This document shows, one piece after another, positions 1-33,147 of a DNA stretch of 33,147 bases. A model generated the notes under the pieces. The model saw only the letters and a list, made by a program, of their open reading frames with translations, did no database searches and had not been told where the DNA came from. The translations under genes were made by a program, and so were the position numbers. This stretch comes from Actinomycetes bacterium (lineage in GTDB: Bacteria; Actinomycetota; Acidimicrobiia; Acidimicrobiales; RAAP-2). The DNA is taken from assembly GCA_021791635.1 (NCBI GenBank), contig JAJYWF010000014.1, forward strand, positions 1 to 33,147, written 5' to 3'. How positions within the stretch are numbered: position 1 is the first letter of the stretch; the number at the start of each line of letters is the position of its first letter.

Positions 1-1300
1 GCCAGTGCTCGGTGCCCCACTTGCTGGTGTAGGCCGGGTCGACGGCGATGACGACGACCCCGATGTTGGTCGCCATCTGGACCAGGCGTTGACAGAACTT
101 GGAAGTCGGGATACCTGCGACCAAGCGTCGGAAGTTCTTCCCTCGTTTGCCCCGTGAAGGACGACACCCACTGTGCTCTCGACCCAGCTCCCAAGCCTCG
201 GCGAAGTCCAGGTTCTCGATCACGATGGCCCGACAGTTGCTGGCCAGGGCGGTGGCGAGCAGTGCAGAGATCACCTGGCGCAGGTGGCCGTCACGGGTGG
301 TGGCGGGCAGGCCGGCGAGTGCGAGCGGGATCGTGACCGGACGGCCGACCGGGTTCCCCGAGGGGGTCCGCCACCATTGCGTCGAGGTGACCGGCGTTGT
401 CATCGACGGCCATGACCCGGTGCCCTCGGAGCTGGTCGAGGGTGGGGAGCTCTTGGGGCGGGCACTTCCACGAGGCGTCCACGTACCAGCATCCCTTCGC
501 GGGTGCAAAGGTGATGTCGTAGCGGACGGCCCCGGTGGTTGCCTGGGCCGCCACCTCGTCACTGCGGCAGGAGAAGGCGACCGGGCACGACAGCCGGTAG
601 CGACCGTGGGGGCGGTTGGCCAGGTAGGCGAGCGCCTTGGAGAGCGCGATCTCCACCCAGTGCTCGTCGGGGTGCCAGCGGATCGTGACGTTGCCCCAGC
701 GCTGGTCCTTGTCCCCGCCGGCGGTCAAGAACAGCCGCTCGGCTCCCCAGCGTTCCTGCCACTGGGCATCGCTCAGACCGTCCTCGGCCAGGTTGTGATG
801 GGCTCTGGCCAGGGCTCTCCCGCCACGACAGTCCGAGACCCGCCCTCTGTTGAGGCGCTCTCCCACCACCATGAGCCGGTGTTCGAGCATCTGGAGACGG
901 CGCTGCTTTTGGAAACGCTCGTCCCTCGTCTCATAGCCATGGAGCCGCCCCCTGCGCTCGGCCAACGGGACCGAGAGACGGCGGCGTATCCGGGCAATGC
1001 GGGACTGGAGGCTCCGGTGCTCGGCTACGAGATTGCGAAGGACGAGCCCGAAGGCGCCCTCACTCTTCCTGGTGATCGCCCAGGCCCACCGAGACGAGCG
1101 CGTGGCCGCGAGCGAGCGCTTGCGCTCGCGGCGGGAGATGGCCTTCTCATTGGCGTCGAGCCTGCCCTGGCGGCACCGCTCGGCCATGTCCTTGGATGCG
1201 AGCGACCCGGGTAAGTGCCCACCGCCACGAGCACGGCAGCGTCAGTGTCGGTGGACTTCAGCCGGGGACGCACACGGGCACCTGACGGCGGTGCCACCAC
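1..1300 (-). pseudogene. TnpB-related RuvC nuclease of an IS607 element, frameshifted and partial
   Basis: The product belongs to the TnpB-related proteins of actinobacterial IS607 elements. TnpB proteins are RNA-guided RuvC-fold nucleases. Translation starts at GTG 1300 (VVAPPSGARVRPRL), but the frame breaks near 1208-1212, where an apparent one-base loss separates VAVGTY from GSLASKDMAERC. A second break, an extra base in the G run at 356-359 on the coding strand, separates MVADPLG from NPVGRPVTIPLAL. In the corrected frames the RuvC-I Asp lies in AVDDNAGHL and the RuvC-II Glu in IVIENLDF. The stretch DPAYTSKWGTEHW follows, where classical TnpB would begin its CxxC zinc finger; here no cysteines are present, as in the TnpB-related subfamily. 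The RuvC-III Asp and C-terminus lie beyond the left edge. Two frameshifts make a functional nuclease unlikely unless they are sequencing errors. Confidence 0.8.
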
Positions 1301-1332
1301 GAATGGTGGGGAGATTGCTCACAAGCGCTTCC

Positions 1333-2007
1333 TCACGGCTTCATCTTGCTCTTCGGCTGTAAGACTCCGACCGCCTTCGCCTGCTGGACTAGTGCCATCG
1401 GCCCCACGTCGTGGGCAGCCCAACGCAGAGCCTTCTCTGCCCGGTTACGGGCCGAGCGGCGTCCGTAGAGGCGGGCACAGAAGCTGGTGCGCACCTGGGT
1501 CTGCTCCAGCACCAGGTCGTCGTCGACCTCGCCTTCTGCGATCACCACCAGGCGCCGACCATGAGCCGACAGTGCCGCTTCGACCAGCTCGGCGTTCATC
1601 GAGGCCAGGCGGTCTCGGTGCTCGACGACAACGGTGGTGACCGTGGGGTCGGCGAGCAATCGGCGAAGCTTGGTCCGTGAACCGTTCATCCCCGAGCCGA
1701 CCTCTGCTTCGACCCGGACCACTCGATGGCCGGTCTTGCCTGCCCACTCGGTGAGCGGTGCCACCTGGCGGTCCAGATCTCCCCGCTGGTCGCGAGAGGA
1801 CACACGGGCGAAGAGCCCGAGCGTCTCTTCTGGAATAGAGAGGACGGCCTCGGGGGAGACGAGCAACGTCTGCTGGTTCACCCGGACCGCCGTCACCCGG
1901 AGCATGCCCGCATGGAACCAGCTGTATGCGGTCTGGGGGTGGATGCCCTGGCGACGTGCCCACTCGGTCAAGTTCACACACTCGCTACTACTCGAACGTG
2001 TGTGCAT
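1333..2007 (-). CDS. tnpA: IS607-family serine recombinase (transposase TnpA)
   Basis: This enzyme excises and integrates the IS607 element by serine-recombinase chemistry. An N-terminal MerR-like helix-turn-helix (VNLTEWARRQGIHPQTAYSW) is followed by the catalytic serine motif ARVSSRDQ near residue 70, the recombinase core with EHRDRLASMNAELVEAAL, and a C-terminal ARLYGRRSARNRAEKAL helix. All are hallmarks of IS607 TnpA. At 224 aa it is slightly longer than usual. The extra N-terminal residues before VNLTEWA suggest that the real start may be GTG 1977 rather than ATG 2007; neither has a clear ribosome binding site. The reading frame is intact. The stop is 32 bp upstream of the tnpB-related start, as expected for co-transcription. 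Confidence 0.9.
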   Translation of the reverse strand: MHTRSSSSECVNLTEWARRQGIHPQTAYSWFHAGMLRVTAVRVNQQTLLVSPEAVLSIPEETLGLFARVSSRDQRGDLDRQVAPLTEWAGKTGHRVVRVEAEVGSGMNGSRTKLRRLLADPTVTTVVVEHRDRLASMNAELVEAALSAHGRRLVVIAEGEVDDDLVLEQTQVRTSFCARLYGRRSARNRAEKALRWAAHDVGPMALVQQAKAVGVLQPKSKMKP

Positions 2008-2057
2008 GGTGTATCACTGACTGATGTTGGAGCAGTTCGCTACCCCACTCGTGTCGG

Positions 2058-2072
2058 CCTCTCAGGCAGAGG
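2058..2072. terminator. Weak hairpin after the carboxylesterase stop
   Basis: CCTCT (2058-2062) and AGAGG (2068-2072) form a 5-bp stem with a 5-nt loop just downstream of the minus-strand esterase stop. There is no T-tract. It could be a terminator, or a structure at the end of the IS607 element. Support is low. Confidence 0.2.
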
Positions 2073-2077
2073 GGCAT

Positions 2078-3622
2078 CTACTCCCACACGGCCAGCTCGG
2101 TGTGCCGTGGCCCGTCTTCAACGCCAGATTCCGGTCCGAACACCATCGTTGCCCTTCGGTCTTCGTCCCAGCGCGGCCACTCGCCCACAAGTGGGTGTGA
2201 CGGATCACCGTGCCAAGCGAAGGAGGTCCACGTGCTTTGCATCTTGTCCGACAAGGCATCAGCTTCGGGACCCGAGCCCGAGAACAGAGAAATCGCCGGA
2301 TGACGGTGAGTACCGAAGACGAAGGGAATCTCCAGGGCGTGACATGAGCCCAGGAACCCTCCGAAGGCTGGGGTCTCCCACGTGAACAGATATACAAAGG
2401 TCTGTCTCTGATGGATCACCTGGGAGCTTGCCACCCTGAGAGACGGGACGCGAAAGACGAGGTCGCTTCCGGCCGCCACCCAGAGCTCGCGCGGTGTGAC
2501 CTTCTCTCCTCGCTGCTCCCTGGCCCACCGATAGGCCTTGACCACATCCTCTGGACGGTGATCCGGATGAACCTGAGCCAGCCAGCGCAACAACCCTTCG
2601 TCATCCAAGTTGGCAAGGCGCGCGTCCGCCAGAGCGAAGAACGTCAGCTCGTCGCGGTTGGTTCCTATCAAAAGCGCCACGCCTGCCGCTTCTCCGCCAG
2701 CAACGGCATCCAGTGGTTGCCGAGGAAGGAGGTGTCCGTCAATTACGGGCAAGAACGGAAGTGGCAGCTCTCCGGCAGGCGGAGGCCGGTTCTGGATCTC
2801 CTGCGTTGCTGCCACCAGTTCCGCCGCCGGAATACCCAGCAGCGCTGTACGAGTGATCTCTCGGACACCGAGAAGCTTGGCCAGTTCTTCGGCCGCCCGG
2901 ACTGCTTGGTTCGGCGAGTGCGTGTAGGGAGGTCCGCTTTGGACGATGGCCCGTTGGAAGAGGCCACGTGCTGCAGGCATGCCAAGAAGAGCGGAGATGC
3001 TCATTCCTCCGGCTGACTCGCCGAACACCGTCACGTTCCCCGGGTCACCTCCGAACGATGCGATGTTCTCCTGAACCCAACGCAGAGCGGCCAACTGGTC
3101 CCGAAGGCCCCAGTTCCCTCCCACCGTCGACCCAGTGCCTTCGGCCAGTGCCGGGTGACCCAGGAAGCCCAGAGCGCCCAGGCGGTAATTCACGGTGACG
3201 ACGACGACACCCCCGTGGCGAGCAAGCTGTCCTCCGCGGTACAGCAGGCTGGAACCACTACCGCTGGTGAACCCACCTCCATGGATCCACACCATCACCG
3301 GCCTACCCTGCCCATTTGGAGCCACGTCTTCATCCGGTGTTGAGCCATGTGGCGTCCACACGTTGAGGGTGAGACAGTTCTCGTCTTGCTCCAGAGGATC
3401 CCCAGGTATGGCCACACCAGGGGTTGGGGGCGGTTGAGGGGCGATCGGACCGAACTCTGACGCCTCCCGGATGCCCGACCACCGAAGTGGAGGCTCGGGA
3501 GGACGCCAGCGGCGTACACCATCAGGAGAGCGGCCGTAGGGAATTCCCGAGAACGCCCAAACACCCTGCCGTTCGATTCCTCGAAGACGCCCTCCGGCTA
3601 CTGAAACCACCCCGTCGAACAC
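2078..3622 (-). CDS. Type-B carboxylesterase (alpha/beta hydrolase)
   Basis: The protein hydrolyses carboxylic esters with a Ser-Glu-His triad. The family signatures are complete: FSGIPYG near residue 25, DENCLTLNVWTP (80-91), the oxyanion-hole HGGG (114-117), the nucleophile elbow GESAGG with Ser203, the acid Glu325 in GTNRDE, and the catalytic His428 in GSCHALEIPFVFG. The 514-aa length is normal for the family, so the nearby IS607 element has not truncated it. No signal peptide is visible, so it is probably cytoplasmic. The substrate cannot be read from sequence. The start is GTG 3622. A -10-like TAGGGT ends 6 nt upstream, which would give a leaderless transcript. It is divergent from the NlpC/P60 gene and has no obvious pathway link to the glycan genes. 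Confidence 0.93.
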   Translation of the reverse strand: MFDGVVSVAGGRLRGIERQGVWAFSGIPYGRSPDGVRRWRPPEPPLRWSGIREASEFGPIAPQPPPTPGVAIPGDPLEQDENCLTLNVWTPHGSTPDEDVAPNGQGRPVMVWIHGGGFTSGSGSSLLYRGGQLARHGGVVVVTVNYRLGALGFLGHPALAEGTGSTVGGNWGLRDQLAALRWVQENIASFGGDPGNVTVFGESAGGMSISALLGMPAARGLFQRAIVQSGPPYTHSPNQAVRAAEELAKLLGVREITRTALLGIPAAELVAATQEIQNRPPPAGELPLPFLPVIDGHLLPRQPLDAVAGGEAAGVALLIGTNRDELTFFALADARLANLDDEGLLRWLAQVHPDHRPEDVVKAYRWAREQRGEKVTPRELWVAAGSDLVFRVPSLRVASSQVIHQRQTFVYLFTWETPAFGGFLGSCHALEIPFVFGTHRHPAISLFSGSGPEADALSDKMQSTWTSFAWHGDPSHPLVGEWPRWDEDRRATMVFGPESGVEDGPRHTELAVWE

Positions 3623-3628
3623 GATGGC

Positions 3629-3634
3629 ACCCTA
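3629..3634 (-). promoter_or_regulatory. -10-like hexamer for a leaderless carboxylesterase mRNA
   Basis: TAGGGT on the minus strand lies exactly 6 nt before GTG 3622, which would put the transcription start on the start codon. No convincing -35 is seen. The same -10 to GTG spacing occurs at 14566-14578 and 18301-18289. Confidence 0.35.
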
Positions 3635-3709
3635 CCGGGCGATTGGAACGGGAACGCGAACCAGCACCTCCCGGATGCAATCCCGAGTCGAAGTCATCGG
3701 GCCCGCCCC

Positions 3710-3738
3710 TTGGATTCTGTGGTCAATGCGGTTATTGT
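3710..3738 (+). promoter_or_regulatory. Sigma70-like promoter of the NlpC/P60 gene
   Basis: TTGGAT (3710-3715) and TATTGT (3733-3738) are separated by 17 nt, with GTG 3746 seven nucleotides after the -10. This fits a leaderless mRNA starting at 3746. The -10 sits inside the 9-bp tandem repeat at 3718-3762. The codon TTG at 3710 therefore looks like the -35 element rather than a start codon. Confidence 0.5.
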
Positions 3739-3762
3739 GGCCAATGTGGCAAGTGTGAAATG
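3718..3762 (+). repeat. Five degenerate 9-bp tandem repeats over the nlpC promoter and start
   Basis: Five consecutive nonamers share the frame TGYGGYNAW: TGTGGTCAA, TGCGGTTAT, TGTGGCCAA, TGTGGCAAG and the more diverged TGTGAAATG. They cover the spacer, the -10 and the first codons of the gene. They may be a repeated regulator binding site or a slippage product. Confidence 0.6.
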
Positions 3763-5074
3763 GGGGCTGGGACGTCCAAACGGGCCACAACACCGGTATC
3801 GAGCACCCCTGATCGGTGCTCTGGTCGCATCCCTCGCCGCCGCTTCACTGGTTCTCGCGCCCCCAATCGGTCCCGCCGGAGCCACGAGCGGTGCGACAAG
3901 CGCGACGCCTACAAGACCTGGAACAACCCAGATCACAAGTACTCAGCAGGAGGCCAGCTCCCTGGAGGCCACCATTGCCCAGCAAGAGCAGCAGTCAGCC
4001 GCCTTGAGCCAGCGCTTCGATGCCGCCCAACAGCAGATCGACACCCTCCAAGCCGAGCTGGCCGTCACCGAATCTCGGCTGCTGAGGATCCGGTCCCAGA
4101 TCACGACCGACAGAGCCCGACTGGCCAAAGATGCAGTCCGGGCTTACATGTTCGGAGACGTGGCGACGCAAATCGCCGCGGTGTTCTCGACGTCGGCCAA
4201 CGGAATCGACGACCGCGTCGAGTACGAGAACACGGTGATCGGCGACGTCTCGGCCGACGCCGCTTCACTCGGCCAGGCTGAGTCAAGCATGACCACCGAC
4301 GAGGCCCACCAGAAGGCCGAAGTGAGTGGTGCTCAGGCCGCAGCACAACAGGCGGAACAGCTCCGCCAGTCCAATGAGGCGGCGACTGCGCAGACCGAAG
4401 CCACTCTCCAAAAGGTGCAGGGCACGTTGGCCCAGGAAGTCGCCGCTGCGGCCCGGGCCAAGGCCATTCAGGAAGCCGCCGCGGCGCAGGCGGCTCGCTC
4501 GGCAGCCGCGGCGCAAGCCGCCGCGGCGCAGGCGGCAGCGGCGGCGACGGTCGTCGCTACCGTCGATGGGAGCGGTACATCCACCGCTTCCATCACAGCT
4601 GCCAATCAAGCAGCGGCGGCGGCAAGTCACGACCAAGGTGGAACACCATCTGGGGCAGGCACTCCGACTTCCGTCGGAGGGAGCGGATCATCCAACAGTG
4701 CCGGTTTGGCGGCCGTGCGGGCAGCTATATCTCAGCTGGGAGTTCCCTACGTATGGGGGGGAGAGACTCCCGGAATCGGATTCGACTGCTCGGGCCTCAC
4801 GCAATGGGCCTGGGCACAGGCCGGCGTGTCGATCCCGCGCACAGCGGCAAGCCAGTACGCGGCTGTGCCCCATGTGGCGCTCAACGATCTGGAGCCCGGG
4901 GACCTCCTCTTCTACTTCAACCTGGACGGGGACGGCATCGTGGACCACGTCGTCATGTTCGTAGGATCGGGGCCATATGGCTCACAAACCATCATCCAGG
5001 CACCCGAGACCGGAGAAACCGTCTCGTACTCCCCTCTCTTCACGTTCGGGCTGATCGGTGCTGGTCAGCCTTAG
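3746..5074 (+). CDS. Secreted coiled-coil NlpC/P60 peptidoglycan hydrolase
   Basis: Predicted cell-wall endopeptidase that cleaves stem peptides, related in layout to RipA/RipC and PcsB-type hydrolases. Numbering from GTG 3746 (442 aa): a basic N-terminus, then a signal or anchor segment (residues 21-40, ending near PAGATS). A long coiled coil follows (65-240, rich in Q, A and E), with the conserved-looking patch AVRAYMFGD around 130-138. After that come an Ala/Gln repeat linker (243-267) and a Gly/Ser linker. The C-terminal NlpC/P60 domain (about 320-442) has VPYVWGGETP, the nucleophile Cys348 in FDCSGLTQWAW and His401 in VDHVVMFVG. GTG 3755 is another possible start. The coiled coil probably autoinhibits the enzyme or docks it to the division machinery, as known for PcsB-like proteins. 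It lies upstream of the glycan cluster and fits wall remodelling. Confidence 0.9.
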   Translation: MASVKWGLGRPNGPQHRYRAPLIGALVASLAAASLVLAPPIGPAGATSGATSATPTRPGTTQITSTQQEASSLEATIAQQEQQSAALSQRFDAAQQQIDTLQAELAVTESRLLRIRSQITTDRARLAKDAVRAYMFGDVATQIAAVFSTSANGIDDRVEYENTVIGDVSADAASLGQAESSMTTDEAHQKAEVSGAQAAAQQAEQLRQSNEAATAQTEATLQKVQGTLAQEVAAAARAKAIQEAAAAQAARSAAAAQAAAAQAAAAATVVATVDGSGTSTASITAANQAAAAASHDQGGTPSGAGTPTSVGGSGSSNSAGLAAVRAAISQLGVPYVWGGETPGIGFDCSGLTQWAWAQAGVSIPRTAASQYAAVPHVALNDLEPGDLLFYFNLDGDGIVDHVVMFVGSGPYGSQTIIQAPETGETVSYSPLFTFGLIGAGQP

Positions 5075-5103
5075 TCGGCACCACTGTGCGAGAAGCTGGG
5101 TGA

Positions 5104-5149
5104 GAGCACACGGTGATCCCACTCCGGGACGGGTCACACCCGGATGCTC
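5104..5149 (+). terminator. Two-tier hairpin after the NlpC/P60 gene
   Basis: An outer stem GAGCA/TGCTC (5104-5108 with 5145-5149) encloses an inner stem TCCGGG/CCCGGA (5123-5128 with 5139-5144). It lies 30 nt after the stop and directly before the next promoter. No U-tract follows, which is common for high-GC actinobacterial terminators. Confidence 0.4.
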
Positions 5150-5150
5150 A

Positions 5151-5179
5151 TTGACACGCGGTCATTAGAGCGACATGAT
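5151..5179 (+). promoter_or_regulatory. Consensus-like sigma70 promoter for the glycan cluster
   Basis: A perfect TTGACA (-35, 5151-5156) is followed after exactly 17 nt by CATGAT (-10, 5174-5179), one base away from TATGAT. Transcription would start near 5186, leaving a leader of about 170 nt before the GTG at 5357. This is the best promoter by sequence in the window and could drive genes from 5357 to beyond 13 kb. Confidence 0.6.
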
Positions 5180-5266
5180 CTTAGGGATCTGCGATGGCGG
5201 CCGCAGGTAGTGGACTCGGCTCGAGATGCACGCCAGGCACTGATCTGATTGTGCGGGAGTATTCTG

Positions 5267-5356
5267 ATCGCCGTCCGCGGGGAGCTGGGCCGGCGATGAG
5301 GGGATGGCGGGGAGCATGGGGGGAACTGCGGATACGCAGTGGGCGGAGGTCACCCG
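5267..5356 (+). promoter_or_regulatory. Structured mRNA leader ahead of the DPM-like GT2
   Basis: The predicted 5' leader holds two clean stems. One is ATCGCCG/CGGCGAT (5267-5273 with 5291-5297, 7 perfect pairs around a 17-nt loop). The other is ACTGCG-GATA-CGCAGT (5325-5340, 6 perfect pairs, tetraloop). Between them lies a purine-rich run of G's. The second hairpin ends 4 nt before the strong ribosome binding site GGAGGT (5345-5350), so folding could affect translation. I recognise no known riboswitch class. Confidence 0.45.
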
Positions 5357-6568
5357 GTGATCGCGCCGGCCCCAGAGCACTCCAATCGCCCCGGAATGGC
5401 ATTCCGGATCAGCGCTCGCCGCGATCCGAGGCCCGATCCCCGCGACCTCGCACTTACGATCGTCATTCCGGCCTTCAACGAAGAGGCTCGCCTAGATGAC
5501 TCCCTCCCACTACTCACAGTGGGCGCCGCCACCGGCGCCATCGACCCCGCAACCACCGAGATCATCGTCGTGGATGACGGCAGCACCGACTGCACCGCCG
5601 AACGTGCTCTCGCCCTGCTCAGGAGATTCCCGCATTCCCGTGCCGTCCGCCTTCATCGCAACGTCGGCAAAGGTGGTGCGGTTCGCGCCGGAGTGGCTCA
5701 GGTCCGGTCACCAGTCTCAGTGTTCATGGACTCCGACATGTCCGTGGATCCTTCGCAACTTCCCCAGTTGCTCGCCGCTCTGGAGCAGGCAGACGTCGCC
5801 ATCGGATCCCGCGCACTCCCGACGTCGACGGTCATCTGCGACAACTTCGGACGCATCATCATGGGCCGCATGTTCAACCGCGTGGTCAATGCTGCCACCA
5901 AGTTGTCGCTCGAAGATACGCAATGCGGGTTCAAGGCCTTCCGGACTCCCATTGCTCGCCTCCTGTTCCAATTCACCCGCACCGAGCGATTTGCCTTTGA
6001 TGTCGACCTATTGGTCCTCGCTCGTAGGCTCGGCCTGAGGATTGCTGAGGTTCCGGTCTTCTGGCGTCACGTCGGAGGAAGTCGGGTGCGCATGTTGCGT
6101 GACCCACTGTCGATGTTGAGCGACGTAATGAGTATCAAAGTCGATAGCCATTCGACTCAGTCGACCGGTGGCTTAGTCGTCATGTCGGATGAGGCGAAGC
6201 AGGATCTGGTGCCGGCGATCCAGGCAGTGCTGGATGAAAATTATCAGTACGTGCCCGGTCGCTCCCCGCTCATATGCACCCTCGAAGGTGGAGGGGCACT
6301 CGTCCTATTCCCAATGACTCCCGAGAGCGAAGCCTGGGAGTTCGCCGAGTGCCTTACTACGCGCTTTCCCCAATTCCGGGTGTCGTACCAGAGGTTCGGT
6401 ATCGAAGATCTGGCGCGCCACGAACTCTGGAGCGCGAGTTCGAGCTGCGGTCATTCAACGTCATTCAGGGCTAATGCCGTTGACGCCAGCGCCAGAGCTC
6501 TCAATCGCCCCATGTCTTCATCTCCGGGAGGCCAGATCGCCTCAAGCATCACCCCCCTGGTCACTTGA
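5357..6568 (+). CDS. DPM1/ALG5-like family 2 glycosyltransferase with a C-terminal extension
   Basis: Predicted polyprenyl-phosphate sugar synthase: it would transfer a sugar from a nucleotide donor to polyprenyl phosphate on the cytoplasmic side and so supply lipid-linked donors to GT-C enzymes. The start GTG 5357 is fixed by GGAGGT six nucleotides upstream. Residues 33-260 form a GT2 domain with TIVIPAFNEEARL, VVDDGSTDCTAERA (70-83), NVGKGGAVRAG (101-111), the metal-binding MDSDMS (123-128), GSRALP, the family hallmark DTQCGFKAFR (186-195) and EVPVFWRH. No membrane helices are seen. About 135 residues follow the catalytic domain (from about 268) and match nothing I recognise; the last 60 are Ser/Ala-rich and may be poorly conserved. 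The AftD-like and YfhO-like proteins are plausible users of its product. Confidence 0.88.
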   Translation: MIAPAPEHSNRPGMAFRISARRDPRPDPRDLALTIVIPAFNEEARLDDSLPLLTVGAATGAIDPATTEIIVVDDGSTDCTAERALALLRRFPHSRAVRLHRNVGKGGAVRAGVAQVRSPVSVFMDSDMSVDPSQLPQLLAALEQADVAIGSRALPTSTVICDNFGRIIMGRMFNRVVNAATKLSLEDTQCGFKAFRTPIARLLFQFTRTERFAFDVDLLVLARRLGLRIAEVPVFWRHVGGSRVRMLRDPLSMLSDVMSIKVDSHSTQSTGGLVVMSDEAKQDLVPAIQAVLDENYQYVPGRSPLICTLEGGGALVLFPMTPESEAWEFAECLTTRFPQFRVSYQRFGIEDLARHELWSASSSCGHSTSFRANAVDASARALNRPMSSSPGGQIASSITPLVT

Positions 6569-6622
6569 TCGTTCCCACGCCTTCACCAATTTCGTGTCGA
6601 CATCACGATTAGGCCATGCGCG

Positions 6623-8560
6623 ATGAAGATCGTCATGGTCAATTGGCGTGACCTAGCCCATCCTCAGGCCGGTGGCTCCGAAGTGCTCGCAGACCGCCTA
6701 CTTCGAGAGCTCACATCACGGGGACACCAGGTCGCGCTGGTCTGTGGTGGGCCTGTCGATGCCCGCCCATATCAAGTCCACGAAGCAGGAGGCACCTTCA
6801 GCCAGTACTTGGGTGTGCCGTTCGTCCATGCCCGCCATTACCGTGACGCAGACGTCGTCATCGACGTGGAGAACGGGCTCCCCTTCTTCTCGCCCTTATG
6901 GCGTCGGGGGCCGTCAATTTGCCTCGTTCACCACGTCCATACTGACCAGTGGAGGTCCCGCTTCCCGGCTCCGATTGCCGCAGGTGCCTCGGCAGTAGAG
7001 CGGCACCTCATGCCGGCGGTCTATCGGCACAACCTCTTCGTTGCCGTCTCACCGTCCACCGCTCGAGCACTCGTGGAGATCGGCGTAAGCCCCGGGCGGA
7101 TCCGTGTCATCGAGAGCGGCGTGGACCTGCCCGAAGGGAAGTTGGCTGAAAAGACATCGGAGCCCCTATTCCTCTCCCTTGGCCGTCTCGTCCCACACAA
7201 GCGTCTTCACCTGCTTCTTGCGGCATGGAAGCACGTCCAGCCGCATGTCGGTGGTCGGTTCGTGATGGTCGGCGACGGTCCTGAGTTCGCTGCGCTACGG
7301 GCCCAGGCCGAGAGTGTCCCAGGTGCCCACGTCATCGGTCGAATAAGCGAAGAAGACAAAGCTCGCCTTTTAGCCCAATCATGGTTCCTGGTGCACGCAG
7401 CGCACCATGAAGGATGGGGAATGTCCATTCTCGAGGCGGCTGCGAGTGGGACGCCCTCCTTGGCTGCAGACGTTCCCGGTGTACGTGACGCCATTGTCAG
7501 GAACCAGACGGGTGTGCTGGTCGACGCGTCGGGGCCACGTCTGGAATTGGACTTGGCCCACGAGTGGATCGCGCTGGCGCGGAACGAATCTCTTCGCGAG
7601 GCGATGGGCACCAGCGCTCGCTCACACGCTGCTCGATACTCGTGGGAGCGCACTGTCTCCACGTGGATCAGGCTCCTCACTGAAGCGGTAGATACTTTCC
7701 ACCATCGGCGACGATCCACCGGAATTCCCCTCGGACCCGTGGAACGGGGTGCGATTGCCACTTCTGGTCACCAGGAGACGCGGTGCCCCGGAAAGGGCCT
7801 CGAAAACTCCACTGGACCCGCACCACGCTCAGGGAACGGGATACGGCGCTCTCTGACTCTGTTCCAGGCGTTCCGACGGCAATTCGAAGATCCAGATCAC
7901 TTCTACACGCTTCTGGGAGACGACACCGCGGAGATCGTTGACCGCTATCACAGGCTTGCCGGCACGAGTGTCTTGGACGTGGGTGGCGGCCCAGGATACT
8001 TTGCCGAGGCCTTCCGTCGGCGTGGGGCGAAGAGCGTCTTCGTGGAGCCGTTCTGGGACGAGATGACCGCACCTGGACGAGCACTCGGCTATGGCGTGAT
8101 CGGCGATGGACTGGCGTTGCCTGTTGGTGACGACACCTTCGATGTGGTGCACTCGTCGAATGTCATCGAGCACGTTGACCGACCCGCGATCCTGTTCCAC
8201 GAGCTCGTACGGGCGGCTAACCCCGGAGGCACCATCTTTCTGGCATTCACCAACTGGCTGTCGCCATTCGGCGGCCATGAAACTTCGCCATGGCACTATT
8301 TGGGGGGCGAACGTGCAGCTCGACGCTACGAGAGGCGGACGGGATATCCTCCCAAGAATCGTTTTGGCGCGAGCTTGTTCCCGCTCAGCATCAAGACCGT
8401 GCTCTCGCTAGCTCGGGATCACGCCGGAGTTGACGTGATCGATGTGTTCCCTCGCTACTACCCCCAGTGGACTCGAAGGGCAGTCGACGTCCCCGGACTG
8501 CGGGAATTCGTGACCTGGAACCTCGCCCTCGTCCTCCGCCGCCAAGAGGAATCGGACTGA
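6623..8560 (+). CDS. GT4 glycosyltransferase fused to a SAM methyltransferase (Rv0225-Rv0224c type)
   Basis: A 645-aa two-enzyme fusion. Residues 1-355 are a GT-B family 4 transferase. Its N-domain has PQAGGSEV (14-21), and its C-domain has GRLVPHKRLHLLL, MVGDGPE and the donor-binding EGWGMSILEA (263-272). A linker of about 45 residues leads to a class I methyltransferase (about 410-640) with motif I LDVGGGPGYF (451-460), the acidic VEP at the end of strand 2, and SSNVIEHV. It also has a distinctive SPFGGHETSPWHYLGG stretch and VFPRYYPQW. From memory, the two halves match M. tuberculosis Rv0225 and Rv0224c, which are separate neighbouring genes near aftD. Here they are fused and lie 25 bp before an AftD homologue. 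I infer that the protein glycosylates a lipid or wall precursor and methylates the same product. Confidence 0.88.
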   Translation: MKIVMVNWRDLAHPQAGGSEVLADRLLRELTSRGHQVALVCGGPVDARPYQVHEAGGTFSQYLGVPFVHARHYRDADVVIDVENGLPFFSPLWRRGPSICLVHHVHTDQWRSRFPAPIAAGASAVERHLMPAVYRHNLFVAVSPSTARALVEIGVSPGRIRVIESGVDLPEGKLAEKTSEPLFLSLGRLVPHKRLHLLLAAWKHVQPHVGGRFVMVGDGPEFAALRAQAESVPGAHVIGRISEEDKARLLAQSWFLVHAAHHEGWGMSILEAAASGTPSLAADVPGVRDAIVRNQTGVLVDASGPRLELDLAHEWIALARNESLREAMGTSARSHAARYSWERTVSTWIRLLTEAVDTFHHRRRSTGIPLGPVERGAIATSGHQETRCPGKGLENSTGPAPRSGNGIRRSLTLFQAFRRQFEDPDHFYTLLGDDTAEIVDRYHRLAGTSVLDVGGGPGYFAEAFRRRGAKSVFVEPFWDEMTAPGRALGYGVIGDGLALPVGDDTFDVVHSSNVIEHVDRPAILFHELVRAANPGGTIFLAFTNWLSPFGGHETSPWHYLGGERAARRYERRTGYPPKNRFGASLFPLSIKTVLSLARDHAGVDVIDVFPRYYPQWTRRAVDVPGLREFVTWNLALVLRRQEESD

Positions 8561-8585
8561 TGAGCTTCTTCAGGTTTGAAGCGAC

Positions 8586-11500
8586 ATGGGCACCGGAGTG
8601 ACGACACCGAAAGCTACCGGTGTCGTCTCGACGTCCAATCTGTCGGGAGCTATCGGACCGGGACCCATTGGGGCAGGACCCACCACCCGTCGACAACCCC
8701 AAGTGACGCCGTCGACTGCTCTGGCGAATATTCGGCGCCGCATTCCCGATGTCCTAGTGACCGCAGGCCTGTTGGCCATCGCCTTCGCTCAGGCTGCGGG
8801 CCGGATCGTCGTGGACACCAAGTTCGACCTCACCGTGGACCCCGGCAGATTTCTGGCCGCCGCCACCCGTCTCTGGGATCCTCTGGCGTACTTCGGCTCG
8901 GTGCAGAACCAGGCTTACGGGTACCTCATTCCGATGGGTCCCTTCTACTGGCTTGGTCACGTCCTTGGGGTTCCCGCTTGGATCACTCAGCGTGCATGGC
9001 TCGGACTCCTGTTTGCCATCGCCTACTGGGGAACCATCCTCGTGGCCCAAGAGCTCGGTATCGGTGGACGGTGGACCCAGATGTGCGGCGGCATAGCGTA
9101 CGCATTGTCGCCGATCATGCTCACTGCGGCATTGGCTTCGGCCGGCTTGCTGCCGGTCGTGCTCCTTCCTTGGGTCATGCTGCCCCTCCTCAGGGCATCT
9201 CACGGGAAGACCTCTCTCTCGGGAGCGGCCGCACGCTCCGGCGTCGCCATCCTCCTAATGGGAGGGGTAAACGCCACGTCAGTCTTCGCCGTGCTGCCGC
9301 TGCCGGCGATCTGGTTCCTCACCAGGAGAGCAGGGCCACAACGCAATCGACTGTTCGTCTACTGGGTGGGTGCCACCGTGCTCGCCACCGCGTGGTTTCT
9401 CGTAGCTCTCGTATTCCAGGGGAAGTACGGCTTCAACTTCATCCCGTACACCGAAACGGCGACGGCGACCACGAAGCTTGCCTCAGTCCCCGAAACCCTT
9501 CGAGGTGCAGGTGTATGGCTGTCACTGGTCACCATCAATGGCCAATGGACCCCTGCCGGCTACCTGTTCGAGACCCTTCCGGCCACCATCGTCGGAACCG
9601 CCTCCGTGGCAGCGGCAGGAATTTACGGTCTCACCCGACGCGACATGCCCGAGCGACTGTTCCTCGTGCTGTCGCTTGGACTGGCCTCGTTGGCAATCTG
9701 CGCTGGCTATTGGGGGGATCTCGGGGGGCCGCTGTCCGGGTTTGTCCGGTACCTTCTGACCGGTCCCCTCGCACCGCTCCGCAACGTCTACAAATTTCAG
9801 CCTGTCGTAACCTTTCCGCTGGTTCTGGGGCTCATTCACGCGCTTCACGTGTGGGGGCGGGCGATGGCACGCGCTCTGGGTGCTCTCCGCATGCTCGTGA
9901 TGGTCGGGTTCGTGGCACTGGTTGTGACGGCGTTGGCCCTAGCATCCTTCCCAGCCCTCGATGGCAACCTATACCCGGCCGGCTCGTATGCGGCCTTGCC
10001 GTCGTACTGGACCCAGGCTTCCCATTGGCTGAACGCACGGGGAGCGCTTTCGACCACCGTCGTACTTCCCGGAGCACCGTTCGGGAGATTCGACTGGGGC
10101 ACCACGAACGACCAGCCAATCGAAGCGCTCAGCAACGTCCCATGGGGAGATCGCAACATCGCACCACTGGGATCCATCGGCAACACGCAATTCCTCGACG
10201 CGCTGGACCGCGTCCTGGCGAACGGCCAGCCGGTTCCCGGGCTGGCTGAATATCTCGCGAGCGCTGGGGTCCGATACCTTCTGGTCGAGAACGACATCAA
10301 CTCTTCGGAGACCGGCAGCCCTCCGGCTGTGACGATCCGTACCGCCCTTGCCGGTGATCCAGGCATCTCCCGGGTTGCGCAGTTCGGACCGGTCGTCGTC
10401 AACGATGACTCGGGTCCCTTCGCCGAGGTCGACTTCGCCCCTCTCTCGGAGACCTCGGGACTCAGAGCATTGGAGATCTACCAGGTGGCTACCACCGGAT
10501 CGGGGAACTCCATGGTGACCACCTACCCTGCATCCACGGGTGTCGTGTTGTCTGGAGGACCCCAAGGCGTGTTGCCACTGGCTGCATCCGGTCAACTTGC
10601 GAACCAGGCAGTGGCGTTGGCAGGCGATGTCCTGGCACCGAAGTTCACAGATCCGACCTGGGTCGACACCGATAGCCAGCAGCTCCGTGACACCACATTC
10701 GGCCAGCTCTACGACAACGTTTCGTACGTCCTCCAGCCTAACGAAGCCGCTCCCACAGTCGGTGGAAACCCAAAGGAGTGGACCGTCGTCCCCGGGAACC
10801 GGCACGAGACGGTGAGTGTCCTCCATGGCGCGGCCTCGGTCACCGCGTCCTCCTATGGCACCCCTGTCGACCGGATCCCCGGATACCAGCCGTTGGACGC
10901 GTTCATCAACAATCCCGAAACGGCGAGCTGGGTTGCATCGGGCACGAATCTCCAAGATCCCTGGATCCAGATCACCTTTCACCATCCGGTCCCGATCAGC
11001 CGGATCGAGATCACCCCGCTGCACGACGGGCCGTGGCGGCCGATTGTGGAGCAGGTCGTGGTGTCCACCAGCCAGGGGAAGAGAGCCTCGTCGTTGACGC
11101 CCGACGAAGTCGCTCAATCGGTCCCGGTGGCTTCGGGCGACACCACGTTCCTACGGGTGACCATCGCCCGGCTTGCGAAGGCGCTGGAACCGGCCGCCGA
11201 TGCCGGACCAGGCTTCATCCACATTTCCATTCCCGGAGTAACTGTCTCCCAGAGCTGGAAGCTCCCTGCCGATGGAGCAACCGGGGCCGGTACCATTCCG
11301 TCGTACCTGTTCACATCACCGCTTCCGAACCAGTTCGCCTATCTGTCGGCCCCTGACGAGGAGCCACACATGTCGCGGATTTTCTCAGTGCCCTTCAAGG
11401 CGACTTTCCATGTCGATGCGACCATCACTCCGCTTCCTATACCTCAAATTGTGAAAGAGGCAAATACCACAGGATCTTTGGTGGTGCGTGCCTCCTCGAC

Positions 11501-13220
11501 GTTCGGCAACCTCCCGCTCTACAAGTCGGGGAACCTCATCGACAGCAGCACCCTGACCAGCTGGTGGGCTGGAGCCGGTGACAGCAACCCGCGCCTCACT
11601 TACACTTGGCCGCGCACTCTGACTCTGTCGTCGCTGGACTTCGCTCCCGATCTTGCCGCCAGCCGACCCGAAGTACTCCGCCTCACGACCCCGACGAAGA
11701 GCGAATTGGTGCAACTTCCGGCGACGGCAGGTACGGTGCAGTTCGCTCCGCTCACGACGAATCGGCTGACGGTGACGTTCCCGACTGAGCAGCGGCTCAC
11801 GGGATACAACATCCTCACCAACGGGGATACGGTAATACCCATCGGCATGGCCGAGCTGTCCTTTCCCGCCGTCACCGCCGTCTACCCGCCGGTGGCACAT
11901 CCCTTGAGTCGGCCGTTCACCCTGACGTGCGGTCACGGACCGACGATCGATGTCGACGGTCGGAACTACTCCACTGAAGTGACGGGCACCTACGCGCAGC
12001 TGAATGGCCTCGAACCGATGAGTGTCACCTTGTGCACCCCCCACAGTGACCTCACGTTGGGGCCCGGACTCCATACGTTGACGGTCCACGACTCCAAGCT
12101 GGCCATGAAAGTCACGTCGCTCTCCCTGAGCGGCACCCCCTTGCCCGCCGGTGCCGCGCCTCGTTCGGTCTCCATAGTTCACTGGGGAGCGACCCAGAGG
12201 ACGATCCGTGTCACTCCTGGGTCCCGAGCCATTATCGGCGTACATCAGAACTACAACGTCGGGTGGGTGGCCCGAGCCGGCGGGATCCAACTCAAGCCTG
12301 TCCGCCTCGACGGTTGGCAGCAGGGGTACATCCTCCCAGCCAGCACTTCTCCACAGACTGTCACACTCACGTTCGCACCGGAGAACCCCTTCCGCTATGC
12401 CCTTCTGGCGGGTGCGGCTTTAGCCTTCCTTCTCGTCGTGTGGGCCTGCATTCCCAACCGCCGACGCCGTCCCCGCATTCGTTCCGATGCGAGAAGTGAA
12501 TTACGCCCTAAGGCGAAGCACCGACCTCCCGTCCACGCTGCCTCCAGCAACCAAGTCCATCTCCGTGACTCCGGCGAGTCGGTGCCTCATCCGGCTGAAG
12601 GGAGCGGGCCGCGGGGAGCGTCGGAGGCTCGGGGCAGTGAACAGGGGCGGGCCCGCGGTCAGGCTCCGATCTCCTCCGTGCTCATGTCGCGCCACGGCTA
12701 TACGTCCCGACCCGTGGTCTCCACCCTGGTCCTCACCGCGGCGATGTTCCTTCTCATCGGACCAGCAGCCGTGATCGTCCCACTCCTCGTGGTCGTTCCC
12801 AGGATCGATCGTCCCTCCCGCCAACGATTCAAGGTCGTCGGAACCGATCTCAGCCTGGTAATCTCGGCAACCCGAAGGGCGATATCACTGCCGTGGCTGG
12901 CGTTCGCGGCCACGGTAGCTGCAGGCGTCGTGATTGCCATTCGACCAGGTCTCACATCGAATGCATTCTTCGGTCCGCTGAGCTTCACGGCACAGATTCT
13001 CGGCGGGGTGGCATTGGGGGCTCTCGTCGTCTCTCTGATCCCGGGTCTTGCCCGATGGGAGAGCAGCGGTGGCGACAGCGGACCGCCGGCCTGGCACCCA
13101 CCCCCACTGCCACTTGCGCCACCCCCGGGAGCGCCACCGCCACATCCGTCGCCATCACTGTCGACGTCTCCCGGTCCTCCGGCAGCGCCTGGCGTCTCGG
13201 CGACCGGCCGACATACCTGA
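8586..13220 (+). CDS. aftD-like: AftD-like alpha-(1->3)-arabinofuranosyltransferase (DUF3367 family)
   Basis: A 1544-aa membrane GT-C enzyme of the AftD family, which in mycobacteria adds arabinofuranose from decaprenyl-phospho-arabinose to arabinogalactan and lipoarabinomannan outside the membrane. Hallmarks: VDTKFDLTVDPGRFL (about 77-91, holding the candidate catalytic Asp), VQNQAYGYLIPMGPFYWLGH and ITQRAWLGL. About eleven hydrophobic helices follow to about residue 455. The long extracytoplasmic part carries two F5/8-type-C-like carbohydrate-binding modules (about 751-855 with NPETASWVASG; about 965-1068 with LTSWWAGAG). A C-terminal helix (about 1276-1296) is followed by a charged linker and three further helices. 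The Pro-rich tail has no counterpart I recall in AftD. The stop lies in the first unit of a 17-bp tandem repeat. The family is clear; the sugar used in this organism is not. Confidence 0.88.
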   Translation: MGTGVTTPKATGVVSTSNLSGAIGPGPIGAGPTTRRQPQVTPSTALANIRRRIPDVLVTAGLLAIAFAQAAGRIVVDTKFDLTVDPGRFLAAATRLWDPLAYFGSVQNQAYGYLIPMGPFYWLGHVLGVPAWITQRAWLGLLFAIAYWGTILVAQELGIGGRWTQMCGGIAYALSPIMLTAALASAGLLPVVLLPWVMLPLLRASHGKTSLSGAAARSGVAILLMGGVNATSVFAVLPLPAIWFLTRRAGPQRNRLFVYWVGATVLATAWFLVALVFQGKYGFNFIPYTETATATTKLASVPETLRGAGVWLSLVTINGQWTPAGYLFETLPATIVGTASVAAAGIYGLTRRDMPERLFLVLSLGLASLAICAGYWGDLGGPLSGFVRYLLTGPLAPLRNVYKFQPVVTFPLVLGLIHALHVWGRAMARALGALRMLVMVGFVALVVTALALASFPALDGNLYPAGSYAALPSYWTQASHWLNARGALSTTVVLPGAPFGRFDWGTTNDQPIEALSNVPWGDRNIAPLGSIGNTQFLDALDRVLANGQPVPGLAEYLASAGVRYLLVENDINSSETGSPPAVTIRTALAGDPGISRVAQFGPVVVNDDSGPFAEVDFAPLSETSGLRALEIYQVATTGSGNSMVTTYPASTGVVLSGGPQGVLPLAASGQLANQAVALAGDVLAPKFTDPTWVDTDSQQLRDTTFGQLYDNVSYVLQPNEAAPTVGGNPKEWTVVPGNRHETVSVLHGAASVTASSYGTPVDRIPGYQPLDAFINNPETASWVASGTNLQDPWIQITFHHPVPISRIEITPLHDGPWRPIVEQVVVSTSQGKRASSLTPDEVAQSVPVASGDTTFLRVTIARLAKALEPAADAGPGFIHISIPGVTVSQSWKLPADGATGAGTIPSYLFTSPLPNQFAYLSAPDEEPHMSRIFSVPFKATFHVDATITPLPIPQIVKEANTTGSLVVRASSTFGNLPLYKSGNLIDSSTLTSWWAGAGDSNPRLTYTWPRTLTLSSLDFAPDLAASRPEVLRLTTPTKSELVQLPATAGTVQFAPLTTNRLTVTFPTEQRLTGYNILTNGDTVIPIGMAELSFPAVTAVYPPVAHPLSRPFTLTCGHGPTIDVDGRNYSTEVTGTYAQLNGLEPMSVTLCTPHSDLTLGPGLHTLTVHDSKLAMKVTSLSLSGTPLPAGAAPRSVSIVHWGATQRTIRVTPGSRAIIGVHQNYNVGWVARAGGIQLKPVRLDGWQQGYILPASTSPQTVTLTFAPENPFRYALLAGAALAFLLVVWACIPNRRRRPRIRSDARSELRPKAKHRPPVHAASSNQVHLRDSGESVPHPAEGSGPRGASEARGSEQGRARGQAPISSVLMSRHGYTSRPVVSTLVLTAAMFLLIGPAAVIVPLLVVVPRIDRPSRQRFKVVGTDLSLVISATRRAISLPWLAFAATVAAGVVIAIRPGLTSNAFFGPLSFTAQILGGVALGALVVSLIPGLARWESSGGDSGPPAWHPPPLPLAPPPGAPPPHPSPSLSTSPGPPAAPGVSATGRHT

Positions 13221-13272
13221 ATCCCGGACATACCTGAATCCCGGACATACCTGAATCCCGGACATACTTGAC
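13211..13272 (+). repeat. 17-bp tandem repeat (minisatellite), 3.6 copies
   Basis: The unit ACATACCTGAATCCCGG occurs three times without a mismatch (13211-13227, 13228-13244, 13245-13261), followed by a partial copy (13262-13272) with one change. The first unit contains the TGA stop of the AftD-like gene, so copy-number changes downstream would not alter the protein. It has no spacers and is not a CRISPR array. The partial copy creates TTGACA at 13268-13273, but no -10 follows at the right distance. The rest of the gap to 13374 shows nothing else I recognise. Confidence 0.9.
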
Positions 13273-13374
13273 AATGGAGTCTTGCAACCCACCTCGCCCC
13301 GGCCAAACTCGGACGCGTCTTCTCGGCGAGGAGAGTCGTTTGCTCGGCACGTCCCGGTCGGGTCACGAGGGGCG

Positions 13375-14532
13375 ATGAGCCGGGTAGTAGCCTCCGCGCG
13401 CGTGGCTCCGCTCGCCTCCAAATCCGTCGAAGGCTCGACAGCCCTCCCTCGGACCGCTACGTCCGGGGCACTCCATATGCTCCACCACCCCGATCGACGG
13501 ACCACCTGGGTCGGACTGGGCGTGCTCCGATTCAAAGAGCCATTGGGGACCGACGAGCCGACTCTGCACGACTACCTCGCGTCGCGCCTCGCTGCAGTCC
13601 AGGCGGCACTCCCGCTCTCGGCTGCGCGAATCCGGGGTGATCGATGGGTCGCAGGGGCACCCTGCCGCCCCGAGGTGGTGACATCGGAAGACTCCATTCC
13701 GGCCGCGGTGGTGCGCGGCTTCGATCTGCACCGGGAACCTCCCCTGCGTGTGGTCGCCGCGGCTAACGGGATGTGGGTGACTATCGCCCTCCACCACGCC
13801 GCATTCGACGGTTCGAACGTCTTCACACTGTTCCGCATCATTGCCGGCCACCAGCCTCGGAGGGTTCCAAGAGCGAGAACGTTCGAGCGCCGGACGGTAC
13901 CTCCGTGGTCGATCTTGAAACGGCTGCTCAGGCCGGCGGATCCGGTGGTTCCGTCGTCGCCACCCCCGACCACCGATACGTTCGTTTCGGTGACGCTCCC
14001 GCTCGTCGGGCGTGACATCACGACCCGTTTACCGGATGCGTGCGTCGCCGCAACGCTGGACCACTGCAACCGCGCCGGTGCTCCGTGTCGGCGCGTCGGA
14101 CTCTCGCTTGGCCTCGTAGCCCATTCGGGCGACGGTGACATCTCGACCTACCGGCGCATCGATGCCCGTGCCGGTGGATCGCTGCGTCCAGCTATCGAGA
14201 GGTCCCTGGCGGCACGAGAGGAGCCTTGGGAGATCGTCCACGGAACGCGGCTCCTCAGGCTGGCAGCCCCGTTCGTAGGGCGGGTCTCCGACACGTTGCT
14301 GGTGTCGAACTTCGGTCGAGTCGAGATACCCGGCCTCCACGCCCTCGAGTGCTACCCGGTGGCCCGGGGCCGTTCGGCACTCGCATTCGGTGCAGTACGG
14401 GTCTCCGGTGGCCGATCGACGTTGACCCTCCGGGCCCGATATCTCTCTCCCGAGGATGGGCGCCGGATCCTCCTCGGAGTGATCGAGCACTTGACTCGAT
14501 CAGCGAGCCAGCTCCCAGAGGGCCCAAAGTGA
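13375..14532 (+). CDS. Condensation-domain-like CoA-dependent acyltransferase (HHxxxDG)
   Basis: Belongs to the chloramphenicol acetyltransferase / NRPS condensation / PapA / wax-ester-synthase superfamily, judged by the active-site motif LHHAAFDGSN (His140, His141, Asp145, Gly146, counting from ATG 13375). The downstream part ends in a strand carrying SDTLLVSNFGRVE, which resembles the DFGWG-like second motif position of these enzymes. At 385 aa it is single-module size. ATG 13375 follows a GAGGGG stretch at very short spacing. An in-frame TTG at 13282 is also open, and ATG 13480 is a third option, so the start is uncertain. Its place between the AftD-like gene and a PlsC-like acyltransferase suggests acylation of a glycan or glycolipid, for example a PapA-like role. 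The substrate is unknown. Confidence 0.7.
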   Translation: MSRVVASARVAPLASKSVEGSTALPRTATSGALHMLHHPDRRTTWVGLGVLRFKEPLGTDEPTLHDYLASRLAAVQAALPLSAARIRGDRWVAGAPCRPEVVTSEDSIPAAVVRGFDLHREPPLRVVAAANGMWVTIALHHAAFDGSNVFTLFRIIAGHQPRRVPRARTFERRTVPPWSILKRLLRPADPVVPSSPPPTTDTFVSVTLPLVGRDITTRLPDACVAATLDHCNRAGAPCRRVGLSLGLVAHSGDGDISTYRRIDARAGGSLRPAIERSLAAREEPWEIVHGTRLLRLAAPFVGRVSDTLLVSNFGRVEIPGLHALECYPVARGRSALAFGAVRVSGGRSTLTLRARYLSPEDGRRILLGVIEHLTRSASQLPEGPK

Positions 14533-14565
14533 CAACTCGCCCGGTCGCCGTGGCCCACGGACCGG

Positions 14566-14571
14566 TACGAT
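14566..14571 (+). promoter_or_regulatory. -10 element for a leaderless PlsC-like mRNA
   Basis: TACGAT fits the actinobacterial TANNNT -10 and ends 6 nt before GTG 14578, so transcription would begin at the start codon. No Shine-Dalgarno sequence is present, in agreement. No clear -35 is seen. Confidence 0.45.
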
Positions 14572-14577
14572 GGCGAT

Positions 14578-15459
14578 GTGCCTCCACCTCGCACGACTGA
14601 ACGAAGGGATCGCTCTTCGACCGCCGTCGTCCCGATCCGGCTCCCCTCCCAGGCCCCTGATCAGCCCGATGATCCTCGCCTCTCCGACGTCGACGAGTGG
14701 GGACGATCCGAGCGTGTGCGTACCCTCCTCCGTCAGATCTACGACCCGGTGTACTCCAAGTGGTTTCGAGCCGAGTGGGAGGGCCTCGAGAAGATACCGA
14801 CGGAAGGGGGTGCTTTACTCGTGGCCAACCACGCTGGGGCGATTCCATCCGACGCACCGGTCATCATGCACGGTATCGAAAAAGAGCTCGGCCGTCCGGT
14901 CTACGGATTGGCCGACTACTTCTTCCGCACCGTTCCCGTCGTCGGGACGTTGTGGAGCCGCGCCGGAGGTGTGTCCGCCAATCCGGACAACGCCTACCGC
15001 CTGCTCCACGATCAGCGCCAGCTCGCCGTCGTGTTCCCCGAAGGAACCAAGGGGCCGTCCAAGTCGTTCACGGACCGCTACCAGCTCCGCCGGTTCGGAA
15101 GAGGGGGGTTCGTCGAGATCGCCATGCGTACCGGCGTTCCCATAGTCCCCATTGCCGTGGTGGGGTCCGAAGAGTCGATGCCCGTGGTGTTCCGACTGCC
15201 GGCACTGGCCAAGCTCATCGGAGTGCCGTACTTTCCGATCACGGCGAACTTCATGATGCTCGGTCCACTCGGTGTCCTCGTTCCGTTCCCGGCGAAATTC
15301 CGTCTCCGGGTTCTCGATCCCGTGACGTTCGACGTCCCTCCTGATCAGGAGCGGTACTCCAAGAGCCGGGTGATGGACGAGGTCGAGAACATCCGGACTC
15401 TCATCCAAGAGACGATCTTCGACATGCTGCGCGACCGTCGCAGCATTTGGTTCGGCTGA
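14578..15459 (+). CDS. PlsC-like lysophospholipid acyltransferase (Rv0502 type)
   Basis: Predicted glycerophospholipid or glycolipid acyltransferase at the inner face of the membrane. The acceptor motif NHAGAIPSD (residues 84-92) gives the His and Asp of the active site, and FPEGTKG (about 153-159) is the second substrate-binding motif. The His-to-Asp spacing is HX6D rather than the classical HX4D of PlsC; as far as I recall, the same NHxGxxPxD form occurs in Rv0502-like proteins. The length is 293 aa, with an N-terminal 45-residue charged tail and no obvious signal peptide. The next gene, an SDR, starts 17 nt after its stop, matching the Rv0502-Rv0501 neighbourhood of mycobacteria. The GTG start is supported by the -10 at 14566. 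Confidence 0.85.
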   Translation: MPPPRTTERRDRSSTAVVPIRLPSQAPDQPDDPRLSDVDEWGRSERVRTLLRQIYDPVYSKWFRAEWEGLEKIPTEGGALLVANHAGAIPSDAPVIMHGIEKELGRPVYGLADYFFRTVPVVGTLWSRAGGVSANPDNAYRLLHDQRQLAVVFPEGTKGPSKSFTDRYQLRRFGRGGFVEIAMRTGVPIVPIAVVGSEESMPVVFRLPALAKLIGVPYFPITANFMMLGPLGVLVPFPAKFRLRVLDPVTFDVPPDQERYSKSRVMDEVENIRTLIQETIFDMLRDRRSIWFG

Positions 15460-15476
15460 GGCGGAGGTTCGCCACG

Positions 15477-16556
15477 ATGGGCCGGAGGGTCCTTGTCACC
15501 GGAGCTGACACGTTCTGGGGAGGGCGCATGATCCAGGCCCTCGAAGGCGATCCCGACGTCGACATGATCCTGGGCATGGGATCGAGCAGTCCCTCGGTAC
15601 AGCTCGAGAGAGCCGAGTTCGTACGCGCCGACCAGACGTACTCCACCTTGAGCCGGATCGTCCGGGCGACTCAGGTCGACACCATCATCCACACGTTCTT
15701 GGTGGTGGACTCGACGCTCGTGCGCCCCCGCGTCCTCCACGAGATCAATGTGATCGGAACCATGAACCTGCTCGCCGCGGCCGGTGCAGCCGAATCGCCG
15801 GTCCGCCATGTCGTCGTGAAGTCGTCCACCCTCGTCTACGGCTCGTCGGAGAAGGATCCCAACACCTTTTCCGAAGATGAGCCCCGATCGTCGCCCCCGA
15901 GAACTCGTGTCGAGCGCTCGCTGGTAGAAGCGGAGAGCCTCGTGCGGGATTTTGCCGAGGACAATCCTTCAACCACGGTGACCTTACTGAGGTTCGCCAA
16001 CGTTCTGGGAAGCGACATCGTGACGTCGATCAGCAAGAATTTGTCCCGGCCAGTGTGTCCGTCGGTATTCGGGTTCGACCCGCTCGTCCAGTTCGTCGAA
16101 GAAGACGATGTCGTGCGGGCGCTGGAGTTCGTCACCCGCCATCAGCTGCCCGGCCTGTTCAATGTTGCCGGGTCGGGGCGACTCCCGTGGAGCGAAGTGG
16201 CCTCGATCTGCGGAACCCACCTCGTTCCTTTGCCTCCGGTGAAGCCGGCACTGGCTCTCAGACCCTTCATCCAGCTCGGGCTGTTCGATTTCCCCCCCGA
16301 GCTGGAATCCCTACTTCGCTTCGGGCGTGGGGTGGACACCCGGCGCCTGGTGGATGCCGGGTTCCGGTACCGCTACACGAGTGCCGGCGCGGTCCAAAAC
16401 TTCATCCGATCCCTGCGTCTGCGTCGAAGTGCCGGCCATCGTCCCGAGACCTACACTTACGAGCACGACGTCGAGCAGTTCTTCCGCCACTCCCCCTCCG
16501 TGGTCGTCCGGGGGGGACCGGCGCCTCCGGGCTCTTTCGGCCCCGGAGGGTCCTGA
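15477..16556 (+). CDS. Atypical extended SDR (NAD-dependent epimerase/dehydratase-like, Rv0501 type)
   Basis: A Rossmann-fold protein of the sugar-epimerase-like SDR group, 359 aa. ATG 15477 has GGAGG nine nucleotides upstream. The nucleotide-binding loop is VLVTGADTFWGG (the central Gly of TGxxGxxG is Thr). AEFVRAD, KSSTLVYGSS and the C-terminal FNVAGSG are conserved in the family. The catalytic YxxxK that should follow SSTLVYG is absent: the matching stretch reads RVERSLVEAE. Mycobacterial Rv0501 (galE2) appears, from memory, to lack it too. A classical epimerase reaction is therefore doubtful, and a binding or scaffolding role is possible. The coupling with the PlsC-like gene suggests a shared lipid or glycolipid function. 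A hairpin overlaps its last codons. Confidence 0.83.
   Translation: MGRRVLVTGADTFWGGRMIQALEGDPDVDMILGMGSSSPSVQLERAEFVRADQTYSTLSRIVRATQVDTIIHTFLVVDSTLVRPRVLHEINVIGTMNLLAAAGAAESPVRHVVVKSSTLVYGSSEKDPNTFSEDEPRSSPPRTRVERSLVEAESLVRDFAEDNPSTTVTLLRFANVLGSDIVTSISKNLSRPVCPSVFGFDPLVQFVEEDDVVRALEFVTRHQLPGLFNVAGSGRLPWSEVASICGTHLVPLPPVKPALALRPFIQLGLFDFPPELESLLRFGRGVDTRRLVDAGFRYRYTSAGAVQNFIRSLRLRRSAGHRPETYTYEHDVEQFFRHSPSVVVRGGPAPPGSFGPGGS
16524..16549. terminator. Strong hairpin between convergent genes
   Basis: CCTCCGGG (16524-16531) and CCCGGAGG (16542-16549) form an 8-bp perfect stem with a 10-nt loop, a few bases before the SDR stop. The convergent GNAT gene ends 10 bp after that stop. It could terminate transcription in both directions. 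No T-tract is present and the stem is inside coding sequence. Confidence 0.4.
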
Positions 16557-16566
16557 GCGTGTGGGA

Positions 16567-17184
16567 TCACCAACGCCCTAACCAGGTCCAGAGCAGCTCA
16601 CGGCGACGGACCACCCACTCCTCGGCGGTGATGGCGAAGCGGGCGTGATCCTCCCATTGCCCGTTGATCTCCAAGAAGCGCTCCGCCACCCCCTCCATCC
16701 GCAACCCCAGCTTCTCCACCACCCTTAGGCTTGGTCGGTTGCGCGGGATGATCGAGATCTCGGCCCGGTGCAGGTACACGGCTTCGAATGCGAAGTGGAG
16801 CACCATGACCACCGCTTCAGGCACCAAACCTTGCCCTGCCATTTCCCGGTCGATCCAGTACCCTACGAAGCCGCTCTGGAAGGGGCCGCGCTGGATGGAC
16901 GAAAGGGTCACCTCACCGGCGAACCGGCCTTGATCGAATATGCCGAAACCGAACCCCGTTCCCATCTGCCGTTCCCGGTCACGGATGGCACACCGGGCGG
17001 TGAAGCTCCCCCGATCCTCGGCCACCTGGGGAGCGTCATGGGGACGAGGCTCCCAGGGGATCAGCCAGTCGCGGCAGCGTGAGCGGACCTCGATCCAGGA
17101 GTCGTAGTCTCCCGGACCCAGCGTTCGCAGGATAATGCGGCGCCCCGAGAGCTCCAACGGCGTCACGTTGGACGTGCGGGCCAT
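16567..17184 (-). CDS. RimJ/RimL-type GNAT N-acetyltransferase
   Basis: Predicted acetyl-CoA-dependent N-acetyltransferase, 205 aa, similar in layout to RimJ-type protein N-alpha-acetyltransferases. Motif order: GRRIILRTLGPGDYDSW at the N-terminus, GEVTLSSI and VGYWIDREMAGQGLVPEAV (the acetyl-CoA loop, with GQG in place of the fuller RxxGxG/A), then HRAEISIIPRNRPSLRVVEKLG and RFLEINGQWEDH near the C-terminus. The last two are typical of this subfamily. ATG 17184 starts 7 nt after the aminotransferase stop (TTG 17187 is also possible), so the two genes are co-transcribed. The substrate may be a ribosomal protein or a small amine; nothing ties it specifically to the glycan locus. Confidence 0.87.
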   Translation of the reverse strand: MARTSNVTPLELSGRRIILRTLGPGDYDSWIEVRSRCRDWLIPWEPRPHDAPQVAEDRGSFTARCAIRDRERQMGTGFGFGIFDQGRFAGEVTLSSIQRGPFQSGFVGYWIDREMAGQGLVPEAVVMVLHFAFEAVYLHRAEISIIPRNRPSLRVVEKLGLRMEGVAERFLEINGQWEDHARFAITAEEWVVRRRELLWTWLGRW

Positions 17185-17191
17185 CAACCCG

Positions 17192-18289
17192 TCACCGCTT
17201 CAGCACCTCGGCCAGCGCACCGAGACAGGTGAGGACGTTGACCCTTCGAGACGAGTGCCCCATGCACCCGATCCGCCACACCCGTCCTGAGAGCTTCCCG
17301 GCACCTCCACCGATCTCGAGGTCGAAGCGGTCCAGGAGTGCTCGTCGAACGCCGGCCTCGTCCATTCCGTCGGGCAATGTCTCCGGCACGCGCACCGTCG
17401 TCAGCTGCGCCAGCCGATGGGAACGGGTGGCGAACAGCTCCAATCCCATGGCCTCCAATCCGTCTTGGAGCAGCTTCCCGCACCTGTAGTGACGGTCCCA
17501 ACCCTCTTCAAGTCCTTCCCCCAGGATCACCCCCAGTCCGGCGTTGAGGGCGCCGATCATGGTCACCGGGGCCGTGTGGTGGTACACCCGTCCGGCGCCA
17601 GAGTCGACGTAACGGGCCAGGAGGTTGAGGTCCAAGTACCAGCTCGTGGGGCGCTCCACCAGACGGGACCGGGCTCGATCCGAGACGGTGAGAGGCGCCA
17701 GGCCGGGGGGAACACCGAGGCACTTCTGCGTACCGCTGTAGGCCACGTCCATGCCCCACGCGTCCACGAGGACCTCCATTCCCCCGAGGGACGTCACGGT
17801 GTCGACCACCAAGAGCGCATCTCCCTTGACCTTCCCGACCGCGGCGACGTCGTTCCACACCCCGGTGGACGTCTCGGCATGAACCAGGGCGATAATTCGA
17901 GGGGCAGGGTGCGCTGACACCAGGGCCGAAGGATCCAGGGGCTCGCCCCAGGGAGCGTCGACCCGCACGACGTCGGCACCGACCCTGGCCGCCACGTCAC
18001 ACATGCGCTCGCCGAACAACCCGTTGACCCCCACTACCACCGGGTCTCCTGGCCGGACGAAGTTCACGAACACCGCTTCCATGCCGGCGGAGCCGGTCCC
18101 GCTCAGCGGAAGCGTGAGGGCGTTCTCGGTCTGGAACACTTTCCGGAGCCGTCGACAGGTCTCGTCGAGGACGTCGAGGAACCTGGGGTCGAGATGGCCC
18201 AGTACCGGAAACGTCAGGGCCGCCGTCACTTCTGGATACGGGTTCGACGGTCCAGGGCCCATCAAGAGGCGTTCGGCAACAGGGGTCAC
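17192..18289 (-). CDS. Class V PLP aminotransferase (serine/alanine-glyoxylate type)
   Basis: A fold-type I PLP enzyme of the alanine-glyoxylate / serine-pyruvate aminotransferase group, 365 aa from GTG 18289. Evidence: LMGPGPSNPYPEV at the N-terminus (phosphate and substrate entry), SGTGSAGMEAVF, HAETSTGV (138-144), VVDTVTSLGG with the pyridine-binding Asp163, and the Schiff-base Lys189 in YSGTQKCLG. The late HHTAPVTMIGALN and RIGCMGHSS are conserved in the group. The role would be glyoxylate detoxification or serine-glycine metabolism. The frame stays open upstream to 18688, but that part lies under the opposite-strand glycosyltransferase, has low complexity, and adds nothing typical of the family. 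A CACGAT -10-like box 6 nt before GTG 18289 supports a leaderless start. Confidence 0.88.
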   Translation of the reverse strand: MTPVAERLLMGPGPSNPYPEVTAALTFPVLGHLDPRFLDVLDETCRRLRKVFQTENALTLPLSGTGSAGMEAVFVNFVRPGDPVVVGVNGLFGERMCDVAARVGADVVRVDAPWGEPLDPSALVSAHPAPRIIALVHAETSTGVWNDVAAVGKVKGDALLVVDTVTSLGGMEVLVDAWGMDVAYSGTQKCLGVPPGLAPLTVSDRARSRLVERPTSWYLDLNLLARYVDSGAGRVYHHTAPVTMIGALNAGLGVILGEGLEEGWDRHYRCGKLLQDGLEAMGLELFATRSHRLAQLTTVRVPETLPDGMDEAGVRRALLDRFDLEIGGGAGKLSGRVWRIGCMGHSSRRVNVLTCLGALAEVLKR

Positions 18290-18340
18290 CCGCGCATCGT
18301 GGCAGGTCTGCGGGCCGGCGCGCCAGCAGGAAGCACCCAC
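18290..18340. promoter_or_regulatory. 51-bp divergent promoter region
   Basis: This gap separates the leftward aminotransferase (GTG 18289) from the rightward glycosyltransferase (GTG 18341). On the minus strand CACGAT (18301-18296) sits 6 nt from the start codon. On the plus strand AGGAAG (18328-18333) is 7 nt before GTG and acts as the ribosome binding site. The plus-strand promoter must lie at or inside the aminotransferase gene; I cannot pick it out. Confidence 0.35.
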
Positions 18341-20272
18341 GTGCCCAAGAGCGTGCACAGCTTGGACTACATTCCCAGCGTGGAACGGGTCCTCTTCGCC
18401 GCCCGCGACCTCCCTCAGCTGCGTCCGGACGTGAGCCAGGACCTGGATCGGTACAGGAAGTGGGCGACCACTCGCCAGGCTGAGCGCCAGGCTGGACACC
18501 AGGCCAAGCGCCCGACCAAGCGCCAGGCCGAGACCACGACCGGGGCCCGATCCGATATCCGCCTCCCCGAAGGCACCCCGACACTCACCTTGGACGTGGT
18601 GGTGGTGGTCGCCGACCCTGACCCAGCCTGGCTGGATCGGGGCCTCGGCTCCATCGCCAGCCAGACCGTCGGCGCTTGGGCTCTCCATCTGGCGGTCATC
18701 GGTCCACTCGACGCCACCACCGAGGCGGTCATCGGCAGGTACCTCCGCCAGATCCCCGGGGGCCTCCTACTCCACTTCGCACGAGAGACCCCGACCGCCG
18801 AAGCGGTACGGGCATCAGTGGCCGGCGGCTCGGCCGGTGCCTGGATCTCCCTGGACGGGCACGACCAGCTCGCCCCCGACGCCGTGGAGCTGCTGCTCGG
18901 GGCCCTGGGCTTCGTATCCGATCCCGTTGGAGATCGGGCTCTCCGTGCTGACGCTGCCTACGGCGACGAGGACCGTGTGGACGACGCCGGCCAACTACGT
19001 GACCCGGTGCTGAAACCAGGTTGGTCGCCCGAGCTCCTCTTGTCGCTTCCGTACGTGGGGCGGCCCGTGGTTTGGAGGAGGGCGTCGGTGGACGAGGCCG
19101 GCGGCATCCGTCCGGTCCCTGACGGGGACTGGGAGCACGACCTCATGCTGCGCGTCGCCGAGCTGGGCGGCCGGTATGCCCATGTGCCCGAAGTCCTTTG
19201 CCACCGCCCGGCCGACGGGCCCAGCGTCTGGGATCCGGTCCCGAACCCGGAACGTACGACGACCCCTCTCACGGCGACCCCTCTCACGGCGACACCGACG
19301 GGTGCGGCACCAGGCGCCCAGGCGGTCACCGACGCACTTCGGCGCCGGGGCGAGACCGGCTGCGTGACGAAGGGGCCCTTGGCCGGATCGTGGTGGATAC
19401 GGCGCCGCTCCCACCGGTACTCGGCCAGCATCATCATCCCCTTCCGTGACGGTGCCCGGTTCCTCAGGACGTGCACCGAGTCCGTCTTCGCCACCACCGG
19501 TGACGAGAGGACCCAGATCGTCCTCGTGGACAACGGTTCGGTCGAGCCCGAGACCCAGAGCCTCCTCGACCGGCTCGGGACGCGGCCCGACGTCACCATC
19601 CTCCATGACGACCGGCCCTTCAACTGGTCGGAGCTCAACAACATGGCCGTCGACCACGTCCAAAGTGACGTCCTGGTCTTCATGAACAACGACGTAGAAG
19701 CACTACATAGGGGATGGCTTGAACAGATGGCTTCCCACGTCCAGCGCGCCCACGTCGGCGCGGTGGGCGCACGGCTTCTCTACCCTAATGGACGCGTGCA
19801 GCACGCCGGGGTGGTGCTGGGGATGGGAGGCGCCGCCGGCCACGTCCTCGCCGGTCTGAGTAGGACACTTCCCGGATATCTGGGAATGGCCGTTCTCGCC
19901 CGGGACTGCACGGCGGTGACCGGAGCATGCCTGGTCACCGGTCATTCCGTGTTCGACACATTGAACGGGTTCGACGCGAGCTTCGGGACGGACTTGAACG
20001 ACATCGACTACTGCCTCAGGGCGGCTCGGTCCGGAAAGCTGACGATCTACGAGCCCCTTGTCGAGATGATCCACTACGAGTCACCCACCCGGGGCACTTC
20101 GGCGAACACCGACGAGATTGCTGCGTTCATCGACCGATGGTATGAGGCGATATCGGCCGGCGACGATCACCTAAATTGCCACCTCTCCCGGATAGACTCG
20201 GCCTGCGCGCTACGCACATTGGACGAATCCGAATGGTGGTCGAATTGGCGCCTGAGCCTCGGGAGATCGTGA
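18341..20272 (+). CDS. Two-domain family 2 glycosyltransferase, first domain degenerate
   Basis: A 643-aa protein resembling the two-domain GT2 enzymes of rhamnan and O-antigen loci. An N-terminal basic linker (RQAERQAGHQAKRPTKRQAE, about residues 46-65) precedes domain A (about 84-300). Domain A keeps the DEDxxD stretch (YGDEDRVDDAG) and a KPGWSPELLLS motif. It has lost the usual VDDGS nucleotide-binding motif (it reads LAVIGPLD), and the DHDD motif is altered to DGHD. A Pro/Thr linker holding a 15-bp duplication follows. Domain B (about 359-620) is canonical: SIIIPFRDG, VLVDNGS, NWSELNN, FMNNDVE and NDIDYCLRA. Domain B is probably the active transferase, with an unknown sugar. The start GTG 18341 has AGGAAG at 7-nt spacing. 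The next gene overlaps its stop. Confidence 0.87.
   Translation: MPKSVHSLDYIPSVERVLFAARDLPQLRPDVSQDLDRYRKWATTRQAERQAGHQAKRPTKRQAETTTGARSDIRLPEGTPTLTLDVVVVVADPDPAWLDRGLGSIASQTVGAWALHLAVIGPLDATTEAVIGRYLRQIPGGLLLHFARETPTAEAVRASVAGGSAGAWISLDGHDQLAPDAVELLLGALGFVSDPVGDRALRADAAYGDEDRVDDAGQLRDPVLKPGWSPELLLSLPYVGRPVVWRRASVDEAGGIRPVPDGDWEHDLMLRVAELGGRYAHVPEVLCHRPADGPSVWDPVPNPERTTTPLTATPLTATPTGAAPGAQAVTDALRRRGETGCVTKGPLAGSWWIRRRSHRYSASIIIPFRDGARFLRTCTESVFATTGDERTQIVLVDNGSVEPETQSLLDRLGTRPDVTILHDDRPFNWSELNNMAVDHVQSDVLVFMNNDVEALHRGWLEQMASHVQRAHVGAVGARLLYPNGRVQHAGVVLGMGGAAGHVLAGLSRTLPGYLGMAVLARDCTAVTGACLVTGHSVFDTLNGFDASFGTDLNDIDYCLRAARSGKLTIYEPLVEMIHYESPTRGTSANTDEIAAFIDRWYEAISAGDDHLNCHLSRIDSACALRTLDESEWWSNWRLSLGRS
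19261..19290 (+). repeat. Perfect 15-bp tandem duplication in a GT linker
   Basis: GACCCCTCTCACGGC is present twice in tandem (19261-19275, 19276-19290), in frame, giving TPLTA twice in the linker between the two GT2 domains. It is a slippage product that keeps the frame. Confidence 0.9.
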
Positions 20273-20766
20273 ACGACATTCGGGCGCGCCGGCGAACCGT
20301 GCCCGGCCCACCGTCGATGCTCACCCTGCCGGTCGGAACGCAACCCCTGCCGCCACCGGTCCATGAGCACCAAACCGTCACGGAGATGCACGCGGACTGG
20401 CACCGTGTCCACCACCGCCCCCGAGTCCCCGAAAGTGCGGGTCGAGGTCTGCGGGGGGCAGTGAGCAACCGGATCGCCGACGTGACTCGGAAGACCCTCG
20501 AACCGGACCTTCGTGACGACCGGATGCTCGTCGGCGACCTGATCCGCGCCACCGACGTCGTCGCCCGGAGGTGTGACGACCTTGCTCAGAGAATCGCCCA
20601 ACTTGAAGCTGTGGTGGAAGAAGTCGTCCGGGTAATCAGCGCTGACGTCACCAGCCTGCGGGCCGCTCTCGTCGCCCTGGTCGGCGATGACGAGCCTGAG
20701 GGGGGACCCGGCGACTCCGGCCCCTCGGGGAGGTCCGTGCCAGGGTCTCCCAGCAGGGATGGCTGA
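20269..20766 (+). CDS. Small coiled-coil protein of unknown function
   Basis: I do not recognise a family. The first half is Pro/Arg-rich (VPGPPSMLTLPVGTQPLPPP), with a His-containing stretch HEHQTVTEMHADWHRVHH. The second half is a predicted coiled coil (RCDDLAQRIAQLEAVVEEVV and beyond). The C-terminus is Gly/Ser/Pro-rich. No membrane helix or signal peptide is seen. The start is ambiguous: GTG 20269 overlaps the previous stop as GTGA, with GGGAG just upstream, while ATG 20233 would overlap by 40 nt. The stop overlaps the next gene by 8 nt. Small coiled-coil proteins between GT genes may act as adaptors or chain-length rulers; here that is only a guess from position. Confidence 0.6.
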   Translation: MNDIRARRRTVPGPPSMLTLPVGTQPLPPPVHEHQTVTEMHADWHRVHHRPRVPESAGRGLRGAVSNRIADVTRKTLEPDLRDDRMLVGDLIRATDVVARRCDDLAQRIAQLEAVVEEVVRVISADVTSLRAALVALVGDDEPEGGPGDSGPSGRSVPGSPSRDG

Positions 20767-21859
20767 TACGGTCGCCGGTCGGCGTATCGCCGTCCTGAGC
20801 CGGGAGTGGGGGGAGCCCGGGAGCGAGGCCGGGTTCGTAGCTCGGAGCATTGCCGGGGCCCTGTCCCGTCACGGTCCCGTCGACATCCTGGTGCCCGGTG
20901 CTCCCGCCCCGGCCCGGCCCGACGGTGCCTTCGACGTCCACCCCGTGGGATCGGGTCCTCAACCCGGCCAGTGGCCGATGCGCGATGTCGGACCGGAGCT
21001 CGACGTGTTGCCCCCCCACGTCGTGGTGCTCGACGCCCTCGACCCCGACGTCGCGGCCGTGGCCCACTCCCTGGCCCCCGAGGCCCGGTCGGCCGCGTTC
21101 GCCCCCGGGCGAGCTCCGTCCGGTCACGAGGAGGGGACCTCCGCCCACCGGCTCGCGGTCTCGGTGGATCCGACAGGCGGAGGCGCCGGCGGGCACCGGA
21201 TAGGACTTCACGTCGCCGTCAACCCGATGGCGGCGCATCGGCGTCACAACGCTCTCGGAGAGACCGGCTACCTCCTGGTGCTCACGGACCGTGACCCCGC
21301 CGCACCCGATGTTCGGGGGGAGCCCGGCGGCCATCCCGTCAATTCCTCGACCACCGGCTCGACGGCGCCGACCCCGCTGGCTGCATGGTTGGCCGCGCGC
21401 TTCGCCTCCCGTCTGGTGGTGGTCGTGGAGGACGGCGTCGCCTCGGTCTGGCGATCCCGGTCACTGCGCGGACAGCTCGGGGTCGATACCCGCACCGATC
21501 TGCAGCGGTTCATGGCCCACGCGTGGGCTGTGCTGGACTTGAGGCCCGGAGCTTACGTGGCTCGGGAGTGCGTCGAAGCCCAGCGGTTCGGCGTTCCCAT
21601 CATCGTCCCGGACGCCACGGTCGCCGCCGACCTGGCTGCCGCCGGTGGAGGGCTGTGGTTCCGCGACGTTCACGAGCTGTTCGCAGCGGTCGAGTCACTG
21701 GACGACCCGACGGTGCATGACTCCCTCGGAGCGCATGGTCGCGCCGTCGCCGACGACTACTACGGGGACCCGGGATTGTTCGTGGCCCGAGTCGGTGAGG
21801 CGCTGACCTGGATCCAGGACTCGGCCGCGACGGCCGCTACGGCCGCGGGGACATCGTGA
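20759..21859 (+). CDS. Degenerate GT-B (family 4-like) glycosyltransferase
   Basis: A 366-aa protein with an N-terminal Rossmann-like half (RRIAVLSREWGEPGSEAG) and a C-terminal half ending in VARECVEAQRFGVPIIVPD and AAGGGLWFRDVHELFAAVESL. The latter is the typical end of a GT4 donor-binding domain. Between them a His/Gly/Pro-rich stretch replaces much of the usual domain, and the GRxxxxKG and E-x7-E motifs are not clear. It may be a divergent transferase or a non-catalytic partner. ATG 20759 overlaps the preceding gene by 8 nt, and its own stop overlaps the YfhO-like gene as GTGA, so all four genes 18341-24492 should be translated together. Confidence 0.65.
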   Translation: MADTVAGRRIAVLSREWGEPGSEAGFVARSIAGALSRHGPVDILVPGAPAPARPDGAFDVHPVGSGPQPGQWPMRDVGPELDVLPPHVVVLDALDPDVAAVAHSLAPEARSAAFAPGRAPSGHEEGTSAHRLAVSVDPTGGGAGGHRIGLHVAVNPMAAHRRHNALGETGYLLVLTDRDPAAPDVRGEPGGHPVNSSTTGSTAPTPLAAWLAARFASRLVVVVEDGVASVWRSRSLRGQLGVDTRTDLQRFMAHAWAVLDLRPGAYVARECVEAQRFGVPIIVPDATVAADLAAAGGGLWFRDVHELFAAVESLDDPTVHDSLGAHGRAVADDYYGDPGLFVARVGEALTWIQDSAATAATAAGTS

Positions 21860-24492
21860 CGCCCGTTCGGCGGGCTGTGGCCTCACGGTGGAGACGCTTC
21901 GACACCCTCGTGGTCATGACGGTCGTCGCTCTGGCATCGCTCCCCTACCTGGCCGGCTTCGTCACCACCGGCGTCCTTGGCTACAACAGCGGGCTGGCCA
22001 CGATCCCGACCAGCGGGTTGCTCGGCTTCCATCCCGGTCTGCCCTGGCTCGACCCGAACGTCGGATTCGTGAGCCAGGCGCTGGGCCACCTCTCGGCGAT
22101 GGACATCATCCACGGTCGGATCGGCTGGTGGAACCCTTACGAAGGTGTCGGGGTCCCGCTGGTCGGCGAAGGGCAGAGTGCGGCACTGTTCCCCCTCACG
22201 CCCCTCCTGGCCCTGGCCAACGGTCAGCTCTACTTCCACCTGGCTCTCGAGCTGATCGCCGGCATCGCCACCCAGAGGTTGCTGAAGGAGATGGGCCTGG
22301 CCCGCTGGGTCACGGTGGTCGGTGGGATCCTCTTCGGGCTGAACGGGACCTTTGCCTGGCTGACGAACGCCGCGTTCAATCCGGTCGCGTTCCTCCCGGT
22401 CGTCCTGTGGGGCATCGAGCGCGCTCGTCACCGCTCCGTGCGGGAGGGATGGAGCGGCTGGCTCCTCATCGCCGCCGGTCTGGCCCTGTCGGTCTACGCC
22501 GGCTTCCCCGAAACGGCGTACATCGACGGGGTGTTGGCTGCGGCATGGGCCGTGGTCCGACTGGTCCAACAACCCTCAGGGCGCCGGGCCGGGTACGCCG
22601 CGACGGTCGGTCTGGGGGGGGTGGTCGGCCTTGCCGTCTCGGCACCGTTCTTCGCCGCGTTCGCCGCCGCCACTTCCCACGCCGACCTGGGGGGCCACTC
22701 CGGAACGTTCGCGACGGCCCACCTCCCGGTCCAGGCCGTGTCCACGTTAGGTCTGCCGTACCTTTACGGGCCGCTCTACGGGTTCAATGCCTCGGTGCAC
22801 GGGACGACGCTCCACGGGCTCTGGGGCTCGGTGGGGGGATTCGTCTCCGCAGCCCTGTTGACGGTGGCGTTCCTGGGCCTGTTCGCCGGCAGGGACCGGG
22901 GCATTCGAGGTCTTCTCGTCGTATGGATAGGGATCGTGCTCGCCAAGTCGTTCGGGGTAGGGCCGGTGGTCCACCTCGTGAACCTGCTGCCGGGCATCTC
23001 GGCGACTGCCTTCTCACGCTACGCCCCGCCGAGTTGGGAGATGGCGTTCGTCGTCCTGGCCGCTCTCGGGCTCCAGTCGGTGGGTGAACCGGCGACTCCT
23101 TCACGTCGCGTCCGCACCGCCGTGGCAGCGGCGGCCATTGCCTCGCTCCTGGCTGTCGGAGCAGAGCTGCTCGCCGCCAACGGACTTCTCCGGGCTCTCC
23201 AACGACAGACCGGGTTCGCCGACTATCCGATCGAAGCGGTGGTATGGGCCCTGGTCACCGTCGTCGTGCTCGCGATCGTTGGGTTGGCAGCACGACCTGC
23301 GCTTGCCCGATGGGGTATGGGCGCGGTGCTGGTCGTCGACGGGTTGATCATGTTCATGGTCCCCGAGCTCTCGGCTCCCGGGCGGATCCCGGTGGACCTG
23401 GCTCCGATCACCTTCCTGCAGGAGCACCTGGGGCTTTACCGCTTCGCCACCCTGGGACCGGTCGTGCCGAACTACGGCTCCTACTTCGGCATCGCCGAGG
23501 TCAATGCCCACGATCTTCCTCTCCCGGGGGCGTGGGCCACATTCGTCCGGCAGAACTTGGAGACCAACGAACGTCCGCAGCAGTTCGACGGCGTCACCTC
23601 GGTGAGCCCCACGGGCCTGAGCCCGGTCGAGGAGCTACGGCGGCACGTCACCTCCTACGAGGCCATCGGCGTGAAGTACGTCGTCGCACCAGCCGGTTGG
23701 CAGGACGTCCCGGGTCGTCTGGTGTTCAGGGACCGCCAGACCTGGATCTGGGAGCTCCCGTCTCCCACGCCGTTCTACCGAGTCTTGTCGGGTTCGTGCA
23801 CCCTGGACCCGATCTCGTACGACTCACTCCGAACCTCGTGCACCAGGCCATCCGAGGTGGTCCGCAACGAGCTCGACCTTCCGGGTTGGGCGGCCACGAC
23901 CAACGGCGTCCCGGCTCGGCTCACGCCGGTCGGACCACTCTTCTCCACCGTCCGGGTCCCCGCCGGTGCTTCGGTCGTGAACTTCACCTACGTGGCGCCG
24001 CACATGGGGATCGCCACCGCCGCCGCCGGAGGCGGGATCGCCCTGGTCGCCGGGGCCATGACCGTGCCGTTGCTGTCCCGGCGTCGCCGGCGCCATTCCC
24101 GAGCCGCCCACGCCGCCGGCACTCGACGATGGGTCGGTCCGACCGCCGGGTCGCCAGCTGGTCAAGGGCTCGCGGCTCCGCCGCCGGTCTACCGACCTCC
24201 AACCTTCCCTACACCAGCCCGCCCGGTACCGGTGTACCGGCCCCCCGTCCCCGGCATTCTCCAACCCGGCTACCAGTTGCCGCGCCGGGCACCGGGCTCG
24301 CAGGCGCCCCGCGGGATCGGGGTCTCGACCAGACCGGGCAACGGGAACGGCTCTGGGAATGGGAACGGCAATGGCCGCCACGTCGCCGGGAACGAGAACG
24401 GCAACGGGAACGGGAACGGCGCAGCCAACGGCCACGCACCCGCTCACGCGCCGGCGTCGCGCCGCTTGGTCTCTCGCTCGACCACCCCTTGA
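21856..24492 (+). CDS. YfhO-like GT-C membrane glycosyltransferase with an Asn-Gly tail
   Basis: An 878-aa polytopic protein resembling the YfhO family, GT-C-type enzymes that in Firmicutes glycosylate teichoic or lipoteichoic acids. The first helix (about 17-36) is followed by an extracytoplasmic loop with WLDPN and WWNPYEGVGVPLVGEGQSAALFPL, the characteristic segment. About a dozen hydrophobic helices run to about residue 500. A soluble extracytoplasmic domain follows (about 500-715), then a last helix (about 716-741). The tail of about 135 residues is basic, then Pro-rich with repeated VYRPP, then Asn-Gly-rich (about 828-859). The tail should be cytoplasmic and is not a normal part of the family. 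The start GTG 21856 overlaps the upstream stop. It is a plausible user of polyprenyl-phosphate sugars. Confidence 0.8.
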   Translation: MTPVRRAVASRWRRFDTLVVMTVVALASLPYLAGFVTTGVLGYNSGLATIPTSGLLGFHPGLPWLDPNVGFVSQALGHLSAMDIIHGRIGWWNPYEGVGVPLVGEGQSAALFPLTPLLALANGQLYFHLALELIAGIATQRLLKEMGLARWVTVVGGILFGLNGTFAWLTNAAFNPVAFLPVVLWGIERARHRSVREGWSGWLLIAAGLALSVYAGFPETAYIDGVLAAAWAVVRLVQQPSGRRAGYAATVGLGGVVGLAVSAPFFAAFAAATSHADLGGHSGTFATAHLPVQAVSTLGLPYLYGPLYGFNASVHGTTLHGLWGSVGGFVSAALLTVAFLGLFAGRDRGIRGLLVVWIGIVLAKSFGVGPVVHLVNLLPGISATAFSRYAPPSWEMAFVVLAALGLQSVGEPATPSRRVRTAVAAAAIASLLAVGAELLAANGLLRALQRQTGFADYPIEAVVWALVTVVVLAIVGLAARPALARWGMGAVLVVDGLIMFMVPELSAPGRIPVDLAPITFLQEHLGLYRFATLGPVVPNYGSYFGIAEVNAHDLPLPGAWATFVRQNLETNERPQQFDGVTSVSPTGLSPVEELRRHVTSYEAIGVKYVVAPAGWQDVPGRLVFRDRQTWIWELPSPTPFYRVLSGSCTLDPISYDSLRTSCTRPSEVVRNELDLPGWAATTNGVPARLTPVGPLFSTVRVPAGASVVNFTYVAPHMGIATAAAGGGIALVAGAMTVPLLSRRRRRHSRAAHAAGTRRWVGPTAGSPAGQGLAAPPPVYRPPTFPTPARPVPVYRPPVPGILQPGYQLPRRAPGSQAPRGIGVSTRPGNGNGSGNGNGNGRHVAGNENGNGNGNGAANGHAPAHAPASRRLVSRSTTP
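24337..24432 (+). repeat. Asn-Gly hexanucleotide repeat in the YfhO-like tail
   Basis: Repeated GGCAAC and GGGAAC codon pairs encode alternating Gly-Asn (with single Ser, Glu and Ala breaks and an RHVAG interruption) over 32 codons. Its regularity at the DNA level suggests expansion by slippage. Confidence 0.85.
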
Positions 24493-24499
24493 GCTCAGT

Positions 24500-26629
24500 T
24501 CAGCGGTAGGACGCCCGCGGTGGCCAGGCCAGTGGCCAGGTCTCGTGCGCCAGGGACAGGTTCGGGTTGTACGCCGGATCCCGTTCCAGGGTCTCTCTCC
24601 ACCTGGTCTGGAGGTGACGGATCTCGCGGGCGAACCGCACTGCGTTCTCGCCGTCGGTCACCCGGGGCGCTGTCGGTGTCTCGTAATGGGTAAGGCGGGC
24701 GAATGGCGTCCAAGCCACCCGCCAGCCGGCTTCACCCATCCTCAGGCACAGATCGACGTCGAGGAATGCGCCTGACAAGTGCTCGCCATCGAAGCCGCCG
24801 ACTTCCTCGAACGCTTCGCGGCGCACGGCCATGCACGCCATGGAGACGGCTGAGTAGCACTGGGCCAACATTGCCCGTCCGAAGTACCCCGGCTCTAACC
24901 CGCTGGCCTTCCGGTGAACGTTCCCCACGGTGCCCCCGATGCCCATCACCAGTCCGGCATGCTCGACGGTCCCGTCCGGGTACAAGAGCTTCGCCCCCAC
25001 GGCACCAATGCCTGGATTGAGCAACAGGCCGACCATCTCCTCGAGCCAGCCATCGCTGATGACTTCGACATCATCGTGGAGGAAGCACACCAGGTCGCCC
25101 GAGCAGCTCCGGACGGCGCCATTCAACAGTTCTGCGTCGCTTGCGTCTCCAGAGGACTCATGCACCACGACGGTACCTCGAAAGTCGCGGAAGAAGGTCC
25201 GCATCAAAGGCCAGTCGCCGCCGTCGTCGATCACCACGATCTCGAAATCCGGATAGGTCGTGAGTGCCCTCACGCTGTCGAGGCATCGGGCCAAGCGAGC
25301 ACCCGACCTGGGAAGCATCACGATGCTCACCGGTGGTGCGTGGTCGTCAACCGACCAGCGGATCCGGTTGAAGCTGCTCACCCCGATCGACCACACCGAC
25401 GCCGCGACCCCCTTACGTTCGAGATGGTCGGCCACTGCCCGTCGAGCGGCAGTCGCCGCGTAGGGTTTCGCAGCCAGAGATGCCGACGTGGACCCGGGGT
25501 GCACCCGCCAGTGGTAGAGGACGTGTGGGACGTGCACCACCTGGTCGTCACGGATGAGGTCCACGACCCTCAGGACCAGGTCCCAGTCCTGGCTCCCCTC
25601 GTACCCGGGCCGGTACCGTCCAGCTTGTTCGACCAGGTCACGTCGGATCACGCTCAGGTGGGAGAAGTAATTCTGCCCATAGAGAAGGATGGGGTCGAAA
25701 TCGGGCTTGAAGTACGGTGTCGAGCGGACGCCGTCGTCGTCGATGTGGTCTTCGTCACTGTAGAGAATTCCGGCGTCGGTGTGGCTGGCCAGGGCCAGCA
25801 CGGAAAGGGCGAGGGCGTGCTCGGCCAGCACGTCGTCGTGGTCGAACAGGGCCACCCATGTCCCACTGGCCATGTCCAGCGCCGTGTTCGACGCTTCGGA
25901 GATGTGCCCGTTCGTCGCGCGGCGGACGACCCTGATCCGGGGATCGAGGGCTGCGTACTCGTCAAGGACCTTGGGGACCCACTCCGCCGAGGAGCAGTCG
26001 TCCGCGATACACAGCTCCCAGTTCCGGTAGAGCTGGTTCCGAATGGAGTCCAGCGCCTCTCGGAGATACGGCTCGGGCGTGTTGAACACCGGAAGTATGA
26101 CCGACACCAGGGGCAGGTGGTCCAATTCCCCCACACGGCGCACGATGGCATCCCTGGCGTCGTCGTCCAAGGTGTCGTAGAGGGCTACCCACGACGGGTA
26201 GCGAGAGTCCTGAGGGAACCTCAATGCCGAAGCCAGAAGCTCCTGGGAATCTTCTGGTTCCTGGGAACCGGTCTCCGGCTTGAGCGGCATCCGGTGGCCC
26301 CCACCCCTCATTCCGCGACGTACGTACCCGGCGACCCGGTCCAATCGGCTGCCCATCCTGGTGGGCTGGACCGTTGCCAAGCTGGCGCTCTCGGCCTGGC
26401 ACTGGGCCAGGGTCGACTCGAGCTCGGCGATCCGAGCCGCCATCCATTCGGTCCCGCGGTTCTCGGCGCGAAGGTGCTCCACCTCGGCCGCCAGCTCGAG
26501 ACACCGTCGGCAGGTTCCAGGCGACGGCTCTTCGTGTGAAGCCCTGCCGGCAGGGAAGCGGAATCCTTTTTCGGTTCCTTGTGGCCCCTGCTCGCCTCCA
26601 GAAGCTGGATCGGGTGTCGTCAACGACAA
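24500..26629 (-). CDS. Two-domain family 2 glycosyltransferase with an N-terminal coiled coil
   Basis: A 709-aa protein. An N-terminal coiled coil (about 43-85) is preceded by CRRC (40-43). Domain A (about 175-400) is canonical: VSVILPVFNTPEPYL, IADDCSS, FDHDDVLAEHAL, the SDEDHIDDDG stretch and SQDWDLVLRV. Domain B (about 430-690) has SIVMLPRSG, VIDDGG, FLHDDVEV, GAVGAKLLYPDG, SMACMAVRREAF and LDVDLCLRM. Both domains keep DxD-like motifs, unlike the related 18341-20272 protein. Such enzymes act in rhamnan, O-antigen or capsule synthesis and may add two sugars in turn. The start TTG 26629 is uncertain, with no clear ribosome binding site. It converges on the YfhO-like gene (8-bp gap) and diverges from 26856. 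A weak -10 (TAGCCT) lies at 26678-26673. Confidence 0.88.
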   Translation of the reverse strand: MSLTTPDPASGGEQGPQGTEKGFRFPAGRASHEEPSPGTCRRCLELAAEVEHLRAENRGTEWMAARIAELESTLAQCQAESASLATVQPTRMGSRLDRVAGYVRRGMRGGGHRMPLKPETGSQEPEDSQELLASALRFPQDSRYPSWVALYDTLDDDARDAIVRRVGELDHLPLVSVILPVFNTPEPYLREALDSIRNQLYRNWELCIADDCSSAEWVPKVLDEYAALDPRIRVVRRATNGHISEASNTALDMASGTWVALFDHDDVLAEHALALSVLALASHTDAGILYSDEDHIDDDGVRSTPYFKPDFDPILLYGQNYFSHLSVIRRDLVEQAGRYRPGYEGSQDWDLVLRVVDLIRDDQVVHVPHVLYHWRVHPGSTSASLAAKPYAATAARRAVADHLERKGVAASVWSIGVSSFNRIRWSVDDHAPPVSIVMLPRSGARLARCLDSVRALTTYPDFEIVVIDDGGDWPLMRTFFRDFRGTVVVHESSGDASDAELLNGAVRSCSGDLVCFLHDDVEVISDGWLEEMVGLLLNPGIGAVGAKLLYPDGTVEHAGLVMGIGGTVGNVHRKASGLEPGYFGRAMLAQCYSAVSMACMAVRREAFEEVGGFDGEHLSGAFLDVDLCLRMGEAGWRVAWTPFARLTHYETPTAPRVTDGENAVRFAREIRHLQTRWRETLERDPAYNPNLSLAHETWPLAWPPRASYR

Positions 26630-26730
26630 TCCCCATCCAGTGACTCCAGTGGCGGGCTCGTCACGACTGCTCAGGCTACCAGAGGCGTACAGGGTCAGAG
26701 GGGGTGCGCGTCGCGAACGAGTTCATCATG

Positions 26731-26777
26731 TGACGTCAGTGTCGCGCGTTGGTTTGGTCCGCACGGGACCACTGACG
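26731..26777. promoter_or_regulatory. Nested inverted repeats in a divergent intergenic region
   Basis: The palindrome TGACGTCA (26731-26738) overlaps a larger inverted repeat CGTCAGTG/CACTGACG (26734-26741 with 26770-26777). Inside lies GGTCC-GCACG-GGACC (26756-26770). The region separates the leftward GT2 gene (26629) from the rightward operon (26856). It could be an operator for both or a structured 5' element. I do not recognise the regulator. Confidence 0.45.
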
Positions 26778-26797
26778 CCGTCCGGGAGTTCGGCGCG

Positions 26798-26834
26798 GGA
26801 ATCCCATTCCGGGTGAGGACACCTGCGGTAGTGT
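26798..26834 (+). promoter_or_regulatory. Candidate promoter with operator for the 26856 operon
   Basis: A -10-like TAGTGT lies at 26829-26834, 21 nt before ATG 26856. Seventeen nucleotides upstream the -35 position is poor (ATTCCG) but is part of the small palindrome GGAAT-CCC-ATTCC (26798-26810). A regulator bound there would contact the -35 region. No ribosome binding site precedes the ATG, so the leader is short. Confidence 0.35.
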
Positions 26835-26855
26835 GCGCGCAGAGCACGACTCCCA

Positions 26856-27824
26856 ATGAACGATCCCAATGTAGGCATCTCCGACACCCGTGGGTCCCCC
26901 GGGCGCGCGCTGCCCGAGCAGCCTTCACTGCGCGTGCAGACCGTGCTGTTCAACCACGACGCCAGAGACGTCACACGTTTCGTGCACAGCATCTGCGCCG
27001 CCGGCACCGTGGCCCGGAGGCGCGGCGCGCTGGGGCGGATGGTACTGGCACTGGGAGATTCCTCGCCCGCACCTCTCCTCGACCGTGCAATGGAGAACGA
27101 GCATCGACGCGTCATCACTGCATCGGGCTTCGACAGCTACGAATACTTGTCCTTCGGCGAAAACTTGGGCTCAGCTGGCGGGCACAACGTCTTCCTCGGT
27201 CGCCAGGACATGGATCTCACCCTCGTGATCAATCCCGACGCGTATGCCAGTCCTGAGCTGATCGTCGAGCTGGTCTCGGGAATTCGAGATCGAGATGTCG
27301 GCATCGTCGAAGCCCGACAGGCGCCAATGGAGCACCCAAAGGAATTCGACCGCACGACCGGAGATACTGCATGGGCCTCGGGTGCATGCTTCCTCGTGCG
27401 ACGTGAGGTGCTCTGTGAAATTGACGGCTTCGACTCGCACACGTTCTTTCTCTACTGCGACGACGTGGACTTCAGCTGGCGTGCGCGCCTGGCCGGTTTT
27501 CGCGTCGTCTACCACCCCCCCGCCGTGGTGTACCACGACAAGCGGCTCGACCGGGATGGACAGATGATTCCTGCGGCGTCCGAGGTGTACTTCTCGGCCG
27601 AGGCCTCATTGATGATGGCCTGGAAGTACTCGCGTCCCGACCTGGCCGATCAGTGGAGCCGTGCCCTGCTGGCGACCACTCATGCGACACATCAGCGGGC
27701 CGTTTTTGAATTCCGTCGGAGGATGGACGAGCACACGCTCCCGACGCCGCTCGACCCTGAGGGGACGGTGGCCGACTTCGTCGGTGACACTTACGGACCC
27801 CACCGCTTCAAGTATGACGACTGA
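26856..27824 (+). CDS. WbbL-like family 2 glycosyltransferase (rhamnosyltransferase group)
   Basis: A 322-aa cytoplasmic GT2 enzyme. Motifs: VQTVLFNHDARDVTRF at the N-terminus, ENLGSAGGHNVFL (the NxGxxxGxN of rhamnosyltransferases), LVINPDAYASPELI (NPD in place of DxD, normal for the group), SGACFLVRREVL, IDGFDSHTFFLYCDDVDFSWRARLAGF and VVYHDKR. These match the WbbL/RfbF group, which transfers rhamnose or related sugars onto a lipid-linked saccharide. The length is normal. ATG 26856 has no Shine-Dalgarno sequence. The next gene starts inside its last codons (ATG 27814), so the two are translationally coupled. The sugar specificity is not readable. Confidence 0.9.
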   Translation: MNDPNVGISDTRGSPGRALPEQPSLRVQTVLFNHDARDVTRFVHSICAAGTVARRRGALGRMVLALGDSSPAPLLDRAMENEHRRVITASGFDSYEYLSFGENLGSAGGHNVFLGRQDMDLTLVINPDAYASPELIVELVSGIRDRDVGIVEARQAPMEHPKEFDRTTGDTAWASGACFLVRREVLCEIDGFDSHTFFLYCDDVDFSWRARLAGFRVVYHPPAVVYHDKRLDRDGQMIPAASEVYFSAEASLMMAWKYSRPDLADQWSRALLATTHATHQRAVFEFRRRMDEHTLPTPLDPEGTVADFVGDTYGPHRFKYDD

Positions 27825-28836
27825 GCCTCGACAGACGCAGTTCGGTGCCGGGTTCGACCAGATGGGTGAACATCCGCTCACCGTGCTCGTCCGTCCCGAT
27901 ACAAGTGGAGCCGTCGGCCTCCACGACACCCTTCTCTCTCTCGCTGCTCAAATTACACAGGAGTTCGACGTTGCGATATTGGCCGCCGGCTGGTCTGACG
28001 ACCACGTCCGTCAGCTCGAAGGGATCGTCGCCGGCTTCGACAGGTCCTTTGCCGGCCGAGTGCGCGTGGTGACCGACAGGGATGGTTCGATGGCCAACGC
28101 ACTCGTGTCCATCGGCCGAGCTCGATCGGTCTCGCATCGGTGGGCGACGAGCCCGTACGTGACTGTCGTGACATCGCCCGACGTTGCCTTCGCCCACTGG
28201 ACCTCTTCGATCTCTTCCACGATCGAGAGGCGACCGGGTGTCCTCATCCATTCCGTCGTCGCCTCACAGCCTTTCGAGGTGGCGAGGCATGGGGAGCACC
28301 TGACGTACACCAGTGTTGGCCGGCCACGTGTCCCGTGGCCCACCCAATTCGACCTCGTCGCCTTCATCTCCAATGGACCTGGTACTGAGCCTTGCTCCGC
28401 CTTCGCCATTCCTGTTGACACGCTCAGCACGTTGCCCGAGAAGATCGAGGGGCCATCGTCGCTACCCGACGACGAGCGCCTCTGGCGGATCGTGTCCACC
28501 ATTGCCCTACGGGGTGAGGTCGTCGACGTGAGCGAGGTGCTCCAGCTCCGCCGCCACAGCCAGGAAGGTTCCGGTCACGACTACGCCCTTAGCCCTTCGC
28601 CCATCTCTGGATCAGCTGCGGTATCCAGTTACCTCCGTGAGCTCGACGGACGGGGACTGCTGGGACCAGGGAGCAGCCTCCACACCCTTCTTGTCGACGG
28701 GGAGCGGGGCGAGGAGGCCGAGTGTGGACGAGCAACTGCTACCTCGACAACAGCATCCCAAGGATCGACGAAGCACTGGGGCATCCGGTCGCTGGCCGGC
28801 TTCATGGCATGGTGTAGACGGACGTTTCGGCCATGA
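27814..28836 (+). CDS. GT2-like protein lacking the DxD motif
   Basis: A 340-aa protein with a GT-A-like start (HPLTVLVRPDTSGAVGLHDT, then QITQEFDVAILAAGWSDD), where the predicted first strand and helix fit GT2. The motif positions are altered. The nucleotide-binding VDDGS position reads AAGWSDD, and the metal site reads YVTVVTSPDVAFAHW, where an active enzyme would have DDDD-like acids. No closing acceptor motif is visible. I infer a catalytically dead GT2 relative, perhaps a partner of the GT2 upstream or of the giant protein downstream. It overlaps the upstream gene by 11 nt and the downstream gene by 4 nt (ATGA), so stoichiometric expression with both is likely. Confidence 0.65.
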   Translation: MTTEPRQTQFGAGFDQMGEHPLTVLVRPDTSGAVGLHDTLLSLAAQITQEFDVAILAAGWSDDHVRQLEGIVAGFDRSFAGRVRVVTDRDGSMANALVSIGRARSVSHRWATSPYVTVVTSPDVAFAHWTSSISSTIERRPGVLIHSVVASQPFEVARHGEHLTYTSVGRPRVPWPTQFDLVAFISNGPGTEPCSAFAIPVDTLSTLPEKIEGPSSLPDDERLWRIVSTIALRGEVVDVSEVLQLRRHSQEGSGHDYALSPSPISGSAAVSSYLRELDGRGLLGPGSSLHTLLVDGERGEEAECGRATATSTTASQGSTKHWGIRSLAGFMAWCRRTFRP

Positions 28837-31800
28837 CGCACGATCTCCAGGTTCTCTGGATGGGAAGGCGTCCCGGTTCGGAGACACCCCTCGTGCCGGT
28901 CCACGGCGCTACCGCCGGTGGAGATGTCGCCGTCCACTGCTTCCTTCTCGGTGAAGGAGGTGCCGTGGTCACCAACGTGGCGGCCACAGGGGGGGAGCTG
29001 TGGACAGAGCAGGATTTCGTGGTTCGAGGAGGCGTAGCCCAGTTCCTCGTCGAATTCATCGCTTCGCGACGCGTCGACGTGCTCCATCTCCACTCCGGAA
29101 GAGCTTCGGCGGACCTTCTGCCGGCGATCTGCCGTGCCTTTCCCGACCTGGAAATTGTGGCGTCGGCTCGCTTCGATGGAGGGAGGCTTGACCCTTTCAC
29201 CGAGTACCTCCACCTTCGCTACGCCGGCCTAATCTCCGGGTATCTGGTCGGGACACGATCCGTCACCGACGCATTGGTTCGCCGGGGGGTTCCCGAAGAC
29301 GTGATCCGGCACATCCCCGACGATGGCGATCACGAGCGAAAAGAGCTCATCACCAGCTTCTACCGGTCGATCACCACTCGGCGATCTCATAGGGACACTT
29401 CGGTGTCGCCCACTTCGTCTGCGGCGGCCCGAGAAGATCTGGACCTGCCCTCGACGGCGGATGCAGCGCGGCCCCGGCGCGGTGGCGCCCGACTGAGTGA
29501 GACCAGAATGACCCGCCGGGTCACGTCGGCTACGTCAGCACGAGTGAGTGTCGTCATGCCGTTCTTCGACCACGCGGCATTCGTGGAAGAAGCCATCGGC
29601 TCGATCCGATCTCAGACGCGCCCAGTCGACGAGATCATCGTGGTCGACGACGGTTCGCGCCGCCAGCGGAGCGACGAGGTGCTGACGTCCCTTGTTGATT
29701 CCGGGGTCAGCGTGATCCGCCAGGAGCACCGAGGCCCGAGCGCGGCACGAAACACTGGCGCGGCGGCGTCGAGCGGCGAGGCCATCTTCTTCCTCGACAG
29801 CGACGACATGATGCCCTCCACTCAGATCGGGACTGCTCTCGAGACGCTGGCCGCCGCACCGGCAGATGTGGGCTTCGTCTACCCCGACTTCGAGATCTTC
29901 GGGGATCAGGAGCGGATTGTGGAGATGCCTCCGTACAATCTGTACCTGCTCATGCTTCGCAATTTCTGCGGCATGGGCTGCCTGGTCGACCGGGGGGTCT
30001 TTGACATCGGCTGCAAATTCAGCGAGGACCTGGTGGGAGTCCACGAAGACTGGGACTTCTTCCTCACGCTGGGTGCCGCAGGGATCCATGGCGTGCCCAA
30101 CCACGCTGCGAGGCTTCGCTACCGCCACCATGCGACCTCTCGACGAAAGCTCATCCAAGAGGCAGAGGGTGACGGACGGAAAAGTGTCGCCTCGGTCCAC
30201 CCAGAGCTGTTCGGCGACGCATCAATGATCGAAGTGAAGCGGAGCTGGGCGCCGGCACTGAGCATCGTCACCAGCTCACCGGAGCTAGTCGACGCCGAAG
30301 GGCAGTCGTGCGCGGACTTCGAAGTGCTCTTCGCTCCGGGCGTCGGTGCGATGCCCCAGGCACGAGGGAGATGGATCGTCGTCGTCGGGCCCGCCGGCAT
30401 GGACGGCTTCTCGGACCCTGGATTCGTCGAGCGGCTCATCCGCCTGGCCCTGTGCAATCCCGACATGTCCGCTTTCGGGCTCGCGCACTTGGAGCCAGGG
30501 AACTTGGAGCCAGGGAACTTGGAGCCAGGGAGCATTGGGCGAGCGGACTTGGAGCCAGCGGACATCCCGATCGATCGACGATCGGGCTGGCACCGCAATG
30601 CGTCAGAACCCGGGCATGCCGCCGCGGTGGTGATCAATGGAGCGGCGTACGCTCACTGGCGGCTCAGCGCCCGTCTTGGACCAGACGGTCTCGACCCCGT
30701 CCTCGAAGACCTGGTGCGGACCCAAGGCATCACCGACTGGTGGAGGCTGGCTCCAGGCCCGATCCCTCCTGTCGTACCGGCACCCCACCGCATAGGGACG
30801 TTCGCCGGTACTGAAGCATCGCTCCTCGATCCCGGCCTGCCACCCGACAACGACTCACAGAACTCCGAGGCTCATTTCCGCTGGAGCGAACCGGCGCCCG
30901 TCTTCCTCCCGAAGGACGGCCTGCGACGCATCCCAATACCTCCACGCGGCTACCGCGATGGCGCCCATGCCATCGCTGAAGGCGCGTGGGCCCACTGGAA
31001 GCCGGAGAGTACGGTCCGCCTCGATCTGGTCCGCCGCCTGGATGGATGCGCCCGCTTGGAAGCTGTCGACGACGTCTCCGGTCCACAAGTGCCCAACGAG
31101 AACGAGCTGCGCGTGTCACTGGGTCGCGTCTGGACCGAGCCGCTACGGGGTACGGCTTGCCTGGCAGCCGGCACCGACCAGCTGACCAACGCTCCTGTGT
31201 ACCGGGTGACGAACGACCCCACGCTGTCGGCGGGAGAGCTCCCAGTCGCCTACGTGTTCGACTCTCCCGTGGACGATGCCGTCGAACTGGCTGGGGCCTT
31301 CGAACGCGCCTATCGCTCGCTGGCCTCACAAATCCCTTCCACCACCGCCCCAGTGCTCAGGATCGAGACTGGGAAGGCACTTATCGACGGTGACTGCTCC
31401 GTCCCCGCCCATCGGGCCACTTCGACCGCCACCGGTCGCTTCGGTGCTCAGCTCACCGAATCCCGGACATGGCTCCCCTTGTACGAGATCGCCCTCGACG
31501 GCCACCGCTTCCGCTATTCGGCCGAGCCCGACGACTGCATGCTGAGCACTGGCTCGATCAGGCGGACGGCGATGACGGTGGCCCAGATCGCAACACCCTG
31601 GCGCGCGGCGCCTGCAGCCGGTCTCTTCGAAGCGGCTTCAAGCGACGGGGGAGGAACGTGGTACGTGAGCCGGTCAGAGTTGCTCCGTTCCGGTGAGCAA
31701 TTGGTCGAGTCCCGACTGATCGGAGGTATCGCTCACCTTCCCGGACTGACCTCCCCGCTCGTGCGACTGATTCCCGGCTCGCCGGCGTTGACGCCGGTGG

Positions 31801-32876
31801 GCGAGCCGGGCCACCGCTTAGCGGTCGACTGGAGATCCCTCGTGCACCGTGGCTACCAGGTGGAAGGCACTATCGGTCACGCCCGAGTTCCCGACCCGGA
31901 GCTGGCCCCGCTGTACCGGTGGTCGGAGGTCGCGACCGGGCGCACTCGGCTGACGCTGGGCGACTGTCCCTCCGGCACCGGGCAGTCATGGAGGCTCGAT
32001 GGCACGCTCGGGATGGCCTGGCGGCCGGGGTGCGCGCGGACGGGCCTTGCCGACCTGTGGGAGATGGCTCGCGGGGAAGAAGTGGCCTACACCGTCCAAC
32101 CCGAGCTCTTCGAGGCGAACGGCTACCAAACCCAACGGATCGTGGCAAGCGTCAGCTTCGAGATGTCGCCGGACTTGCTACCGCTGATCTGGGCCGAGGC
32201 TCCTCGAGCCGAACACAGCTTCGCGACTGTCTCCGATCGGGAAGCCACTCTCGCTGGCTACGAGGAGCGACGCGTCATCGGCTACATCCGACCACTTTCG
32301 CTTCCCTTGGGATCCACCACCCATGTACTGACATCGGTGCCGGAGTCATGGGTCTGTCTCCCGGGTCCCGACGGTCTCCCGGCGTCGGGCGCCTGGGTGG
32401 CGTGCTTCCCGTTCCCCGATTGTGTGCCGATGCGAACGCTGACAGCTGATCCAACTGCTCTCGAGGTCGGAGGAAGCGAGGAGGACGAGCCGACGACCTC
32501 GTTCGTCGGCTATGCATCGAGCCGGCTCGTCCCGTACGCACGACCGGTGTTCGAGGTGGAGACTGATGACGGCCATGAGCGCTGGCTCAGCCTCACGCTC
32601 CCGCCTGGGGCCCGCGTCACCGGGGTGCGTTGCTACGCGTTCGGACGGCCAAGCGACCACCTTGTCGCCCACCACGGCGATAGAGCCACGGATGAACCGG
32701 CTGTTCACGGAACTACGGTTCCTTTTTCCTCGGTGGGCGGCACTTCCACCTTGGGAGAAGCCGACCGCACCCAGCCGAGGGGTGGAAGTGGGCCTGACGG
32801 ATCCACGTCGACGTCACTACGTGATCGGCTGCGGGCTGCCAGTTGGCGCATCCGCCGCCAGCGACAGCAGCCATGA
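28833..32876 (+). CDS. 1347-aa mosaic glycosyltransferase with C-terminal repeats
   Basis: A very large cytoplasmic protein with no signal peptide or membrane helix. Residues 1-185 resemble the N-terminal Rossmann half of a GT-B enzyme (VDVLHLHSGRASADLLPAIC, GYLVGTRSVTDALVRRGV) without the donor-binding half. Residues 238-445 are a canonical GT2 domain: VSVVMPFFDHAAFVEEAI, IIVVDDGS, GPSAARNTGA, FFLDSDDMM (about 317-325) and VHEDWDFFLTLG. Residues 470-700 look like a degenerate second GT domain holding a pentapeptide-like tract (551-580). From about 880 to 1240, six or seven repeats of about 40-50 residues share PLYRW...GYQxEG-like features (PLYRW, GYQVEG, GYQTQR, GYEERR), reminiscent of DUF5648-type lectin-like repeats. 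The end is basic. I infer GT2 activity with repeats that bind the growing glycan. Confidence 0.7.
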   Translation: MTHDLQVLWMGRRPGSETPLVPVHGATAGGDVAVHCFLLGEGGAVVTNVAATGGELWTEQDFVVRGGVAQFLVEFIASRRVDVLHLHSGRASADLLPAICRAFPDLEIVASARFDGGRLDPFTEYLHLRYAGLISGYLVGTRSVTDALVRRGVPEDVIRHIPDDGDHERKELITSFYRSITTRRSHRDTSVSPTSSAAAREDLDLPSTADAARPRRGGARLSETRMTRRVTSATSARVSVVMPFFDHAAFVEEAIGSIRSQTRPVDEIIVVDDGSRRQRSDEVLTSLVDSGVSVIRQEHRGPSAARNTGAAASSGEAIFFLDSDDMMPSTQIGTALETLAAAPADVGFVYPDFEIFGDQERIVEMPPYNLYLLMLRNFCGMGCLVDRGVFDIGCKFSEDLVGVHEDWDFFLTLGAAGIHGVPNHAARLRYRHHATSRRKLIQEAEGDGRKSVASVHPELFGDASMIEVKRSWAPALSIVTSSPELVDAEGQSCADFEVLFAPGVGAMPQARGRWIVVVGPAGMDGFSDPGFVERLIRLALCNPDMSAFGLAHLEPGNLEPGNLEPGSIGRADLEPADIPIDRRSGWHRNASEPGHAAAVVINGAAYAHWRLSARLGPDGLDPVLEDLVRTQGITDWWRLAPGPIPPVVPAPHRIGTFAGTEASLLDPGLPPDNDSQNSEAHFRWSEPAPVFLPKDGLRRIPIPPRGYRDGAHAIAEGAWAHWKPESTVRLDLVRRLDGCARLEAVDDVSGPQVPNENELRVSLGRVWTEPLRGTACLAAGTDQLTNAPVYRVTNDPTLSAGELPVAYVFDSPVDDAVELAGAFERAYRSLASQIPSTTAPVLRIETGKALIDGDCSVPAHRATSTATGRFGAQLTESRTWLPLYEIALDGHRFRYSAEPDDCMLSTGSIRRTAMTVAQIATPWRAAPAAGLFEAASSDGGGTWYVSRSELLRSGEQLVESRLIGGIAHLPGLTSPLVRLIPGSPALTPVGEPGHRLAVDWRSLVHRGYQVEGTIGHARVPDPELAPLYRWSEVATGRTRLTLGDCPSGTGQSWRLDGTLGMAWRPGCARTGLADLWEMARGEEVAYTVQPELFEANGYQTQRIVASVSFEMSPDLLPLIWAEAPRAEHSFATVSDREATLAGYEERRVIGYIRPLSLPLGSTTHVLTSVPESWVCLPGPDGLPASGAWVACFPFPDCVPMRTLTADPTALEVGGSEEDEPTTSFVGYASSRLVPYARPVFEVETDDGHERWLSLTLPPGARVTGVRCYAFGRPSDHLVAHHGDRATDEPAVHGTTVPFSSVGGTSTLGEADRTQPRGGSGPDGSTSTSLRDRLRAASWRIRRQRQQP
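30483..30572 (+). repeat. Pentapeptide-like tract from 15-bp tandem repeats
   Basis: The 15-bp unit TTGGAGCCAGGGAAC is repeated twice exactly (30489-30503, 30504-30518) and once with one change (30519-30533), then once more diverged from 30549. In frame it gives six pentapeptides A/G-[H/N/S/D]-[L/I]-x-x: AHLEP, GNLEP, GNLEP, GSIGR, ADLEP, ADIPI. This fits the A(D/N)LxX pentapeptide consensus. Confidence 0.8.
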
Positions 32877-33098
32877 TCCCCTACCCTTCGTCATGGGCAT
32901 TGCGCTCACTCGGCGCGACATACCCAGTGGCCGCGTGTTTATCCTCCAGGTGGCTGATCGCCACGCCCACGTGAAGGCGTAGCCACTCACGGTCGATAGT
33001 GGGGACCGCGTGGTGACAGGGACACCGGACCTCCGCGTACTGCCTCCGAACCACCCTGGAATTCTTGGAGGCTCCTCGCCTTGGAAGAGGTTGGAGCC
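32877..33098. other. Intergenic stretch with a possible insertion-element end
   Basis: I see no convincing gene here. An open minus-strand frame (32817-33116) has no recognisable motif. GCCTCC/GGAGGC (33042-33047 with 33067-33072) forms an inverted repeat around GAACCACCCTGGAATTCTT, a sequence that resembles the left end of actinobacterial IS3-family elements as I remember them. AGAGG and GGAG upstream of ATG 33099 can serve as a ribosome binding site. Confidence 0.35.
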
Positions 33099-33147
33099 AT
33101 GGATACCCACAAGCAAACCAATCAGCCCTCACAGCGGCGCTACACCC
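33099..33147 (+). CDS. Start of a probable IS3-family transposase OrfA (partial)
   Basis: Only 16 codons are in the window: MDTHKQTNQPSQRRYT. A short polar lead-in followed by RRYT is the usual N-terminus of IS3-family OrfA proteins, where the helix-turn-helix segment (PEFK/EEKARAVRL-like) would follow. AGAGG lies about 9 nt and GGAG 3 nt before ATG 33099. The IS3-like left-end sequence just upstream supports the call. The evidence is short, so the identity is tentative. Confidence 0.4.
   Translation, partial: MDTHKQTNQPSQRRYT

What the first reader, a model, noticed from the sequence alone, without database searches (positions are those of the whole stretch)
28833..32876. Giant mosaic glycosyltransferase: half GT-B, full GT2, degenerate GT, pentapeptide tract and repeat domain in one chain
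Seen: one 4-kb frame with a GT-B N-terminal-like half, a complete GT2 motif set, a second GT-like region without acids, six pentapeptide-like units, and six or seven C-terminal repeats built on PLYRW/GYxxEG-like features. Family knowledge: GT2 domains often carry accessory domains, but I do not know this combination. Inference: the repeats hold the glycan product or surface polymer while GT2 extends it, making the protein a self-contained assembly unit with its two coupled neighbours.
Basis: partly seen in the sequence, partly recalled or inferred. Interest (0 to 1): 0.65.

Follow-up and report, generated by a model that had tools for sequence, protein, structure and literature searches.

The report
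Sugar transferase with glycan-holding tail
This large soil-bacterium protein is a sugar-adding enzyme for the cell surface with a long tail of small propeller-like blades that probably grips the sugar chain; its odd front piece is half of an older enzyme, still whole in distant relatives, so the protein is an unusual variant of a known kind and not a new machine.

Summary
The 1347-aa frame and its intact GT2 domain are real. The "mosaic" is a decayed, rearranged member of one rare family. Thermoleophilia MAGs, and one genome of the window's own class, carry complete GT4, GT2, degenerate GT2 and C-terminal repeats in one protein of 1065-1248 aa. In four closer relatives (Acidimicrobiaceae MAGs) the second half of the GT4 is gone; the remaining half is a separate small gene just upstream of a GT2 + degenerate GT2 + repeats gene. 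The window frame joins these two genes through a non-conserved, poorly coding-like 45-codon linker, so the "giant" may be two genes read as one. The pentapeptide tract is a 15-bp tandem expansion found in no compared relative. The C-terminal repeats are modelled as about ten beta-beta-(alpha)-beta blades, the topology reported for DUF5648, a suspected glycan binder; sequence support is weak (under cut-off). One relative lacks most blades. Best explanation: a cytoplasmic, probably membrane-associated GT2 that extends or decorates a surface polysaccharide, with blades tethering the chain. The "self-contained assembly unit" idea is not supported. New variant of a known kind; interest moderate.

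The parts
28833..29372 (+). residues 1-180: N-terminal half of a GT-B/GT4 fold, donor-binding C-half missing; separate gene in four relatives
   Evidence: Glyco_transf_4 E 0.0018 for this piece (under cut-off); BLASTP E 6e-11 to the GT4 N-half of Conexibacter P0011; Rossmann-like order of strands and helices, pLDDT about 80 from residue 68
29373..29507 (+). residues 181-225: non-conserved linker where the two genes of the relatives are joined
   Evidence: no counterpart in relatives, pLDDT under 50 over 185-222, inverted codon-position GC
29508..30227 (+). residues 226-465: catalytic GT2 (GT-A) domain; M226 aligns with the start of the separate GT2 gene in relatives
   Evidence: PF00535 E 2.4e-25; PDB fold matches Z about 20-23 to heparosan synthase 2, K4CP, RmlT, TarP
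29793..29807 (+). LDSDD motif (residues 321-325), metal/nucleotide-sugar site; both Asp of the DxD invariant
   Evidence: alignment of eight homologues
30042..30062 (+). HEDWDFF motif (residues 404-410), ED motif expected at the catalytic base position
   Evidence: HEDWDF invariant in eight homologues; catalytic role is family knowledge
30237..30752 (+). residues 469-640: degenerate second GT2-like domain, no DxD
   Evidence: in-register profile alignment with the GT2 core (hhalign E 0.0019, probability only 14%); model pLDDT 80-90 outside the inserted tract
30483..30565 (+). 15-bp in-frame tandem repeat coding LEPGN-like units, an insertion private to the window among those compared
   Evidence: Tandem Repeats Finder score 100; absent in the seven aligned homologues
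31011..31259 (+). residues 727-809: two first blades (no helix)
   Evidence: predicted strands
31470..32291 (+). residues 880-1153: six blades, five of them beta-beta-alpha-beta, DUF5648-like
   Evidence: model m0235485ae9b2, pLDDT mostly 65-89; blades at residues 1023-1159 match 9uj0_A with Z 10.3 over 127 residues, rmsd 4.1; DUF5648 E 0.0023 in bog_473, 0.24 in the window piece
32322..32642 (+). residues 1164-1270: last, poorly predicted blades
   Evidence: strands predicted, pLDDT 31-65
32643..32873 (+). residues 1271-1347: disordered-looking tail ending in a basic stretch; in three relatives a strongly basic amphipathic end
   Evidence: hydrophobic-moment percentile 0.999 in three relatives, 0.91 in the window
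26856..27824 (+). upstream neighbour: GT2-type transferase (322 aa), recurs with this gene
   Evidence: PF13641 E 1.5e-9; 50-55% identical in four relatives
27820..28836 (+). upstream neighbour: a further GT2-like protein without a conserved DxD, overlaps this gene by 4 bases
   Evidence: no Pfam match; homologues found in four relatives by BLAST, three of them aligned, the DxD position not conserved

Best explanation
The core (residues 226-1270) is a GT2 glycosyltransferase of a surface-polysaccharide locus. It is most likely cytoplasmic and membrane-associated. Its GT-A domain transfers one sugar from a nucleotide sugar to a lipid-linked or growing polysaccharide. The C-terminal chain of beta-beta-alpha-beta blades (DUF5648-like mini-propellers) holds the polymer and raises acceptor selection or processivity, in the way some teichoic-acid and O-antigen enzymes use accessory domains. 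The degenerate GT2 is a non-catalytic spacer or acceptor platform. The N-terminal half GT-B is the remnant of an ancestral GT4 domain that lost its donor half; it persists as a separate small protein in relatives and is fused, or only read as fused, here. Shown: domains, gene order, absence of the GT4 C-half, split genes, varying blade number. Inferred: location, polymer binding, processivity, role of the remnants, direction of the loss.
For: GT2 motifs invariant in eight homologues and GT-A fold matches to polymer-acting enzymes (K4CP, heparosan synthase 2, RmlT, TarP). Complete GT4 + GT2 + degenerate GT2 + repeats in one gene in Conexibacter and Solirubrobacteraceae MAGs, partly seen on an incomplete Pseudonocardiales contig, and in a genome of the window's class. 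Split genes in four relatives. Blade pattern, 9uj0 match Z 10.3, sub-threshold DUF5648 match, and the reported (beta3-alpha)3 fold and glycan link of DUF5648 (PMC11299179, PMC12853789). Locus full of glycan genes, incl. an AftD-type protein, PF11847 E 1e-196. No transmembrane stretch: highest 19-residue hydropathy mean 1.43.
Against: DUF5648 matches are under the curated cut-off; Foldseek against PDB and viral models gave no match under E 0.001, and it was not verified that the 9uj0 domain belongs to DUF5648 (searches found no sequence link). palsa_740 keeps the transferase with almost no blades, so blades are not needed in every lineage. No substrate, product or binding data. The basic amphipathic tail is weak in the window.
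Confidence: 0.55

Rival explanations
1. The 1347-aa 'giant' is not one protein: two adjacent genes (half GT-B; GT2 + repeats) are joined in the reading only, because of a lost stop or a one-base sequence error, and translation of the second part starts at M226 (29508). This rival concerns the fusion; the core enzyme is as in the best explanation.
For: Two separate genes in all four relatives, overlapping by 4 bases or 9-18 bases apart (coordinates); M226 aligns with their start; linker not coding-like, unconserved and disordered; in another frame a TAG lies just after the end of the conserved N-part (sequence).
Against: The frame is open without a break, and 45 codons are too few for a firm composition test; no reads to check the assembly; no clear ribosome-binding site seen by eye before 29508.
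Confidence: 0.4
2. One reading: a self-contained assembly unit in which GT-B half, GT2 and repeats together build and hold a polymer with two coupled neighbours.
For: Neighbours recur with the gene; repeats are possibly glycan-binding.
Against: A half GT-B has no donor-binding half (family knowledge); it is a separate gene elsewhere; many other transferases lie in the locus; repeats are nearly absent in palsa_740.
Confidence: 0.08
3. The repeats are oligomerisation or scaffold blades for the transferase complex and do not bind glycan.
For: Low sequence likeness between blades; blade number varies between relatives; multi-enzyme complexes are described for O-antigen polymerases (PMC11231755).
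Against: DUF5648-type folds are reported in glycan-directed proteins (PMC12853789, PMC11299179).
Confidence: 0.25

Closest known systems
GT2 enzymes acting on wall teichoic acid: RmlT (8bz4-8bz8), TarP (6h1j), TarS (5tze)
   Same: GT-A catalytic domain, fold Z about 20-21 to the window's GT2; they act on a polymer, and RmlT and TarS carry further C-terminal domains (from general knowledge)
   Different: no GT4 half, no degenerate GT2, no DUF5648-like blades known; different polymer
Dual-domain polymerases K4CP (2z86) and heparosan synthase 2 (8vh7)
   Same: two GT-type domains in one chain; among the best fold matches for the catalytic domain
   Different: both domains active there (general knowledge); the second GT2-like domain here has no DxD in any homologue
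DUF5648 (PF18885), (beta3-alpha)3 domain of GH70 enzymes and of BSAP C-terminal domains
   Same: beta1-beta2-alpha-beta3 blades of about 45 residues (against PMC11299179); sub-threshold Pfam match
   Different: about ten blades and not three; weak sequence match; attached to a transferase and not to a secreted protein
Conexibacter RYN_242 P0011 and Solirubrobacteraceae Chersky.18_22 P0012 (unnamed family)
   Same: GT2 + degenerate GT2 + repeats in one gene
   Different: they keep the complete GT4 domain at the N-terminus; fewer blades (by eye)

Membership tests
GT2 / Pfam PF00535 | profile match over the curated cut-off | tested here: met
   89.8 bits against 23.3
GT2 / Pfam PF00535 | DxD and downstream acidic ED motif | tested here: met
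   LDSDD 321-325 and HEDWDFF 404-410; DxD and HEDWDF invariant in eight
GT2 / Pfam PF00535 | glycosyl transfer from a nucleotide sugar | not testable with these tools
   needs biochemistry
GT4 (GT-B) | N-terminal Rossmann half | tested here: met
   homology to the N-half of a full GT4; Pfam PF13439 itself under cut-off
GT4 (GT-B) | C-terminal donor-binding half (Glycos_transf_1) | tested here: not met
   absent in window and four relatives, present in L046-L048
DUF5648 PF18885 | profile match over the curated cut-off | tested here: not met
   12.1 bits (window piece) and 18.6 bits (bog_473) against 25
DUF5648 PF18885 | blades of beta1-beta2-alpha-beta3, three per domain | tested here: inconclusive
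   five blades show the order, others lack the helix; closure into threes not tested; 9uj0 match spans three blades
Pentapeptide repeat domain | A(D/N)LXX repeats forming a beta-helix | tested here: not met
   only a short 15-bp tandem array, no Pfam hit, pLDDT under 50 at residues 555-584
Mycofactocin glycosyltransferase MftF (TIGR03965) | score over the NCBIfam cut-off | tested here: not met
   60.8 bits against 280

The most novel reading that the evidence does not exclude
The acceptor half of a GT-B enzyme, having lost its donor half, is kept as a small protein that works with the neighbouring GT2 + degenerate GT2 + blade protein: two dead transferase folds and a blade chain presenting a polymer to one live active site.
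Probability: 0.25. Interest if true: 0.55.

Novelty: new variant of a known kind. Interest (0 to 1): 0.36.

Why it matters
It gives a readable series of domain loss in a polysaccharide enzyme: complete GT4 + GT2 + degenerate GT2 + blades, then half GT4 as its own gene, then a possible re-fusion. It also puts a suspected glycan-binding fold (DUF5648 type), reported in secreted enzymes and toxins, onto a transferase of the biosynthetic machinery, in soil and permafrost actinobacteria whose envelopes are hardly studied.

Tried and rejected
Single-sequence scan of genome contigs found no relatives; the alignment query did. DUF5648 search of the own genome: none. One weak 51-residue hit in G097 lies in a different, unrelated-looking frame and was dropped. 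Blade-to-blade profile comparisons: mostly not significant (best B4/B5 E 7.9e-5). Foldseek of the blades against viral models and PDB: nothing under E 0.001. Sequence link between true DUF5648 repeats and PDB, to verify the 9uj0 domain: none. Profile of the degenerate GT2 against PDB: nothing meaningful. Profile of the half GT-B against PDB: nothing. Profile of the blades against PDB: nothing. Phylum-wide counts failed three times for machine reasons. Pentapeptide-repeat domain, and 'complete second transferase', rejected for lack of match or acids.

Full report
The frame. Window 28833-32876 (+) encodes 1347 residues. The window is contig C24 of a 2.46-Mb genome whose relatives with this gene are Acidimicrobiaceae MAGs: palsa_457, palsa_650, palsa_740, bog_473 (equal contig lengths identify G001, G041, G042, G024 with L042, L043, L045, L044). 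The gene is rare: 172 genomes of the window's family gave five with a convincing match to the C-terminal part, the own one included, plus one weak hit that was dropped.

The catalytic part. PF00535 matches residues 239-346 with 89.8 bits. In eight homologues the two aspartates of the DxD and the HEDWDF motif are invariant. AlphaFold2 gives this domain pLDDT mostly about 90, and it matches GT-A enzymes that act on polymers: heparosan synthase 2 Z 22.9 (rmsd 3.2, 215 aligned), K4CP Z 21.0 (3.2, 225), RmlT Z 21.0 (2.8, 219), TarP Z 20.8 (3.5, 220); differences under 1 in Z are ties. It is an ordinary, active-looking GT2.

The GT-B half. The N-terminal part aligns with residues 80-204 of a Conexibacter protein (BLASTP E 6e-11). 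That protein, and one from Solirubrobacteraceae, has both halves of GT4 (PF13439 and PF00534 over their cut-offs), then GT2, then the degenerate region and repeats. A 1065-aa relative with the same order exists in the window's class. In the four Acidimicrobiaceae relatives the half GT-B is a separate gene, at most about 257-320 aa as read, directly upstream of a gene for the rest. So the half is what is left of a complete GT4; which form is ancestral is inferred from the presence of the complete form in another class, without a tree.

Is the window protein a fusion? M226 aligns with the start of the separate genes. The linker 181-225 has no counterpart, is disordered in the model, and its codon-position GC is inverted. 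A stop in another frame lies right after the conserved N-part (sequence). I give 0.4 to the reading that these are two genes joined only on paper.

The degenerate GT2. Residues about 470-600 align in register with the GT2 core (hhalign E 0.0019 but probability 14%); longer Thermoleophilia versions keep more of the spacing of a GT2 without the DxD. The upstream neighbour (27820-28836) is a further GT2-like protein without a conserved DxD; that it is GT2-like is judged by eye.

The LEPGN tract. 30483-30565 is a 15-bp tandem array, present only in the window among the sequences compared. It is best read as a slippage expansion.

The blades. The model of residues 676-1270 (five-sequence alignment, mean pLDDT 65.6, pTM 0.57) shows strands and helices in the order beta-beta-alpha-beta at residues 880-920, 930-965, 974-1018, 1072-1108 and 1116-1153, the same without the helix at 1024-1063, and helix-less blades before and after. 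[quoted passage not shown] Pfam's DUF5648 scores 18.6 bits (E 0.0023) in bog_473 and 12.1 bits (E 0.24) in the window piece, both under the cut-off of 25. VIA-align finds 9uj0_A, residues 351-488, Z 10.3 over 127 residues (rmsd 4.1) for three successive blades, next row Z 3.1; I could not verify the family of that domain, and the tool warns that repeats can score to about 13 by arrangement alone. I therefore write 'DUF5648-like', not 'DUF5648'. palsa_740 lacks nearly all blades and the class relative L092 has about three (by eye), so the blade number varies.

Setting. The window holds an AftD-type GT-C (PF11847 E 1e-196), a GT4-methyltransferase protein, tandem GT2 proteins, an acyltransferase, an epimerase and an aminotransferase. 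Aminotransferase, both tandem GT2 proteins, a 390-aa protein, the two upstream neighbours and this gene recur together in relatives (not every gene lies in every stretch read, and orientation differs). This is a surface-polysaccharide locus by content.

Mechanism and verdict. Best reading: a cytoplasmic GT2 that extends or decorates a surface polymer and holds it with its blades (0.55). The assembly-unit idea is not supported. No paper in the library holds DUF5648, Acidimicrobiia and glycosyltransferase together, which says little about the wider literature. New variant of a known kind.

Noticed in passing
window 8586-13220 (+): 1544-aa protein with the AftD arabinofuranosyltransferase GT-C domain (PF11847 E 1.1e-196) and a weak F5/8 type C match, outside the mycobacteria where AftD is best known.
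   Followed up: no
window 6623-8560 (+): One frame joins a complete GT4 transferase with a methyltransferase.
   Followed up: no
window 27820-28836 (+): GT2-like neighbour whose DxD position differs between relatives (TSPD, DDNV, RPLD, YPDD), as if losing catalysis.
   Followed up: partly
window 18194-18688: The aminotransferase frame (- strand) and a tandem-GT2 frame (+ strand) overlap by about 500 bases; at least one start is placed too far upstream.
   Followed up: no
L039 1934-4123 (-) and L040 8878-11028 (+): In two relatives a protein resembling WbsX joined to a TylF-like methyltransferase lies close to the blade gene (recognised by eye, no family search).
   Followed up: no
L094, L095: Genuine DUF5648 repeats in the window's class occur at the end of secreted-looking repeat proteins with Thr-rich linkers.
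   Followed up: partly
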